The position numbers and the translations under genes are program-made. From contig JAFRQR010000017.1 of NCBI GenBank assembly GCA_017428545.1, positions 1-64,000 on the forward strand: DNA of 64,000 bases, read 5' to 3'. Numbering within the stretch: the first letter of the stretch is position 1; each line of letters starts with the position of its first letter. The stretch is from Clostridiales bacterium (lineage in GTDB: Bacteria > Bacillota > Clostridia > Saccharofermentanales > Saccharofermentanaceae). Of this stretch, positions 1 through 64,000 are shown in pieces. The notes beneath the pieces are model-generated. The model was given only the letters and a program-made list of their open reading frames with translations. It searched no databases and was not told where the DNA came from.

Positions 1-119
1 TACTTAAGAAAACGCATTCATTTATGAGAACACTACAGAAAAACACCGACAAGGTGATCAATATTTTTAAGCATAAGAACCTGAATTATATTGCACAGTG
101 CGAAGGGAGACTGTCTTGA
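1..119 (+). CDS. Possible C-terminal fragment of an upstream gene (partial)
   Basis: A frame is open from base 3 (the window edge) to a TGA at 117-119, giving 38 codons. The peptide is Lys/Asn-rich and ends in NYIAQCEGRLS. I do not recognise a family. It lies upstream of, and on the same strand as, the M48 protease gene. This stretch is more AT-rich than the genes that follow, so it could also be non-coding. The evidence is only an uninterrupted frame at the contig edge. Confidence 0.3.
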   Translation, partial: LKKTHSFMRTLQKNTDKVINIFKHKNLNYIAQCEGRLS

Positions 120-175
120 TATTTAATGGCCGGAGTAATAGAATGAATTCCGAAGGACAATTGAGGTAAGACGAT

Positions 176-1135
176 ATGGATAACCGCTTCAACGCACAGC
201 CGGCCCCCGGCAATGCTTTTTCTCCGATCCCGGCTGATGTATCCGGAGGCGGGCTTCCTCCGTTTACGGATAAAGAGATCGCATCTTTCCGGCACAAAGC
301 CGAAAAGCCGCTATACCTGATCATGGTCTTTATCAACGCCGCACTGATCATAGCTGCGGTCGTATGTATCATTCTTGCGTTTTACGATTTCGGACCATTA
401 ACCGGAGATTCCGGCGCATGGGTCACAGAGAGGATTCTGGGCATCAGCGCGGAAGCGGAAGCTCATATTGAGATCCTTGTGATCCTGATCATGCTGCCGC
501 TTATTCTCATGGCGGCCGTCTATCTTTACTACGCACAGTACCGGGCGAATTCGATCCGTATTACCGAAAAGAACTTCCCGGAGATCTATCAGGTGGTCGA
601 AGACTATTCAAAGAGACTCGGCCTCAAGAGGGTCCCGAAGATCTACCTGACACAGGAAAACGGTGTTTTAAATGCATTTTCGACATATATCTTAAGAAGA
701 CAGTACATCGTGCTTCTGACCGACCTTTTCGAGGTCGCTTATCTGGAGCATCACGATCTGGAGAGCATGAAGTTCATCATCGCGCATGAGATGAGTCATA
801 TCCGCCTTCGCCATGCGACTTTCTCCTATCAGATGAGCATTCTTTTTGCCAACTATATTCCGATCTTGTCCTCTGCGCTGTCCCGTGCCCGAGAATACAG
901 CTGTGACCGTGTCGCCCAGCATCTGGTCGGTGTCAGCGGAGTCGAGCCGATGCTCGCATTAGTCGTCGGCAAGCACCTGTATAAGAAGGTCGATGTAGAG
1001 GATTATGTCAAACACTGCCATGAGACACGTGGTTTCTTCGTGTTTATCCTGAATCTTTTAAGTTCGCACCCGATCATGCCCAAACGTATCCAGGCTCTTC
1101 TTAAGGGTAGCGGAAGCGGCCGTCTGTTCTTCTGA
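176..1135 (+). CDS. M48-family zinc metalloprotease, integral membrane
   Basis: A 319-residue membrane protease of the M48 (HtpX/Ste24-like) type, expected to degrade or process membrane or surface proteins. The sequence shows two hydrophobic segments at about residues 45-70 and 97-121. They are followed by the zinc motif HEMSH (residues 204-208) inside FIIAHEMSH, and a downstream EYSCDR segment that supplies the third metal ligand in this family. The N-terminal 40 residues are polar and Pro-rich. The ATG at 176 has a GAGGT ribosome site 8-9 bases upstream. It appears monocistronic. The family is secure; the substrate cannot be read from sequence. Confidence 0.85.
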   Translation: MDNRFNAQPAPGNAFSPIPADVSGGGLPPFTDKEIASFRHKAEKPLYLIMVFINAALIIAAVVCIILAFYDFGPLTGDSGAWVTERILGISAEAEAHIEILVILIMLPLILMAAVYLYYAQYRANSIRITEKNFPEIYQVVEDYSKRLGLKRVPKIYLTQENGVLNAFSTYILRRQYIVLLTDLFEVAYLEHHDLESMKFIIAHEMSHIRLRHATFSYQMSILFANYIPILSSALSRAREYSCDRVAQHLVGVSGVEPMLALVVGKHLYKKVDVEDYVKHCHETRGFFVFILNLLSSHPIMPKRIQALLKGSGSGRLFF

Positions 1136-1220
1136 TTTTCACTTCTTCATGCAACTTGGCCAAAATAATCTTGCAAAAACAAGACCTTGAAATGAAAAAG
1201 TAGAAAATTCGTTTTTTGCG

Positions 1221-1249
1221 TTGACAAGCGCCCTCGAAACCTATTTACT
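1221..1249 (+). promoter_or_regulatory. Sigma-A-type promoter for the citrate/isopropylmalate synthase-type gene
   Basis: A perfect TTGACA at 1221-1226 is followed 17 bases later by TTTACT (1244-1249). The flanking DNA is AT-rich, and the start codon lies about 57 bases downstream behind AGGAGG. The -35 is excellent and the -10 is imperfect. Confidence 0.55.
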
Positions 1250-1305
1250 ATATACGTGTGCAATGGGGCACAACTATATAATTTTGCAAGCAGGAGGAAT
1301 ATCAC

Positions 1306-2703
1306 ATGAAAAATATTGCGTTGAGCGACAAGAGCAATCTTCTTGAGCAGGATCCGTATCAGTACACTTTGCAGGATGTCGAGAAGCCGGAACTCTTCCG
1401 CGAACTGTTCCCCTATGCTGAAGTTCCGAAGATCGCCTATAACTATAGAAAAGTTCCGATGAATATGCCGGAAAACATCTATATCACAGATACGACATTC
1501 CGTGACGGACAGCAGTCTCGAGCTCCTTATACCACTGAGCAGATGGTTGAGATCTATAAGATGCTCCACCGCCTCGGCGGCCCGAAGGGCATCATCCGCC
1601 AGACAGAGTTCTTCGTTTATTCCGACAAGGACAGAAAAGCACTTGAGCAGTGCATGGCGCTCGGCTATAAGTTCCCGGAGATCACCACATGGATCCGTGC
1701 GACAAAGTCCGACTTTGCACTTGTACGCAACATCGGCATCAAGGAAACAGGTATCCTCGTATCCTGCTCTGACTATCACATCTTCAACAAGATGGGTCTT
1801 ACACGTAAGCAGGCGATGGATAAATATCTCGGTATCGTTAAGGATGCCATCGATGCAGGCCTTCGTCCGAGATGTCACTTCGAAGATATCACACGTGCCG
1901 ATTTCTATGGTTTCGTAGTTCCGTTCGCAACGGCTCTTATGAGACTTTCCGAAGAAAGCGGTATCCCGGTAAAGATCCGTGCCTGCGATACCATGGGTTA
2001 TGGTGTTCCGTTCCCGGGTGTTGCTCTCCCGAGATCCGTATCCGGTATCATCTATGGTCTTCAGCACTATGCAGGTGTTCCTTGCGAAATGCTCGAGTGG
2101 CATGGTCACAATGACTTCTATAAGGGTGTTGTAAATGCAACTACCGCATGGCTTTATGGTGCACAGGCAGTTAACTGCTCACTTCTGGGTATCGGTGAGA
2201 GAACAGGTAACGTACCGCTCGAAGCCATGGTATTTGAGTATGCACAGCTCCGCGGTACTCTCGATGGCATGGATTCCCGCGTGATCACAGAGATCGCGGA
2301 TTACATCTCCCGTGAGACCAACTATGAGCTGCCGCCGATGACACCGTTTGTCGGAAAGAACTTTAACGTGACAAAGGCAGGTATCCACGCAGATGGTCTT
2401 CTGAAGGATCCTGAGATCTACAATATCTTCGATACGGAAGCACTTCTGGACCGTCCGCCGCTCGTTGCCGTAAGTAACGTTTCCGGTCTTGCCGGTATTG
2501 CATGCTGGATCAATAACTACTACCGTCTGGCCGGTGAAAGCGCCGTCAGCAAGAAGGATCCTTTTATCGCGAAGATGAAGGAGTGGATCGACAAGCAGTA
2601 CGATGAAGGCCGTATCACGGTCATCTCCGATGAAGAAATGGTCCACCTCTTCGAAGAGACAGCACCTGAAGTATATGCGAAGGTAGCAAGACCGAAAGCC
2701 TGA
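1306..2703 (+). CDS. Isopropylmalate/homocitrate synthase-family acyltransferase, probably Re-citrate synthase
   Basis: A 465-residue member of the HMGL-like family (2-isopropylmalate, homocitrate and Re-citrate synthases), which condense acetyl-CoA with a 2-oxo acid. Visible motifs are DTTFRDGQQSR near residues 62-72, with the metal-binding Asp and catalytic Arg, and HGHND at 266-270 with the two metal-ligand histidines. The leucine-sensing C-terminal domain of LeuA is absent, and there is no leuBCD or lysine gene nearby. That architecture matches the clostridial Re-citrate synthase group, which supplies 2-oxoglutarate in anaerobes lacking Si-citrate synthase. The gene stands alone with its own promoter and AGGAGG site. 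The family is certain; the Re-citrate assignment is an inference. Confidence 0.75.
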   Translation: MKNIALSDKSNLLEQDPYQYTLQDVEKPELFRELFPYAEVPKIAYNYRKVPMNMPENIYITDTTFRDGQQSRAPYTTEQMVEIYKMLHRLGGPKGIIRQTEFFVYSDKDRKALEQCMALGYKFPEITTWIRATKSDFALVRNIGIKETGILVSCSDYHIFNKMGLTRKQAMDKYLGIVKDAIDAGLRPRCHFEDITRADFYGFVVPFATALMRLSEESGIPVKIRACDTMGYGVPFPGVALPRSVSGIIYGLQHYAGVPCEMLEWHGHNDFYKGVVNATTAWLYGAQAVNCSLLGIGERTGNVPLEAMVFEYAQLRGTLDGMDSRVITEIADYISRETNYELPPMTPFVGKNFNVTKAGIHADGLLKDPEIYNIFDTEALLDRPPLVAVSNVSGLAGIACWINNYYRLAGESAVSKKDPFIAKMKEWIDKQYDEGRITVISDEEMVHLFEETAPEVYAKVARPKA

Positions 2704-2714
2704 TTTTAAACAAA

Positions 2715-2807
2715 AATTAAGCATAAAAGAAAACCACTAGGCCACGAGATTTTTGCGAAGCAAAACTGTTTGAGTGGCAGAGTGGTTATTCTTTTATGCT
2801 CTTAATT
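2715..2807. repeat. Nested palindromic element, probable bidirectional terminator
   Basis: Between two convergent genes, a left arm at 2715-2738 (AATTAAGCATAAAAGAA then CCACT) pairs with a right arm at 2781-2807 (AGTGG, TTCTTTTATGC, TTAATT). Nested inside are GCCAC/GTGGC (2741-2745 with 2774-2778) and a TTTTGC-GAA-GCAAAA hairpin. The inner CCACT/AGTGG stem is followed by U-rich sequence on both strands, so it can terminate transcription from either side. Its length and nesting exceed a simple terminator. Confidence 0.7.
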
Positions 2808-2854
2808 CTTTCTGGAGGATCGGGCTTTCGGTCCGATAGCCTTTTTCAGAAATT

Positions 2855-4267
2855 TCAGGTACTGCTTGTAGCGACGACGCCGGGGAGGACTTCATCTCCG
2901 ACGGAAACAGGAGCATCGATGATCGTTTTGTGGACCTTGGATGCGAGCTGGAAGATCTCTTCTTTCGGGATCTCGCCCTTGGACTTTACGCTGACTCTTC
3001 CGAGGGTTCCGTCTTCGTTTCTGACGCGGATCGTAGTCGTCAGGGTACGCATCGGATGCGTGACTTCGGCGATCGCATATTCTTCACCACGCGGACAGCT
3101 GTTTCCGGTAACGACCGGCGGCTCGGAAAGCTTGACGCTTAATCGGCATCCGCGCGGGCAGATAATACAGGTCATGTGGCGGACATTTCCGTCTTCGTTA
3201 TTTTCATCCTCATTTTCGTTCAGCGGCTTAATGACTTTGCCGGGGAAGACCTTCGGATTGTCGATCGCATCTTTTGCCGTTGTTTCAGCTTCGCCCGAAA
3301 CATAGAGCGCAGCAGCTTTTCCTGCCTTAATGGCCTCTTTGGTGACATTATCGGCAAGATCATGTACATGTAAGACATTTCCGCAGGCGAAGATACCGGG
3401 AATACCTGTCTCCAGAGATTCTGAAGCAAAAGGTCCGCCGGTCTTCGGGTCGATCGGGACGCCTGCTTTTCTGGACAGTTCGTTTTCCGGGATCAGACCG
3501 CAGGAAAGAAGAAGGGTATCGCATTCGATGTCCCATTCCGTTCCCGGGATGACCTGGTATTTGCTGTCCACCTTCGAAACAGTGATGCCGGTAAGGCGCT
3601 CTTTTCCGTGGATCGACGTGATCGTCTGGGAAAGATAAAGCGGGATGCCGTAATCTTCGAGGCACTGCGTGATGTTTCTTGCAAGTCCGCCCGGCTGAGG
3701 AGCGATCTCGATACACGCGAGGACCTTGGCGCCCTCTAATACCATGCGGCGGGCCATGATGAGTCCGATATCACCGGAACCGAGGATAACGACCTTTCTT
3801 CCGACCATAAAGCCGTCCATGTTGACATAGTGCTGGGCAAGACCTGCGGTCATGACACCTGCAGGACGTGTTCCGGGGATCGCCAGAGCGCCTCTTGCTT
3901 TTTCACGGCAGCCCATGGCCAGGATGATGGCTTTGGCGGAGATCTCGAAGTATCCGTCCTTCTTATTCATGGCATAGATCTTCTTTTCGGGAGTGATCTC
4001 CATGACAAAAGTATCGAGAAGAACATCCACGCCCGGAGCTTTTTCCTTAAGCTCTTCCATGGCGCGGTGTGCATATTCCGGTCCCGTCAGTTCCTCGCCG
4101 TAATGGCCGAGACCGAATCCGTTATGGATGCACTGATTGAGAATACCGCCGAGTTTGGTATCTCTTTCGATCAGAAGTACGGAAGAACATCCGTTTTCAA
4201 AAGTACTTGCCGCGGCGGCAAGACCTGCCGGGCCTCCGCCGATCACAACGATGTCGTAGTTCTTCAT
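2855..4267 (-). CDS. NAD(P)/FAD-dependent oxidoreductase fused to a C-terminal DUF1667 domain
   Basis: A 470-residue flavoprotein. The N-terminus carries the FAD dinucleotide motif GGGPAGLAAA (residues 10-19), and a second GSGD nucleotide motif lies mid-protein. This resembles the small pyridine-nucleotide oxidoreductase that partners GlpA-like dehydrogenases. From about residue 365 it continues into a Cys-rich DUF1667 segment, with CIICPRGC and a later CPRG. DUF1667 is usually a separate small gene in clostridial glycerol clusters; here it is fused. The start overlaps the stop of the upstream GlpA-like gene by 4 bases (ATGA), implying translational coupling and a joint enzyme complex. The electron acceptor is unknown. 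Confidence 0.8.
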   Translation of the reverse strand: MKNYDIVVIGGGPAGLAAAASTFENGCSSVLLIERDTKLGGILNQCIHNGFGLGHYGEELTGPEYAHRAMEELKEKAPGVDVLLDTFVMEITPEKKIYAMNKKDGYFEISAKAIILAMGCREKARGALAIPGTRPAGVMTAGLAQHYVNMDGFMVGRKVVILGSGDIGLIMARRMVLEGAKVLACIEIAPQPGGLARNITQCLEDYGIPLYLSQTITSIHGKERLTGITVSKVDSKYQVIPGTEWDIECDTLLLSCGLIPENELSRKAGVPIDPKTGGPFASESLETGIPGIFACGNVLHVHDLADNVTKEAIKAGKAAALYVSGEAETTAKDAIDNPKVFPGKVIKPLNENEDENNEDGNVRHMTCIICPRGCRLSVKLSEPPVVTGNSCPRGEEYAIAEVTHPMRTLTTTIRVRNEDGTLGRVSVKSKGEIPKEEIFQLASKVHKTIIDAPVSVGDEVLPGVVATSST

Positions 4268-5730
4268 ACGTTCACCTCCTCATCACGGGAAGTAAAAAGA
4301 TTCGAGCCGGTTCCGTCCTGAAGGATGGAAAGAGGAGAAGAATCTTCTCCCTGCTTGGCAAGGAGCATCTGTACGATACGGGGACCGCAGAAACCGCCCT
4401 GGCAGCGTCCCATGCCGGTTCCGGCACGGCGCTTGACGGCGTCGAGGGACTTCGGCGGGATCGGGCTGTTGATCGCATCACGGATCTCACCCTCGGTCAC
4501 GCCCTCGCAGCGGCAGACGATACGGCCGTAAGCCGGATCTTTGGAAACGAGCTGGGCACGCTCCTCATTGCTCATATATCTGAAGTGGACGGTCTTTCGG
4601 GTCATGTCATATCCGCCGCTCTTTTCGGGAAGGGAAACGCCGCCTTCTTTCAGAAGACCGACCATATAGCGGCCGATCGCAGGACTGCTGGCAAGTCCCG
4701 GGGACTTGATGCCGGCGGCCTCGAAAATACCCTTGTTATCCGGGATCTCGCGGATAATGAAATCATCGATATTGGTGTTGGCGCGAACGCCCGAAAAGTT
4801 TCTGATATTGTCGCGCCAGGAAATGTTCTTGACGGACTTCATGGCTTTTTCTTTAACTACGGCCAGCATCTTGGCGGTCGTTGCCGTGTCTTCCGGATCG
4901 CCCGTGAGGACTTCTGCCGTCGGACCGCAGATCAGGTTGCCGTGAACGGTCGGGGAGACGAGGATGCCTTTGCCGTCTTTATTCGGGCACTGGAAAATGA
5001 CGGTATTCGCTTTTGATGCTTCACATTTGTCGAGAAGGAAGTACTCGCCGCGGGTAGGAACGATCTTGAAATCCGGTTCGGCAACGAATCCGTGGACCTT
5101 ATCGGAACGAAGTCCGCAGGCCATAATGACCGTGCCCGCGTCAAAAGCACCGTTATTTGTAGTTACGGTGAACTTGGAAGAAGACCCTTGTTCGTTTTTG
5201 GAAATTCCGGTTACTTCGGATTCTCCGATAAAAGTACCGCCGTTTCTGACAAATACTTCCGCCTGCGCCAGACACAGTTCCCAAGGGCTTACGATACCTG
5301 CAGACGGAGCATATAATGCCGCAAGGGCCTCTTCAGAGACGCACGGCTCGAGTTTTCGGAGCTCTTCCTGATTCAGGATCTTTAGGTCCGGAACGCCGTT
5401 TTTGTTACCACGGTCCAAAAGTTCGCCGAGCAGTTCTTTTTCCTCGTCGGAAAAAGCCAAAACGACGGAACCGCAGCGCTTATACGGGACACTTAAGTTC
5501 TTGCAGAGTTCTTCGTAAAGGGCGCAGCCTTCTACATTGAGCTTTGCCATGAGCGTTCCCGGCTTCGGATCGAATCCTGCATGGACGATGGCACTGTTGG
5601 CTCTTGTGGAACCCATGGCTACGTCATTATTCTTATCGAGTAAAAGTACGGAAACATCGTACGGAATGAGGTTGTAGGCGATCGATGTGCCTATGACACC
5701 TGCACCGATGATGATGATGTCGTATTTCAT
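4264..5730 (-). CDS. GlpA-like FAD-dependent dehydrogenase with BFD-type [2Fe-2S] domain
   Basis: A 488-residue DAO-family flavoprotein resembling anaerobic glycerol-3-phosphate dehydrogenase. The FAD motif GAGVIGTSIA starts near residue 8. The C-terminal 80 residues hold a BFD-like iron-sulfur domain with CRCEGVT and GRCQGGFC cysteines. I start it at the ATG giving MKYDIIII because GAGAGG lies 5 bases upstream; an ATG 21 bases earlier lacks such a site. It is first in a two-gene operon with the DUF1667-fused oxidoreductase. Glycerol-3-phosphate oxidation is likely by family, but no glycerol kinase or facilitator is in view, so another 2-hydroxyacid substrate is possible. Confidence 0.8.
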   Translation of the reverse strand: MKYDIIIIGAGVIGTSIAYNLIPYDVSVLLLDKNNDVAMGSTRANSAIVHAGFDPKPGTLMAKLNVEGCALYEELCKNLSVPYKRCGSVVLAFSDEEKELLGELLDRGNKNGVPDLKILNQEELRKLEPCVSEEALAALYAPSAGIVSPWELCLAQAEVFVRNGGTFIGESEVTGISKNEQGSSSKFTVTTNNGAFDAGTVIMACGLRSDKVHGFVAEPDFKIVPTRGEYFLLDKCEASKANTVIFQCPNKDGKGILVSPTVHGNLICGPTAEVLTGDPEDTATTAKMLAVVKEKAMKSVKNISWRDNIRNFSGVRANTNIDDFIIREIPDNKGIFEAAGIKSPGLASSPAIGRYMVGLLKEGGVSLPEKSGGYDMTRKTVHFRYMSNEERAQLVSKDPAYGRIVCRCEGVTEGEIRDAINSPIPPKSLDAVKRRAGTGMGRCQGGFCGPRIVQMLLAKQGEDSSPLSILQDGTGSNLFTSRDEEVNV

Positions 5731-5826
5731 ATGACCCTCTCTTTTAACCATCTGGTTTTCATTATCGAACCTATTTTACTACAAATATGGCGCGAACTTG
5801 CATGAACCGCGCGAAATTCTACGAAA

Positions 5827-5855
5827 TTGACATCGACAGTCCAAATCATTATACT
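5827..5855 (+). promoter_or_regulatory. Consensus sigma-A promoter of proS
   Basis: TTGACA at 5827-5832, a 17-base spacer, and TATACT at 5850-5855. The expected transcription start near 5862 leaves a leader of about 30 bases before the proS ATG, too short for a T-box. Confidence 0.85.
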
Positions 5856-5892
5856 TTTCTTTGCTATATATATAGGATGCGAGGGATTAATC

Positions 5893-7602
5893 ATGCGAGT
5901 TTCTAAGCTTTTCATGTCCACACAAAGAGAAGTACCTTCTGATGCCGAGATCGTGAGCCATCAGCTCATGCTCCGCGCCGGCCTGATGCGTAAGGCTGCC
6001 GCAGGTATCTATTCATATATGCCGATGGGCTATCGTGCATACCGTAAGGTCGAGGCGATCGTCCGTGAGGAAATGGACCGCGCCGGTGCCCAGGAGCTGA
6101 TCATGCCGGCAGTTCTTCCGGCTGAGACCTACATGGCTTCCGGCCGCTGGGAAAAATTCGGCCCGGAGATGTTCCGTCTGAAAGACCGTGGCGGACGCCA
6201 GTTCTGCCTTGGCCCGACACACGAGGAGCCTTTTACCGAAGCCGTAAGAGATACGATCCGTTCTTATCGTAATCTTCCGGTCACCCTTTATCAGATCCAG
6301 CATAAGTACCGTGACGAGAAGCGTCCGAGATTCGGCGTCGTACGTTCCCGTGAGTTCGTCATGAAGGATGCATACAGCTTTGACGTCGATGAGGCAGGCC
6401 TTGATAAGTCTTACCTCAACATGAAAGAGGCTTACTGCAAGATCTTCGACCGCTGCAATCTCGACTACATCCTCGTAGATGCCGATTCCGGCGCGATGGG
6501 CGGTTCCGGTTCCCAGGAGTTCATGGTCAAGTCCGCTGTCGGTGAAGATGCGATCGCGTACTGCCCGGATTGTGATTATGCCGCTAACGAAGAAAAAGCA
6601 CCGTGCCCGGAGCTTCCGAAGGCCGAGGGATTTGAGATGCTTCCGATCGAGAAGATCGAGACGCCTCACGTAAAGACCATCGAAGAACTCATGGAGTTCA
6701 TGCACTCCGAGCCGACGGCTTTTGCCAAGACGATCCTTTACAACATCGACGGGAAGATCGTTGCCGTAATGGTCCGTGGTGACAGAGAGATCAACGAGAC
6801 AAAGCTCGGCAACCTCTTTGATGCCACCGAGATGAATCTCGCCTCTTTTGAAGAAGTTGAGAGAGTGACCGGCGCTGCAGTCGGATTTGCAGGCCCTGTA
6901 GGTCTTAAGGAAAAGGTAGAAGTCATCGCCGATTACGAAGTTGCCGCTATGCAGAACTTTATCGTCGGTGCCAATGAGACAGACTATCACTTCAAGAATG
7001 TAAACTTCGGCCGTGACTTTACTCCGGACCGTGTCGTAGATGTCCGCTGTGCCGTAGAAGGCGATCCGTGCCCGAAGTGCGGTAAGCCGCTTGCTATGTG
7101 CAGAGGTATCGAAGTCGGTCATATCTTTAAGCTCGGCACGAAGTATTCCGATGCCCTCCACTGCATCTACCTCGATAAGGACGGTAAAGAGAACTCCATG
7201 ATCATGGGCTGCTATGGTATCGGTGTTTCCAGGACCTTAGCCGCCATCATCGAGCAGCACTACGATGAGAACGGTATCATCTGGCCGATGTCCGTCGCTC
7301 CTTACCAGGTCATCGTCGTTCCGACGACTTCTCAGGATGAGACTGTCGTGAAGATGGCAGAAGAGATCCACGATGCGCTTGAAAAGGCCGGTGCCGAAGT
7401 TCTGATCGACGACAGAGAAGAGCGCGCAGGCGTGAAGTTCAAGGATGCCGACTTAATCGGTATTCCGGTACGTATCACTGTAGGCCGTAAGGCAGCTGAG
7501 GGTAAGGTCGAGTACAAGCTCCGCAGTGGATCTGAAGTTATCGAGATGACGGCAGAAGAAGCTGTCGCCGCTGCCCTTAAGGAGATCGAGGAGAAAAAGT
7601 GA
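5893..7602 (+). CDS. proS: Prolyl-tRNA synthetase (bacterial type, with editing insertion)
   Basis: Class II aminoacyl-tRNA synthetase that charges tRNA-Pro in the cytoplasm. The 569-residue length and the N-terminal block [13 protein letters not shown] fit the long bacterial ProRS. The [10 protein letters not shown] and [14 protein letters not shown] class II motifs are followed by an inserted editing (YbaK-like) domain at about 230-380, then [10 protein letters not shown] and an anticodon-binding domain with APYQVIVVP. The start at 5893 is preferred because it follows GAGGGA, matches the family N-terminus, and lies just after a consensus promoter that an upstream start would overlap. A separate YbaK-type deacylase is encoded at 51.2 kb. 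Confidence 0.97.
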
Positions 7603-7630
7603 TCCTTTAAACCGATTATACTAACAGGAT

Positions 7631-7663
7631 AAGCCACGCTGAGGAAAACAGCGTGGCTTTTTC
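7631..7663 (+). terminator. Intrinsic terminator of proS
   Basis: A perfect 11-base stem AAGCCACGCTG / CAGCGTGGCTT closes a short A-rich loop and runs directly into a T tract. Confidence 0.9.
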
Positions 7664-7715
7664 ATATCGAATGGTATAATGATTCCGGCAAACTGAAAAC
7701 GGAGAGTGATATGTG

Positions 7716-8477
7716 ATGGAATTCCGAAAGATTTTTGATACGATCCCCGAGCAATTCGACAAGTACAGACCGAGATACAGCCAAGAGCTTTTCGATGCGA
7801 TGATCAGTTACGGAAAGATCGGTCCCGGTAAAACTGTTCTGGAACTGGGACCGGGTACCGGCCAGGCAAGCGGACCGGTCATCGATACGGGCTGCGACTA
7901 CCATGCGATCGAGCTCGGCGAACATTTATATGCAAAGATGAAAGAAAAGTATTCCGGCCTTCCGAATTTCTCGATCGTCAATGATGACTTCATCACGCAT
8001 GATTTCGGGGAGCAGAAGTTTGATATGATCTATTCTGCGGCGACGATCCAGTGGATCCCGGAAGATGTGGCTTTCGGAAAGACGTTTGAGCTTCTTAAGC
8101 CGGGCGGAGTCCTCGCCATGTTGTATACAAGAGATGACTACCGTTCTGATAACGAAGAACTGTATGACAAGATCCAGGAGATCTACGCGCAATACTTTAA
8201 GCCGGAGATCGAGTATAAACAGGGAAACTTCGGGTATACGAAGGCGCCGGATTACGGGTATTCCGAGGTTGAAAAACTCGAGTTTGCCGGAAAACGAGAA
8301 TATACTGCAGACGATTTTGTCAGCTACACAGGCACGCACTGTACCCATATCGTGATTCCCGAACCTTATAAGACAAGGTTCTTCGACGGACTGCGGCAGG
8401 CGGTGCTCGATGCGGGAAACAGGATCGTTTTCAAAGATACCTATGTGCTTTATCTTACGAGAAAGCCGGAAAAGTAA
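7716..8477 (+). CDS. Class I SAM-dependent methyltransferase
   Basis: A 253-residue methyltransferase. Motif I is visible as VLELGPGTGQAS near residues 40-50, with the acidic residue after the second strand (IELGE) and the post-II segment FDMIYSAATIQWI. This layout matches the Methyltransf_11/25 group that acts on small molecules. The start is ATG at 7716, nine bases after GGAGAG; a GTG three bases earlier is equally usable. It stands alone between the proS terminator and the convergent AraC regulator. The substrate is unknown. Confidence 0.75.
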   Translation: MEFRKIFDTIPEQFDKYRPRYSQELFDAMISYGKIGPGKTVLELGPGTGQASGPVIDTGCDYHAIELGEHLYAKMKEKYSGLPNFSIVNDDFITHDFGEQKFDMIYSAATIQWIPEDVAFGKTFELLKPGGVLAMLYTRDDYRSDNEELYDKIQEIYAQYFKPEIEYKQGNFGYTKAPDYGYSEVEKLEFAGKREYTADDFVSYTGTHCTHIVIPEPYKTRFFDGLRQAVLDAGNRIVFKDTYVLYLTRKPEK

Positions 8478-8511
8478 ACACGAAGAACATCCGTAACAGG
8501 AAGAATATCCC

Positions 8512-9366
8512 TCAGCTTGGGGAGATATTCGTGTACTTCGATTCTTCAAGAAGCCTCGAAAGCTCTTCTTCCGTATGCTCTACAGGCAAAGTTGCACCCT
8601 GTTTGGACTTAATGTCCTTCGGGAAAGCTCTGTGGAAGTTCTGCTTTCTGTATTCTTCCGGAGTAAGCCCCGTCTGCTTCTTAAAGGCCTGGATAAAGTG
8701 GCTCTGCGTCGAGAACGACAGGAACTGCGAGATGTTCAGGCAAGAGTGGTCCGAATGCTTGAGCATGTGCTTGGCGGCTTCGATCTTCTTAATGCGGATG
8801 AAATCACTTACGGATACGCCCGTTTCTTTCTTGAAAAGCTTAGAGAAGTACGCGTCATTCAGGCCCAGGTATTCCGCGAGGTCCGGGACGAGGATGCGTT
8901 CCTGAAGATGACTGTAGATATATTCGATCGCGCGGACGACATGCTTACTGAAAATGTTGTCCAGACGGAGCGCTCTCATCCTGGTGCAGTAGTCCTCGAT
9001 GCACTGCTGCTGGATCTTGTCGAGCTGCGCCGTGGATGTCGCAGCATCGCACTTTTGGATATAGATGTCCGAAAGCGAATAGGAAGTTTCGACGTCCATG
9101 CCGTAGTTGATGCAGTATCTGGCGATCATGGCGATGGAAATGATCAGGTGATAGCGGACATTTCTCAAACGGTCAGGGGAGAGCGTGCCGACGCCGCGCA
9201 ACTCAGAGATGTGATATTCTCTGACCTGACGCATGACTTCCTCCAGCTGTCCGGTCGCCACAAGGTCATAAAAGTCCACCTCGTGCTCGTAAGAAGAGCG
9301 CACCATAAGATGCTCTCTTTGCATGAAAAGAAGCCTCTGGAGTTCTTTATTTATGTCTTGATCCAT
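8512..9366 (-). CDS. AraC-family transcriptional regulator
   Basis: A 284-residue regulator. The C-terminal roughly 100 residues form the two helix-turn-helix motifs of the AraC/XylS family (YLGLNDAYFSKLFKKETGVS and the later SHFIQAFKKQTGLTPEEYRK). The N-terminal 150 residues are alpha-helical and resemble no sugar cupin I recognise. I start at the ATG giving MDQDINKEL, because GGGGGTGA sits five bases upstream; earlier in-frame codons lie in the promoter zone. No target operon is adjacent: the convergent methyltransferase and the RNA candidate across the gap are the only neighbours. Confidence 0.85.
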   Translation of the reverse strand: MDQDINKELQRLLFMQREHLMVRSSYEHEVDFYDLVATGQLEEVMRQVREYHISELRGVGTLSPDRLRNVRYHLIISIAMIARYCINYGMDVETSYSLSDIYIQKCDAATSTAQLDKIQQQCIEDYCTRMRALRLDNIFSKHVVRAIEYIYSHLQERILVPDLAEYLGLNDAYFSKLFKKETGVSVSDFIRIKKIEAAKHMLKHSDHSCLNISQFLSFSTQSHFIQAFKKQTGLTPEEYRKQNFHRAFPKDIKSKQGATLPVEHTEEELSRLLEESKYTNISPS

Positions 9367-9535
9367 GATTGTCACCCCCGTTAATAACATCCCTGGAGCA
9401 CATCCCATAGGGCAGGTGCTTTTCGGCCTGTTATATGACAAAACCCCAAATGTCAAATAATCTTACAACATTATTATGACACAAAGTGCAAAAATTTGGT
9501 ATCGCAATTTCAAAAATAGAGTAGAATAATAATCG

Positions 9536-9727
9536 TAGGGGGCGGTGTGAAACAGACAACCCCAATGCCTCCGTTAGAGAAAGTTTGCCATCTTTCTGAC
9601 GCACACGACTCTAGCCCCCTCGCTTGTTGACAACTTCTTGCATTTTGCACGACACACATTTTGATGCAAGAAAAGATTTCGTTGCTGAATCCCGCAGCTG
9701 CAAAGTTGCGGGATCGGTTTCTTTTTA
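9536..9727 (+). ncRNA. Candidate structured small RNA with intrinsic terminator
   Basis: The 379-base gap between the AraC regulator and feoAB holds no credible protein. On the plus strand a weak promoter (TAGAAT at 9522-9527) precedes a folded domain. AGGGGGC (9537-9543) pairs with GCCCCCT (9614-9620), GTGTG (9545-9549) with CACAC (9602-9606), and an inner hairpin spans about 9573-9599. A second perfect stem TTCTTGCAT/ATGCAAGAA (9635-9643 with 9664-9672) follows. The region ends with a CCCGCA/TGCGGG terminator hairpin (9691-9712) and a T run. I cannot match it to SRP RNA, 6S, tmRNA or a known riboswitch. No plus-strand gene follows, so a stand-alone RNA is more likely than a leader. Confidence 0.5.
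9691..9726 (+). terminator. Intrinsic terminator of the small RNA candidate
   Basis: CCCGCAGCT / AGTTGCGGG forms a 9-pair stem with one wobble around GCAA, followed by a T-rich tail at 9718-9726 on the plus strand only. Confidence 0.7.
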
Positions 9728-9745
9728 GGGGTTTTTTCTTCTTTC

Positions 9746-12121
9746 TCAGATGAACAGATTACCGATCAGGGTGACAATGAAAGCCGCGATCCATGCGATC
9801 ACGCACTGGAAGATAACGATCGATGCAGCCCATTTGGCGCCGAGCTCACGTTTGACCGAAGCGACCGCTGCGACACATGGTGTATAGAGCAGGCTGAATA
9901 CCAGAAGTGCCATGGCAGATACCGGTGTCAGAAGCGGGAGTATCGCATCGCCGGAACCGACAAGTACATTGAGGGTCGAAACGACGCTTTCTTTGGCCAT
10001 GAAACCGGAAATGAGGGCGGTGGAGAATCTCCAGTCGCCGAATCCCAAAGGACCGAATACCGGCGCGATATAGCCTGCGATTACTGCCAATATGCTCTTG
10101 CTGGAGTCTTCTACCAAAGTCAGGCTCGTGTCGAAGGACTGCAGGAACCAAATAACGATCGAGGCAATGAAGATGATCGTAAATGCGCGCTGCAGGAAGT
10201 CTTTGGCCTTTTCCCATAAAAGCTGACCGACGTTCTTTGCGCCCGGCATACGGTAGTTAGGAAGTTCCATGACAAACGGGACGGCCTTGCCTCTAAAGAG
10301 CGTCCGCTTGGAAATAAGCGCGACAAGGATCGCCATGAAGATACCGATGAAATAAAGTGCGATCATGATCAGGCCGCTGTATTTCGGGAAGAACGTGCTC
10401 GCAAAAAAGCCGTAGATCGGAAGCTTGGCCGAGCAGCTCATGAAAGGCGTAAGAAGGATCGTCAGCTTACGGTCTCTTTCGGAAGGAAGGGTCCTGCTGG
10501 CCATAACGCCCGGAACCGTACAGCCGAAGCCGATCAGCATCGGGACGATCGAGCGGCCGGAAAGCCCGAGTTTTCTTAAAAACTTATCCATGACGAAGGC
10601 GATACGGGCCATATAGCCGGTGTCTTCGAGAAGAGACAGGAAGAAAAAGAGCGTGACGATGACCGGAAGGAAAGATAAGACGCTTCCGATACCGGTGAAT
10701 ATACCGTCGATGATCAGAGAATGCACGACCTCATTTACATTCCAGGAAACCAGTGCGGAATCCACGACCTCCGTGAGGGCTTCGATCCCGCTTTCCAGAA
10801 TGCCCTGGAAGAAGGCGCCGATGACGTTAAAGGTCAAAAAGAAAACGGCGGCGATAATCAGGACAAAAGCGGGGATCGCGGTATACTTTCCCGTGAGGAT
10901 CTTGTCGATCGCGCGGGAACGCTGGTGTTCTTTGCTTTCTTTCGGCTTGATGACGGTTCTGTCGACCAGTTTCTGTATAAAGGTGAAACGCATGTCGGCG
11001 ATCGCGGCGGATCTGTCCATGCCGGATTCTTCCTCCATCTGCAAAATGATATGCTCGAGTGTTTCTTTTTCGTTCTGGTCCAGGTTCAGTCTTTCGAGAA
11101 TACGGGAATCGCCTTCTACGAGTTTGGTTGCGGCAAAGCGCTCAGGGATACCGGCTTCCTTTGCATGATCTTCAATAAGGATCATGATGCTGTGAAGGCA
11201 TCTGTGGATCGCACCGCCCTTGTCGTTTTCGTCACAGAAATCCAGTCTTCCGGGGCGTTCCTGGTATTTAGCGACATGAAGGGCATGGTCGACCAGCTCA
11301 TGGATACCTTCATTCTTGGCCGCCGAGATCGGTACGACAGGAACCCCGAGTTCATGCTCCATCTGGTTAACGAGGATGGAGCCGCCGTTGCCCCGGACTT
11401 CGTCCATCATGTTCAGGGCGAGTACCATCGGGACATTGAGCTCCATCAGCTGCATGGTCAGATAGAGATTTCTTTCGATATTGGTGGCATCTACGATATT
11501 GATGATGCCGCAGGGCTTTTCGTCCAGAATAAACTGGCGGGAGACGATCTCCTCGGCAGTATAAGGGGACATGCTGTAGATGCCGGGAAGATCCGTGATC
11601 TCAGTTTCCGGATGTTCCTTGATGGCGCCGCTTTTCCGATCGACGGTAACGCCCGGGAAGTTTCCGACGTGCTGGTTGGATCCCGTGAGCTGGTTAAAGA
11701 GTGTAGTCTTACCGGAATTCTGGTTTCCTGCGAGCGCGAAGGTGAGCTTCGTGCCTTCCGGAAGGGGATCTTCATCTGCTTTTACGTGATAGCGGCCGCC
11801 TTCACCGAGACCCGGGTGGTCAATGATGATACGGCGCTCTTTTTTCTTTTTCTTCTCTTCGGAAGTTTCTGAAGGATCTTCGTGTTTTTCATCCTGATCG
11901 ATACGTTCGATCTCGATCAGGCGCGCGTCGTCGAGACGAAGCGTCAGTTCGTATCCGTGGATCCGAAGTTCCATCGGATCTCCCATCGGCGCAAGCTTTT
12001 CGACTTTTAATCCGGCTCCCGGGATGACACCCATGTCCAGGAAGTGCTGACGCAGCGCGCCTTCACCTCCGACTTTCAGGATAGTGGCATGTTGGCCCGG
12101 TTTTAATTCGGCAAGATTCAT
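9746..12121 (-). CDS. feoB: Ferrous iron transporter, FeoA-FeoB fusion
   Basis: A 791-residue Fe(II) uptake protein of the cytoplasmic membrane. Residues 1-75 are a FeoA (SH3-like) domain, containing LKPGQHATI and QHFLDMGVIPG. An acidic/lysine-rich linker leads to the G domain with GNQNSGKTTLFN, NFPGVTVDRK and DLPGIYS, then a helical spacer. From about residue 410 come the hydrophobic segments of the gate-containing channel, including GFGCTVPGVMASRTL. FeoA and FeoB are separate in many bacteria; here they are fused in frame. It lies 26 bases downstream of an RluA-type gene and is probably cotranscribed. Iron regulation is likely, but I saw no clear Fur box. Confidence 0.95.
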   Translation of the reverse strand: MNLAELKPGQHATILKVGGEGALRQHFLDMGVIPGAGLKVEKLAPMGDPMELRIHGYELTLRLDDARLIEIERIDQDEKHEDPSETSEEKKKKKERRIIIDHPGLGEGGRYHVKADEDPLPEGTKLTFALAGNQNSGKTTLFNQLTGSNQHVGNFPGVTVDRKSGAIKEHPETEITDLPGIYSMSPYTAEEIVSRQFILDEKPCGIINIVDATNIERNLYLTMQLMELNVPMVLALNMMDEVRGNGGSILVNQMEHELGVPVVPISAAKNEGIHELVDHALHVAKYQERPGRLDFCDENDKGGAIHRCLHSIMILIEDHAKEAGIPERFAATKLVEGDSRILERLNLDQNEKETLEHIILQMEEESGMDRSAAIADMRFTFIQKLVDRTVIKPKESKEHQRSRAIDKILTGKYTAIPAFVLIIAAVFFLTFNVIGAFFQGILESGIEALTEVVDSALVSWNVNEVVHSLIIDGIFTGIGSVLSFLPVIVTLFFFLSLLEDTGYMARIAFVMDKFLRKLGLSGRSIVPMLIGFGCTVPGVMASRTLPSERDRKLTILLTPFMSCSAKLPIYGFFASTFFPKYSGLIMIALYFIGIFMAILVALISKRTLFRGKAVPFVMELPNYRMPGAKNVGQLLWEKAKDFLQRAFTIIFIASIVIWFLQSFDTSLTLVEDSSKSILAVIAGYIAPVFGPLGFGDWRFSTALISGFMAKESVVSTLNVLVGSGDAILPLLTPVSAMALLVFSLLYTPCVAAVASVKRELGAKWAASIVIFQCVIAWIAAFIVTLIGNLFI

Positions 12122-12147
12122 TGTGCTTCCTCAGTTCTTTTCGTCAA

Positions 12148-13119
12148 TTACAGTTTGACATCGTAAAGTGGTTCGATAGAAAATTTTCTTCCGCTTAAGC
12201 GGGTATGCATATTTCCTTTCGGGATCGTGCCGAAAAGAAGCGTGGACGCAAAGAGCTGCTGATAGCGGACCTTTCCGCCCTTAAGATTCGTAAAGTGAAG
12301 ATTGTACTGGTTTCTTCCGTAGTTGCCGTCACCGATGATCGGATGACCGAGGTGGGCAAACTGGGCACGGATCTGGTGCGTGCGGCCCGTGACGAGCTCG
12401 ACTTCGATATCGGAAACGTCTTCGCCGTCGGGACCGATCCCGGGAAAGACCTCCAGAACGCGGTAACGGGAAGTGATCGGAAGATCACCGTCTTTTGGGA
12501 TATCGTGGATGAAAACATTTCCGGCTGCCGGTTTTTCCAAATATGCGGAGACCTCTTTCATAATGGCCTCGTCTTTACAGATGACGGTTTCCCCGACCTT
12601 CGGAACACCTCTTACGAGACAGCGGTAACGCTTCGTGATCAAATCGCTTTTGAAAAGTGCGATCGCGTCTTCGAGGCTCTTTTTATTCTTGGCAAGGAGG
12701 ATAAGGCCCCCCGTATTCATATCGATACGATGGCAAAGATCCATCTGCGGGTCGTGATAGTCTTTTCTCAGGATATCGATCAGACAGTCGCCGCTCATGC
12801 CTTTCCCGCCGTGTACGGCAAGCCCCTGACGCTTATTTACAAGGAGAAGGTCATCTGATTCAAACACGACCTTATAATCTTCAAAGGCAGGTTTTACCGG
12901 CTCTGACTTCTGTTCGAACATAGCGTCCGGAAGCCAGATCTCGACGTTGTCGCCTTCGCTTACGATCGTGTCGGAAGAGATGCGTTTGCCGTTAATACGG
13001 ATATCTTTATGTTTCAGTGCTTTTTGCAAGGAAGCAGGCGTCAGGTTCGGAAATTCCAGGATCGCTGCGCGGATGACTTTCTTGCCGTTGCTCTTTGCAG
13101 AAACGGTAAAATGCTTCAT
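12148..13119 (-). CDS. RluA-family 23S rRNA/tRNA pseudouridine synthase
   Basis: A 323-residue enzyme that isomerises uridine to pseudouridine in structured RNA. An N-terminal S4-like RNA-binding domain (about residues 15-65) precedes the catalytic domain. The hallmark HRIDMNTGGLILLAKN includes the catalytic Asp, and the closing motif RTHQIRAQFAHLGHPIIGD is present. I choose the ATG giving MKHFTVSAK because GGGGAG lies four bases upstream, giving a better site than the ATG 27 bases earlier. It is the first gene ahead of feoAB. The exact target uridine cannot be assigned. Confidence 0.9.
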   Translation of the reverse strand: MKHFTVSAKSNGKKVIRAAILEFPNLTPASLQKALKHKDIRINGKRISSDTIVSEGDNVEIWLPDAMFEQKSEPVKPAFEDYKVVFESDDLLLVNKRQGLAVHGGKGMSGDCLIDILRKDYHDPQMDLCHRIDMNTGGLILLAKNKKSLEDAIALFKSDLITKRYRCLVRGVPKVGETVICKDEAIMKEVSAYLEKPAAGNVFIHDIPKDGDLPITSRYRVLEVFPGIGPDGEDVSDIEVELVTGRTHQIRAQFAHLGHPIIGDGNYGRNQYNLHFTNLKGGKVRYQQLFASTLLFGTIPKGNMHTRLSGRKFSIEPLYDVKL

Positions 13120-13191
13120 TTTTCTCCCCTTTACATTTGTGACCAAGCATATTATTTACCATTTTTATTTAAATCTCAAGAGAAGAGTCAT

Positions 13192-13341
13192 CCGAAAAAG
13201 AATGCCTCTCTTGCGGCTCAAACAGTTTGTTTGCACAAAACTCGCCGCCTGAGAGGTTTCTTTTTCGGTTTTCTATTGATTGTTCGAGATGTATATAAAA
13301 ATCTTGCAGAGGTTTTCGCGCCTGAGAGATTTCTTTTTCGG
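13192..13341. repeat. Nested hairpin plus second copy of its right arm
   Basis: Between the divergent RluA and DUF1934 genes, 13192-13210 (CCGAAAAAG, AATG, CCTCTC) pairs with 13251-13268 (GAGAGG, TTT, CTTTTTCGG). A GCGGC/GCCGC stem (13213-13217 with 13244-13248) nests inside. The right arm, a 23-base unit beginning CGCCTGAGAG at 13246, recurs at 13319 with a single visible base difference. No protein is evident here. Confidence 0.65.
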
Positions 13342-13406
13342 GGTGGCTATTTCTAATTTGAGTTTCATGATAGAATTGGGTGCATAAATCGTGAGGTGTA
13401 TAAGTG

Positions 13407-13859
13407 ATGGAGAAGACTGCCTGCCTGGTCAGTATCAAGACGGCTTTTGAGGAAGAGGAGAAGCTCTATGAGGGGACTTTTGAACAGTCGGAGGAGCGTA
13501 TCCGTGTGTCCTGGATGCAGAAGGAAGAGAATAAGGGAGAAGGAGACACCAAGTTCCTTCTGAGTTATCGCGTGGCGGAAAAACTCCTTCGTCTTACCAG
13601 AAAAGGTTCGGCCGAGATGGAACTTTCGTTCTGTGAGGGCGAAGTGACGGAAGGTGTCATGCAGACAAGCCATGGTGACTTTGATATCTCGATCGAGACT
13701 TTCGGTATCCTGTTTTTCCCAAAGGCAGGGGATACGGAGACCGAAATCGACGGGCAGAAGTACCTGGTAAAGAACGCGATGCTCGAATATGATCTTCGTT
13801 TTCCGAATCAAGATCCAATGAGAAATACGATGTTTTTTAAAGTACATCTTGCCAAATGA
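13407..13859 (+). CDS. DUF1934 (YwiB-like) beta-barrel protein
   Basis: A 150-residue soluble protein of the DUF1934 family, small calycin-like barrels common in Bacillota with no settled function. Alternating polar/hydrophobic strands run throughout. Conserved-looking parts are the YEGTFEQSEERIRVSW strand pair and the closing LEYDLRF segment. ATG at 13407 follows GAGGTG by nine bases; a GTG three bases earlier is possible. It lies upstream of rpmF, but rpmF has its own strong promoter. The family call rests on length and overall pattern. Confidence 0.7.
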   Translation: MEKTACLVSIKTAFEEEEKLYEGTFEQSEERIRVSWMQKEENKGEGDTKFLLSYRVAEKLLRLTRKGSAEMELSFCEGEVTEGVMQTSHGDFDISIETFGILFFPKAGDTETEIDGQKYLVKNAMLEYDLRFPNQDPMRNTMFFKVHLAK

Positions 13860-13902
13860 GAAAATTATGTATAAAATCTTTCGGTAACTCTTTGAAAGTT
13901 GC

Positions 13903-13931
13903 TTGACAAAGGGTTTTCATTAGTGCATAAT
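13903..13931 (+). promoter_or_regulatory. Consensus sigma-A promoter of rpmF
   Basis: TTGACA at 13903-13908, a 17-base spacer ending in TG, and CATAAT at 13926-13931. The leader before rpmF is about 70 bases. Confidence 0.85.
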
Positions 13932-14008
13932 ATCATTCGCGCCTCAGGGATTTAGTGTGGCTGCGAATGAATTAGAGAGATCTAAGATTTGTATTGGAGG
14001 TGGATGCG

Positions 14009-14197
14009 ATGGCTCATCCGAAGCGTAAATGGTCGAAAGCTAGAACTTCTCGTCATAGAAGTGCCTGGAAGCTCGTTTTGCCAGGTTTGGTAGAGTGCCC
14101 CAATTGCCACACTAAGATGTTGCGCCATAAGGTTTGTAAGACCTGCGGTTATCTTGATGGCAAGGAGATCATCAACAAAGCTGATGAGATTGCTTAA
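14009..14197 (+). CDS. rpmF: 50S ribosomal protein L32
   Basis: A 62-residue ribosomal protein that helps form the large-subunit core. It begins MAHPKRKWSKARTSRHR, the typical basic L32 N-terminus. It keeps all four zinc-binding cysteines as CPNC and CKTC, so this is the zinc-containing form. The ATG at 14009 follows GGAGG at 13996-14000; the ATG/GTG-like codons upstream are not conserved. The DUF177 (YceD) gene that often precedes rpmF is not here. The gene has its own promoter and terminator and so forms a single-gene unit. Confidence 0.97.
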   Translation: MAHPKRKWSKARTSRHRSAWKLVLPGLVECPNCHTKMLRHKVCKTCGYLDGKEIINKADEIA

Positions 14198-14230
14198 CAG
14201 CTAATCGAAAAGTACTACTACAAATAATCG

Positions 14231-14266
14231 GCAGTGTTTCGAATAAAATTGAATCACTGCTTTTTT
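14231..14266 (+). terminator. Intrinsic terminator of rpmF
   Basis: GCAGTG and CACTGC arms, extended by TTTC/GAAT, surround an A/T loop and lead straight into six T residues at 14261-14266. Confidence 0.85.
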
Positions 14267-14343
14267 ATTGCATTTCACATTGTTACACTCGCGCAGCCGC
14301 AGGACTTTCCCGGCATTTATCGTGAAGACGAAGAAAAAGACAA

Positions 14344-15732
14344 GTGGCCAATAGAAGAGAACAGTACCGCATCATAAAGGAAGTCGTTCCGGGTAGTATC
14401 GCCGAGGAAGTCGGTGTCGAGCCGGGTTATATCCTTGTATCCATCGACGGCGTTGAGGTCAGGGATGTTTTTGACTACCGTCTTCGTGAGCGCGCGTCGG
14501 AGATGCTTCTGGCTTTCCGTCTTCCGGACGGGCAGATTGCCGAAGTCGAGCTGGAAAAAGATGAGGACGAGGAACTCGGCCTTGTTTTCGAAGACCCGAT
14601 CATGTGTAACTGTACGTCCTGCGCAAACCACTGTATCTTCTGCTTTATCGACCAGAATCCGAAGGGTATGCGTGAGACGCTCTATTTCAAGGACGATGAC
14701 ATGCGTATGTCCTTTCTTACCGGAAACTACGTCACACTGACGAATCTGTCTGATAAAGAGTTTGAAAGGATCATCGGATACCATCTGTCGCCGATCAATG
14801 TATCTGTCCACGCGACCGATCCGGTCGTCCGTGAGAAGATGATCAACAATAAATTCGCCTATAAGCTGATGCCGCGCCTTCGTAAGATGATCGAAAACGG
14901 CATTACCATCAACTGCCAGATCGTCTGCTGCCCGGGCTATAACAACGGCCCCGTGCTCGATCAGACGATCAGCGATCTTGCAGAGCTTGGCGAAGGAGTG
15001 CTATCCATTGCCGTCGTTCCTGTCGGCATCACGAAGTTCCGTGACGAGAACGGACTTGTAAAACTGACCCCGTTTAATAAGCAGACCGCGGGCGAACTGA
15101 TCGATCAGGTCAACAACTGGCAGGCGTATTTCCTTAAGACACGCGGTGAGAGGATCTTCTTTGCGGCGGACGAATTCTATATCCGCGCGGAAAGACCGAT
15201 CCCGTCGGCAGAAGAGTACGAAGGATATCCGCAGCTGGAAAACGGTGTAGGCATGGTCGCAGAGCGCGATCACGCCATGACGAAGGGTATTGCGCTTCGG
15301 AAAAAGCACTGTCCGGAGACATTTTCGCATGACTATGTAGGTAAGCGCTTCATGATGATCTCCGGGACGGATGCGGCTCCCTACACGGAAAAGTTTGCGC
15401 ATCCTATTTCCTTGTTATATAATATCGATTTGGTCGTTTTGGCTGTGGTCAATAAGTTCTTCGGATCGACGATCACGGTGTCCGGTCTTCTTACCGGCGG
15501 CGACATTTCGGACGCTGTCCTTGCCGAAAGGGAAAAGGGTAATGGTCCGGATGTAGTGATCCTTACGGCCAATATGCTGAAAGCGGACGAGGATATCTTC
15601 CTCGATGATATGACGCTTGACCAGTTTAAGGAAAAAGTCGGCATTCCCGTTATCGTTGCGGAATGCGAAGGTTCCGGAGTGCTGAAGGCTCTGGACTCGT
15701 TTATCGGCCTTTACGAAGGCATCGAAGATTAA
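14344..15732 (+). CDS. DUF512 radical-SAM protein with N-terminal PDZ-like domain
   Basis: A 462-residue protein of the clostridial DUF512 family, usually located next to der. Residues 10-60 form a PDZ-like domain (VVPGSIAEEVGVEPGYILVS). The cysteine cluster CNCTSCANHCIFCFIDQ near residues 86-102 matches the radical-SAM-type Fe-S site of this family. The DUF512 domain occupies the C-terminal half. The start is a GTG, because an in-frame TGA lies 18 bases upstream and no other start precedes the PDZ domain; its ribosome site is weak. It is 18 bases from der and likely cotranscribed. The biochemical role is unsettled. Confidence 0.85.
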   Translation: MANRREQYRIIKEVVPGSIAEEVGVEPGYILVSIDGVEVRDVFDYRLRERASEMLLAFRLPDGQIAEVELEKDEDEELGLVFEDPIMCNCTSCANHCIFCFIDQNPKGMRETLYFKDDDMRMSFLTGNYVTLTNLSDKEFERIIGYHLSPINVSVHATDPVVREKMINNKFAYKLMPRLRKMIENGITINCQIVCCPGYNNGPVLDQTISDLAELGEGVLSIAVVPVGITKFRDENGLVKLTPFNKQTAGELIDQVNNWQAYFLKTRGERIFFAADEFYIRAERPIPSAEEYEGYPQLENGVGMVAERDHAMTKGIALRKKHCPETFSHDYVGKRFMMISGTDAAPYTEKFAHPISLLYNIDLVVLAVVNKFFGSTITVSGLLTGGDISDAVLAEREKGNGPDVVILTANMLKADEDIFLDDMTLDQFKEKVGIPVIVAECEGSGVLKALDSFIGLYEGIED

Positions 15733-15750
15733 AGAAAGGAAGTGAAAGGG

Positions 15751-17115
15751 ATGGGAAAACCGGTAGTTGCGATCGTCGGCCGTCCGAACGTGGGAAAGTC
15801 CTCGCTTTTTAATGCACTTTACGGTGAGCGTATCTCCATCGTGCACGATGAGCCGGGTGTTACACGTGACCGTATCTATGCCGAGTCCATCTGGCGTGAA
15901 CGTGAGTTCGTCATGATCGACACGGGCGGTATTGAGCCGAAGTCCGATGATATTATCCTTAAGGGCATGCGCATGCAGGCGGAGATCGCCATCGAGACCG
16001 CGGATGTCATCCTTTTCATGTGTGATATCCAGTCGGGACTAACGGCTGCAGATGAAGAGATCGCGATCATGCTTCGAAAGGCAAACCGTCCGGTCGTTCT
16101 TGCCGTCAATAAAGTCGACCATGTCGGAGAGCCGCCGTCCGAGCTTTATGAGTTTTATAACCTCGGTCTCGGCGAAGTCTATCCGATCTCCTCGTCGCAC
16201 AGACTGGGTCTCGGCGAGATGCTTGATGCGATCTATGAGCATTTCCCGAAGGAAGAAGAGAATGAGGAAGGAAACGAGACGATCCGCGTCGCACTGATCG
16301 GTAAGCCGAATGCCGGAAAATCCTCTCTTTCCAACTATATGACCGGTGAGGAAAGATCCATCGTTTCCGATATTCCGGGTACGACAAGAGACGCGATCGA
16401 CTCCGTGGTCGAGAATAAGCACGGGAAATTCACGATCGTTGATACCGCAGGTCTTCGTAAAAAAGGCCGTATCGAGGATCAGGTCGAAAAGTACAGCATG
16501 ATCCGTTCTCTTTCCGCAATCGAAAAAGCAAATGTCTGTGTCATCCTGATCGATGCGGTCGAGGGTGTCACCGAGCAGGATACGAAAGTAGCCGGATACG
16601 CGCATAACGCAGGTAAGGCATGTATCTTTGCCGTCAATAAATGGGACCTGGTCGACAAGCAGACAGGTACTCTCGAGGCCATGGAGCGCCAGCTTAAGGA
16701 CCGTTTCGCATTCATGAGCTATGCACCGGTCGTCTTTATTTCCGCTAAGACCGGACAGCGCGTAGATAAGCTTTTCGAGCAAATCAAGCGTGTATATGAG
16801 AATGCCGGCAAGCGATTAAAGACAGGTGTCCTGAATGACCTTCTTACCGAATGTGTCGCTATGGTACCGACGCCGCAGGATAAGGGAAAGCACTTAAAGA
16901 TCTACTACGGCACACAGGTCGCTGTCTATCCGCCGCAGTTCATCCTGTTCGTTAACGACCAGAACCTGATGCATTTTTCCTACGAACGTTACCTGGAAAA
17001 CCAGTTCCGTAAAAACTTTGATTTCGCCGGTACGCCGATACGAATATACATGAGAGAAAAAGATAAGAAGAAAGATCTGAAACCAGAAGGGGAAAAGAAG
17101 TATGACAAAGATTGA
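15751..17115 (+). CDS. der: Ribosome-assembly GTPase Der (EngA)
   Basis: A 454-residue GTPase with two tandem G domains and a C-terminal KH-like domain, required for 50S subunit maturation. The first P-loop is GRPNVGKSS (residues 8-16) with DTGG and NKVD. The second is GKPNAGKSS with DTAG and NKWD. The start MGKPVVAIVG matches the family; a GTG nine bases upstream has a slightly better spaced site and cannot be excluded. The 3' end overlaps the start of typA by 14 bases, so the two ribosome-linked GTPases are probably translated together. Confidence 0.96.
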   Translation: MGKPVVAIVGRPNVGKSSLFNALYGERISIVHDEPGVTRDRIYAESIWREREFVMIDTGGIEPKSDDIILKGMRMQAEIAIETADVILFMCDIQSGLTAADEEIAIMLRKANRPVVLAVNKVDHVGEPPSELYEFYNLGLGEVYPISSSHRLGLGEMLDAIYEHFPKEEENEEGNETIRVALIGKPNAGKSSLSNYMTGEERSIVSDIPGTTRDAIDSVVENKHGKFTIVDTAGLRKKGRIEDQVEKYSMIRSLSAIEKANVCVILIDAVEGVTEQDTKVAGYAHNAGKACIFAVNKWDLVDKQTGTLEAMERQLKDRFAFMSYAPVVFISAKTGQRVDKLFEQIKRVYENAGKRLKTGVLNDLLTECVAMVPTPQDKGKHLKIYYGTQVAVYPPQFILFVNDQNLMHFSYERYLENQFRKNFDFAGTPIRIYMREKDKKKDLKPEGEKKYDKD

Positions 17116-18943
17116 GAACCTGAGAAACATTGCAATCATCGCCCACGTTGACCATGGTAAGACCACGATCGTCGACTCCATGCTCAAGCAGGCGGGTATC
17201 TATCGTGAGAACGAGCAGATCGTCGAGCAGGTCATGGACAGTAATGACCTCGAGCGTGAAAGAGGTATCACGATCCTTGCGAAAAATACCGCGATCTCCT
17301 ATAAGAACTACCGTATCAACGTGGTAGATACTCCCGGTCACGCCGACTTCGGCGGTGAGGTAGAGCGAGTCCTGAAGATGGTCGACGGCGTACTTCTGGT
17401 CGTAGACGCTTATGACGGACCGATGCCGCAGACACGTTTTGTTCTTCGAAAAGCACTTGAAATGGGACTTAAGCCGATCGTCTGCATCAATAAGATCGAC
17501 CGTCCGGACGAGCGCGCTCTTGAGGTCGTAGATATGGTCCTCGAGCTCTTCATCGAACTTGGCGCGGATGACGATCAGATCGATTTCCCGATCATCTATA
17601 CATCCGGTAAGGTCGGTCTTGCAACAACGGATCTTCAGAAATATATCGACGGCAAGGACCTGAACTTCTGTCCGCTCCTGGATGCGATCATTGACAATAT
17701 TCCGTGTCCGGAAGGAGATACTGAAGGACCGCTTCAGCTTCTCGTAAGTAATATCGACTCTGACCCGTATATCGGACGTATCGCGATCGGCCGTATCGAG
17801 AGAGGTTCTATCAAGCAGAACCAGCCGGTCGTAGTCTGCACATACGATGACAACACCACAAAGAACGCACGTATCGTTAAACTTCTCCGTTTCCAGGGTC
17901 TCGGCCGTCAGGAAATACAGGAAGCATCCGTTGGTGAGATCGTCTGTGTTGCAGGTATCCCGGAGATCAATATCGGTGATACCATCTGCGCCCAGGACTG
18001 CCCGGAGCCGCTGCCGTTTGTCGATATCGACGAGCCGACCATCGCAATGACATTCTCCGTCAACGACAGCCCGTTTGCCGGTCAGGACGGTAAGTTCGTT
18101 ACATCCCGTCATCTCCGTGACAGACTCTTTAAGGAGATGGAGACCAACGTTTCCATGAGACTGGAAGAAACAGACACGACTGAGGCATTTGTCGTAAAGG
18201 GCAGAGGTGAGCTTCACCTTTCCATCCTTATCGAGACCATGCGCCGTGAAGGATACGAATTCCAGGTTTCCCGTCCGCAGGTCATCTTAAAGGAAGTCGA
18301 CGGCGTTCTCTGCGAGCCTGTCGAGATGCTCCTTATTGACGTACCGGAGGAATTCGTAGGTGCCGTTATTGAAAAGCTCGGCGCCAGAAAAGCCGAGATG
18401 GTCAACATGTTCCCGCCGGAAAAAGGTTATACACGTCTTGAGTTCAAAGTACCGTCTCGTGGTATCCTCGGCTATCGTACCGAGTTTTTGACCGACACTA
18501 AGGGCAATGGTATAATGAACAGCGTAATCAGCGGATTTGAGCCGTTTGCCGGCGAGATCGAGACACGCTCCCACGGTGTACTGGTAGCGTTCGAGAGTGG
18601 CGAGGCAATGACTTACGGTCTTTATAATGCACAGGAAAGAGGACAGCTCTTCATCGGTGCCGGAACACCGGTCTATGAGGGCATGATCGTCGGTATCAAC
18701 CCGAAAAACGAGGATATCACGGTCAACGTCTGCAAGAAGAAGCACGTTACGAATATGCGTGCCGCAGGTTCGGATGATGCGCTCCGCCTGACACCGCCTC
18801 TGAACTACAGCCTCGAGCAGTGCCTCGAGTTCGTAGGAGACGATGAGCTTTGCGAAGTCACACCGAAGAACATCCGTCTTCGTAAGAAGATCCTTTCCAC
18901 AGAACTTCGTGCGAAGGACCGCGCTGCTAAGAAGAACAGCTAA
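17102..18943 (+). CDS. typA: Translational GTPase TypA/BipA
   Basis: A 613-residue EF-G-like GTPase that binds the ribosome and aids 50S assembly and stress or low-temperature growth. The sequence shows AHVDHGKTTIVD (P-loop), RERGITILAKNTA (switch I), DTPGHADFGGE and NKID. Then come an EF-Tu domain 2-like barrel and the BipA-specific C-terminal domain ending in a Lys-rich tail. Its ATG lies inside the last codons of der, behind GGGGA. Length matches the family. Confidence 0.97.
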   Translation: MTKIENLRNIAIIAHVDHGKTTIVDSMLKQAGIYRENEQIVEQVMDSNDLERERGITILAKNTAISYKNYRINVVDTPGHADFGGEVERVLKMVDGVLLVVDAYDGPMPQTRFVLRKALEMGLKPIVCINKIDRPDERALEVVDMVLELFIELGADDDQIDFPIIYTSGKVGLATTDLQKYIDGKDLNFCPLLDAIIDNIPCPEGDTEGPLQLLVSNIDSDPYIGRIAIGRIERGSIKQNQPVVVCTYDDNTTKNARIVKLLRFQGLGRQEIQEASVGEIVCVAGIPEINIGDTICAQDCPEPLPFVDIDEPTIAMTFSVNDSPFAGQDGKFVTSRHLRDRLFKEMETNVSMRLEETDTTEAFVVKGRGELHLSILIETMRREGYEFQVSRPQVILKEVDGVLCEPVEMLLIDVPEEFVGAVIEKLGARKAEMVNMFPPEKGYTRLEFKVPSRGILGYRTEFLTDTKGNGIMNSVISGFEPFAGEIETRSHGVLVAFESGEAMTYGLYNAQERGQLFIGAGTPVYEGMIVGINPKNEDITVNVCKKKHVTNMRAAGSDDALRLTPPLNYSLEQCLEFVGDDELCEVTPKNIRLRKKILSTELRAKDRAAKKNS

Positions 18944-19005
18944 GGGACAGGTGCTTTTGCCGTAATATAGGCGGGAAGGACCTCCCGGAAGGAGATAAAA
19001 ACGTC

Positions 19006-20178
19006 ATGTTTTCGAGAAAAGTATCGATTGCATTGCGTGTTCTGATCGCAGTTACAGCGTTGATCGTCTGCGGAGTGATCGGCGTATTCCTCGGATATAA
19101 CTACGTCATTTCCCAGAATGCCCGTTTTAAGAATCTGGAGAAAAGGATCGAGACGGAGGAACTGGTCATCAACCAGGATACCCCCGGCTCCGTCATGATC
19201 GTTATCCGCTCCGGTGATACCACAGGCGATATCGCGGATAAGCTTAAAGAAGCGGGCCTTATCAAAAATACCATGACTTTTTCCATCATGAGTAAGTTCA
19301 ACGGATTCGACGGCGGATACCTCGCAGGTACACACTTCCTGACTCCGGACCTTACTTATGACGAGATGATGTATCTTCTCTGCCAGGAGCCGGAGGTCGT
19401 GCGTATCACATTCCCGGAAGGCCTTACGTACCGTGAGATCAAGCAGAGACTTAAGGAAAAGGGCCTGGCTTTTAACGAAGCCCACCTTGACGAGTGCATG
19501 AACAGCCCGGACCTTTTCGTTAACTATCCGTTCGTTTCGGCGATCTCGACAAACGATGACCGTGACTTTATCCTTTCCGGATATCTGTTCCCGGATACCT
19601 ACGATTTCGACATGAACGCCAGTGAAGAGGAGATCATCTCCACTTTCCTGCGTAACATGAACAATAAGCTTTACGACGAGTTCTATGAGCGTGCGGAAAA
19701 ACTCAATATGACCATGGATGAGGTCATTACGCTAGCTTCCCTGATCCAGAAAGAGACGACCGATCGGACCGACATGCTCTATATCTCGGCCGTATTCCAC
19801 AACCGTCTCAAATCTGAAGATCCGGATATGCAGTTCCTGGGCTCGGATGCCTCGATCAACTATCTGCGTGAGCAGGAAGGAATGAGCCATGTCTGGGCGG
19901 CGACCGCAGAGGATCTTGCCTGGGATAATCCGTACAACACATACATGTACAGAGGACTTCCGCCGGGACCGATCTGCATGCCGAGTCTCGATGCGATCCA
20001 GGCGGCTCTTTATCCGGAACCGAACTGCAACTATATGTACTTCTGCGCCAAGGGCGACGGAAGGACCGCATTTGCGGTAACGAAAGAAGAACACGAGGCG
20101 AATGTCGAAAAGTATAAGGATAACTGGAACGACAATGCCGTGATCGATGACGATCCGCCGATCAGTGACGAAGGCTGA
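19006..20178 (+). CDS. mltG: Endolytic murein transglycosylase MltG (YceG-like)
   Basis: A 390-residue membrane-anchored glycan-strand cleaving enzyme, thought to terminate nascent peptidoglycan strands. One N-terminal transmembrane helix (about residues 8-35, cytoplasmic Arg/Lys side first) precedes a LysM-like subdomain (about 60-130). The YceG catalytic region carries ASLIQKETTD, whose Glu is the expected catalytic residue. The end is acidic. A GGAGG ribosome site precedes the ATG. It sits 62 bases after typA and 42 before a U32 protein, the mltG-trhP neighbourhood seen in many Bacillota. Confidence 0.92.
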   Translation: MFSRKVSIALRVLIAVTALIVCGVIGVFLGYNYVISQNARFKNLEKRIETEELVINQDTPGSVMIVIRSGDTTGDIADKLKEAGLIKNTMTFSIMSKFNGFDGGYLAGTHFLTPDLTYDEMMYLLCQEPEVVRITFPEGLTYREIKQRLKEKGLAFNEAHLDECMNSPDLFVNYPFVSAISTNDDRDFILSGYLFPDTYDFDMNASEEEIISTFLRNMNNKLYDEFYERAEKLNMTMDEVITLASLIQKETTDRTDMLYISAVFHNRLKSEDPDMQFLGSDASINYLREQEGMSHVWAATAEDLAWDNPYNTYMYRGLPPGPICMPSLDAIQAALYPEPNCNYMYFCAKGDGRTAFAVTKEEHEANVEKYKDNWNDNAVIDDDPPISDEG

Positions 20179-20220
20179 TACGTAAGACCTGAAGTGACTT
20201 CACAGAAAGGGGAAAAGGAC

Positions 20221-21510
20221 ATGAGTGATGTTTTCCGCGCACCGGAAGTTCTCTCTCCGGCAGGAAATCTCGAGAAACTGAAGACAGCGGTAGCTTATGG
20301 TGCCGATGCTGTTTATATGTCCGGCAAAAACTTCGGGCTTAGAACATTCAGTGATAACTTTACCCATGATGAGATGAAAGAGGGCGTCGAATATGCCCAC
20401 TCTCACGGCGTGAAATGCTACTGTACCGTTAATGTAATGGCGCATGAAGACGACATCGGAAAACTGGACGACGAGATCCTCTTTCTTTCGGAGATCGGAA
20501 TGGACGCCCTCATCATCTCCGATGCAGGTATTTTCAGAAAAGTAAGAAAACTTGCGCCTGACATGGAGATCCATATCAGCACGCAGGCAAGTGTCACGAA
20601 CAGCGAAGGCTGCATGTTCTGGTATGAACTTGGTGCCAAGCGTGTCGTTCTCGCACGTGAACTGACTTTAGAAGAGATCATCAAGATCCGTAAAGCGATC
20701 CCTTCGGATCTGGAACTGGAGTGCTTCGTCCACGGAGCCATGTGCGTATCTTATTCCGGAAGATGCCTTCTTTCCAACTACTTTACGGGAAGATCCGCAA
20801 ATTCCGGTTCCTGTGCCCAGCCTTGCCGCTGGGGATATTATGTCGTTGAGGAAAAACGCCTCGAAGCCCCGCTTCCGATCCAGGAAGATGAGAGAGGCAC
20901 ATATATCTTTAACTCCAAGGATATCTGCATGATCGGCCATATTCCGGAACTGATCCGCGCAGGCATCACGAGCTTTAAGATCGAAGGCCGCATCAAAGGT
21001 GCTTTTTACGCGGCATCGGTCACAAAGGCATATAGAGAAGCCGTTGATCTTTATATGAAAGATCCGGATGCATACAGGGAAGATGAGAAATGGCAGCAGA
21101 TGCTCGACCGGACGGTCCATAGAGAATTCGCGACCGGATTCTTCTACGATAAGCCCGGCGAGAATGCCCAGATCTTCCCGGATAAGACTTATCACCGCCC
21201 GGCATTCGTGGTCGGCGTCGTGACCGGTTATGACGAAGAAAAGGGCTGCGCGATCATAAGCCAGCGAAATAAGATCTTCAAAGGAGACACTCTTCATGTC
21301 CTGACACCGGACGGATATCCGGAGCCGGTCATTGCAGAAGAGATCTTCGACGAAAACGGAGATCCGATCGAATCGACGCCGCATGCCGAGATGACGTATC
21401 TTCTGAAGGTCAAAAAGCCGCTTGCGGCCTATTCTTTCTTAAGCCGCGACGGCGATAAGGACGAAGGTATCTATAAGAGCGGGGAGCAGCCCACTCAGAC
21501 AAAACCATAG
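20221..21510 (+). CDS. U32-family protein, probable tRNA hydroxylation protein TrhP
   Basis: A 429-residue U32 family protein. U32 members next to mltG in Bacillota (YrrN/YrrO, now TrhP) act in prephenate-dependent 5-hydroxyuridine formation at the tRNA wobble position; protease activity is doubtful. The signature segment is visible at about residues 160-200 as CFVHGAMCVSYSGRC followed by GSCAQPCRW, giving the conserved cysteines. I start at the ATG at 20221, eight bases after AAAGGGGA, because the N-terminus EVLSPAGNLEKLK then aligns with the family; an upstream ATG adds nine unlikely residues. The tRNA role is inferred from family and context. Confidence 0.85.
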   Translation: MSDVFRAPEVLSPAGNLEKLKTAVAYGADAVYMSGKNFGLRTFSDNFTHDEMKEGVEYAHSHGVKCYCTVNVMAHEDDIGKLDDEILFLSEIGMDALIISDAGIFRKVRKLAPDMEIHISTQASVTNSEGCMFWYELGAKRVVLARELTLEEIIKIRKAIPSDLELECFVHGAMCVSYSGRCLLSNYFTGRSANSGSCAQPCRWGYYVVEEKRLEAPLPIQEDERGTYIFNSKDICMIGHIPELIRAGITSFKIEGRIKGAFYAASVTKAYREAVDLYMKDPDAYREDEKWQQMLDRTVHREFATGFFYDKPGENAQIFPDKTYHRPAFVVGVVTGYDEEKGCAIISQRNKIFKGDTLHVLTPDGYPEPVIAEEIFDENGDPIESTPHAEMTYLLKVKKPLAAYSFLSRDGDKDEGIYKSGEQPTQTKP

Positions 21511-21521
21511 AGGTGAGCAAA

Positions 21522-21998
21522 ATGTTTCGGAAAATGCGCCGTTTCAAGCAGGAATTAAGTCAGGAAGAATGTATCGAGATCTTGAAAAATGAGCCTCGTG
21601 GAGTTCTTTCCATGCTGGGCGAGGACGGATATCCATATGGCATTCCGCTGTCGCACTACTATAACAGCGAAACCGGAAAGATCTATTTTCACTGCGCAAA
21701 AGAAGGACATAAGCTCGATGCGATCCGCGCCTGCGATAAGGTAAGTTTCTGCGTGATGGACAAGGGTTTCCGTAAAGAAGGCGAGTGGGCGCTGAATATC
21801 AAAAGTGTCGTTGTTTTCGGAAGGATCTGCGAAATGACCGACGAGGAGAAGAAGAAGGATTTTCTGATCCGCCTTTGCGGCAAGTTTACGGATGATCCGG
21901 AATATGCCGAAAAAGAACTGAAAAGTGCTTTTTCACGGGTATGCTGTCTGGAACTTACGATCGATCACATGACCGGGAAACTGGTCAACGAGTCCTGA
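21522..21998 (+). CDS. Pyridoxamine 5'-phosphate oxidase-like FMN-binding protein
   Basis: A 158-residue protein of the split-barrel flavin-binding superfamily (NimA/PPOX-like). The features are an N-terminal helix with a short basic stretch, GVLSMLGEDGYPYGIPLSHYY as the barrel start, YFHCAKEGHKLDAI and a VVFGRICEM strand. Such proteins bind FMN, F420 or heme; the true reaction is unknown. The ATG at 21522 is preferred over GTG at 21513 because AGAGGTGA lies six bases upstream. Its stop is four bases before the GH32 start, so these two are cotranscribed despite having no obvious link. Confidence 0.8.
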   Translation: MFRKMRRFKQELSQEECIEILKNEPRGVLSMLGEDGYPYGIPLSHYYNSETGKIYFHCAKEGHKLDAIRACDKVSFCVMDKGFRKEGEWALNIKSVVVFGRICEMTDEEKKKDFLIRLCGKFTDDPEYAEKELKSAFSRVCCLELTIDHMTGKLVNES

Positions 21999-22002
21999 TC
22001 TT

Positions 22003-23115
22003 ATGCTTAGGCCGAAATATCATTTCACACCGGAAAAAGGCTGGATCAACGATCCGAACGGACCTGTCTTTTATAAGGGGAAGTACCACCTTTTCTATCA
22101 GCATGATCCTAATAGTCTCGTATGGGACCGCATGCACTGGGGTCACGCAATCTCCGATGACCTTCTGACCTGGAAGCACCTTCCGATCGTGCTTTTCCCC
22201 GATGAGATGGGTGATATCTATTCCGGAAGTGCCGTCGTGGATAACGAAAATGTCAGCGGCCTTGGGTCGAAAGACGATCCCGCGCTACTGGTCTTTTATA
22301 CTTCCCATCACATGGAAACGAGAAGAGAGCAGCAGTGTCTGGCCTTTAGCCGAGACGGGCTGACGTTTACAAAGTACGAAGGAAATCCGATCATTCCGGG
22401 AAAAGAACATACTCCCGCAAGAGACCCGCATGTGATCGCAAATCCCGTCCTCGGCGGCTTTACCATGACCTTCACCAAAGAAGATCGAGTCGTGTTCTAC
22501 CACTCTGAAGACCTGATCCATTGGGATCAGACCGGGGAGTTTATTCCTTCTGAAAAAGCACTTACCGGCATGATCGAATGTCCGTGTATGTTTCCTTGTC
22601 TTGTAGAAGGTGAAAGTTCCAGATATGTACTGATACTGAGTATGGATATCCCGGAGGAAGAGTTCGTAAAGCTTCCCGAGGAATGTGAGCCGCACCGCCG
22701 CCTGATGCAGTATTTCGTTGGGGATTTCGACGGGAAGAAGTTTATTCTGGATGATTCCTACAACGGGCCGCTTCTGGTCGATTACGGGCCTGACTTTTAC
22801 GCGGGTACGGTCTTTTCCAATGTGGACGATCCGCTCCTGATCTCCTGGCTCGGTGATTTTTCCGAAGGGGCAAGGATCCCGATGGAAAAAGAAGGTTTCC
22901 GCGGTGTGATGAGTTACCCGAGAAAACTTTCACTCGGATACGAAAACGGTGCATATTTTCTGAAACAGAGCTTTTATCCGGATATCCTTTCCGGATCGTC
23001 CGATGATCCTGATGTTTCCTATGTAAAAGCACCTGATCGTGCGATCCTTCGAGATCACTGTGTGGAAGAGACCATTATGGCCGGAAGAATGGCAAAAACC
23101 CGTTTTGTATATTAA
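22003..23115 (+). CDS. Glycoside hydrolase family 32 (sucrose/fructan hydrolase), short form
   Basis: A cytoplasmic beta-fructosidase-type enzyme acting on sucrose, sucrose-6-phosphate or fructo-oligosaccharides. The nucleophile motif WINDPNG is at residues 14-20, RDPH holds the transition-state Asp, and ECP the acid/base Glu. No signal peptide is present. At 370 residues it contains the five-bladed propeller but lacks most of the C-terminal beta-sandwich that brings relatives to about 480-500. No sugar transporter, kinase or regulator lies beside it. The ribosome site is poor, suggesting coupling to the preceding gene. Family is certain, substrate not. Confidence 0.9.
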   Translation: MLRPKYHFTPEKGWINDPNGPVFYKGKYHLFYQHDPNSLVWDRMHWGHAISDDLLTWKHLPIVLFPDEMGDIYSGSAVVDNENVSGLGSKDDPALLVFYTSHHMETRREQQCLAFSRDGLTFTKYEGNPIIPGKEHTPARDPHVIANPVLGGFTMTFTKEDRVVFYHSEDLIHWDQTGEFIPSEKALTGMIECPCMFPCLVEGESSRYVLILSMDIPEEEFVKLPEECEPHRRLMQYFVGDFDGKKFILDDSYNGPLLVDYGPDFYAGTVFSNVDDPLLISWLGDFSEGARIPMEKEGFRGVMSYPRKLSLGYENGAYFLKQSFYPDILSGSSDDPDVSYVKAPDRAILRDHCVEETIMAGRMAKTRFVY

Positions 23116-23179
23116 CGAGATTATCAAAACCGGTCACAAAAACGTATAATAGAACAAGATTAAAAAGCAGGAGAATAGT

Positions 23180-23854
23180 ATGAGACTGATCATTGTCCGT
23201 CACGGAGATCCCGATTATGAAAAGAACTGCCTGACCGAGCTTGGCAAAAAGCAGGCAAAGCTCATGGCAAAAAGATTATTGAAGGAAGATATTACGGAGA
23301 TATGGTCTTCTCCTTATGGAAGAGCAGTCGAGACGGCCGAGGCTTTTGCGGAAGTGTCCGGCATCAAAGACATCCATATGCTCTACTTCATGAAAGAGAT
23401 CCGTTACGGAAGGATCGATGCTCTTTATCAGGACTTAAATCCCTGGTTCGGCGTCGATGATATGATCTTCGAGGGCTGGGATCTTAAGGACCCAAACTGG
23501 AGAACTCATCCTTTGTATATTGAGAATACCGCCACCGAGGATGTCGATATCATTGCGAAGGAAACGGACAAATGGCTTTCAGATCTTGGATATGAAAGAG
23601 AAGGCCGGTATTACCGCTGTACGGGAAAAGAAGAAACGGATAGAACGATCGCGCTTTTCTGCCACGGCGGATCCGGAACGGCGATGATCTCTCATATATA
23701 TAGCCTTGCATTTCCTTTCTTGTGCGGGACGATCCATATGCCATGTACGGCGATATCGATCCTTCGCTTTGACAGAAGAAAAGGCAGCCTGAATCTTCCG
23801 ATCGTGGAACTTCTTTCTGACGCGACGCATCTGAAAGAACTGGAAGACAATTAA
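23180..23854 (+). CDS. Histidine phosphatase family protein
   Basis: A 224-residue phosphoglycerate-mutase-like enzyme. The catalytic RHG is at residues 7-9 (IIVRHGDPDY), a second part of the pocket is SSPYGRAVETA, and the distal histidine appears in FCHGGSGTAMIS. It is probably a small-molecule phosphatase rather than a glycolytic mutase, since the mutase-specific segments are missing. A GGAG site precedes the ATG. Downstream, about 100 AT-rich bases separate it from the amidase gene. Confidence 0.85.
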   Translation: MRLIIVRHGDPDYEKNCLTELGKKQAKLMAKRLLKEDITEIWSSPYGRAVETAEAFAEVSGIKDIHMLYFMKEIRYGRIDALYQDLNPWFGVDDMIFEGWDLKDPNWRTHPLYIENTATEDVDIIAKETDKWLSDLGYEREGRYYRCTGKEETDRTIALFCHGGSGTAMISHIYSLAFPFLCGTIHMPCTAISILRFDRRKGSLNLPIVELLSDATHLKELEDN

Positions 23855-23962
23855 CGAATGAATAGTTGTTCAACATATAATCACTAATATAACGAGATAA
23901 GAAATATAATCGCTGATAAAACGATCACAAATAATGACAATCATTGACAGAGGAGAGACAGC

Positions 23963-24799
23963 ATGGATTTCAAAGTAGCATTACTTCAACTTCTTCCCGG
24001 AAAAACGCAGGAAGAGAACTTAAGAAAAGGAATAGAAGCCTGCATCATGGCAAAAGAAAAGGAAGCAGACGTGGCGCTTTTCCCGGAGATGTGGAATAAC
24101 GGCTATGCACTTTCTTCTGATACAAAAGCACTTGAGAAAATGGCGGTCAGTAAAGACAGTAATTTCGTTCAGAGCTTCCGGAAACTGGCCTTTGAACTGG
24201 AGATGGCGATCGGCATCACTTTCCTTGAAAAGAACGATCCGAAGCCGTTAAATTCCGTCGTATTCTTCGACAGAAAGGGAAATGAGATCCTTCACTATTC
24301 GAAAGTGCACACATGTGCTTTTGAAGCGGAAGCGATGCTTGAACCGGGCGACGATTTCTATGTGGCAGAGCTTGATACCGGAAAAGATAGGATCCGCTTC
24401 GGTTCTATGATCTGTTTCGACAGGGAATTCCCGGAGAGCGCCCGTATCCTCATGATGAAGGGGGCGGAAGTGATCCTGGCGCCGAATGCCTGTCCGATGG
24501 AGATCAACCGTCTTTCGGCACTTAGGACCCGCGCATATGAGAATATGGTCGCAGTCGCGACCTGTAACTATGCCGAGGGGCAGCCTGACTGTAACGGCCA
24601 TTCCACCATCTTCAGCGGTGTTCCGTGGCGTCCGGATGAGCCGGGTGTACGTGATATGTGTGTGCTCGAAGCTCCGGGTGAAGAAGGCGTCTATGTCGGA
24701 TCGGTCAACATGGATGAACTTCGCGAGCATAGGCAAACAGATATCATGGGCTGGAAATTCAGACACCCAGAGAAGTACCAGATACTGGTTCAAGAGTAA
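23963..24799 (+). CDS. Carbon-nitrogen hydrolase (nitrilase superfamily)
   Basis: A 278-residue amidase-type enzyme. The Glu-Lys-Cys triad is visible as E42 (LFPEMWNN), K114 (HYSKVHT) and C151 (MICFDREFPE). This arrangement fits the omega-amidase, N-carbamoylputrescine or deaminated-glutathione amidase branches; I cannot tell which. It starts at an ATG behind AGAGGAGAGA. A GNAT acetyltransferase follows 49 bases later on the same strand and may share its transcript. Confidence 0.88.
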   Translation: MDFKVALLQLLPGKTQEENLRKGIEACIMAKEKEADVALFPEMWNNGYALSSDTKALEKMAVSKDSNFVQSFRKLAFELEMAIGITFLEKNDPKPLNSVVFFDRKGNEILHYSKVHTCAFEAEAMLEPGDDFYVAELDTGKDRIRFGSMICFDREFPESARILMMKGAEVILAPNACPMEINRLSALRTRAYENMVAVATCNYAEGQPDCNGHSTIFSGVPWRPDEPGVRDMCVLEAPGEEGVYVGSVNMDELREHRQTDIMGWKFRHPEKYQILVQE

Positions 24800-24848
24800 A
24801 ATAATAAGAGATCTTCGGATAAGACCGAAGTATAATTGGGAGAAAAGT

Positions 24849-25388
24849 ATGCTTAGATTAAGACCATATAAGAGCTGTGACGCAAAAAGGATCGTTACAT
24901 GGCATAAAGATGAAAAGACATTTCTTTACTGGGGAGGAAGCCTGATCGGTGCTTTTCCGTTATCACCTGAACAGCTCGATGACATGTACACTAACAAAAA
25001 CGGGCTTTGCGAGGAAGAAGATAACTTTTATCCGATGACGGCTTTTGATGACGATGGGATCGTCGGAAGTTTTATCATGCGCTACATTAAAGGCGATAAG
25101 AAGAAACTTCGCTTCGGATGGGTCATCAACGATCCCGAAAAGCGTGGAAAAGGCTACGGAAAAGCCATGCTTCAGCTGGGATTCCTATATGCTTTTGAGG
25201 TCTTACATGCAGATAAGGTCACGATCGGTGTATATGAAGATAATCTTCCTGCATATAAATGCTACGAATCCATAGGTTTCCATAAGGGCGGAGAGCTCGA
25301 AGACCACTACGAAGATGTGCTCGGCGAGAAATGCAAAGTCGTAGAATTAGAGATCAAAAAGGAAGAATGGCAATGTGAATGCCATTAA
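24849..25388 (+). CDS. GNAT-family N-acetyltransferase
   Basis: A 179-residue GCN5-related acetyltransferase that moves an acetyl group from acetyl-CoA to an amine. The pyrophosphate-binding loop is visible as NDPEKRGKGYGKAML at about residues 96-110. It is followed by the beta5-helix4 segment VTIGVYEDNLPAYKCYESIGF typical of the RimJ/RimL branch. The start MLRLRPYKSCD is preceded by GGGAG; a longer open frame extends upstream but overlaps the amidase gene in another frame. The 3' end meets the convergent CPBP gene by 4 bases. The substrate is unknown. Confidence 0.88.
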   Translation: MLRLRPYKSCDAKRIVTWHKDEKTFLYWGGSLIGAFPLSPEQLDDMYTNKNGLCEEEDNFYPMTAFDDDGIVGSFIMRYIKGDKKKLRFGWVINDPEKRGKGYGKAMLQLGFLYAFEVLHADKVTIGVYEDNLPAYKCYESIGFHKGGELEDHYEDVLGEKCKVVELEIKKEEWQCECH

Positions 25389-26398
25389 GACATGATCCAG
25401 CATAAAGCCAGGAAGGCGGCTCCGATAATGAAATCCGCATGAAAATGCTCACGAAGCGGAATACTTAAGGGTTTTCCGTCTTCGGATCCGCAGCGGATGT
25501 CCTCGTTCTTCTGAAGGTAGCGGATCGTTCGCAGCTGCCTGATCAGGACCAGCATCATGACGATACCAAGTGAAACTCCGATGATCGAAGAATATAAGGT
25601 CGTCTTATTGTAGTCGATCGCATTTTGGACCAGATCCGGATCCTGAAGCGAAAGGATCTGTCCAAGAAGGATGCGGATGCAGAAATAGCCGATCCTCGTC
25701 ATGCAGGAAGCAAGTGTATTATCCGTATAGTAGCGGACGATGGAGCAGCAAAGACCGATCACGAGAAGAGAGGGGAACTCGAGACGGTTCACGGCGAAAA
25801 GCGTGCTTAAGAGCGCCGGGATCGTGATGCGAAGCCACCATTTGTCCGGGATCACGGCATAAACAAGTCCCCGGAAAAAGAGTTCTTCGACCAGGATCGG
25901 GAAAATAACGGCCATGATCAGAAGGAGAAGGATCCCCCAAACGGACTCTTCGGAAGTCACGTAGTAGTAAAGCTGCGGCGGGATCGGGTTTTCCAGTTTC
26001 AATTCCAGATAGATGAAAAGATTATGGACACCGACGGAGATCAGCATGGCCGGAACGCCGACAAGAAATGCCATGAAAAAACCGCCCAGGCCCGGGTTTC
26101 TGCCCCAGGTATGGTGATCCTGGATCTTGTAATGCTCGGTGACGAGAACATATACAAGAAGAAGGCAAAGAAGCCGGCAAAGGGTGATCAGGGAATAGCC
26201 GATCAGCGAAGTTTTCGAGTAGAAGAGCTTTTCGTCGGGATACCCCGTCCAGATCATCTGAAGAAGAAACGTCAGGCCAAATGCGCCGGCCATCACGATG
26301 CCCAGATTCGGGTATTTCGACGGGCACAGAAATGGAAGAACGTAGTCTTGGAGTACGGACATGAAAGTCAGGTTGCCGCTACTTTTCGAATCCTTCAT
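25385..26398 (-). CDS. CPBP-family (Abi/CAAX-like) intramembrane metalloprotease
   Basis: A 337-residue polytopic membrane protein with about eight hydrophobic segments. The glutamate-metal motif EELFFRG lies near residue 175 in PILVEELFFRGLVYA. A later histidine expected in the family is not obvious, as the second motif reads LFAVNRLEFP where many relatives have H. The ATG overlaps the stop of the prepilin peptidase gene (ATGA), so the two are translationally coupled. Members process or chaperone membrane peptides and some give bacteriocin immunity; the role here is unknown. Confidence 0.8.
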   Translation of the reverse strand: MKDSKSSGNLTFMSVLQDYVLPFLCPSKYPNLGIVMAGAFGLTFLLQMIWTGYPDEKLFYSKTSLIGYSLITLCRLLCLLLVYVLVTEHYKIQDHHTWGRNPGLGGFFMAFLVGVPAMLISVGVHNLFIYLELKLENPIPPQLYYYVTSEESVWGILLLLIMAVIFPILVEELFFRGLVYAVIPDKWWLRITIPALLSTLFAVNRLEFPSLLVIGLCCSIVRYYTDNTLASCMTRIGYFCIRILLGQILSLQDPDLVQNAIDYNKTTLYSSIIGVSLGIVMMLVLIRQLRTIRYLQKNEDIRCGSEDGKPLSIPLREHFHADFIIGAAFLALCWIMS

Positions 26399-27276
26399 CA
26401 AACTGCCCCCATGACCCCGAAGTAACGGTCAAACAGTTCAAGGAAATACGGCTCGTACAGCAGGAAAAGCACTGTTCCGAATACCAGGAAAGGACCGAAT
26501 GCCAGGTAATCCGGGTCATCCGCAAAGTGCATCTCGCGCTTTTTCTTAATAAGGATCTTTCTGGCTTTTGCAGGATCCGGGCTCTCGCGGATCTCTTTTT
26601 CTTCTTTTGCGATCCTTATACGCTTCTTAATGACCATAGGAACAGCTACGACACCTGCCGTTACAAACGAAATGCAAACGACGAATATCAGGCCTTTAAG
26701 ACCGGAAAGAAGACCACAGAGGAAAAGGAGCTTAACGTCTCCCATACCCATGGCTTCGGCCTTGGCGATCGCGGAGGAAATAACCCCGACAAGAAGAAGG
26801 ATGCCACTGCCGATAAGAGCGGCAATGACACGGTTCAAAACGAAGTAATACCAGGCTTTATCGGATGCGATCCAAATGTTGCCTTCGACGAAATCGGAAA
26901 CAAAGTACAAAAGACCGATCGCGATGCTCAAAATGACGATCTGATCGGGGATAATGCGGTTTAAGGAGTCGGACATGATAATGACCGTAAAGCCCGGAAG
27001 TAAAAGAAGAAGCGCAGTCACGCGGATCCAGTTGCCACTGTAGAGGAAATCCGGATAGATCGCGTTACTGAAGAAGAACAAAACGGCGTAAATAACGGCG
27101 AAAATGGCGATGTGGTAGGTTTTCAGACGCTTGGCCCAGCGGACATTATCGGCTTTCGGATCAAAGTCATAATCCTGAAGCCAGGCTTCAGGCATCTTAT
27201 TGAACATGAAAAAAGCCGGAACGGCCATAAACGCTGCAATGAGCGTTAATACAATGGTTTGAGACGTTACTGTCAT
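26398..27276 (-). CDS. A24-type prepilin peptidase, membrane aspartyl protease
   Basis: A 292-residue polytopic membrane protein. The second catalytic motif GMGDVKLLFLCGL (GxGD) is clear near residue 185, and an earlier Asp in the IPDQIVILS region plausibly supplies the first. It lacks the N-terminal methyltransferase domain and zinc cysteines of full PilD enzymes, instead carrying about 90 residues with two helices. An ILIKKKREMHF cytoplasmic loop follows. I start at the ATG giving MTVTSQT because GGAGGGTGAT precedes it. It is first in an operon with the CPBP protease; no pilin genes are in view. Confidence 0.78.
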   Translation of the reverse strand: MTVTSQTIVLTLIAAFMAVPAFFMFNKMPEAWLQDYDFDPKADNVRWAKRLKTYHIAIFAVIYAVLFFFSNAIYPDFLYSGNWIRVTALLLLLPGFTVIIMSDSLNRIIPDQIVILSIAIGLLYFVSDFVEGNIWIASDKAWYYFVLNRVIAALIGSGILLLVGVISSAIAKAEAMGMGDVKLLFLCGLLSGLKGLIFVVCISFVTAGVVAVPMVIKKRIRIAKEEKEIRESPDPAKARKILIKKKREMHFADDPDYLAFGPFLVFGTVLFLLYEPYFLELFDRYFGVMGAV

Positions 27277-27317
27277 GATCACCCTCCACGGAATACTATA
27301 TATAATAATACTTTGAT

Positions 27318-27345
27318 TTGCACAAATTGTGAAGTCTGCTAAAAT
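27318..27345 (+). promoter_or_regulatory. Probable promoter of glgP
   Basis: TTGCAC at 27318-27323, a 16-base spacer and TAAAAT at 27340-27345, about 50 bases ahead of the glgP start in the divergent intergenic region. Confidence 0.55.
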
Positions 27346-27394
27346 AGCAAATGTGGTTTTAGACAAACCAATGGGGAAAAGGAGGTGCTACGTT

Positions 27395-30106
27395 ATGAGT
27401 GAACGTGCACAAAAGAAAGAAACACAGAAGACAGTAAAGAAAACCGCAACAGCTAAAAAGGCTGCTCCGGCCGCTAAGAAAGCACCGGCAAAGAAGGCAG
27501 CTACTACGGCAAAGGCGCCGGCAAAGAAAGCAGCTACAGCAAAGAAAGCCGCTTCTGCAGCAAAGGCTCCGGCCGCAAAAACCACTACTGCGAAAAAGGC
27601 TGCTCCTGCAAAGAAAGCTGCTACAGCTTCTAAAGCTACAGCAAAGAAGGCAGCTCCGGCCGCTAAAAAAGCACCGGCAAAGACTGCTGATCGCAAAAAG
27701 ATCGTGGTCCATCCGGAAAAAACACACAACATCACCGCACAGGAACTGCACGACATGGTTGCTTTCCAGGTCAAGTCCTGCTCCGGTAAGAGCGCCGATA
27801 AGGGTACGGCAAGAGATTACTGGCTGGCTCTTTCCCGTTCTATCGTCGAGATCATGGCAGATGACTGGGAAAAGACACGCGAGAAGTACGGTAAAGTCCG
27901 TCAGGCACATTACCTCTCTGCCGAGTTCCTGGTCGGCCGTTCCATGCTCAATAACCTCGTTAACCTTGGTATCTACGAGCAGGCCGTTGAAGCCATGAAG
28001 GGCTTCGGCATCAACCTGACAGATCTTCTTGAAGAAGAAACGGACGCAGCGCTCGGTAACGGCGGTCTTGGCCGTCTGGCAGCATGTTTCCTGGATTCCT
28101 GCGCTACACTGGATCTTCCGGTAACAGGTTACGGTATCCTTTACCGCTATGGTCTGTTCCGCCAGACATTTGAGAACGGTTTCCAGAGAGAACATCCGGA
28201 TTCCTGGATGGAGAACGGTTATCCGTTTGTTATCCCGAGATATGAGGATAAGATCCGCGTACACTTCAATGACTTTGACGTATGGGCGATCCCGTGCGAT
28301 ATGCCGATCACCGGCTACAATACACATAACGTAAACCGTCTGCGCCTTTGGAAGTGCGAACCGGCTCAGGAATTCGACTTCAATCTCTTTAACTCCCAGC
28401 GTTTCGATGACGCAGTGATCGAGAGAAACCGCGTAAACGATATTTTCCGAGTGCTTTACCCGAATGATACATCTTACGATGGTAAGGTGCTCCGTGTTCG
28501 TCAGCAGTATTTCTTCGTATCCGCTTCTCTGCAGGATATCGTAAGAAACTACAAGGCTGTTCACGGTAATGATTTCTCTAAGTTTGCCGAGCTCAACAGC
28601 ATTCAGCTCAACGATACCCACCCGGTTATCGGTATTCCGGAACTTATGCGTATCCTCGTCGACGAGAACGGCGTGAAGTGGGAAGATGCATGGGAGATCG
28701 TACGTCATACATTTGCTTATACGAACCACACCATCATGGCAGAGGCTCTCGAGAAGTGGGACTGCAATATCTTCCGCTTCCTGTTCCCGCGTATCTTCGA
28801 GATCGTCGAGGGCATCAACAACCAGCAGAGAGCCCAGTTCTTCGAGATGGGCATGTATTCCGAGCTTGTTGACCGTCTGTCGATCCTTTCCGACGGAAAA
28901 GTCCAGATGGCCTGGATGGCGATCTACGGTTCCTACTCCGTTAACGGTGTTGCGGCTCTGCATACCGAGATCCTGAAGAGAGATACTCTTAAAGAGTGGT
29001 ATGAGATCTATCCGGAGAAGTTCAGTAACAAGACAAACGGCGTTACTCCGAGAAGATGGCTGCGTGTCTGTGACCAGGATCTGGCGGCTCTCATTACCGA
29101 CCTTCTCGGCAGCGAGGACTGGGTAACGGATCTTGACCAGCTCAAGAAACTCGAAAAGTATGCAAACGACAAGAAGGTCATGGAGCGCTTCCTTAAGGTA
29201 AAGCGTGCCAATAAGGTCGCTCTTTGCAACTACCTCGAAAAGACCAAGGGCATCAAGGTTAATCCGGATTCTATCTTCGACGTACAGATCAAGCGTCTGC
29301 ATGAGTACAAGAGACAGCTTCTCAATGCGCTCTATGCACTGAACCTCTACGACAGAATTAAGGAAAATCCGAAGCTCGATATTCCGCCGGTAACCGTATT
29401 CTTCGGTGCAAAGGCAGCTCCTGGATATTTCCGTGCAAAGGCCATCATCAAGTTCATTAACGAGATCGCCAAGATGATCGACAACGATCCGGCAATGAAG
29501 GGCCGCCTGAAGGTCGTATTTATCGAGAACTATAACGTAAGTAACGGTGAAAAGCTCTTCCCGGCAGCAGATATCTCCGAGCAGATCTCTACAGCAGGTC
29601 TTGAGGCTTCCGGTACAGGTAACATGAAGTTCATGATGAACGGTGCCGTAACACTTGGTACATGGGACGGCGCGAATGTTGAGATCGCACAGTCCGTAGG
29701 TGATGACAATGTCTACATCTTCGGCTGCCGTGTAGAGGATATGGAAGCAACACGTGCTTACTATAACCCGAAGTGGCAGTATGAGAACATCCCGGGTCTG
29801 AAGAAGGCTCTGGACCGCCTTGTAGACGGTACTTTCAACGATGAAGGCACCGGAATGTTCCAGGATCTGTTCAACGGCCTTATCTACGGCAGCAACTGGC
29901 AGCCGGGCGACACCTACTATGTACTGGGTGACTTTGACGACTACAGAAAGACCAGAGATCAGGCGTATAAGGATTATGCAAACCGCATGGCCTGGGCGAA
30001 GAAGTGCTGGATCAACATCTGCAACTCCGGTAAGTTCTCTTCCGATAGAACGATCAGCGAGTATGCAAAGGGGATCTGGAAGATCAAACCGGCTAAGATC
30101 AAGTAA
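27395..30106 (+). CDS. glgP: Glycogen/maltodextrin phosphorylase with histone-H1-like N-terminal tail
   Basis: A 903-residue PLP enzyme that releases glucose-1-phosphate from glycogen or maltodextrin. The catalytic body starts near residue 105 and has about 800 residues, the usual bacterial length. It includes the PLP lysine in EASGTGNMKFMMNG and the ALGNGGLGRLAACFLDS segment. The first 100 residues are a low-complexity tail with 40 Ala, 28 Lys and almost no acidic residues, built from AKKAA and PAKK units like histone H1 or bacterial HctB tails. The start ATG follows AAGGAGGTG. The gene stands alone, without other glg genes. The tail is the oddity; enzyme identity is secure. Confidence 0.95.
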   Translation: MSERAQKKETQKTVKKTATAKKAAPAAKKAPAKKAATTAKAPAKKAATAKKAASAAKAPAAKTTTAKKAAPAKKAATASKATAKKAAPAAKKAPAKTADRKKIVVHPEKTHNITAQELHDMVAFQVKSCSGKSADKGTARDYWLALSRSIVEIMADDWEKTREKYGKVRQAHYLSAEFLVGRSMLNNLVNLGIYEQAVEAMKGFGINLTDLLEEETDAALGNGGLGRLAACFLDSCATLDLPVTGYGILYRYGLFRQTFENGFQREHPDSWMENGYPFVIPRYEDKIRVHFNDFDVWAIPCDMPITGYNTHNVNRLRLWKCEPAQEFDFNLFNSQRFDDAVIERNRVNDIFRVLYPNDTSYDGKVLRVRQQYFFVSASLQDIVRNYKAVHGNDFSKFAELNSIQLNDTHPVIGIPELMRILVDENGVKWEDAWEIVRHTFAYTNHTIMAEALEKWDCNIFRFLFPRIFEIVEGINNQQRAQFFEMGMYSELVDRLSILSDGKVQMAWMAIYGSYSVNGVAALHTEILKRDTLKEWYEIYPEKFSNKTNGVTPRRWLRVCDQDLAALITDLLGSEDWVTDLDQLKKLEKYANDKKVMERFLKVKRANKVALCNYLEKTKGIKVNPDSIFDVQIKRLHEYKRQLLNALYALNLYDRIKENPKLDIPPVTVFFGAKAAPGYFRAKAIIKFINEIAKMIDNDPAMKGRLKVVFIENYNVSNGEKLFPAADISEQISTAGLEASGTGNMKFMMNGAVTLGTWDGANVEIAQSVGDDNVYIFGCRVEDMEATRAYYNPKWQYENIPGLKKALDRLVDGTFNDEGTGMFQDLFNGLIYGSNWQPGDTYYVLGDFDDYRKTRDQAYKDYANRMAWAKKCWINICNSGKFSSDRTISEYAKGIWKIKPAKIK

Positions 30107-30228
30107 GCAAGCTATATAGAATTCAAAAGGCGGGAATCTTTCTCGTGCTGTCCTCGGCGCTATGCGCCTGCGGAGGCACTTCGAAATGATTTCCGCCTTT
30201 TTTTATTTCGCTTGCTTACTTGATCTTA
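30094..30228. repeat. Long nested inverted repeat overlapping the 3' end of glgP
   Basis: A perfect 19-base inverted repeat joins 30094-30112 (TAAGATCAAGTAAGCAAGC, including the glgP stop) to 30210-30228. Inside lies a 14-pair stem (30125-30138 with 30188-30201, one wobble), and inside that a GC-rich hairpin with GGCGC/GCGCC. It separates convergent genes. Confidence 0.8.
30125..30205 (+). terminator. Intrinsic terminator of glgP within the inverted repeat
   Basis: The stem AAAAGGCGGGAATC / GATTTCCGCCTTTT is followed by a run of T to 30204. The opposite strand also ends in TTTT, so it may serve the convergent phosphoesterase gene too. Confidence 0.75.
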
Positions 30229-30268
30229 CGTGGCTGTGATCGGGGGAGGCACGGCGAAGGGGTTTTTG

Positions 30269-31156
30269 TCAGATGTGGAACTTGAGGATATGGATCTCGG
30301 GGCGGGCGAAGAGGCGGATCGGCAGGAAGCCGCATCCGACGCCTTTACTGATGAATCCTTTATAGCTTCGGAATTGGAATTCGCCTGAAAGGATGCCCTC
30401 TTCGCGGGCGATCCTGTCTTCTCTGAAGATCCGGAATTCGAGATTCCCGGGGAGGTGTACCTGGCCTCCGTGAAGATGTCCGGAGAGCATGTAGTCGAAG
30501 GGGAGATCTTTCTCGTTGCTGTTTGAACGGTCGGGGAGCTCGTAAGTATAGTCCGGGTTATGTACAAGTAAAAGGCGGAATCCGTCGAAACTACTGAATT
30601 CAGAGGGAACCGTTCCCCAGGGACGGTTTCCTCTTTCGCTGTCGGCGATCCCGCAGACGGCTATCTTAGCGGCGCCTGGAAGTTCCTTCCAGTTGTCGTC
30701 GAGAAGGAGGACACCCATCTTTTCGTAGTCGGCTTTTTCCAGTTGCCAGTCGTGGTTTCCGTGGACCGCGATCAGGTCGATGTTCTTTTCCGAAAGAAGG
30801 GCAGAGATCTCAGTAAGGAGCCTTGTATCCGAAGAATGAACGTTTCTGTGATGCACGCAGTCACCACCGAAAAGCACCACATCACAGTGCTTTTCGATAA
30901 AATGGCGCGCGATCCATTTCGGAGAGCGTAGACAGCCGATCCCGTGTGAGTCCGAGAAAAAGCCGATCTTTATCTCTTTGGTGTCTTTTCTGTTTTTGTT
31001 TGTCGGGTAAATATCGCGGATATCCACCTTTACGAGGGCGGCGGAAAGGACCATGAATGCGACGAAAAGGATGCCGAGGGATACTAAACCGAGAAAGATC
31101 TCAAGAAGGGGGATCTTAAGCGAAAAGATCGTGGCGGTATAAAGAAAACGGTGCAT
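30269..31156 (-). CDS. Membrane-anchored calcineurin-like metallophosphoesterase
   Basis: A 295-residue phosphoesterase. One or two N-terminal hydrophobic segments (about residues 8-45) anchor a domain with all dimetal motifs: FFSDSHG, GGDCVH, GNHDW and, near the end, SGHLHGGQ. This matches the YkuE-like group of membrane-associated phosphoesterases. The first D of the usual DxH is kept as D-S-H. I start at the ATG giving MHRFLYTAT; an ATG 75 bases upstream is possible but has no ribosome site. The substrate is unknown; lipid-linked phosphates are possible for this group. Confidence 0.85.
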   Translation of the reverse strand: MHRFLYTATIFSLKIPLLEIFLGLVSLGILFVAFMVLSAALVKVDIRDIYPTNKNRKDTKEIKIGFFSDSHGIGCLRSPKWIARHFIEKHCDVVLFGGDCVHHRNVHSSDTRLLTEISALLSEKNIDLIAVHGNHDWQLEKADYEKMGVLLLDDNWKELPGAAKIAVCGIADSERGNRPWGTVPSEFSSFDGFRLLLVHNPDYTYELPDRSNSNEKDLPFDYMLSGHLHGGQVHLPGNLEFRIFREDRIAREEGILSGEFQFRSYKGFISKGVGCGFLPIRLFARPEIHILKFHI

Positions 31157-31305
31157 GGAAGATGGTTCTTTTTCCTTTCGCGAGAATTGCTCTTTTAAGT
31201 ATATATATAATAGCATATATGGTATAATCATGAGGTATTACAAAGAAATGGTTCGCGCGAGGGGCTTTTTCCCCGTCGGAAACGCGTGAAGGAAGGAAGT
31301 AGAAT

Positions 31306-31542
31306 ATGCCTGAAATTAAGTCTGAAGTCGTTAAGGAGATCGGTATCCTTTCGACAAGTAAATCTAACTGGAACCGTGAAGTTAATATCATCCGCTGGAA
31401 TGACGGTAAGCCGAAGCTGGATATCCGTGACTGGGCTCCGGAGCACGAGCGTGCCGGTAAGGGCATTACCCTGACGGCAGAGGAAGTCGCTGTTCTTAAG
31501 GAACTGCTCGCGGACTACGATCCGTACGAATTCGAAGAGTAA
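31306..31542 (+). CDS. YdbC/PC4-like single-stranded nucleic-acid-binding protein
   Basis: A 78-residue protein resembling the PC4 coactivator fold (YdbC family). The pattern is four beta strands with NREVNIIRWNDGKPKLDIRDWAP as the central basic part, then GKGITLTAEEVAVLKELL as the single helix. Bacterial homologues bind ssDNA and may act in transcription or repair. A strong AAGGAAGG site precedes the ATG. It lies 26 bases upstream of a membrane protein gene leading towards ligA. Confidence 0.8.
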   Translation: MPEIKSEVVKEIGILSTSKSNWNREVNIIRWNDGKPKLDIRDWAPEHERAGKGITLTAEEVAVLKELLADYDPYEFEE

Positions 31543-31568
31543 TTATTTGTATCTGAAAGGCTAAAGCC

Positions 31569-34846
<3,278 letters not shown>

Positions 34847-34850
<4 letters not shown>

Positions 34851-35257
34851 GCTATTTCTGGGCAAATCTGGCGGGACATCTTCTGATTACCCTGATCCTT
34901 TTGATCGTTTTCCTGTGGACTGTCAAAAATACCCGGCAAAACCGCTGGAAACACGGGTATCTGATCTTTCTGCAGGTCGCTTTGCTCATCGTTCTTTTGG
35001 TGCAGATGGGGCTTTACTCGATTCCGAGGCTTCTGGATACGACGACGGTTCTCCGTTCTTCTTACCGCATGAGCAGCGGTAAGATCGAGTCTGTCAGCCA
35101 GTTTAAGGACAGAATCGTGATCGATGGCACGAGTTACTATATCAATCCGTTTTCTTTTGAATTGAAGGTGGGCGATGAGGTGACGGTAAAATATACACCG
35201 TATGCGCATTATGCCTATTCTTTGGAACTTGAAGAGGACGATAACAGCGTCGGCTGA
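34847..35257 (+). CDS. Small membrane protein with C-terminal soluble domain, unknown function
   Basis: A 136-residue protein with two N-terminal membrane helices (about residues 6-25 and 40-62). A soluble beta-rich domain follows (about 70-130) and the C-terminus is acidic. I do not recognise a family. It overlaps the cyclo-ligase gene by 4 bases and closes the ligA transcription unit. The soluble part (SVSQFKDRIVIDGTSYYINP, then VGDEVTVKYTPY) resembles a small beta-barrel, perhaps OB-like. Confidence 0.6.
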
Positions 35258-35354
35258 GTTCTTTTCAAATTGTTTTCATAACTACTCATATATCATATTG
35301 ATTGCCTTGATCCTTCCGTGATTTAATACAGAAAAAAGTCGGGAGGGATGAGAG

Positions 35355-35951
35355 ATGACTATCTACAGAACGAATATTGCCGAGGTTGCTTCTTCTTCCG
35401 TACGGTATTCGAAAAATGAATTCGGATTTTATATCGCCTGTGATGACCGGTCGATCCTGAAGTGTATTAATTCGATGCTTCTCGATAATGGTATGGTGGG
35501 TTTAAGTGATACCGAAGGGAAAGTCCATTATCTGATCGATGGAAGGCGTGGTGGGAACTATGTGCTCGGACGGGTGAAAGAGAAGGTCCTGACGCTTCGG
35601 GAACCGGCTCCGTCAGATAACGGATATGAAGATGCGATCGTTTATCGGGCGATCGATTCCGTCATGAAAAGATACGGATTTATGGATACGCTTTCCGGTA
35701 CCAGGATCCTTCGATATCTGCTGTTCCGTCTATATCGCGACCCGAAACTTCTGAAAAGCGCCGTGAAGTGCCTCTATCCGCTGGCCAGAGCGGAGTTTCA
35801 GATGTCTCCTGCCCAGGTGGAGAGAAATCTGCGGTATGCGATCAGGAAATGTCCGAAACTGAAAGAGGAGACCAGGGTGATCATGATACTTAGAAAGCTC
35901 CACGATAAGACGATGGAAGAAGTTTTGTCCAGATACGGGAGAGCCTATTAG
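35355..35951 (+). CDS. Stand-alone protein with Spo0A C-terminal-like DNA-binding domain
   Basis: A 198-residue protein. Residues about 95-190 resemble the Spo0A effector domain. LSGTRILRYLLFRLYRDP corresponds to the Spo0A KGYQYLREAIMLVYNDP region, then LYPLARAEFQMSPAQVERNLRYAI corresponds to the recognition-helix part IAKKFNTTPSRVERAIRHAI. The N-terminal 90 residues are not a phosphoacceptor receiver: there is no DD/D/K pattern, and the beta-rich segment is unlike known domains. A GGGAGGGATGAGAG site precedes the ATG. It is likely a transcription factor, possibly sporulation-related. The homology is judged by eye. Confidence 0.65.
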   Translation: MTIYRTNIAEVASSSVRYSKNEFGFYIACDDRSILKCINSMLLDNGMVGLSDTEGKVHYLIDGRRGGNYVLGRVKEKVLTLREPAPSDNGYEDAIVYRAIDSVMKRYGFMDTLSGTRILRYLLFRLYRDPKLLKSAVKCLYPLARAEFQMSPAQVERNLRYAIRKCPKLKEETRVIMILRKLHDKTMEEVLSRYGRAY

Positions 35952-35959
35952 AACAAAAA

Positions 35960-35991
35960 AGAACCGTCTCGGAAGAGACGGTTCTGATTAA
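35960..35991 (-). terminator. Intrinsic terminator of the HU gene
   Basis: A perfect 11-base stem AGAACCGTCTC / GAGACGGTTCT with a four-base loop (35960-35985). On the minus strand it is followed by TTTTTTG, so it terminates the HU transcript between the convergent genes. Confidence 0.85.
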
Positions 35992-36009
35992 GTCTACTTA
36001 AGCAATTAA

Positions 36010-36300
36010 TTACTTCTTGTTGACCTTGTCCTTCAGACCCTTACCAGCCTTGAAAACAGGAGCCTTGGAAGCAGGAATGTTGATAACTTCCTTTGTGCTC
36101 GGGTTTCTGCCCTTGCGAGCAGCGCGCTTCTTTGTCTCGAATGTACCGAAACCAACGAGAACAACCTTCTCCGGCTTCTTAGCAGCGAGAGCGTCGCCGA
36201 TAGCATCGAGAGTAGCGTTGATAGCTGCCTCAGCCTGCTTCTTTGTCATGTTTGTTTTCTTTGCAACTGCATCAATAAGTTCTGATTTATTCATTTTCAT
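36010..36300 (-). CDS. HU-family DNA-binding protein
   Basis: A 96-residue nucleoid protein that bends and compacts DNA. It begins MKMNKSELIDAVAKKTNMTKK and shows the HU signature GFGTFETKKRAARKGRNPST, with the DNA-contacting arm ending in the Pro of INIPA. The C-terminus is Lys-rich, as is common. GGAGG lies close upstream. It has its own strong promoter and terminator and is a single-gene unit, consistent with a highly expressed protein. Confidence 0.97.
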   Translation of the reverse strand: MKMNKSELIDAVAKKTNMTKKQAEAAINATLDAIGDALAAKKPEKVVLVGFGTFETKKRAARKGRNPSTKEVINIPASKAPVFKAGKGLKDKVNKK

Positions 36301-36329
36301 TGCCTCCTTCAGGGCTTTATTTCAAAGTT

Positions 36330-36358
36330 ATTATGTACGTCAAATCGCCTATTGTCAA
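36330..36358 (-). promoter_or_regulatory. Consensus sigma-A promoter of the HU gene
   Basis: On the minus strand, TTGACA (36353-36358), a 17-base spacer and CATAAT (36330-36335), about 30 bases before the HU start. Confidence 0.8.
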
Positions 36359-36434
36359 GGCTTTTTTCGTTTTTTCGTCAAAAAACGAAAACAAGCATAT
36401 TATTTTATTTTGTCAAGATGCTTTTCTATTTTAT

Positions 36435-37772
36435 TTAAATATCCATTTCCTCAAAAGCACTCAATCCTTTTGCCGGTTCCGCTCGGTTATCACCATGTTT
36501 GACGAAGTACATCGTGCAAAAACTCAAAAACGCAAAAAGTGCGGCGTAAGGGAAAAGAACTTTATAACTGACGTGCTTGAGCAAAGCACCTGCAAGTACC
36601 GGAGTTACTACCTGTGCGCTCATTGAAGCAGTGTAATAGTATCCGGTGAATTTGCCCGTATCAGCACCGCTGCACATCTCCACGCACATCGGAAGCGAAT
36701 TGACGTTGATCAATGCCCAGGCGGCACCTACGATGAAAAAGTCGATATACATCGTGAAAAGCGCGCTGTCGTGGCCGCTTGTGGTGATGAAGTACGCAAA
36801 TACGAAGCAAAGACCGAAGGAGAAAGTGCCGATCTGTATGGTCTTTTTTCTTCCGATCTTCGAGGCCAGGATGCCGGCGGGGATAAAACAGATGATCGCG
36901 CCGATGTTGGTGACCAGAAAACATGTCGAAGCAAAGCCGAGGTTTTTATTCATCAGCGTAGAACAGTAGGTGGTAAACCATGTGGTCAGTGCATTGTATG
37001 CGAAATACCAAAGGGCGACCGATGCCAGAAGGAAAAGCATGGACCGAAGGACGGGGCGTGGGAGCTTGCTGTGCTTGCCGTCGGTCTTTTCGGTCAGATC
37101 CCATTCCGGGTGTTCTTTTTCGATCTTTTCGTTTTCTTTCGACCATTTCGGCTCTCTTACGGTCAGGAACATGATGCCGACGGCGATGAACATAAGGGCG
37201 GAGATAAAGACGAAGAGCGGCTGGTAATTGACGTGGTCCAGTGCTTTTGTCTTGGATTCGGGATACATAAGGGCCGAAAAGATCAGATAGATGATCCCGC
37301 CGAGGGCGCCCATCAGGTTGATGATCGCATTTCCCCGGGAGCGCAGCGGCTTGGGGGTAATGTCCGGCATCAGGGCAACAGAAGGCGAGCGGAAAACGGA
37401 CATGGCCACAAGTAGAAGCCCGAGCGTGATGGTAAACGATATGAACTTAAACTGCGACGGGGACGACGCATAACTGTTGTCAAAGAAAGGAAGAAGGTTA
37501 GTGAGGATGACGGCGATGCCTGTTCCGAAAAGGATATAGGGCATTCTTTTACCGATCCCGGTATTTGTCTTATCGGAAATCTTACCGAATAAAGGCAGAA
37601 GGAACAGCGCCAGGATGTTGTCGGAGGCCATGATCGCGCCGGTCACGCTCTCACTTAAGTGAAAGGTGTTTCCGAGGATCAAGGGAAGGACGTTATCGTA
37701 CATCTGCCAGAAGGCTGTGATGGCGAGAAAAGCAAGTCCGGAGAGGAGAGTACGTCTGTAGTTGAGTTTCAT
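36435..37772 (-). CDS. MFS transporter (GPH/SLC45-like sugar carrier type)
   Basis: A 445-residue 12-helix transporter of the major facilitator superfamily. The first loop after helix 2 has FGKISDKTNTGIGKRMPYI, like the loop motif of GPH and SLC45 sugar carriers, and a central cytoplasmic loop is acidic/Lys-rich. The N-terminus MKLNYRRTLLSGLAFLAITAFWQ fits cation:sugar symporters. The gene is alone, with a GGAGG site upstream. The substrate is unproven, with oligosaccharides most likely by family. Confidence 0.85.
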   Translation of the reverse strand: MKLNYRRTLLSGLAFLAITAFWQMYDNVLPLILGNTFHLSESVTGAIMASDNILALFLLPLFGKISDKTNTGIGKRMPYILFGTGIAVILTNLLPFFDNSYASSPSQFKFISFTITLGLLLVAMSVFRSPSVALMPDITPKPLRSRGNAIINLMGALGGIIYLIFSALMYPESKTKALDHVNYQPLFVFISALMFIAVGIMFLTVREPKWSKENEKIEKEHPEWDLTEKTDGKHSKLPRPVLRSMLFLLASVALWYFAYNALTTWFTTYCSTLMNKNLGFASTCFLVTNIGAIICFIPAGILASKIGRKKTIQIGTFSFGLCFVFAYFITTSGHDSALFTMYIDFFIVGAAWALINVNSLPMCVEMCSGADTGKFTGYYYTASMSAQVVTPVLAGALLKHVSYKVLFPYAALFAFLSFCTMYFVKHGDNRAEPAKGLSAFEEMDI

Positions 37773-37839
37773 GCAGGCCTCCTGATGCTTGGTCTTATAT
37801 AATCACTATATCATGAAATTTTCTGTCAAAAAATCAAAA

Positions 37840-37868
37840 TTGAAATCTGACCTAAGTCATGGTAATGT
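37840..37868 (+). promoter_or_regulatory. Probable promoter of the DUF1858 gene
   Basis: TTGAAA at 37840-37845, a 17-base spacer and TAATGT at 37863-37868, about 40 bases before the start codon. Confidence 0.55.
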
Positions 37869-37908
37869 ACTTATGTAAGAAAAAGAATTACCATCGGAGG
37901 AAAAAGAT

Positions 37909-38106
37909 ATGGCTATTACTAAAGATATGATCATCGCAGAAGTTCTCAATGAGCATCAGGAGCTCGTTCCTGTATTCATGAACAGCGGTCTGCACTGCCT
38001 GGGCTGCGCTATGGCTCACGGCGAGTCCATCGAAGAAGCTTGTGCCGTACACGGTCTGGACTGTGATGCACTGGTTTCCGCACTGAATGTGGCTCTTGGC
38101 GAGTAA
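37909..38106 (+). CDS. DUF1858-domain protein
   Basis: A 65-residue single-domain DUF1858 protein. It begins with the typical VLNEHQELVPVFMNSGLHCLGC pattern (split across residues 12-33), with the CxxC cysteines C30 and C33 in a small helical bundle. The domain often accompanies hybrid-cluster or redox proteins and is thought to bind a metal or partner. GGAGG precedes the ATG. It is a single-gene unit with its own terminator. The function is not established. Confidence 0.85.
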   Translation: MAITKDMIIAEVLNEHQELVPVFMNSGLHCLGCAMAHGESIEEACAVHGLDCDALVSALNVALGE

Positions 38107-38141
38107 GCCCGGTCAATTAACTGATTATCAGACAAATGAAA

Positions 38142-38173
38142 AAGAACTGCTTGAGATAGCAGTTCTTTTTTTA
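38142..38173 (+). terminator. Intrinsic terminator of the DUF1858 gene
   Basis: AAGAACTGC / GCAGTTCTT with an eight-base loop, then a T run reaching the stop codon of the convergent histidine kinase gene. Confidence 0.85.
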
Positions 38174-40354
38174 TTCTTCTTCTTCAGGTTCTTCATCGAA
38201 GTTGAAACTCGAGGCTTTGAAAACGATATGGAACTCGGAGCCGACGCCTTCTTCGCTTTCGACCCAGATCTTGCCGCCGTGCTTGTCAACGACGCTCTTT
38301 ACGATGGAAAGTCCGAGTCCTGAGCCTGTCTTGTTAATACCTGAATTCTCGGCTCTGTAGAAACGGTCAAATACATACGGGACTTCGTTTTCGGGGATAC
38401 CGACACCGTTGTCCTTGATGATGACTTCGACTGCGTTTCCTCCGAGCATGGCCGGATCTTTATAGCGGTGACAGGTGATGTCGATCTTGCCGTCATCGTG
38501 GGTGTACTTCATGGCATTTACGATAATGTTCTCAAATACGCGCAGGAGTTTTTTCGGATCGCCTTCGATCAGAAGGTCGTCATCTTCCGGAGCATGGAAA
38601 GAGATGACCTTTTCGGAGCCTTCGCACTCTGCGTGGTAAAGCTGATAAAGATCACCGACCATTTCCTTGATACTGATCGGCATCAGTTCGATGGTGTCGT
38701 TTTCGGATTCCATACGTGTCAGCTGGACAAGGTCGGAGATGAGCTGCTCCATCTGTACGCTTCGGGTATGCATGTTCGAAAGATACTGCAGTTCCTGTTC
38801 GCGCGGAAGCGGTTCCTTGGCGTTCATCATCAGCTCGACATACCCGCGGATCGCCGTGATCGGGGTCCTCAAGTCATGGGAGACGTTGGACATCATCTTC
38901 TTTCTGGCTTCTTCGTTTTCCAGAAGCTTCTGGTGGTTATAAAGAAGATCCTGATTGACGCGGGTAATATATTTGGTCTTTTCTTCTACGGCGCTGGCGA
39001 GATTTCTGTTATTATCCTGAAGCTTCTGATATGTCTTAACATAGTCCATAACGAAGTAGAGGGTAAAGCCGACGGCGATGAACAGAAGCAGGAAGGCATG
39101 AAGCGTGATATATACGAAGTACTGCCTTCTGTAAAAGTAGGAAAAGTGCATGATGAAGCACAGGATGACGGTGCCGCTATATAGGAATTTACCGTGCTCA
39201 AAGCGCTTGATCATGTAGAATACGCGGAAAGTGCAGTATAAGTTCGTGATGAGTACCAGGACCATCAGCGCAACTACGGAAGACGGCAGGTAAAGAAGAC
39301 TCGGGAAGCCCCAGAATACAATGAGATAACATGCCGTCAGCATGGCAAAAAGCGCCAGATCGATAAAATGAAGCTTATCGAAAAGCTTGCTGTAGCCTTT
39401 CGGGTACAGGGAGCGGAAGAACATGAACATCCAGAAGTTGGAAACGATCATGAGCGTGATCTTGGCATACATATTCCAGTTTTCCGGAAGTATCGTAACC
39501 ATAGGTGAGAAGATCTCATAGAGGATCTCGCCCAGGAACAGTAAAAGGAAGTAGTAGAACTTCGATTTACTGGCGAAAGTCTTGGATACATAGTGACCGC
39601 CGATGGCAAAGAAGATCCAGAAGGCGATCAGTACGGTAAGGTACATACGGACGGAGTACTCGATCGTTCCAATCGTGGCGGTGGATGCGATAGCCGGGCT
39701 GCAGAGGATACCGCCATATGGAGAAGAGAAGTTCGCGCAGTCGATAACGATCTCGACTCTACCGTCTTCCGGCTCCAGCTGGATATCCGTACAGACCTGT
39801 GAAGGTTCGTAGTAATCTTTGTTTTTAGTGACGTTGCCGTAATGGCGTACGGCCCTGCCGTTGACCCAGATCGTTGCAGATTGTGAGATCTCCGGAATAT
39901 TCAGCGTGACAAAGTCGACTGTCGGGTTTAAAACCAGTTCGATACGGTAGGTGCCGACACCGAAATTGCCCATTTCCTTTACTTCCTGTCCGAAAGAATA
40001 AAGCTCGGCGCCATCTCCCAGATCGGACCATCCGTCAGAAGAGATCGTTACTCCTTTATAGTACGGATAGTGTTCCGTCGAGTTTTCCAGACGGCTGACA
40101 CGGATCATTTCCGGAGTCAGAAGCTGATCCGGATAGAATTCCCAGCCCTTTTCGAGCGTGACCGGCATTCTCTGGTTCTCACCCCAGTAAGTAAGATTGA
40201 CCTGTCCGTAAATGGTATAGGAAAAATCGCTGCCCCGTCTTTGGTTGATCAGAAGAAAAGCCAAAGACAAAGCAACGATCGATATCAATAGAATAAACGC
40301 GAAAACGCCGACAGATAAGCGGCGTTTTTCGTTAAGTTTAGATTCCGACGACAT
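38171..40354 (-). CDS. Sensor histidine kinase with 7TMR-DISM-type sensor
   Basis: A 727-residue membrane sensor kinase. After a first helix (about residues 14-37), an extracellular beta-rich domain of about 200 residues looks like a jelly-roll carbohydrate-binding-type DISMED2 fold (IPEISQSATIWVNGR). Seven membrane helices follow (about 240-440), then a coiled coil, HisKA (SNVSHDLRTPITAIRGYVEL, with the phospho-His) and HATPase_c with the N and G boxes (NAMKYT, KDNGVGIPENE, GSGLGLSIVK). It follows its response regulator by 28 bases. The ligand is unknown; an extracellular sugar or wall fragment is plausible from the fold. Confidence 0.88.
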   Translation of the reverse strand: MSSESKLNEKRRLSVGVFAFILLISIVALSLAFLLINQRRGSDFSYTIYGQVNLTYWGENQRMPVTLEKGWEFYPDQLLTPEMIRVSRLENSTEHYPYYKGVTISSDGWSDLGDGAELYSFGQEVKEMGNFGVGTYRIELVLNPTVDFVTLNIPEISQSATIWVNGRAVRHYGNVTKNKDYYEPSQVCTDIQLEPEDGRVEIVIDCANFSSPYGGILCSPAIASTATIGTIEYSVRMYLTVLIAFWIFFAIGGHYVSKTFASKSKFYYFLLLFLGEILYEIFSPMVTILPENWNMYAKITLMIVSNFWMFMFFRSLYPKGYSKLFDKLHFIDLALFAMLTACYLIVFWGFPSLLYLPSSVVALMVLVLITNLYCTFRVFYMIKRFEHGKFLYSGTVILCFIMHFSYFYRRQYFVYITLHAFLLLFIAVGFTLYFVMDYVKTYQKLQDNNRNLASAVEEKTKYITRVNQDLLYNHQKLLENEEARKKMMSNVSHDLRTPITAIRGYVELMMNAKEPLPREQELQYLSNMHTRSVQMEQLISDLVQLTRMESENDTIELMPISIKEMVGDLYQLYHAECEGSEKVISFHAPEDDDLLIEGDPKKLLRVFENIIVNAMKYTHDDGKIDITCHRYKDPAMLGGNAVEVIIKDNGVGIPENEVPYVFDRFYRAENSGINKTGSGLGLSIVKSVVDKHGGKIWVESEEGVGSEFHIVFKASSFNFDEEPEEEE

Positions 40355-40382
40355 AACGGCCTACGCTTTCCGAATAAAGAGA

Positions 40383-41090
40383 TTACTCGGCGCGCATGGT
40401 GTTGCGGATCGGCGGGTATGTGAAGGAATAACCGGAACCCCATTCCGTCTTAACGAACTGAACGGTCGGATCCGCTTTTTCCATCTTCTTACGAAGGTAA
40501 GAGATGTTTACCATGACGAGGTGGTTGTCGCAAAGACCGTCATCACCCCATACGTGGGAGTAGATACGTGCGAACGGAACGATAACGTTCGGTGTCTCGG
40601 CCAGAAGGCGGAGGATATCGAACTCACGGTTCGTCAGGTGTACGGGAACATCGTTGAGGGTGACCTCACGAGTCTTAACATTCATGGTCAGCGGCGGGAA
40701 CTCCATCAGGAATCCGTCACGGGTCATGTTTCTTCTGATATGGGCAGAGATACGTGCGGAAAGCTCCGGAAGATTATACGGCTTTGTCATATAGTCGTCA
40801 CCGCCGGCCTTAAATCCGGTGATCTTGTCTTCCAGCTGGTCTTTTGCAGACAGGAAGATGATCGGAGCATTCGTGTAAACGTGGATCTTGGAAGGAAGAT
40901 CATATGCGTTTCCGTCCGGGAGCATAATGTCCAGAACGATACAGTCATAAGAATTTGTTTCCACCTTCTGAAGCGTCTGCGCAATGTTTGTAGCAACGCT
41001 TACGTCGTAGCCTTCATTCGTCAGAAAAGAACGGTTGATCTCCAAAATGTCGGTATCGTCGTCAACCAATAAAATGCGATGTTTTGCCAT
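40383..41090 (-). CDS. OmpR/PhoB-family response regulator
   Basis: A 235-residue regulator. The receiver domain has the DDD acidic pocket (VDDDTDIL), the phospho-Asp in CIVLDIMLPDG and the conserved Lys in YMTKPYNLPEL. The C-terminal winged helix carries LTNREFDILRLL and VWGDD, then LRKKM. I start at the ATG giving MAKHRILLVDDD; an upstream start would add 29 non-conserved residues. It is the first gene of the operon with the DISM histidine kinase and most likely its cognate partner. Confidence 0.94.
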   Translation of the reverse strand: MAKHRILLVDDDTDILEINRSFLTNEGYDVSVATNIAQTLQKVETNSYDCIVLDIMLPDGNAYDLPSKIHVYTNAPIIFLSAKDQLEDKITGFKAGGDDYMTKPYNLPELSARISAHIRRNMTRDGFLMEFPPLTMNVKTREVTLNDVPVHLTNREFDILRLLAETPNVIVPFARIYSHVWGDDGLCDNHLVMVNISYLRKKMEKADPTVQFVKTEWGSGYSFTYPPIRNTMRAE

Positions 41091-41311
41091 ACTTACACCA
41101 TCCTTTTGAAATACATGTTTTCGGTTTTGCTGAATCCCCAAATTTACAATTACAAAAAAACTTGTGTTCTTCGACATTATACATTTTTCGAATTCAAAAT
41201 GAAAGCATTATTGAGAATTAATAATGACTAAATTGTAAATCTATAGAAAAATGGACTTTGGTGTGATAGAATAAAAACAAACAAATGTTTAGGAAAGGAC
41301 AAAATGTACTG

Positions 41312-42553
41312 ATGGAGTCGAGAGATATCCTGCATGTGGATCAGAATTGCTTTTTCGCCTCGGTCGAGATGAGAAGCCATCCCGAGTGGCGGAGCATCCC
41401 CATGGCTGTCGGCGGAGACAGTAAGCAGCGTCACGGGATCATCCTCGCCAAGAACCGTCCGGCCCAGAGTTTCGGCGTAAAGACAGCCGAGGCGATCTGG
41501 CAGGCAAAGCAGAAGTGCCCGGATCTTTTAGTCGTGCCGGCGCATTTCGATCAGTACGTTTATTTTTCCGAGCGTATCCGGGAGATGTTTTTGCAGTATA
41601 CGGATAAGGTCGAACCTTTCGGTCTGGATGAGTGCTGGCTGGATATTACGGGATCGTCCATGGGGACGCCCCGGGAAATCGCCGACGAGATCCGTGCCCG
41701 TGTAAAAGAGGAGCTCGGCCTTAGCTGTTCCGTAGGGGTAAGTTTTAATAAATCCTTCGCCAAGCTCGGCTCGGACTATAAAAAGCCCGATGCGACGACC
41801 GAGATCACAAAAGAGAATTTTAAGACGATCGTCTGGCCGCTTCCGGTAAGTGATCTTTTGTATGTCGGCCGTGCGACGACTTCTGCTTTTACGAAGATGA
41901 ACGTCAAGACGATCGGGGATCTGGCGGCTTTAAATCCCGATTTTGTCGTATCGGTCCTCGGAAAGAACGGCTTTGCGCTATGGCAGAGCGCAAACGGACT
42001 GGAAAACGACCCGGTCAATCCGGCTTCTTATGTCCGGCCGCTGAAATCGATCGGCAACAGCACGACGACACCGAGAGATATGGAAAACCGAAGTGACGTT
42101 TGGAAAGTGATATGCACACTTTCCGCCCAGGTGGCATCGAGGCTCCGCAAGCACCATTTCTATGCGGGGACCGTAACGATCTGGGTAAGGGACACGGATC
42201 TTCAGTCCTATGAGAAACAGCGTGCCCTTCCCGCAGAGACGAATGATGAAAAAGAGATCGCCAAACTTGCGATGGAGCTTTTCGATGAGAGTTATGACTG
42301 GCATGCGCCGCTTCGAAGCTTCGGCGTCCGTACGACTCATCTGACGGATGAAGATGACTACCACCAGATCACGCTTTTCGAAAACTTCGAGAGGATCCGA
42401 AAAGATGATAAGGTCAACCAGACGCTCGATGGCCTTCGCGCCAGATACGGGTATAATATCGTTATGAGAGGGACCCAGCTGGAGGGCTATGGCGATATAT
42501 GCGCCGAGGGAAGAGAAGATGCCCCGCACGGCGGTTTCCGGGAGGATCTGTGA
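41312..42553 (+). CDS. Y-family DNA polymerase IV (DinB-like)
   Basis: A 413-residue translesion polymerase. The first catalytic Asp lies in ILHVDQNCFFASVE, and the second pair in PFGLDECWLDITGS, where family members usually have DE at the palm. A helix-hairpin-helix segment (KTIGDLAALNPDFV) and the little-finger domain follow. It lacks an obvious C-terminal clamp-binding peptide, although QITLFENF at about 357 could serve. The ATG at 41312 is preferred because ILHVDQN then sits at the expected N-terminus. It overlaps the next gene by 4 bases. Confidence 0.9.
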   Translation: MESRDILHVDQNCFFASVEMRSHPEWRSIPMAVGGDSKQRHGIILAKNRPAQSFGVKTAEAIWQAKQKCPDLLVVPAHFDQYVYFSERIREMFLQYTDKVEPFGLDECWLDITGSSMGTPREIADEIRARVKEELGLSCSVGVSFNKSFAKLGSDYKKPDATTEITKENFKTIVWPLPVSDLLYVGRATTSAFTKMNVKTIGDLAALNPDFVVSVLGKNGFALWQSANGLENDPVNPASYVRPLKSIGNSTTTPRDMENRSDVWKVICTLSAQVASRLRKHHFYAGTVTIWVRDTDLQSYEKQRALPAETNDEKEIAKLAMELFDESYDWHAPLRSFGVRTTHLTDEDDYHQITLFENFERIRKDDKVNQTLDGLRARYGYNIVMRGTQLEGYGDICAEGREDAPHGGFREDL

Positions 42554-43473
42554 GTTATATAAGCGCAAATGAATACTATCGTTCTGTCTTCGGACAGAAG
42601 GTCTACCGCATCGCACTTGATGCCGGATGCACCTGCCCGAACAGAGACGGGACGAAAGGAACCGGAGGCTGTATCTTCTGTAGCGGCTCCGGCTCAGGTG
42701 AGTTTGCCGCGAGCAGAGAAAAGTCCATACCCGATCAGCTTAAAGAAGCCAAAGAAAGAGTCGCACGAAAACACGACTCGGGTATGTATATCGCGTATTT
42801 TCAGAACTTTACGAATACATACGGAGATGAGGACGATCTAAAAGCCAAGTATGAGGCGGCACTTTCCGATCCGGAGGTGGTCGGGATATCGATCGCGACA
42901 AGGCCGGATGCCATCAGTGAGAAGATGTACGGCATTTTGAAGGATCTTTCGGAAAAGACAAAGGTCTGGATCGAACTGGGTCTTCAGACGATCCATGAAG
43001 AAACGGCCCGATGGATGAGAAGAGGATACGAGCTTTCTGTCTTTACAAAAGCAGTAGAGCGTCTTTCCAAGATCTCAGGAGTTGACGTGATCGTGCATGT
43101 GATCATGGATCTTCTCGGAGAAACGAAAGAGATGATGCTCCAAACGATCGACTATTGCAGCGCTCTTCCGATCCACGGCATCAAGATCGCCAATCTCAAT
43201 ATCCTTCGGGGAACGGATCTGGAAAAAGAATATCAGAGAGCTCCGTTTTCACTGATGGACCGGGATGAATACATAGCGTTCCTCGAAGAAGCAGTCGAAA
43301 GACTGCGTCCGGATATCGTTATTTACAGGTTAACGGGAGACGGCGCGAAAAGCGCTTTGATCGCACCTTTGTGGGTCGCAAATAAGCGTGAGGTGCGTAA
43401 CGCCATCGCTGCTGCTTTTGCCGGGGATGGCGTCGTTCAGGGGAAGACCTATCGTCCGAAGGGATCTTCTTGA
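42550..43473 (+). CDS. TIGR01212-family radical SAM protein (YhcC-like)
   Basis: A 307-residue radical-SAM protein. The cluster cysteines are C-x(n)-CIFC in DAGCTCPNRDGTKGTGGC then IFCSGS near residues 25-47, and WIELGLQTIHEETA follows as expected. Start is GTG at 42550 behind GGAGG, overlapping the dinB stop; an upstream ATG gives a basic, unconserved N-terminus. The family is widespread and linked by some to RNA modification, but its function is not settled. Confidence 0.88.
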   Translation: MSYISANEYYRSVFGQKVYRIALDAGCTCPNRDGTKGTGGCIFCSGSGSGEFAASREKSIPDQLKEAKERVARKHDSGMYIAYFQNFTNTYGDEDDLKAKYEAALSDPEVVGISIATRPDAISEKMYGILKDLSEKTKVWIELGLQTIHEETARWMRRGYELSVFTKAVERLSKISGVDVIVHVIMDLLGETKEMMLQTIDYCSALPIHGIKIANLNILRGTDLEKEYQRAPFSLMDRDEYIAFLEEAVERLRPDIVIYRLTGDGAKSALIAPLWVANKREVRNAIAAAFAGDGVVQGKTYRPKGSS

Positions 43474-43474
43474 T

Positions 43475-45037
43475 TTACGGGATATCTCTTTTTACGAAGC
43501 CGTCATATGCGGTCAAAAGAAGAATGAACACCAGGACGGCTAGATAGATCAGGGAGAAACGAAGGGACAGCGTATTGCCGCCGATTCCGAAAAGACCTGC
43601 ATCTCCGGCATCTAAATATCCGCTTAAGTCAAAATACGGGAAGATCTTTCCTGCCAGATCCATATTGGAAAACGGCAGAAAATCGATCCATCTTTTGTGA
43701 CCAAGTATCTCTACAATAATGGAAAAAGAACTGTTGCAGAATATAAGTCCCGTCGAAATGCCGACGGCGATACCGGTATTTCTGGTAAAACACGAGATCG
43801 TAAATGCGCCGAGAAGATAAACAAACAGAGAAATGTTATCTGCCAGGAAGAACAGGAATGAGAAAAGGAGGTTCGGCATGGTCTGAACTACGCCGCCGGA
43901 ACAGTAGTAGTAAGGCGGAAGCGAAGAGGGCCCCATGCATAGAGCCGTGGAGAGCGTCGTGATAAGCGTAATGAGAATGCTTCCCGCAAGCACCCAGGTG
44001 ACAAGCGCCAGAAGTTTGGAAGTAAATATCTTCCAGCGCTTAACTGGTGCGATGATCAGGGATTTGATCGAACCTGTCGCCATTTCCTGGGAAATACTGC
44101 TACCTGCAATGATAATGAGCAGAATCACAAGAAGAAAGCGGGATACCTTCTGTGCGACCTGCCTGACGACGGTCGCACCGGAAGCTCTCTTGCTGATGAG
44201 GCAATTATTCTCGATCTGGTACTCCAGGATCTTTACCTTGTTTTCGATCTGCGTTTTGCGGCTTTGGGTCAGTGGCATTAATGTGCCGTCTTGATCATCG
44301 ACGCCCATGGCAAGATTTTTCTTGTATCCTTCGCAGAGTAAAATGGCTTCGATGATTTCGTGGGTTTCATTCTCGCTTAGTTTTCCTTCGGGATCTATTT
44401 CGATCACTTTCCGAAGTACAGAAGTTTCTTTCAGTTCGGAAAGCGGATCTTCGTTTTCCTGATTCTTCAGATATGCTTCGTAGTCATGATAGAAAAAAGC
44501 TTCCTTAGCAAGATCCAGCTGCTTAGTGGCAAAAGTATACTCTTCATACCATTCATTCGTACGGCTTGAAAACGGTTCCGAGTTCAGACTGCAGAGCCGG
44601 CTGAAAGAGGCGCGGTAGGCATAGAAAGCATTGATCGAAAGATAAGTTTCTTCGATCGGGTATGAATCAAAATCATAGTTCGCGAGGATCGCGTTGAAGC
44701 AGCTGAGACGTTCATATTCGTAAAACTGTTCTTCGCTCAGGTTCAGCTTCGTTGCAAAGAGCTCGACGGTCTGATTGTCAATGGTGAACCGTAAAGTCTC
44801 ATGTTCGACATATCTGTTGGGGTCTCCCAGAGAACTCTTCGCAGTATCGCGTTCTTTGGTGATCTCCGTCTTTCCGATCTGAGAATATGTTTGGCCGGAA
44901 TCCTCGAGAATGAGGTTTTTTAGCAAAAACGGCGTGAAAAACGAGGTCAGGATCATAAGGATAACGAGGATCCAGACGAGTATCCTGTGAGACAGTTTGA
45001 GCATTTCGTTATGGTAAAGTGCGGCAAGCTTACTCAA
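43475..45037 (-). CDS. ABC transporter permease (ABC-2 type, large extracellular loop)
   Basis: A 520-residue membrane protein with one N-terminal helix (residues 18-38) and an extracellular segment of about 270 residues. Then come five or six helices with TGSIKSLIIAPVKRWKIFTSK at the first coupling loop, typical of ABC-2 exporters. The start is probably TTG at 45037: the GGAGGAGGTG six bases before it lies within the last codons of the ATPase gene. An ATG 93 bases upstream would overlap that gene deeply and has no site. It forms a transporter with the upstream ATPase. The substrate is unknown. Confidence 0.82.
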   Translation of the reverse strand: MSKLAALYHNEMLKLSHRILVWILVILMILTSFFTPFLLKNLILEDSGQTYSQIGKTEITKERDTAKSSLGDPNRYVEHETLRFTIDNQTVELFATKLNLSEEQFYEYERLSCFNAILANYDFDSYPIEETYLSINAFYAYRASFSRLCSLNSEPFSSRTNEWYEEYTFATKQLDLAKEAFFYHDYEAYLKNQENEDPLSELKETSVLRKVIEIDPEGKLSENETHEIIEAILLCEGYKKNLAMGVDDQDGTLMPLTQSRKTQIENKVKILEYQIENNCLISKRASGATVVRQVAQKVSRFLLVILLIIIAGSSISQEMATGSIKSLIIAPVKRWKIFTSKLLALVTWVLAGSILITLITTLSTALCMGPSSLPPYYYCSGGVVQTMPNLLFSFLFFLADNISLFVYLLGAFTISCFTRNTGIAVGISTGLIFCNSSFSIIVEILGHKRWIDFLPFSNMDLAGKIFPYFDLSGYLDAGDAGLFGIGGNTLSLRFSLIYLAVLVFILLLTAYDGFVKRDIP

Positions 45038-45971
45038 CGTGGACACCTCCTCCCGTGATCTCAAGGAATGCTTCCTCAAGAGAGGATTCCAGTTTTTGGA
45101 CGCCGAGGATATCCGAACCGGATGCGACAAGGGTGCGTACGCATTCGTTAATCTGTTCCTCTTCGATCTCGATGTCCAAGGTGTCTTCGTTTACGTTAAA
45201 GATCCTGTTATTGTATTTTTCCGAAAGGATCTCTTTGGCTTTGGCGGGATCTGATGTCTTGATACGGTAGACGGTAGAACTCTGCGCCTGATTGACGAAG
45301 TCGTCGATCGAACAGATCTGAAGGAGCTTGCCGTGGTTGATGATACCGATACGGTCGCACATCACCTGGATCTCACTGAGAAGATGAGAGGAGACCATGA
45401 CGGCGACACCCTCTTCGTGGGCACACTGGGTCAGGATATCGCGAAGTAAATGAATGCCGGCAGGATCGAGACCGTTCGTCGGCTCGTCGAGAATCAGGAC
45501 TTTCGGGCGGTGAAGAAGCGCCTGGGCAAGGCCGATGCGCTGTTTCATGCCAAGCGAGTACTTTTTGACCGGTTCATCGGCGCGGTCGGTAAGCCCGACA
45601 AGTTCCAATACTTCGTCGATACGTTCTTTCGTCACGCCTTCGTGAAGCCGTGCATACATCTGAAGATTCAATCTTGCGGATAGTGAGTTATACATCTCGG
45701 GGTTTTCTACGATGCCGCCGATCGAAGCCATAGCTGCTTCGTAATGCGTCTTACGGTTAAAGCCGTTGATGATGATCGTGCCGTTATCCGGGCGGAAAAA
45801 ACCCATGACCATCTTAATGATCGTGGTCTTTCCTGCGCCGTTCGGGCCGAGAAAGCCGAAGACCTCACCTGGATAGATGTCGAAAGAGACGTTGTCAACG
45901 GCAGTTTTTTTGCCGAATGTCTTCGTCACGTTCTGTATCTGAAGAGCAGGTTGTTTCTCTTGTTCGGACAT
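45030..45971 (-). CDS. ABC transporter ATP-binding protein
   Basis: A 313-residue ABC ATPase of the ABC-2/BcrA-like group. Walker A is GPNGAGKTT, the signature is YSLGMKQR, Walker B LILDEPTNGLD, and the H-loop SSHLLSE. The C-terminal 90 residues form the small accessory domain common to this subgroup. I start at the ATG giving MSEQEKQ because AAGGAGAA precedes it by six bases. It overlaps the permease start and follows a small anchored protein by 26 bases; all three form one unit. Confidence 0.93.
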   Translation of the reverse strand: MSEQEKQPALQIQNVTKTFGKKTAVDNVSFDIYPGEVFGFLGPNGAGKTTIIKMVMGFFRPDNGTIIINGFNRKTHYEAAMASIGGIVENPEMYNSLSARLNLQMYARLHEGVTKERIDEVLELVGLTDRADEPVKKYSLGMKQRIGLAQALLHRPKVLILDEPTNGLDPAGIHLLRDILTQCAHEEGVAVMVSSHLLSEIQVMCDRIGIINHGKLLQICSIDDFVNQAQSSTVYRIKTSDPAKAKEILSEKYNNRIFNVNEDTLDIEIEEEQINECVRTLVASGSDILGVQKLESSLEEAFLEITGGGVHVE

Positions 45972-45997
45972 TTCGTTCTCCTTCGTTTCGATCCTTA

Positions 45998-46570
45998 TTA
46001 CATCTCGATCTGCGGCATGTTGCTCCTGGCACTTACCAGTTTCCATTCGCCTTCCTGTTTTAAGAACAGGAGAGTATCTTCAGTCGTGGTTACTTCCGTC
46101 TGCCTGGAATCGTCTTCCTTTGTATATTCGATCGTTGTCTGCGTAGTGACAACGACCGTGGCAGATCCGTTATAGATATCCCGGACCTCGATCGATAGAG
46201 GTACTCTGGTACAGTTAGCCGGAAGGGTCTCGTTCAACCGGCAGTTTTCGAAAAAAGAGAAGTAGTAACTTATCTGATTATTCCGTACGGCTTCGTTTTC
46301 GCAAAAGTATGTTTCCACGTGTGCGGTCTGTGCGGCCATCAGTGAGGAAAGGGACTCCTCGGTCAACTCCTCCTGCCCCCAGAAATCAAAACCGTCAGGG
46401 CATGTGAAATAGGCAGAAGAATCAGAGATAAACTCTTTTGTGATCTCGATAATGGCTTTTTTATCTTTCTTGGTTTTCTCGTGATCCATAAAAAGATAGA
46501 CGGACACGGCAAGAACTGCTACGAAAAGCAGTAATAGACCGCGATTCATATGTTGCCACCACTTCTTCAT
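45998..46570 (-). CDS. Membrane-anchored or secreted protein with NTF2-like C-terminus, unknown function
   Basis: A 190-residue protein with an N-terminal signal-anchor (about residues 8-28). A helical segment then leads to a beta-rich tail (TATVVVTTQTTIEYTKED and LLFLKQEGEWKLVS) that suggests an NTF2-like or DUF4878-type fold. Cysteines are present in the extracellular part (CPDG, CENE, CRLNE, CTRV). The gene is first in the ABC exporter unit. GGAGGAGA precedes the ATG. No clear family, and the role is inferred only from being cotranscribed. Confidence 0.65.
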   Translation of the reverse strand: MKKWWQHMNRGLLLLFVAVLAVSVYLFMDHEKTKKDKKAIIEITKEFISDSSAYFTCPDGFDFWGQEELTEESLSSLMAAQTAHVETYFCENEAVRNNQISYYFSFFENCRLNETLPANCTRVPLSIEVRDIYNGSATVVVTTQTTIEYTKEDDSRQTEVTTTEDTLLFLKQEGEWKLVSARSNMPQIEM

Positions 46571-46591
46571 GATTCTCCTCCGACTGAAACT

Positions 46592-46619
46592 AATATAATT
46601 CTATCATAAGAAAAATCAA
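46592..46619 (-). promoter_or_regulatory. Possible promoter of the ABC exporter operon
   Basis: Minus-strand TTGATT (46614-46619), a 16-base spacer and TATATT (46592-46597), shortly before the first gene of the unit. Both hexamers are imperfect. Confidence 0.4.
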
Positions 46620-46759
46620 TAATAAGTGACTTGCACGTCATATGAGGCGGAAGGGAAATAATTGGCGTAATTTATTTGCAATATGTTGTAATCGAAACGT
46701 AACGATTTGTGCAAGATGTACAAATATGATAATTGTTTCGCTTGTTTCGTGATAAAATG

Positions 46760-46787
46760 TTGACAACAAATGAAAAGGTGTTATACT
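46760..46787 (+). promoter_or_regulatory. Strong sigma-A promoter of the large noncoding RNA
   Basis: TTGACA at 46760-46765, a 16-base spacer ending GTGT, and TATACT at 46782-46787. Initiation would fall near 46794, exactly where the closing helix of the RNA begins. No open reading frame with a ribosome site follows. Confidence 0.8.
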
Positions 46788-46793
46788 GAAAAT

Positions 46794-47436
46794 AGCTCCA
46801 GGGAATGCGGGTTCACACCGAGTCCTAGTCGGAGAGCCGCCACTTGCAGATGCACAAGGCGAGGTTGGAAAAAACAGAAAGACCATAGGGTGGTCAGGAA
46901 ACGAAGATGGGACTGCCGTAGATCGAATCCAGTGAGGTTTGATGGCAAGCGAAATCGGAACCGTCAGAGCCATAGCAGAAAGAAGTGGAAAGCGGACAGC
47001 GATTGACGGTACGCGATGGCGGACACAAGTCGCAGGTCAGGTCAGAGACCATGGTTTCGGAAACGGATCGAGATCGTTACGGGCGGTCAGTTCGTAAAGG
47101 GACCAAAAGAAATGAAAGGATACGGGTCGTTGCCGAGTAGGTTATCGGGTCGGTTCGGAAAGGTGCAGTGGCACGGGGTCATTGCCAGTTGGAAGGATCG
47201 CTGAGGATAACGGAAGGAAGACCGCTGATACGACATCATTTCGGATCGGACCGGTTGGAAAGGTGCTTCTGATGAGGTATCGAGTAATTCTGGAAAGAGT
47301 GGGATCGGCAGGATCGGGAAGGTTCGCAGATAATATAGGGCGACCGAAGGATACGGATGGAAGGTTGGTTCGCTGGAGCTTTTATTTGTCCTCATTTTTC
47401 ACGTGCAACGGAGATCCGGCCGGGTCTCCGTTTTAC
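46794..47436 (+). ncRNA. Large structured noncoding RNA, about 640 nt, identity undetermined
   Basis: The region has no credible protein: all frames are Arg-rich with no ribosome site. It has a consensus promoter and a 3' intrinsic terminator. The first bases AGCTCCAG (46794-46801) pair with CTGGAGCT (47373-47380), closing a domain of about 587 bases. Internal hairpins include CGCC/GGCG with an inner TTG/CAA, GACCA/TGGTC, TGCC/GGCA, ACCGTCA/TGACGGT (46960-46966 with 47004-47010), TGGCA/TGCCA and GGTTCGC/GCGACC. The sequence is purine-rich with repeated GGAAA. RNase P, tmRNA, SRP and group II intron hallmarks are absent. Its size recalls OLE, ROOL or GOLLD, but I cannot assign it. Confidence 0.75.
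47407..47434 (+). terminator. Intrinsic terminator of the large noncoding RNA
   Basis: AACGGAGATCCGG / CCGGGTCTCCGTT forms a compact stem with a GGCC turn and one wobble, followed by TTTT. It lies nine bases before the hpt stop codon on the other strand. Confidence 0.8.
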
Positions 47437-47445
47437 TATGTTTTT

Positions 47446-47973
47446 TCAGTGTTCGAGTTCAGCAATGAACGGAAGGTTTCTGCCGTATTCTCCGGAATCC
47501 ATGCCGTAGCCGATCAGCCAGGAACGGTCGACCTCAAAGCCGTAGTATTTGACGGGTAGGTCGATAAGCTGGCGCTCCGGATTGTAAAGGAGCGTGCAGA
47601 CCTCGATAGAAGCGGGTTTTCTGGCTTCCAGGGTCTGAAGAAGATATGCCGTAGTAAGCCCTGTCCGGATGATATCTTCGACCACGATGACATGTTTTCC
47701 GGTGATATTGATGTCCACGTCCTTGGTGATGCGGACGATACCGGTGCTTTTGGTCATGTCCGGGATGTTTCCTATGGCGATCATGTCAAGCTGCAGCGGG
47801 AGATCGATGGCTCTTGCAAGGTCGGTAAAGAAAAAGAGTGACCCCTTTAAGACCCCGAGGATGACAAGTTCTTTTCCCTGATAATCCGAACTGATCTTTT
47901 TGCCGAGTTCATTTACGCGGGATAGGATCTTCTCGTTATCAAAGAGTATCTTTTTGTAGCGGATCTCATCCAT
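47446..47973 (-). CDS. hpt: Hypoxanthine phosphoribosyltransferase
   Basis: A 175-residue purine-salvage enzyme that makes IMP or GMP from hypoxanthine or guanine and PRPP. The PRPP-binding motif is VIVVEDIIRTGLTT (residues about 95-108), a VLKGS loop lies near 38-42, and a closing YGMDSGEYGRNLPF matches the family. It starts three bases after the kinase-like gene, so they form one operon, and it ends facing the large RNA. Length is typical. Confidence 0.95.
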   Translation of the reverse strand: MDEIRYKKILFDNEKILSRVNELGKKISSDYQGKELVILGVLKGSLFFFTDLARAIDLPLQLDMIAIGNIPDMTKSTGIVRITKDVDINITGKHVIVVEDIIRTGLTTAYLLQTLEARKPASIEVCTLLYNPERQLIDLPVKYYGFEVDRSWLIGYGMDSGEYGRNLPFIAELEH

Positions 47974-47976
47974 ATA

Positions 47977-48936
47977 TTATTTCTCCTGTCCGTTTCCCGG
48001 ATCCGGTGAACCGAAGGCTTTCAGACGCTCGGCCAGTTCAAGGAAGTCTTTTTTGTAGACGATCTTGATGGAGATGCCGGGGTAGAGTTCTTTTACTTTC
48101 TTAAGCTTCCTATTCTTCTTGGTGACGTACTTTTGGTTCATCGTGGTAAGTTCCAGGTAAGTATCAAAACGCGTCAGATAGAAGTCCGGACTAAATGCCA
48201 AAGTGACGTTACCTTCGCTGTCCCATTCGACCGGGAAGGTCTTCGGCTCATATTTCCAGTCGATGTGATACATGTCGAGGATCTTGGCAAACTCGGCCTC
48301 AGAAGGATTTTTAAATACCGGCCGGTCTGTCTGATGATCGATCGCGCCTTCGGTCTTGGTCTCGGAAGAGATACGGATCCGAAGTTCATGCTCGTGAAAA
48401 GCGGCCAGGATCGCGGCGACGCATTCATCGACAGACATAAAGGATGTGTTCAGGACCAGATGGTAAAGAGAAACATCCGTGGAATCTTTCCCGAATACGT
48501 GAGATACGAAGCGTTTGTGCTTCCTGTCCGTGGAAGAAAGAAGTTCGGAAGCCGCCGTTTCGGAAAGATGGAACTGCTTTTGCACGCGGGAAAGCCGGAC
48601 ATCGTCAGAAGCGACGATGCGTACATGGATGGCCTTATCCGAGGCGGAGAAAAGAAGCTGGGAACCGAACCCGAGCAGTACGGCGGAGCTTTCTTCGGCC
48701 ATGGAAAGAAGAGATTCCGATAAGGTATCTTTAAAAGTCTTTCCGTCCTTATACTCGGAAAGGTAGAATTTCGCACTTTCACCCAGTCTCGTGCGCTGGT
48801 CCGGACGGATATCCGGGAAAAAGCGCTCCATGAGAAGGTCACGGGTGATCAGGTCCCAGCCGAGCTTGCTGCTCAGGGCCTTGGCGACCTCGTCACCTAA
48901 ACTTCCCATCTGTCTTGAGATCGTGATGATCGACAT
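47977..48936 (-). CDS. Cytidylate-kinase-like protein fused to a PD-(D/E)XK-like domain
   Basis: A 319-residue two-domain protein. Residues 1-180 resemble the cytidylate-kinase-like family (ITISRQMGSLGDEVAKAL in place of a strict P-loop, and ITRDLLME). Residues about 205-305 look like a restriction-endonuclase-type fold: FSPDFYL with D251, then DTYLELTT with E262, followed by a Lys-rich helix and SIKIVYKKDF. The lysine expected two residues after the Glu is Thr, so nuclease activity is doubtful. It lies between a small membrane protein gene and hpt, with gaps of 17 and 3 bases. The function is unknown; the C-terminal fold is judged by eye. Confidence 0.65.
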   Translation of the reverse strand: MSIITISRQMGSLGDEVAKALSSKLGWDLITRDLLMERFFPDIRPDQRTRLGESAKFYLSEYKDGKTFKDTLSESLLSMAEESSAVLLGFGSQLLFSASDKAIHVRIVASDDVRLSRVQKQFHLSETAASELLSSTDRKHKRFVSHVFGKDSTDVSLYHLVLNTSFMSVDECVAAILAAFHEHELRIRISSETKTEGAIDHQTDRPVFKNPSEAEFAKILDMYHIDWKYEPKTFPVEWDSEGNVTLAFSPDFYLTRFDTYLELTTMNQKYVTKKNRKLKKVKELYPGISIKIVYKKDFLELAERLKAFGSPDPGNGQEK

Positions 48937-48953
48937 GCGAAAAGCGTCTCCTT

Positions 48954-49334
48954 TCAGTTCTTGCGGCGGGTCAGTTTGCCGAACTGGTTGATTTCGTACT
49001 TCGCGGCAAATGCCGGGTTGATGGCGGCGATCTCTTCGTAAGATGCGCGGCCGTTGTTTACATAGTTATATGCAACGATCGGATTGGTATGGATCTGCTT
49101 TTCAAAGTCCTTTTTGGCAATGGATGCGCCGATCTTCTTTCCCAGGAAGAAGTAGAAGAATATTGAAAGCGCGATAAGCAGGAATCCGAGAGGGACCATA
49201 AGGATGCCGAATTTGACGGTCAAGAAGAAACAGACGATCGCTCCGAGGCCCAGAACGTAGGCGATCAGATCCATAAGGATCGCAAAGAAAGTTGCCTTGT
49301 TGGAGTATTCAAAAGAAGTGTAGATAAAGATCAT
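48954..49334 (-). CDS. Small membrane protein, unknown function
   Basis: A 126-residue protein with two adjacent membrane helices (about residues 15-40 and 45-68) and a basic cytoplasmic C-terminal half ending LTRRKN. I do not recognise a family. The start ATG (MIFIYTS) follows GGAGG by seven bases; an upstream ATG adds 20 residues without a site. It is first in the unit with the kinase-like protein and hpt. The soluble half (YNYVNNGRASYEEIAAINPAF) may be a small helical domain. Confidence 0.6.
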   Translation of the reverse strand: MIFIYTSFEYSNKATFFAILMDLIAYVLGLGAIVCFFLTVKFGILMVPLGFLLIALSIFFYFFLGKKIGASIAKKDFEKQIHTNPIVAYNYVNNGRASYEEIAAINPAFAAKYEINQFGKLTRRKN

Positions 49335-49475
49335 AAAAATACCTCCATGGACTACTGTTTTCATTTTATCACAACGCATACTTATAGATAGCAAAAGGAA
49401 TTGAAATAGTTTTGCTTATGTGCGAAAATTCATCATGAGATTGCGGGGATGACCGTAAGAGGAAAGGGAAAGAAT

Positions 49476-49919
49476 ATGCTTAGTTACTATTTTGTTTATG
49501 GCGTTAGATCGTTTAAAAAAGTTTACGGACCGAAAGGCCAGGCTCAGGCTTGTCCGTTTTGCCACAAGGTCTATCAGGAAACATACGTAAAGTTCAGAAA
49601 GTACGGACATCTCGATTATATCCCGCTGATCCCTCTGGGTTCTGATCTTTATCACTTCTGCCCGGTGTGCTTTTACGGCGATAAGTTCGACAAGCAGGGA
49701 AAGAAAGAAGCGAAGGCGGTCATCAAGGATCAGACCCCTGCTACGACAAACCTGATCCCGCGCGGAATTCATCACGTTTCTGCAAAGACATGGGACCTGG
49801 TTTTACAGGATCAGACAACAAATGAAGTAATTCCGATCAAAACCGGCATTAATAAGAGTGAATACAAGAAGCTTAAGAAAGACAGGTTTTATAAAAAAAT
49901 AGATGAGATCGATGCATAA
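49476..49919 (+). CDS. Zinc-ribbon protein, unknown function
   Basis: A 147-residue protein with two CxxC pairs, C26/C29 (CPFC) and C62/C65 (CPVC). They frame a 32-residue loop with YIPLIPLG, and this is probably one zinc ribbon. A Lys-rich helical C-terminus follows. Similar small proteins occur in Lachnospiraceae-type genomes, but I cannot name the family. The ATG at 49476 follows AGGAAAGGGAAAG; earlier starts lack a site. The 3' end overlaps the serine hydrolase gene. Confidence 0.65.
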   Translation: MLSYYFVYGVRSFKKVYGPKGQAQACPFCHKVYQETYVKFRKYGHLDYIPLIPLGSDLYHFCPVCFYGDKFDKQGKKEAKAVIKDQTPATTNLIPRGIHHVSAKTWDLVLQDQTTNEVIPIKTGINKSEYKKLKKDRFYKKIDEIDA

Positions 49920-51171
49920 TACATATTCAACACTGAAAAAGATCCTTTCGGGTATTCTGGCATTGTCGGTCGTTCTTGCCTGCGCTTGCGGCAAAAGCGA
50001 TAAATCGGAAACCCAAAGAAAGACCAGAGCAAAAAAGACAGAAGAAGTTATTTCGGATGCTTCGGAAAAAGAAACAGAGAAGGAGTCTGAGACGGATTCC
50101 GGGTCTGATAAAGAAGAGCCGGCGGCGACAGAAACATCTCCGAGTTCTTTTGACGCAGATCAAGCCAAATCTTATATGAGTTCTGTCGATTTTGACGGAG
50201 TCGTCCTCGTGGCGGAAGGTGACCAGATCGTCTGGACATATGCTTCCGGATATGCGGACCGGAAAAACAAGACACCGAACACCATGGATACGGTATTCGA
50301 GTTCGGCTCTATTACCAAGCAGTTTACGGCTGTGGCCATCATGCAGCTCGAGGAACAGGGACTTCTTTCCACGGATGACAAGCTCGATAAGTACATCCCG
50401 GAATATAAGTATGCCGATCAGATCACGATCCACCAGCTCCTCAACATGACATCCGGAATTTCGGACTATCTTTTCAACGGTATGCTGGGTTTCTCGTTCG
50501 ATGATTTTGATAACATGACGGTGGAGATGCTTTTGGATTTTGAAAATACCATGACGAAGCTCGTGACGACACCGCTTTCTAAAGATGAGTTTGTCACCAA
50601 GATCTCCGAATATCCATTGGATTTTACGCCCGGTACGCAGAATGAGTATTCGAATTCGAATTACTACCTGCTCGGCATCATTATCGAAAAACTAAGCGGA
50701 ATGTCCTATGACGAGTACGTCCGTAAAAACATCCTCGAACCACTCGGCCTCAAGGATCTTTATCCGGATATCGACCATCTGACATCCAACGGCCGCACGG
50801 ATCTTTTCATCAAGTCCTTCGATCTTCCGCATCAGGATGCGACTATCAGCTATGCGGTCGGCGTCATGACGGGAACGGCGGAAGGCCTTCTCGAGTGGGA
50901 AAAGAAAGTCATGGACAAAGCACTCCTTTCTTCGCAAAGCTGGGATAAGATCTTAGATGGTGGTGCTTTTGGATACGGATACGGCTGGTATATCGAAAAC
51001 GGCTATATCGAGCATTCCGGTATGACGCTCGGCTATAACACCAATGTGCGGGTGGCATCGGAATCCGGAAGAGTCATCATCGTACTCTCGAATATCCAGC
51101 TGCTCGAAGGAAGCGATAAAAAACCGATGTCTTCCGAGATCTGTGATGAGCTCTGGAATTACTACGGCTGA
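49903..51171 (+). CDS. Beta-lactamase-family (class C-like) serine hydrolase, lipoprotein
   Basis: A 422-residue exported serine hydrolase. The signal segment ends with a lipobox-like VLAC at the Cys near residue 27, followed by a Lys/Glu/Ser-rich spacer (about 30-80). The hydrolase domain has the SITK nucleophile motif (SxxK) in FEFGSITKQFTA and the YSN motif in EYSNSNYYLLG. A typical HSG element appears as EHSGMTLG near the end. Penicillin-binding-like esterase or peptidase roles are usual, and beta-lactam hydrolysis is not implied. The start could instead be the ATG nine bases later; neither has a strong site. Confidence 0.88.
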   Translation: MRSMHNTYSTLKKILSGILALSVVLACACGKSDKSETQRKTRAKKTEEVISDASEKETEKESETDSGSDKEEPAATETSPSSFDADQAKSYMSSVDFDGVVLVAEGDQIVWTYASGYADRKNKTPNTMDTVFEFGSITKQFTAVAIMQLEEQGLLSTDDKLDKYIPEYKYADQITIHQLLNMTSGISDYLFNGMLGFSFDDFDNMTVEMLLDFENTMTKLVTTPLSKDEFVTKISEYPLDFTPGTQNEYSNSNYYLLGIIIEKLSGMSYDEYVRKNILEPLGLKDLYPDIDHLTSNGRTDLFIKSFDLPHQDATISYAVGVMTGTAEGLLEWEKKVMDKALLSSQSWDKILDGGAFGYGYGWYIENGYIEHSGMTLGYNTNVRVASESGRVIIVLSNIQLLEGSDKKPMSSEICDELWNYYG

Positions 51172-51200
51172 TATTATGCGGAAAGCCTTTGGGAGATAGT

Positions 51201-51683
51201 ATGAAGAAAGAAAACAAGACCAATGCCATGCGCATCCTGGATAAAGAGAAGATCCCGTATGAGCCTTTCTACTACGACTGCGAGGAGTTCATCGACGGCG
51301 TTCATATTGCCGATATGCTCGGCCAGCCGTATGAAAGCTCTTTTAAGACACTCGTCATGCAAGGAAAATCAAAGAATTACTTTGTCTTTGTGATCCCGAT
51401 CGCCGAGGAAGTCGATATGAAAAAAGCGGCCAAAGCCGTAGGGGAGAAGAATCTGGAGATGGTCCATGTGAAGGACATCATGGCTGTTACGGGCTATATC
51501 CGCGGCGGCGTGACCTCGATCGGCATGAAGAAAAAGTATCCGACCGTGATCGATGAGACTGCGCAGCTTTTCGATACGATCATCGTAAGCGGAGGTATGC
51601 TCGGCACGCAGATCCATCTGGCGCCGGATGATCTTCTGAAAGCAGTATCGGGCCAATTCGCCGATATTACTCTGGCGCACTGA
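51201..51683 (+). CDS. ybaK: YbaK/EbsC-type aminoacyl-tRNA deacylase
   Basis: A 160-residue enzyme that hydrolyses mischarged Cys-tRNA-Pro, acting in trans with ProRS. The family features are MRILDKEKIPYE at the N-terminus, SSFKTLVMQG with the catalytic Lys, YIRGGVTSIGMKKKYP, and DTIIVSGGMLGTQIHLAPDDL. ATG at 51201 follows GGGAGA; a TTG 12 bases earlier is less likely. It stands downstream of the serine hydrolase, convergent with the ABC exporter. This complements the editing domain seen in proS at 5.9 kb. Confidence 0.92.
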   Translation: MKKENKTNAMRILDKEKIPYEPFYYDCEEFIDGVHIADMLGQPYESSFKTLVMQGKSKNYFVFVIPIAEEVDMKKAAKAVGEKNLEMVHVKDIMAVTGYIRGGVTSIGMKKKYPTVIDETAQLFDTIIVSGGMLGTQIHLAPDDLLKAVSGQFADITLAH

Positions 51684-51704
51684 TCCCGATACTTAAAAGT
51701 TCTA

Positions 51705-53444
51705 TTATTCTGCTGTGTGATAAAGACGGGCATATGCTCCGTCTTTTTTCAGGAGCTCTTCGTGGGTGCCTTCTTCCTCGATGCCGTTCTCGGAAAGCAC
51801 CAGGATCCGCTTGGCATTCTGGATAGTGGACAGACGATGGGCAATGACGAGCGTGGTGCGGTCTTTGGCCAGTTCCTCAAGAGAATCCTGAATGACGCGC
51901 TCACTTTCGTTATCCAAAGAAGAGGTCGCTTCGTCAAAGATCAGGATCGGCGGGTTCTTAAGGAAGACTCTGGCGATCGAAAGACGCTGCTTCTGGCCGC
52001 CGCTTAACTTGATGCCCCTTTGTCCGATGTCCGTGTCATATCCGTTTGGAAGCTCCATGATGAAATCATGTGCGTTTGCACGTTTGGCAGCATCGACGAC
52101 CTCGTCAAAAGTAGCTTCCGGGCGGCCGTAACGGATGTTTTCCAGGACCGTTCCCGCAAACAGATACACATCCTGCTGGACGATACCGATCTGCTTTCTT
52201 AAAGATCTCTGGGTCACCGAATTGATGTTGATATTATCGATCGTGATCTCGCCTTCGCTCGGCTCATAGAACCTAGGGATCAGGCTGCAGATCGTGGTCT
52301 TACCGACACCGGAGTGGCCTACGAGCGCAACATACTCGCCCGCTTCGATGTGAAGATCAAGGTGGGAAAAGACCGTCGCCTCTTTCGTCGGGTTGCTTCC
52401 GTAAGAGAAGGTGACGTTTCGGAAATCGATGTTGCCCTTGACGTTTGTCATCTCCGTCGCATCCGGAGAATCCTCGATATCCGGCTCGATGCAGATCATT
52501 TCATAGAAACGCTCAAATCCGGACATGCCGTTTTGGAACTGCTCGGTAAAGCTGACGAGCTTTCGGATCGGCTCGGTGAAGTTGTTTACGTAGAGAAGAA
52601 ACGCGATCAGATCCTGAAGCGTCAGAGCGTCTTTTCCGATCATGAGAGAGCCGACCGTTGCGACGACGATCGTGATCAGTCCGGTAGTTCCCCACAAAAC
52701 GGCGTGATAGATCGCCATATAGCGGTAGTTATCCTTCTTGCTCATGAGGAACATGTCATTGCCTTCCGTGAACTTATGGATCTCCATGTCTTCCCCGGTA
52801 AAGGACTTGACGACACGGATGCCCGAGAGGCTGTCCTCCATGCGTGTGTTGATCTCGGCGATCTTTTCACGGTTCTTTTTGAACGTTCTTTTCATCTTTT
52901 TATTAAGGATAGAAGCGAAGACGATCATGAACGGGACCGGAACCAGCGCAACAAGGGCCAGCGGGACATTGATCATACAGAGGATGACCAGGGATCCGAC
53001 CAGCTTAATGGCGGAGATCATGAGGTCCTCAGGCCCGTGGTGATAAAGCTCCGTGATCTCGAAAAGATCATTGGTCACGCGCGACATCAAAGATCCGACC
53101 TTCTGGTCGTCGTAGAAACGGAAGGACAGCTTCTGATAATGCGTGAAAAGCTCATTTCTCAGATCATATTCCATCCTGGCGCCGACCATGTGGCCGACGT
53201 AGGCAATGAAGTAATTACAGCCGAACTCGATGGCGAGAAGCCCCAGCATGATGAGAAACAGGTTCAGGATCGTCTGCGATGCATTGGTAAAGCCTTCTGC
53301 CAGAACGGTGCCCGTGATGTACCGGATGATAAGAGGGATGATAAGGGATGTTGCGGCCCCGATCAGTGCGAAGCACATGTCGGCGATAAACCCTTTGAGA
53401 TAGGGCCGGTAATACGATAAGAACTTGCGCCATTTTTCGTTCAT
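51705..53444 (-). CDS. ABC exporter, fused permease and ATPase (half-transporter)
   Basis: A 579-residue half-transporter of the MsbA/Sav1866 type. Six membrane helices fill residues 15-310. The nucleotide-binding domain then shows Walker A GHSGVGKTT, Q-loop, the signature KLSGGQKQR, Walker B LIFDEATSSLD and the switch His in VIAHRLST. It likely works as a homodimer. The start MNEKWRKF is chosen because AAAGGAAG lies eight bases upstream; the longer frame upstream is non-conserved. It is a single gene, so the substrate (lipid, peptide or drug) cannot be inferred. Confidence 0.93.
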   Translation of the reverse strand: MNEKWRKFLSYYRPYLKGFIADMCFALIGAATSLIIPLIIRYITGTVLAEGFTNASQTILNLFLIMLGLLAIEFGCNYFIAYVGHMVGARMEYDLRNELFTHYQKLSFRFYDDQKVGSLMSRVTNDLFEITELYHHGPEDLMISAIKLVGSLVILCMINVPLALVALVPVPFMIVFASILNKKMKRTFKKNREKIAEINTRMEDSLSGIRVVKSFTGEDMEIHKFTEGNDMFLMSKKDNYRYMAIYHAVLWGTTGLITIVVATVGSLMIGKDALTLQDLIAFLLYVNNFTEPIRKLVSFTEQFQNGMSGFERFYEMICIEPDIEDSPDATEMTNVKGNIDFRNVTFSYGSNPTKEATVFSHLDLHIEAGEYVALVGHSGVGKTTICSLIPRFYEPSEGEITIDNININSVTQRSLRKQIGIVQQDVYLFAGTVLENIRYGRPEATFDEVVDAAKRANAHDFIMELPNGYDTDIGQRGIKLSGGQKQRLSIARVFLKNPPILIFDEATSSLDNESERVIQDSLEELAKDRTTLVIAHRLSTIQNAKRILVLSENGIEEEGTHEELLKKDGAYARLYHTAE

Positions 53445-53584
53445 GAGACCGCTTCCTTTCATGTCATTTCCGGTTCCCGGATCCGATAATTTTAGAGGTA
53501 TTCTAGCAGATTTAGAATTGACTTTCCAGCAATTAGTAAGCAATAATAATAGCGGTATAAAATCTTATGTTAGAGGTGACTGAT

Positions 53585-54694
53585 ATGGCTTCTGAAAAAG
53601 TGCTTTTCGACACGACAAAAGACGGTAAAGACGTAGCTGAATTCGTTATTACACGCCCGAACGGGGAGAGCTTCTCCGTCATTGAATACGGTGCGGCGAT
53701 CCATACACTGAAAGTATTTGATAAGGAAGGAAAACTCGACGATGTCATGCTCGGTTTTGACACGATCGAGGGGTATCTGGGATCCGGCTCCGGCCACGGT
53801 TCCATCATCGGCCGTACGGCAAACCGCATCAAGGGTGGTGCTTTTACCATTGACGGCGTAGATTATCAGCTTCCGAAAAATGAAGGTGAGAACAACCTTC
53901 ACGGCGGACCCGGAAACTTCCAGAACAGTTTTTGGACCGGTAAAATCGTTTCCAAAGAGGATGCACAGGCTTTTATCGATGAACTGAAGATCAAAAACGA
54001 CTGGACGGTCGAGACGGAGGGCGTTTTGCTTTCGTTCCTTCTGGCGGACGGCGTCTGCGGTGTTCCGGGCAACATGGACATGAAAGTCCTCTACACCTGG
54101 GCAACCGACGGAACTCTCATCATTACTTACCGTGCGGTCTCCGATAAGAAGACGATCTTTGCGCCGACGAACCATTCTTACTTTAATATCGACGGCCAGG
54201 CGGCCGGAAGGATCGGCGAGCAGCTGCTGTGGATCGATTCCGAGCAGGTGACAGAGAAGGATATGGACAATGTCCCGAACGGTAAGTATATCGACGTTGC
54301 CGGTACCGAGTTCGATTTCAGGACTCCTTGTGCAACGGAAAAGGTCCTTGTAAAGACTTCTTCCAACCCGCAGCTCAACTGCAGTAAGGGCGCGGACTCT
54401 AACTATGTACTCAAGACCACGCAGGATCAGGTTTCTCTGGTCGCTTCCGTGGAATCTCTGAAGTCCGGAAGAAAGATGGAAGTTCTTACAAACTTCCCGG
54501 GCGTACAGCTCTACTGTGCCTGCAACCTTGACGAAGACGGAAAGGGCGGCGTCCACTATCATCCTTACGAAGCGATCTGCCTGGAGACGCAGATGTTCCC
54601 GGATGCGATCCATCATGAGAATTTCGCATCGGCTGTCATCGACAAAGATGAAGTCAAGGGCTTCCTTTGCGGCTATCGTTTCTCGGTAAAGTGA
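53585..54694 (+). CDS. galM: Aldose 1-epimerase (galactose mutarotase)
   Basis: A 369-residue enzyme interconverting alpha and beta anomers of glucose or galactose. The catalytic His are in NNLHGGP (first) and NHSYFNI (second), and the Glu is in the C-terminal YEAICLETQMFPDA. Usual length is about 340, so slight insertions are present. No signal peptide is seen, so the enzyme is cytoplasmic. GAGGTGACTG precedes the ATG. It lies 13 bases before azlC; no gal genes are adjacent. Confidence 0.93.
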   Translation: MASEKVLFDTTKDGKDVAEFVITRPNGESFSVIEYGAAIHTLKVFDKEGKLDDVMLGFDTIEGYLGSGSGHGSIIGRTANRIKGGAFTIDGVDYQLPKNEGENNLHGGPGNFQNSFWTGKIVSKEDAQAFIDELKIKNDWTVETEGVLLSFLLADGVCGVPGNMDMKVLYTWATDGTLIITYRAVSDKKTIFAPTNHSYFNIDGQAAGRIGEQLLWIDSEQVTEKDMDNVPNGKYIDVAGTEFDFRTPCATEKVLVKTSSNPQLNCSKGADSNYVLKTTQDQVSLVASVESLKSGRKMEVLTNFPGVQLYCACNLDEDGKGGVHYHPYEAICLETQMFPDAIHHENFASAVIDKDEVKGFLCGYRFSVK

Positions 54695-54707
54695 GGATCG
54701 GTCTTTC

Positions 54708-55466
54708 GTGAGTTCAAAAAAACTGTATTTTCGCGGTATTAAGGACGGGTTCCCGATATGTCTCGGGTACCTGTCCGTTTCCTTTGCCTTCGGTATCTAT
54801 GCCGTAGGTGCGGGCCTTTCTGTCTGGCAGACGATCCTGGTCTCCGTGGCGAATGTCACGTCCGCCGGACAGCTGGCAGGCGTTCCGATCATCGTCGGAA
54901 GTCTTCCGCTTATCGAGATGGTGCTGACGCAGTTTGTCATCAATCTGCGTTACTCGCTTATGTCCGTTTCACTTTCGCAGAAACTGAGCCCTCGTGTAAA
55001 GCTCCTACATCGTTTGGCGATCGCTTTCGGCGTGACTGATGAGATCTTTGCGGTCTCCATAAGCCAGAAGGGTGACGTCGAAACGTCATACATGATGGGC
55101 CTGATCACGACGCCTTTCTGGGGCTGGACGATCGGTACGGCACTCGGCGCGCTGGCGGGAGATATCCTGCCGGAAATGGTGGTCTCGGCTTTGGGGATCG
55201 CTCTTTATGCGATGTTTGTTGCCATCGTTATTCCGCCATCGAAAAAGAACCATTCCGTGGCATTTTGCTGTCTTCTGGCAATTGCTCTTTCCTGCGCCTT
55301 CCGGTATCTGCCTGTTCTCAAGGATGTATCGGCGGGGATCGCGATCATCATCTGCGCCCTGGTATCCGGTCTTCTTTTTGCCTGGATCGCTCCGATCCCG
55401 GATGAGGAGAAGAAGGACGGCCCGAATGATAGCGCTTCCGATGAAGGAAAGGCGGTGGCCACATGA
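54708..55466 (+). CDS. azlC: AzlC-family branched-chain amino acid exporter subunit
   Basis: A 252-residue membrane protein with about six helices, the large subunit of the AzlCD (LIV-E family) exporter. Family signs are the N-terminal RGIKDGFPICLGYLSVSFAFGI and LTQFVINLRYSLMSVSLS. The C-terminus is charged (PDEEKKDGPND). It starts with GTG after GAGGATCGG. The 3' end overlaps azlD by 4 bases, so the subunits are made together. Confidence 0.92.
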   Translation: MSSKKLYFRGIKDGFPICLGYLSVSFAFGIYAVGAGLSVWQTILVSVANVTSAGQLAGVPIIVGSLPLIEMVLTQFVINLRYSLMSVSLSQKLSPRVKLLHRLAIAFGVTDEIFAVSISQKGDVETSYMMGLITTPFWGWTIGTALGALAGDILPEMVVSALGIALYAMFVAIVIPPSKKNHSVAFCCLLAIALSCAFRYLPVLKDVSAGIAIIICALVSGLLFAWIAPIPDEEKKDGPNDSASDEGKAVAT

Positions 55467-55786
55467 TCCGTACAGACGTTTTCTTCCTGTATCTTGTCGT
55501 CATGGCGGGCGTGACCTATCTGATCCGTATGCTTCCGCTTGTCCTTTGCAGGAAGAAGATAGAGAACCGGTTTATCCGCTCATTCCTCTATTACATACCG
55601 TACGCGGTACTTTCGGCCATGACGATCCCGGCGATCTTTTATTCGACAGGATGCCTTCTGTCCGCGGCCCTCGGGCTTTTTGTAGCCGTGCTGCTGTCGC
55701 TTTTTGAAAAGAAACTGCTGACTGTAGCGATCGGCGCGTGTGCCACTGTTTTTGTTGTAGAATATCTTATGAATCTTCTGGGCTGA
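55463..55786 (+). CDS. azlD: AzlD-family small subunit of branched-chain amino acid exporter
   Basis: A 107-residue membrane protein with three to four helices. It carries the AzlD pattern VTYLIRMLPLVLCRKKIENRF (split in the family at the Arg) and YIPYAVLSAMTIPAIFYSTG. The ATG is within the last codons of azlC, indicating coupling. With AzlC it forms the exporter for branched-chain amino acids, or azaleucine as in Bacillus. Confidence 0.92.
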   Translation: MIRTDVFFLYLVVMAGVTYLIRMLPLVLCRKKIENRFIRSFLYYIPYAVLSAMTIPAIFYSTGCLLSAALGLFVAVLLSLFEKKLLTVAIGACATVFVVEYLMNLLG

Positions 55787-55817
55787 CCCGATAGTACAGT
55801 AAGAGAAAGGAAATACT

Positions 55818-56249
55818 ATGAATGAGAATTTTGTTCCTGTAGAAAAACGTGATCTTGCCTGGGCAAGAGAGACGTTTGCCAATGACCGTTTCGCGACGGA
55901 AGCTGCCGGAGTCATCATCGAGGAGGCAGGGGATAAGGTCTGCCGCTGCAGCATGAAAATCACACCGGTGCACAGAAATGCCGCCGGAGGAGTTATGGGC
56001 GGTGCTATCTTTACGATGGCTGACCTGACGTTTGCGGTAGCGGCGAATTTCGGCGGAAGAATGACCGTATCTATAAGCAGCAACATTTCTTTTGTCGGAC
56101 CGTGTAAGGGCGATGTGCTATATAGTTCGGCAAGATGCATCAAGTCCGGAAGAAGCACCTGTTTTTACGAGGTCGAGATCGTTGATGACCTGGGAAATAA
56201 AGTAGCGTTCGTGACGTTTACGGGTTTTGTCAAGGATCAGAGTTTCTAA
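55818..56249 (+). CDS. PaaI-like hotdog-fold thioesterase
   Basis: A 143-residue acyl-CoA thioesterase-like protein. The hotdog core is visible: HRNAAGGVMGGAIFTMADLTFAVAAN is the central helix with the conserved Gly and Asp of the 4HBT/PaaI group, followed by SSNISFVGPCKGDVLYSSA. Substrate is unknown. GAAAGGAAA precedes the ATG. It is followed by the tRNA cluster, which has its own promoter. Confidence 0.85.
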   Translation: MNENFVPVEKRDLAWARETFANDRFATEAAGVIIEEAGDKVCRCSMKITPVHRNAAGGVMGGAIFTMADLTFAVAANFGGRMTVSISSNISFVGPCKGDVLYSSARCIKSGRSTCFYEVEIVDDLGNKVAFVTFTGFVKDQSF

Positions 56250-56318
56250 GCAGAAAGCCCGAAGAACGGTGCTTTTGCCGATGTGGTGAAAAACTTTGTG
56301 CTTTTTTGGGAAATCTTG

Positions 56319-56347
56319 TTGACAACTAAGATGTGTTTCGGTATACT
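56319..56347 (+). promoter_or_regulatory. Consensus sigma-A promoter of the tRNA cluster
   Basis: TTGACA at 56319-56324, a 17-base spacer and TATACT at 56342-56347, about 40 bases before tRNA-Val. Confidence 0.88.
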
Positions 56348-56387
56348 TCTTCTTGCGCTTCAAGGAGCGCCCCGGCAATGAATAGAT

Positions 56388-56463
56388 GGAAGATTAGCTC
56401 AGCTGGGAGAGCACCTGCCTTACAAGCAGGGGGTCACAGGTTCGAGCCCTGTATCTTCCACCA
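56388..56463 (+). tRNA. tRNA-Val (anticodon TAC)
   Basis: A full cloverleaf: acceptor GGAAGAT/ATCTTCC, anticodon stem CCTGC/GCAGG with loop CTTACAA, so anticodon TAC at 56421-56423. TTCGAGC closes the T loop, and CCA is encoded at 56461-56463. It reads GUA and, with wobble modification, other Val codons. Confidence 0.97.
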
Positions 56464-56467
56464 TCAT

Positions 56468-56544
56468 GGCGCAGTAGTTCAGTTGGTTAGAATGCCAGCC
56501 TGTCACGCTGGAGGTCGAGGGTTCGAGCCCCTTCTGCGTCGCCA
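56468..56544 (+). tRNA. tRNA-Asp (anticodon GTC)
   Basis: Acceptor GGCGCAG/CTGCGTC with one G-U, anticodon stem CCAGC/GCTGG, loop CTGTCAC, anticodon GTC at 56502-56504, T loop TTCGAGC, encoded CCA. It follows tRNA-Val by four bases. A hairpin ATCGGTCC/GGACCGAT at 56549-56569 lies between this tRNA and tRNA-Phe. Confidence 0.97.
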
Positions 56545-56577
56545 GATGATCGGTCCATAAAGGACCGATTATCATTT

Positions 56578-56653
56578 GCCCAGATAGCTCAGTCGGTAGA
56601 GCAGGGGACTGAAAATCCCCGTGTCGTTGGTTCGATTCCGACTCTGGGCACCA
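56578..56653 (+). tRNA. tRNA-Phe (anticodon GAA)
   Basis: Acceptor GCCCAGA/TCTGGGC, anticodon stem GGGGA/TCCCC, loop CTGAAAA, anticodon GAA at 56611-56613, T loop TTCGATT, encoded CCA. The last tRNA of the three-gene transcript. Confidence 0.97.
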
Positions 56654-56656
56654 ACC

Positions 56657-56697
56657 AGGGACTGTTTCAGAAATGAAACGGTCCCTGTTGTTTTTTC
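56657..56697 (+). terminator. Intrinsic terminator of the tRNA cluster
   Basis: CAGGGAC extended by GTTTCA pairs with TGAAAC then GTCCCTG (56657-56687), with one mismatch. It is followed by TTGTTTTTT. Confidence 0.9.
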
Positions 56698-56818
56698 CGT
56701 TGATCTATTTCGCTAAATTCGACGAAATATCTAATGACTTATTTAGATTTTCGTCTTTCCTATATTTTTTTAATATGATATATTTTGTAGGCACGCATGT
56801 ATGCGTAGGAGGTAGAAA

Positions 56819-59560
56819 ATGAATCATCCGTTTTCAAAAGAAACCGAAGCCGTTGTAAAAGAACTTGAAACCGACATAAAGGCCGGTTTGACGAAGACCG
56901 AGGCCGACAAACGTCTGGCTAAGTATGGTCCGAATTCCCTCGGAGAAGAAAAGAAGACTCCGCTCTGGAAACGTTTTTTAGGTCAGTTTGCAGATGCAAT
57001 GGTACTGATCCTTATCGGCGCCGCGATCCTTTCGGCGGTCATGGCCGTAAAAGAAGGCGGTTTTTCCGGATGGATCGATGTAATCGTTATCCTTGCGATC
57101 GTTATTATCAATGCGGTCCTGGGTGTATATCAGGAAGGTAAAGCGGATGAAGCGATCGCCGCGCTGAAGAAGATGAGTTCTCCGCAGGCAAAAGTCGTCC
57201 GCGACAATATGCAGCAGATGATCGATTCCGATAAGCTCGTTCCGGGTGATGTCGTCGTTCTTGACGCCGGTGACCTGGTTGCTGCAGATATCCGTCTTAC
57301 GGAAGCAAGCTCCATGAAAGTCGAAGAGGCATCCCTTACAGGTGAATCCGTTCCGGTCGATAAGGATGCGACCGTTGTCCTCGAAGAAGACTGCGGCATC
57401 GGTGACCGTAAGAACATGCTCTATATGGGTACAGCCGTTACATACGGCCGTGGACGCGGTGTTGTAGTTGAAACGGGCGGTACCACTGAACTCGGTAAGA
57501 TCGCGAATCGTCTTTCTTCCATTGACAATGAAGATACTCCGCTTCAGAGAAACCTCAATAAACTCGGTAAGATCCTCGGTATCGTCTGCGTGGCGATCTG
57601 CCTGATCGTATTTGTCGTTGACGTATTCCTGCAGGGTGAAGCCTGGGATGAAGCCCTGATGACTGCCGTCAGCCTGGCGGTTGCCGCCATTCCTGAAGGA
57701 CTTGCCGCCGTCGTTACCATCGTTCTTGCCCTCGGCATGACGAAAATGGCAAGCAAGAACGCGATCGTCCGCCGTCTCCTTGCCGTTGAGACACTCGGCT
57801 GCGTTGACGTTATCTGCACCGATAAGACCGGTACACTGACGCAGAACGAAATGACCGTACGAAAAGTATTTGACGGTGAAAAATCCTACGATGTCACCGG
57901 TATCGGATATGCTCCGGAAGGTCAGATCCAGGATGAAAACGGAAATAAGATCACACCGGACGAAAAGCTCCTTCGTCTTCTTCAGTCCTGCGTACTTTGT
58001 AGTGATGCAGTAACACCGAAGGGCGAAGACGGCAGATATTCCTGCATCGGTGACCCGACGGAGGCAGCTCTTGTTGCACTGGGCGCAAAGTCCGGTCTTC
58101 CTAAAGAAGAAACGAATAAACTTTACCCGCGTATCGCGGAACTTCCTTTTGACTCGGATCGAAAGATGATGACGACATATCATCCGAACATCGTTCCGGG
58201 CGCGATCGTATCCTTTACCAAGGGTGCTCCGGATATCGTTCTTGACCGCTGTATCGAGTACTTCGACGGACAAAAGAATGTACCGATGACCGACGAGATC
58301 AGAAAGCGTATCTCCGAGACGAACCACGGGTATGCCACCAAAGCGCTTCGTGTACTGGCTTTTGCTTATCGCTCTTTCGAAGGTAAGACTGAGATCGAGG
58401 CGGATTTCTCTCATGAAGCGGATATGTGCTTCATCGGTCTGGTCGGAATGATCGACCCGGCCAGAACAGAGGTCAAGGATGCTATGGCGATCTGCCGTGA
58501 GGCAGGTATCCGTGCCGTCATGATCACCGGCGACTATAAAGATACGGCCGTTGCGATCGCCAATGACCTCGGCATGATGGATGAAAACTCCGGCAGCCTT
58601 TCCGGTGCCGAGCTTGATAAGGTCTCCGATGAAGACTTCCAGACCGTCTGCGAGACCACAAACGTATATGCCCGTGTATCTCCGGACCATAAAGTCCGTA
58701 TCGTTACCGCGCTTAAGAAGAACGACCACATCGCTTCCATGACCGGTGACGGCGTTAACGACGCGATGGCCCTGAAGTCCGCGGATATCGGTGTTGCCAT
58801 GGGTATCACGGGAACCGACGTTGCGAAGAACTCTTCCGACATGATCCTGACCGATGATAACTTCGCCACGATCGTATCGGCTGTCGAGGAAGGACGTGTC
58901 ATCTACAGCAACATCAGAAAGTTCGTCGGATTCCTTCTTTCCTGTAATGTCGGTGAGATCCTGGTCATCTTCCTGATCTCCCTGATCCCGGCATCCCTGA
59001 TCACAGGTATCGGTACTCCGCTTACCGCGATCCAGCTTCTGTGGCTGAATCTTGTCACCGACAGTTTCCCGGCACTTGCTCTCGGAAGAGAGAAGGGTGA
59101 GCCGGATATCATGAAGCAGCCGCCGAGAAAAAAATCTGAATCGATCATCAACAAGTCGATGAAGATCAATATCCTCGTACAGAGCCTGGCGATCTTTGCT
59201 GCTGTATTTACTTCTTTCGTTCTCGGTCTGACGGTATTCTTCAAAGATGCCGAAGTTCCGATCGAAGGCGCAAGAACGATGGCCTTTGCCACATTGATCC
59301 TCGCAGAGCTTTTCCGTGCTTACGGCGCCCGCTCCGAACGTATCAGTGTCTTCAAACTCGGCGTGTTCAGTAATAAGTTCATGAACATCTCCGTCGCCGG
59401 ATCCATCGGACTTCTTCTGGCAGTTATCTACATCCCGGGTGTGAATTCGATCTTCGACAATATCATGCTCGCTCCGATCTACTGGATCCCGATCATCATT
59501 CTGGCATTTATACCGTTTGCCGCAAGTGAGATCCATAAGTTGATCAAGAATCGAAAATAA
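56819..59560 (+). CDS. Calcium-type P2A P-type ATPase
   Basis: A 913-residue cation pump, probably exporting Ca2+. The phosphorylation motif CTDKTGTLTQNEMT is near residue 335. TGES (actuator loop), the membrane motif AAIPEGLAAVVTIVLALG (PEGL, as in SERCA), KGAPD in the nucleotide-binding domain and GDGVNDAMALKSADIGVAMG are also present. Ten membrane helices are expected. The cation-transporter N-terminal domain starts MNHPFSKETEAV. A strong AGGAGG site precedes the ATG. The gene is monocistronic. Ca2+ is favoured by PEGL and by the NLVTDSFPALALG motif in helix 6. Confidence 0.93.
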   Translation: MNHPFSKETEAVVKELETDIKAGLTKTEADKRLAKYGPNSLGEEKKTPLWKRFLGQFADAMVLILIGAAILSAVMAVKEGGFSGWIDVIVILAIVIINAVLGVYQEGKADEAIAALKKMSSPQAKVVRDNMQQMIDSDKLVPGDVVVLDAGDLVAADIRLTEASSMKVEEASLTGESVPVDKDATVVLEEDCGIGDRKNMLYMGTAVTYGRGRGVVVETGGTTELGKIANRLSSIDNEDTPLQRNLNKLGKILGIVCVAICLIVFVVDVFLQGEAWDEALMTAVSLAVAAIPEGLAAVVTIVLALGMTKMASKNAIVRRLLAVETLGCVDVICTDKTGTLTQNEMTVRKVFDGEKSYDVTGIGYAPEGQIQDENGNKITPDEKLLRLLQSCVLCSDAVTPKGEDGRYSCIGDPTEAALVALGAKSGLPKEETNKLYPRIAELPFDSDRKMMTTYHPNIVPGAIVSFTKGAPDIVLDRCIEYFDGQKNVPMTDEIRKRISETNHGYATKALRVLAFAYRSFEGKTEIEADFSHEADMCFIGLVGMIDPARTEVKDAMAICREAGIRAVMITGDYKDTAVAIANDLGMMDENSGSLSGAELDKVSDEDFQTVCETTNVYARVSPDHKVRIVTALKKNDHIASMTGDGVNDAMALKSADIGVAMGITGTDVAKNSSDMILTDDNFATIVSAVEEGRVIYSNIRKFVGFLLSCNVGEILVIFLISLIPASLITGIGTPLTAIQLLWLNLVTDSFPALALGREKGEPDIMKQPPRKKSESIINKSMKINILVQSLAIFAAVFTSFVLGLTVFFKDAEVPIEGARTMAFATLILAELFRAYGARSERISVFKLGVFSNKFMNISVAGSIGLLLAVIYIPGVNSIFDNIMLAPIYWIPIIILAFIPFAASEIHKLIKNRK

Positions 59561-59580
59561 CTGTTGATTAAGAAATATTC

Positions 59581-59609
59581 TTGTGTTAATATCTAACAGT
59601 TATTATAAT
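59581..59609 (+). promoter_or_regulatory. Promoter of secG-rnr
   Basis: TTGTGT at 59581-59586, a 17-base spacer and a perfect TATAAT at 59604-59609, about 27 bases ahead of secG. Confidence 0.7.
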
Positions 59610-59635
59610 TGAGAACAGTCTTGGAGGCTGATATA

Positions 59636-59887
59636 ATGAATACATTAGCAGTTGTACTTACATGTGTCGATATTATTGTATGCATCGCCTTGATCATTCT
59701 GGTCATGTCCCAGGAGGGCAACGATCAGGGTATGGGTGTCGTTGGCGGTAGCGGAAACAACTCCTTCTACGAGAAGTCGAAGGGCAGAACATTTGATGAG
59801 AAGCTCAAGAAGATCACTCTTTTTACGGCGATCCTCTTTGCGATCCTCACTGTAGTTCTTTTCCTGGTTCTTGCCAGAGGTTTTTAA
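59636..59887 (+). CDS. secG: Preprotein translocase subunit SecG
   Basis: An 83-residue subunit of the SecYEG channel with two membrane helices (about residues 3-23 and 57-79). Between them is a Gly/Asn-rich loop with MSQEGNDQGMGVVGGSG, a family trait. The ATG at 59636 follows TTGGAGG; an upstream ATG at 59609 overlaps the promoter -10 and is rejected. secG before rnr is the standard order in Bacillota. Confidence 0.95.
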   Translation: MNTLAVVLTCVDIIVCIALIILVMSQEGNDQGMGVVGGSGNNSFYEKSKGRTFDEKLKKITLFTAILFAILTVVLFLVLARGF

Positions 59888-59914
59888 GACACATCTGATC
59901 TAAAGTGAAAAAGT

Positions 59915-59952
59915 GAACTGCTGACCGGTTTTCCGGGAGGCAGTTCTTTTTT
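59915..59952 (+). terminator. Intrinsic terminator between secG and rnr
   Basis: GAACTGC (59915-59921) pairs with GCAGTTC (59940-59946), with CCGG/CCGG inside, then a T run to 59952. It may attenuate expression of rnr. Confidence 0.85.
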
Positions 59953-59982
59953 ATCCTTCTGCTAAGGAAACGAGGGACGAAA

Positions 59983-61830
59983 ATGGGAAGACATAACAGA
60001 AGACATATCAAGATCCGCCCGAGCGGAAGAAAAGAAAGTTCCAAAGCCAAGATCCCGGCTTCCCGCGAAGTGACGATCGCGGAACTTCCGCCGAGAGGAC
60101 CTCAGTGTCTGGAAAACCAGTGTGTGGGTATCCTTAAAGAAGGAAGGGAAGGCGGCATCGTCGTTCCTGATCCGGGGTATCCGGCTACGGCATACGGTCA
60201 GATCATCATAAGAAGAAACCAGTTAAACGGCGCGCCTTACGGCATGAAGGTCGTCTGTGAAGTTTTAAATCCATCTGCCAAGAGGGCAGAATACGAAGGC
60301 CGGATCATCGAAGTCCTCGGAGATCCCGGAAATAATGACGTGGCCATGCTTTCGATCCTTCGTCAGTTTGGTCTTTCGAACGTATTTCCCGCTGCGGTCA
60401 CGGATGAGGCTTCAAGGCTGCCGCTTTCTCCTACGGAAGAACAGATCGAGGAAGCGATCCTTCACGGAAGAAAAGATCTTCGAAATCTTCAGACGATCAC
60501 GATCGACGGCGAAGAGGCGAAAGACCTTGATGATGCGATCTCCATTTCCAAACTCGAAAAGGGCTGTTACCGGCTCTGGGTGCATATTGCCGACGTTTCC
60601 GAATATGTAACGGACGGTTCTGCTTTGGATAATGAGGCAAGGCTTCGCGGCACCTCCGTTTATCTGGTCGACCGTGTCATTCCGATGCTTCCTCCGAGAC
60701 TTTCCAACGGCCTTTGCAGCCTGAATCCGCATGTTCCGAGATTTACGCTTACCTGTGAGATGAAGATCGATCCGCAGGGTGAGATCATCGACAGTGAGAT
60801 CTACGAAAGCATCATCGAAAGCAACGCCAGGACCTCATATAACGAGATCAACGGTATCCTTTTCGAGGATAAGACGATCGAGGACTATATCCCGCTTGTT
60901 CCGATGATTAAGCTGATGCTCGAGCTTCGAGATGCCTTAAAGGATAAGAGAAAGAAGAGAGGCACGATCGATTTTGTGTTCCCGGAGACGCATGTTGAAC
61001 TGGATGCGGACGGTAATCCCGTCGATGTTTATCCGTATCCGATCAACACGATCCACAGTGTGATCGAGGAGTTTATGATCGCGGCCAATGAAGCCGTTGC
61101 CGAAAGATTCAATAAGCTCGAGAGTCCTTTTGTTTACCGTATCCATGAGGAACCGGACGAACTGAAGATCGCCGAATTCATGCATGTGGCAAGACTTTTC
61201 GGCGAGAACAGAAGACTTACCGGTAAGGTCACGCCTCTTTATCTTTCTGAACTTTTGGATGATATCGCGGATAAAGAATATGCGCCTGCTTTAAACCAGC
61301 TTCTTTTGAGAAGTATGGCCAAGGCTGTCTATTCGGAAAAGAATGTCGGTCATTTCGGTCTGGCATCAAAGTATTACTGTCACTTCACATCGCCGATCCG
61401 AAGATATCCTGACCTTTATATCCACAGGATCATTAAGAGCTGGCTGCATCAGAAACATCAGAAGCAGATGTTTGCCAATAAGGTTGCCGATGTGGCTTAC
61501 CATAGTTCGGAGATGGAGAGAAACAGCGTAGAAGCAGAGCGTGCCTCCGTAGATCTGAAGTGCGCCGAATACATGGCGGAGCGTGTAGGTGAGGAGTTCC
61601 CGGGAGTGGTCTCCGGAGCATGTCCTGCAGGAGTCTTCGTAAAACTGGAAAACACGATCGAAGGTATGGTCCCGTTTTCTTCTTTAAATGAGTACTTCGA
61701 GTTCGATGAGAGAAAACTTGAGGCCAAAGGATCGCGCGGTACTGTCTACCGGATCGGAAAAAAAGTGCGTGTCAAGGTTGCTTCCGCAGACCCGCTCACG
61801 CACCATATTGATTTCAATTTCGTAGAGTAA
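59983..61830 (+). CDS. rnr: Ribonuclease R-type 3'-5' exoribonuclease, short
   Basis: A 615-residue RNB-domain exoribonuclease. The metal-binding Asp cluster is in TIDGEEAKDLDDAIS, with YRLWVHIADVSEYV following; RNase II signature elements occur near YCHFTSPIRRYPDL. The N-terminus (MGRHNRRHIKIRPSGR) is basic and lacks the helix-turn-helix of longer RNase R. One cold-shock-like domain (GGIVVPDPGY) remains, and a C-terminal S1 domain begins about residue 535. Full RNase R is usually above 700 residues. It is downstream of secG as usual; smpB is not in view. Confidence 0.9.
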   Translation: MGRHNRRHIKIRPSGRKESSKAKIPASREVTIAELPPRGPQCLENQCVGILKEGREGGIVVPDPGYPATAYGQIIIRRNQLNGAPYGMKVVCEVLNPSAKRAEYEGRIIEVLGDPGNNDVAMLSILRQFGLSNVFPAAVTDEASRLPLSPTEEQIEEAILHGRKDLRNLQTITIDGEEAKDLDDAISISKLEKGCYRLWVHIADVSEYVTDGSALDNEARLRGTSVYLVDRVIPMLPPRLSNGLCSLNPHVPRFTLTCEMKIDPQGEIIDSEIYESIIESNARTSYNEINGILFEDKTIEDYIPLVPMIKLMLELRDALKDKRKKRGTIDFVFPETHVELDADGNPVDVYPYPINTIHSVIEEFMIAANEAVAERFNKLESPFVYRIHEEPDELKIAEFMHVARLFGENRRLTGKVTPLYLSELLDDIADKEYAPALNQLLLRSMAKAVYSEKNVGHFGLASKYYCHFTSPIRRYPDLYIHRIIKSWLHQKHQKQMFANKVADVAYHSSEMERNSVEAERASVDLKCAEYMAERVGEEFPGVVSGACPAGVFVKLENTIEGMVPFSSLNEYFEFDERKLEAKGSRGTVYRIGKKVRVKVASADPLTHHIDFNFVE

Positions 61831-61839
61831 AGAGTGTTG

Positions 61840-62073
61840 TTACTCTTCAACCTTAAAGGGCGCCAGTGCCTCAACAAGATCATCACAGGAATTGCTGTGG
61901 ATCTCGAGGTTGATCGCGCTCTGAAGTTCCAGACTGAAGATGCCCATGATGGACTTCGCGTCTACCACGTAGCGTCCGGAGGAAAGATCTACATCATAAG
62001 GATAGGAATTAACGATCTGAACAAATTCCTTGACATCAGAAATAGATTTAAAGCGAATCGGAAAACGAACCAT
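61840..62073 (-). CDS. HPr-like regulatory protein lacking the active-site histidine
   Basis: A 77-residue HPr-fold protein. The segment VVDAKSIMGIFSLEL contains Ser41, equivalent to the regulatory Ser46 of HPr phosphorylated by HPr kinase. Where HPr has GLHARPA with the phospho-His15, this protein reads SISDVKEF, so it cannot carry phosphate from Enzyme I. It resembles Crh in logic: a CcpA or metabolic regulator rather than a carrier. It is convergent with rnr and has its own promoter. Confidence 0.8.
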   Translation of the reverse strand: MVRFPIRFKSISDVKEFVQIVNSYPYDVDLSSGRYVVDAKSIMGIFSLELQSAINLEIHSNSCDDLVEALAPFKVEE

Positions 62074-62112
62074 GCTTTTTGCCTCCTATATGTGCTGAAA
62101 GACTATGGAATT

Positions 62113-62140
62113 AGTTTATCACAGCAGTTTGGTATGTCAA
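62113..62140 (-). promoter_or_regulatory. Promoter of the HPr-like gene
   Basis: Minus-strand TTGACA (62135-62140), a 16-base spacer and TAAACT (62113-62118). It is divergent from, and adjacent to, the mtaB promoter. Confidence 0.65.
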
Positions 62141-62151
62141 TGTGATAATGT

Positions 62152-62179
62152 TTGAAAGATATCGGTTTACAGGTATAAT
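62152..62179 (+). promoter_or_regulatory. Promoter of mtaB
   Basis: TTGAAA at 62152-62157, a 16-base spacer and a perfect TATAAT at 62174-62179, about 30 bases before the start codon. Confidence 0.7.
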
Positions 62180-62208
62180 TAGTTCATCAATTTGACGAAA
62201 GGGACAAG

Positions 62209-63516
62209 ATGTCTTTAAAAGTTTACTTTCTTACTTTGGGCTGCAAGGTCAATTCCTATGAGACTGCGGCGATCGGAAAACTTCTTTCTGAGGAAGGATT
62301 TGAGGAAACGGAGGATCCTTCTTCCTGTGATGTTTATATCGTAAATACCTGCGCCGTAACGGGAGAGGCGGACAGAAAGTCACGCCAGATGGTGCGTAAG
62401 GCCCGCCGTGTGGCGCCGAATGCCGTCGTTGTGGCGATGGGCTGTCATACCCAGATGTGCAGGGATGAAAAAGACGCAGACATCGTTGTCGGAACGGATG
62501 ACCGCCCGACACTGATCCCTCTGCTTTTGGAAAAACTCAATATCAAGAAAAACGGAAATACGGAGGATGACCTGGATGCCGGTACCCGTTTCTTCGAATA
62601 CGGTTCGGTCCCCTATCAGGAAAACACCCGTGCCGTCGTCAAGATCGAGGATGGCTGCAACAATTTCTGCACATACTGTATCATCCCTTATTCCAGAGGA
62701 AGAGTCAGAAGCAGAAACAGAGAAGCGATCCTTTCGGAGATCTCGGACATGGCGGGTAAAGGATATCGCGAGTTCGTCATTACCGGGATCCATCTTTGTT
62801 CCTTTGAAAAAGAACTCGGGCGCGACAGTATGGCGCTCGGTGAGCTTTTAGAGGAAATATCGAAGATCAAAGGGGTGGAGCGTATCCGCCTGGGATCTCT
62901 GGAACCATCGTGCATGACACCGGAACTGATCGCAAAACTTAAGGCGATCCCTGCGATATGCCCGCATTTCCATCTGTCGCTTCAGAGCGGATCGGATACG
63001 GTCCTTAAGCGAATGAACCGTAAATACGATACGGATCTTTTCAGGATAGTCGTAAGCGACCTTACAAGTGCTTTTCCAAATGCAAGCTTTACGACGGACA
63101 TGATCTGCGGATTTCCCGGAGAGACGGAGGAAGAACATAAAGAATCCTGTGCTTTTGCCGAGGAGATCGGATTTACTCATATCCATGTGTTCCCGTTTTC
63201 ACCGAGAGAAGGGACGAAGGCCTGGAATATGGAAAAACAGGTCGACGGACAGGTCAAGTCAAGAAGAACGGCAGAGCTTCGCGCGATATCAGACCGTATG
63301 GAAAAGAAACGTGCGGAATCATTTATCGGAAAGACCGTGGAAGTGCTGGTGGAACAGGCGCCGGGAGACGGAACCTATGAAGGATACAGCAAAGAATATG
63401 TGCGCGTGATTGCATCGTCGGAGGAAAAGTTTGTCCCGGGAGATATCATTTTAGGTACGATCAATGATTTTCGAGATTTCGAGGTCCTCGGAACGGGATT
63501 TTCGAAAAAAACGTGA
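62209..63516 (+). CDS. mtaB: tRNA (t6A37) methylthiotransferase MtaB
   Basis: A 435-residue enzyme that converts t6A37 to ms2t6A37 in tRNAs reading ANN codons. The UPF0004 N-terminal domain begins LKVYFLTLGCKVNSYETAAI with the first cluster Cys. Further Cys in NTCAVTGEA and GCHTQMC complete it. The radical SAM cluster is CNNFCTYCIIP (residues about 149-159). A C-terminal TRAM domain follows. The CKVNSYE motif separates MtaB from MiaB. GAAAGGGACAAG precedes the ATG. Confidence 0.95.
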   Translation: MSLKVYFLTLGCKVNSYETAAIGKLLSEEGFEETEDPSSCDVYIVNTCAVTGEADRKSRQMVRKARRVAPNAVVVAMGCHTQMCRDEKDADIVVGTDDRPTLIPLLLEKLNIKKNGNTEDDLDAGTRFFEYGSVPYQENTRAVVKIEDGCNNFCTYCIIPYSRGRVRSRNREAILSEISDMAGKGYREFVITGIHLCSFEKELGRDSMALGELLEEISKIKGVERIRLGSLEPSCMTPELIAKLKAIPAICPHFHLSLQSGSDTVLKRMNRKYDTDLFRIVVSDLTSAFPNASFTTDMICGFPGETEEEHKESCAFAEEIGFTHIHVFPFSPREGTKAWNMEKQVDGQVKSRRTAELRAISDRMEKKRAESFIGKTVEVLVEQAPGDGTYEGYSKEYVRVIASSEEKFVPGDIILGTINDFRDFEVLGTGFSKKT

Positions 63517-63657
63517 GGAATTTCCAAAAAAGCGGTTCTTTTTCGCGGAAAAATCTAAATATTTTTATACGACGTGACAAATTTATAATGAAAAGTTGAT
63601 TTCTTATGTGTTAGAATAGATACACAAATGTGAAAGTAAAAAGGAGGTGCGTCAGCT

Positions 63658-63918
63658 ATGCAGGATTCCGGTACAGCCAGATTCTCATTTAACATGGAGA
63701 GATCTGAGGATGCCAAGGTATTGATGATGCAGGTTTTGGATGCGCTGCAGGAAAAGGGCTATAATCCGATCAATCAGCTGGTGGGTTACTTTATGTCCGG
63801 TGACCCGACCTACATTACAAACTACAAGGGCGCACGTGGAATTATCCGCCGTATGGAACGCGATGAGCTTCTCGAGGTCATCGTCAGGGAGTATTGTGAG
63901 AGACTGGCGGAAGAATAA
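63658..63918 (+). CDS. ireB: IreB-family regulatory phosphoprotein
   Basis: An 86-residue protein of the IreB (UPF0297) family, a target of the IreK-type Ser/Thr kinase in Enterococcus. It has the conserved beginning DSGTARFSF (with the phosphorylatable Thr region), [17 protein letters not shown] and [21 protein letters not shown]. Length and order before ruvX are typical of Bacillota. AAGGAGGTG precedes the ATG. Confidence 0.95.
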
Positions 63919-63939
63919 TATATCAGGAGAAATGAAAGA

Positions 63940-64000
63940 ATGAGTCGGGTAATGGCCATTGATTTCGGTATGCGAAGAATCGGGGTGGCTGTATCCGACC
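63940..64000 (+). CDS. ruvX: RuvX/YqgF Holliday junction resolvase-like protein (5' end only)
   Basis: Twenty codons before the window edge, reading MSRVMAIDFGMRRIGVAVSD. This is the RNase H-fold start of YqgF, with the catalytic Asp in AIDFG and the GVAVSD strand. CAGGAGAAATG lies just upstream; 21 bases separate it from ireB, the normal gene order. The rest is outside the window. Confidence 0.9.
   Translation, partial: MSRVMAIDFGMRRIGVAVSD

Follow-up and report, generated by a model that had tools for sequence, protein, structure and literature searches.

The bacterial RNAs closest in kind to the one described here are raiA, OLE, ROOL and GOLLD. The raiA motif RNA (ModT) of the Bacillota is single-copy, stand-alone and highly structured, and its promoter is strong and of SigA type (PMC11706538). 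OLE RNA has known protein partners (PMC12265935, PMC12054373), and ROOL, named for its rumen origin, is carried by phages and prophages and often lies close to tRNA islands (PMC12286853). The RNA locus in our window (i.e. the whole 64,000-nt stretch of DNA that was analysed) resembles raiA in being a single-copy, stand-alone and structured Bacillota RNA with a strong SigA-type promoter, OLE in being ∼600 nt long, ornate and from anaerobic Bacillota, and ROOL and GOLLD in being large and ornate. However, (i) raiA (RF03072) has no covariance-model match in any tested RNA-bearing genome, although two control genomes match; (ii) OLE (RF01071) matches neither the window copy nor its relatives, and the present RNA adjoins an hpt gene for an HPRT-like protein and a cytidylate-kinase-like gene (hereafter CkN) and ranges from 246 to 624 nt; and (iii) ROOL (RF03087) and GOLLD (RF02032) likewise match neither the window copy nor its relatives, and the present RNA, unlike ROOL, is chromosomal. 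It is similar in kind to raiA and OLE (i.e. large, stand-alone and ornate) and is a member of neither.

Comparison with Rfam 15 gave no match to any model for the window copy (to E 10), for the RNAs of 20 loci in relatives (to E 1), for a copy in Desulfosporosinus (to E 10) or for those of another 15 loci (to E 3). Scans of the relatives returned only chance-level scores far under the cut-off and known RNAs outside the domain; a low-threshold STnc380 match (16.6 bits vs a cut-off of 60) is a chance one. RNase P (RF00010) does not match the RNA and is encoded elsewhere in the genome (G000:C31:50075-50428); the original prediction had noted that its hallmarks are missing. That prediction had also seen no adjacent prophage or tRNA-array setting, and we likewise place the RNA outside phages, prophages and tRNA islands: searches of phage, plasmid and viral collections returned no copy, and the nearest tRNAs are 9 kb off. 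Thirty-four viral contigs that match a 5'-end pattern were rejected, as the rest of the RNA is missing in all of them. A Val-Asp-Phe tRNA cluster lies at 56388-56653 (+) of the window, ∼9 kb from the RNA. A Pfam scan of eight neighbour genes identified kinase-like, PRTase, ABC transporter and other families. Of the two options first proposed, a divergent known class or a new one, the absence of any Rfam match for the window copy and 35 further loci favours the second.

The organization of the locus (Table 1) agrees with that first proposed. The putative promoter (TTGACA-16-TATACT, 11 of 12 consensus matches, with an upstream TG) would start transcription near 46794, and the first eight bases (46794-46801, AGCTCCAG) form a perfect 8-bp helix with 47373-47380 (CTGGAGCT); a perfect 8-nt complement of the RNA start occurs in 0.45% of shuffles. 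Within the domain so closed, GGAAA occurs seven times against 1.7 expected, and the folding energy is -218 kcal/mol (z -3.6 vs 20 shuffles). The intrinsic terminator that had been noted 3' of the domain was overlooked by our pattern scanner because its T tract is short. No reading frame is conserved on either strand and the longest ORF varies widely between relatives, so a protein-coding reading was rejected, in line with the earlier view that no plausible protein is encoded. Sequence comparison bears out the central claim, a predicted noncoding RNA that is large and structured, has paired ends and is flanked by a promoter and a terminator of its own. Its distribution, modular build (246-624 nt) and hpt/CkN context formed no part of that claim and were found here.

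Table 1. Features of the RNA locus and of the two adjoining genes (positions in the window)
Feature	Position	Strand	Remarks
Sigma-70-type promoter, extended -10 TG	46760..46787	+	kept 5' of the RNA in the genus and sister genera
RNA domain of 587 nt, its two ends paired	46794..47380	+	rumen bacterium
Closing helix, 5' strand	46794..46806	+	8 bp, 1x1 mismatch, then 4 bp more
Helix P3, CCAC 46840-46843 / GTGG 46985-46988	46840..46988	+	bears a ∼140-nt inserted domain
Most conserved core	46967..47042	+	basis of model R1
Long-range helix, 5' strand	46992..46997	+	partner 47322-47327; 100% paired, covarying
Helix P4 (46999-47004 / 47028-47033) and inner hairpin	46999..47033	+	
Variable domain, bounds approximate	47043..47260	+	absent as a unit in three congeners
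Long-range helix, 3' strand	47322..47327	+	partner 46992-46997
Closing helix, 3' strand	47367..47380	+	conserved GGUUCGYUGGAGC
Intrinsic terminator, 11-bp stem, GGCC loop, TTTT	47407..47434	+	stem 47407-47432
HPRT-like paralogue, the genome's second hpt	47446..47973	-	EDIIRTG replacing EDI(I/V)D(T/S)G
CkN, Cytidylate_kin2 and PD-(D/E)XK (T7 endonuclease I/Bax1-like)	47977..48936	-	Thr264 for the usual Lys

All 23 genomes of the genus carry a single copy of the RNA, and sister genera have it in part. Throughout the genus, the -35 and -10 elements, the first transcribed bases and the 3' end are conserved, and the three congeners that lack the internal domain have forms of 403-405 nt that keep both ends and the core. 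Among 27 sequences, the consensus helices are paired in 97.9% of cells and contain 67 both-side changes vs 18 +/- 3 in shuffles (0 of 500 as high), a contrast that kinship inflates. Sliding the helix partners by one column reduces pairing to <50%, a control favoured by a structure that was itself derived from the consensus. The cleaner test comes from deeper relatives, in which pairing in P4 and its inner hairpin reaches 95.4% and both-side changes number 20 vs 6.8 (e.g. GCGAUU/AGUCGC becomes GUGAUU/AGUCAC). Position 8 of the closing helix also covaries: it is G-C in 62, A-U in 13, G-U in three and A-C in none of 78 sequences whose selection permitted A-C. Most other positions of that helix are set by the sequence selection and hence uninformative on covariation.

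Within the order, model R1 (core) matches 48 of 188 genomes and model R2 (5' domain) 104 of 188, of which not every one of the weakest was checked individually. A sample of weak matches was tested for both ends at plausible spacing: two families of the order (f2 and f4) and two of the class (f16 and f10) were confirmed, and a further one (f60) was rejected. A match in another genome (G306, L216) is due to chance. Further afield, Desulfosporosinus sp. Tol-M carries a copy of ∼300 nt, and a pattern search of the phylum added three families of other classes (f98, f102 and f177) with copies of 323-343 nt. About half of the phylum matches were discarded because they have no 3' end, and counts outside the order are lower bounds, since the pattern is strict and the filters drop weak matches. 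Full-length copies range from about 246 to 624 nt, and minimal forms have a short hairpin in place of the P3 inserted domain. By sequence, the class is modular in build, and many anaerobes of the Bacillota carry it. Copy number departs from one in a few places: genomes of one genus (g20, family f3; L219-L222) carry three copies each, and one contig (L212, G043:C85) carries two in tandem (464-844 and from 1159), ∼700 bases apart, the second of which passes into a GATCAAAA repeat where the contig ends. At one locus (L286, G882:C10), a c-di-GMP-II riboswitch (819-902 (-), 68 bits) lies a few hundred bases from the RNA; at another (L054), a sequence like a group II intron end occupies the expected RNA site 3' of hpt.

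We then compared gene neighbourhoods. The RNA faces the 3' end of hpt throughout the genus, in most of the order and in f16 and f177, and the gene for CkN (319 aa) adjoins hpt. In f10, f98, f102 and Desulfosporosinus, hpt and CkN lie on one side and the RNA on the other, running away from them, yet they are still neighbours; the RNA-hpt-CkN linkage is hence seen in two gene orders and across classes. On the 5' side of the RNA, a fast-evolving 190-aa protein with weak SnoaL-like similarity (45998-46570 (-)) is encoded near an ABC transporter pair, at that place only in the genus.

Among 80 genomes sampled for RNA status and a spread of families, 19 of the 22 with the RNA encode full-length CkN vs 1 of the 58 without it (p 2.5e-14, too small because the genomes are related). 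Outside the order, the figures are 14/14 vs 1/58. The two also part together within genera: G882 has both RNA and CkN and G622 and G747 neither, and G841 has both and G862 neither. Two of the RNA-bearing exceptions are a genome with a partial CkN match at a contig end (G043) and one that is 74% complete (G141). The main exception is L304 (G148:C5), where the RNA (577 nt) is intact and the genome, 99% complete, has no strong CkN match; given this genome, the link is not absolute. The sole CkN-bearing genome without a detected RNA, G594, served as a predictive test of the pairing. Beside its CkN and hpt lies a unit of 436 nt that has a promoter and a T tract and pairs its ends in the class layout (8 bp, 1x1 and 4 bp), in a different sequence with no detectable match; as a candidate RNA, it agrees with the pairing. 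G594 has two hpt-CkN-RNA modules (L350 and L351), and its HPRT keeps the catalytic Asp. Its module is possibly nearer the ancestral state.

Because the RNA nearly always shares a genome with the same unusual enzyme-like protein, these results suggest an undescribed RNA-protein machine, and we consider it probable that the RNA is a trans-acting, single-copy structured class outside Rfam, acting together with CkN and the HPRT-like protein. Alternatively, the RNA could act alone, as a ribozyme or a 6S-like or raiA-like housekeeping RNA, with the hpt/CkN link a matter of ancestral gene order. This would fit G148 and the genomes in which the RNA lies apart from CkN (G036, G168 and G841), but joint presence and absence outside the order and an adjacency retained through rearranged gene order make it rather unlikely.

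The HPRT-like protein has the PRTase fold by profile (PF00156, 85.6 bits; TIGR01203, 166.5 bits vs a cut-off of 150). Housekeeping-type HPRTs read ED(I/V)(I/V)D(T/S)G, and module copies EDIIRTG, EDVIGTG or EDIINTG, so that R, G or N replaces the catalytic Asp in all but the G594 copies. The equivalent residue in human HPRT, Asp137, contacts purine N7 (PMC2228302). Most module genomes carry two hpt genes, here the RNA-linked copy (G000:C13) and another on G000:C25; relatives without the module usually have one, as do G622, G862 and G720. We take the lost Asp to be the likely general base. PyrR is an example of a phosphoribosyltransferase turned RNA-binding regulator.

The first domain of CkN belongs to the Cytidylate_kin2 family (109 bits). 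In a structure model of the protein (pLDDT 86.8), this predicted domain superposes on 3hdt, a putative kinase (rmsd 1.7 over 164 residues, Z 22.8). When modelled by itself (pLDDT 90), the second domain resembles T7 endonuclease I and Bax1 (PF05367, DUF790) in both profile (3cae, E 0.005; PF05367 in 14 of 24 members) and predicted fold (Bax1 6p4w, Z 8.2, 89 residues, 3.3 Å); mitoribosomal proteins in the C-terminal fold list (Z 6-7) are too weak to use. The acidic residues of a PD-(D/E)XK domain (E213/E215, D251 and E262) are invariant. CkN differs from T7 endonuclease I and Bax1 in its fusion to a cytidylate-kinase-like domain and in the Lys of E-x-K: in alignment with T7, the usual lysine, two residues after the last acidic one, is Thr264 in 24/24 proteins. 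This lysine can change place in PD-(D/E)XK enzymes, and with two other lysines (K274 and K277) invariant, the CkN domain may still have activity through a moved one. The domain is also the best-conserved part of CkN (mean column identity 74% vs 49% for the whole protein). PADLOC finds no convincing defence family (best E 0.004).

A further reading would make CkN a harmful or defensive effector, i.e. an active nuclease with a moved lysine, that is kept inactive by the tightly bound RNA as in type III toxin-antitoxin systems. The joint gain or loss of RNA and CkN within genera (G882 vs G622; G841 vs G862) would suit such a restraint. Against it, almost every member of the genus carries the RNA, as one copy at a single chromosomal site; the RNA is not on phages or plasmids and is found without a strong CkN in G148; the best defence-family match is no good one; and where type III systems have tandem RNA repeats 5' of the toxin gene, this locus has one RNA without repeats, with a promoter and terminator of its own. 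We regard it as distinctly unlikely. It is highly improbable that the RNA is a divergent member of raiA, OLE, ROOL or GOLLD: size range and style are alike and the same genomes lack raiA, but no profile matches at E 10 (window copy) or E 1-3 (relatives, 35 loci), and the setting is neither phage nor plasmid. That the RNA guides CkN to nucleic-acid targets, as a nuclease-fold protein linked to an RNA might suggest, is scarcely credible given that no variable guide segment is seen and the usual catalytic lysine is missing from all 24 proteins.

Under the favoured reading, in which the RNA would act together with CkN and the HPRT-like protein, we propose that the RNA would fold into a stable body and that CkN would bind it, most likely through the PD-(D/E)XK domain, because this is the most conserved part of CkN, its group recognises branched nucleic acids, and it lacks the usual catalytic lysine. 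The particle would include CkN and probably the HPRT-like protein, with enzyme-derived domains that bind RNA and nucleotides; the HPRT-like and kinase-like parts would still bind nucleotides or PRPP, so that the complex could make a cellular response depend on the state of purine or pyrimidine nucleotides. Both the complex and the nucleotide sensing are suggested by the domain assignments. Tentatively, the ornate RNA could be a scaffold for the Asp-less HPRT and the CkN fusion, two proteins that would sense nucleotide state and act by way of the RNA.

Our search of the open-access literature found no RNA described beside hpt or a cytidylate-kinase-like gene, to which subscription papers may hold exceptions, and to our knowledge the three-part RNA-hpt-CkN module matches no known system. 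Since the RNA has no Rfam family and the module no counterpart among known systems or in that search, both the RNA class and the module are new within Rfam and the open-access literature searched. Few large structured RNA classes span several bacterial classes, and a biochemical role is established for only a minority of them. Here, genome-wide co-occurrence and a predictive test provide a candidate partner, which makes function approachable through CkN and the HPRT-like protein. The class may also illustrate the reuse of nucleotide enzymes and of a junction-nuclease fold as RNA partners.
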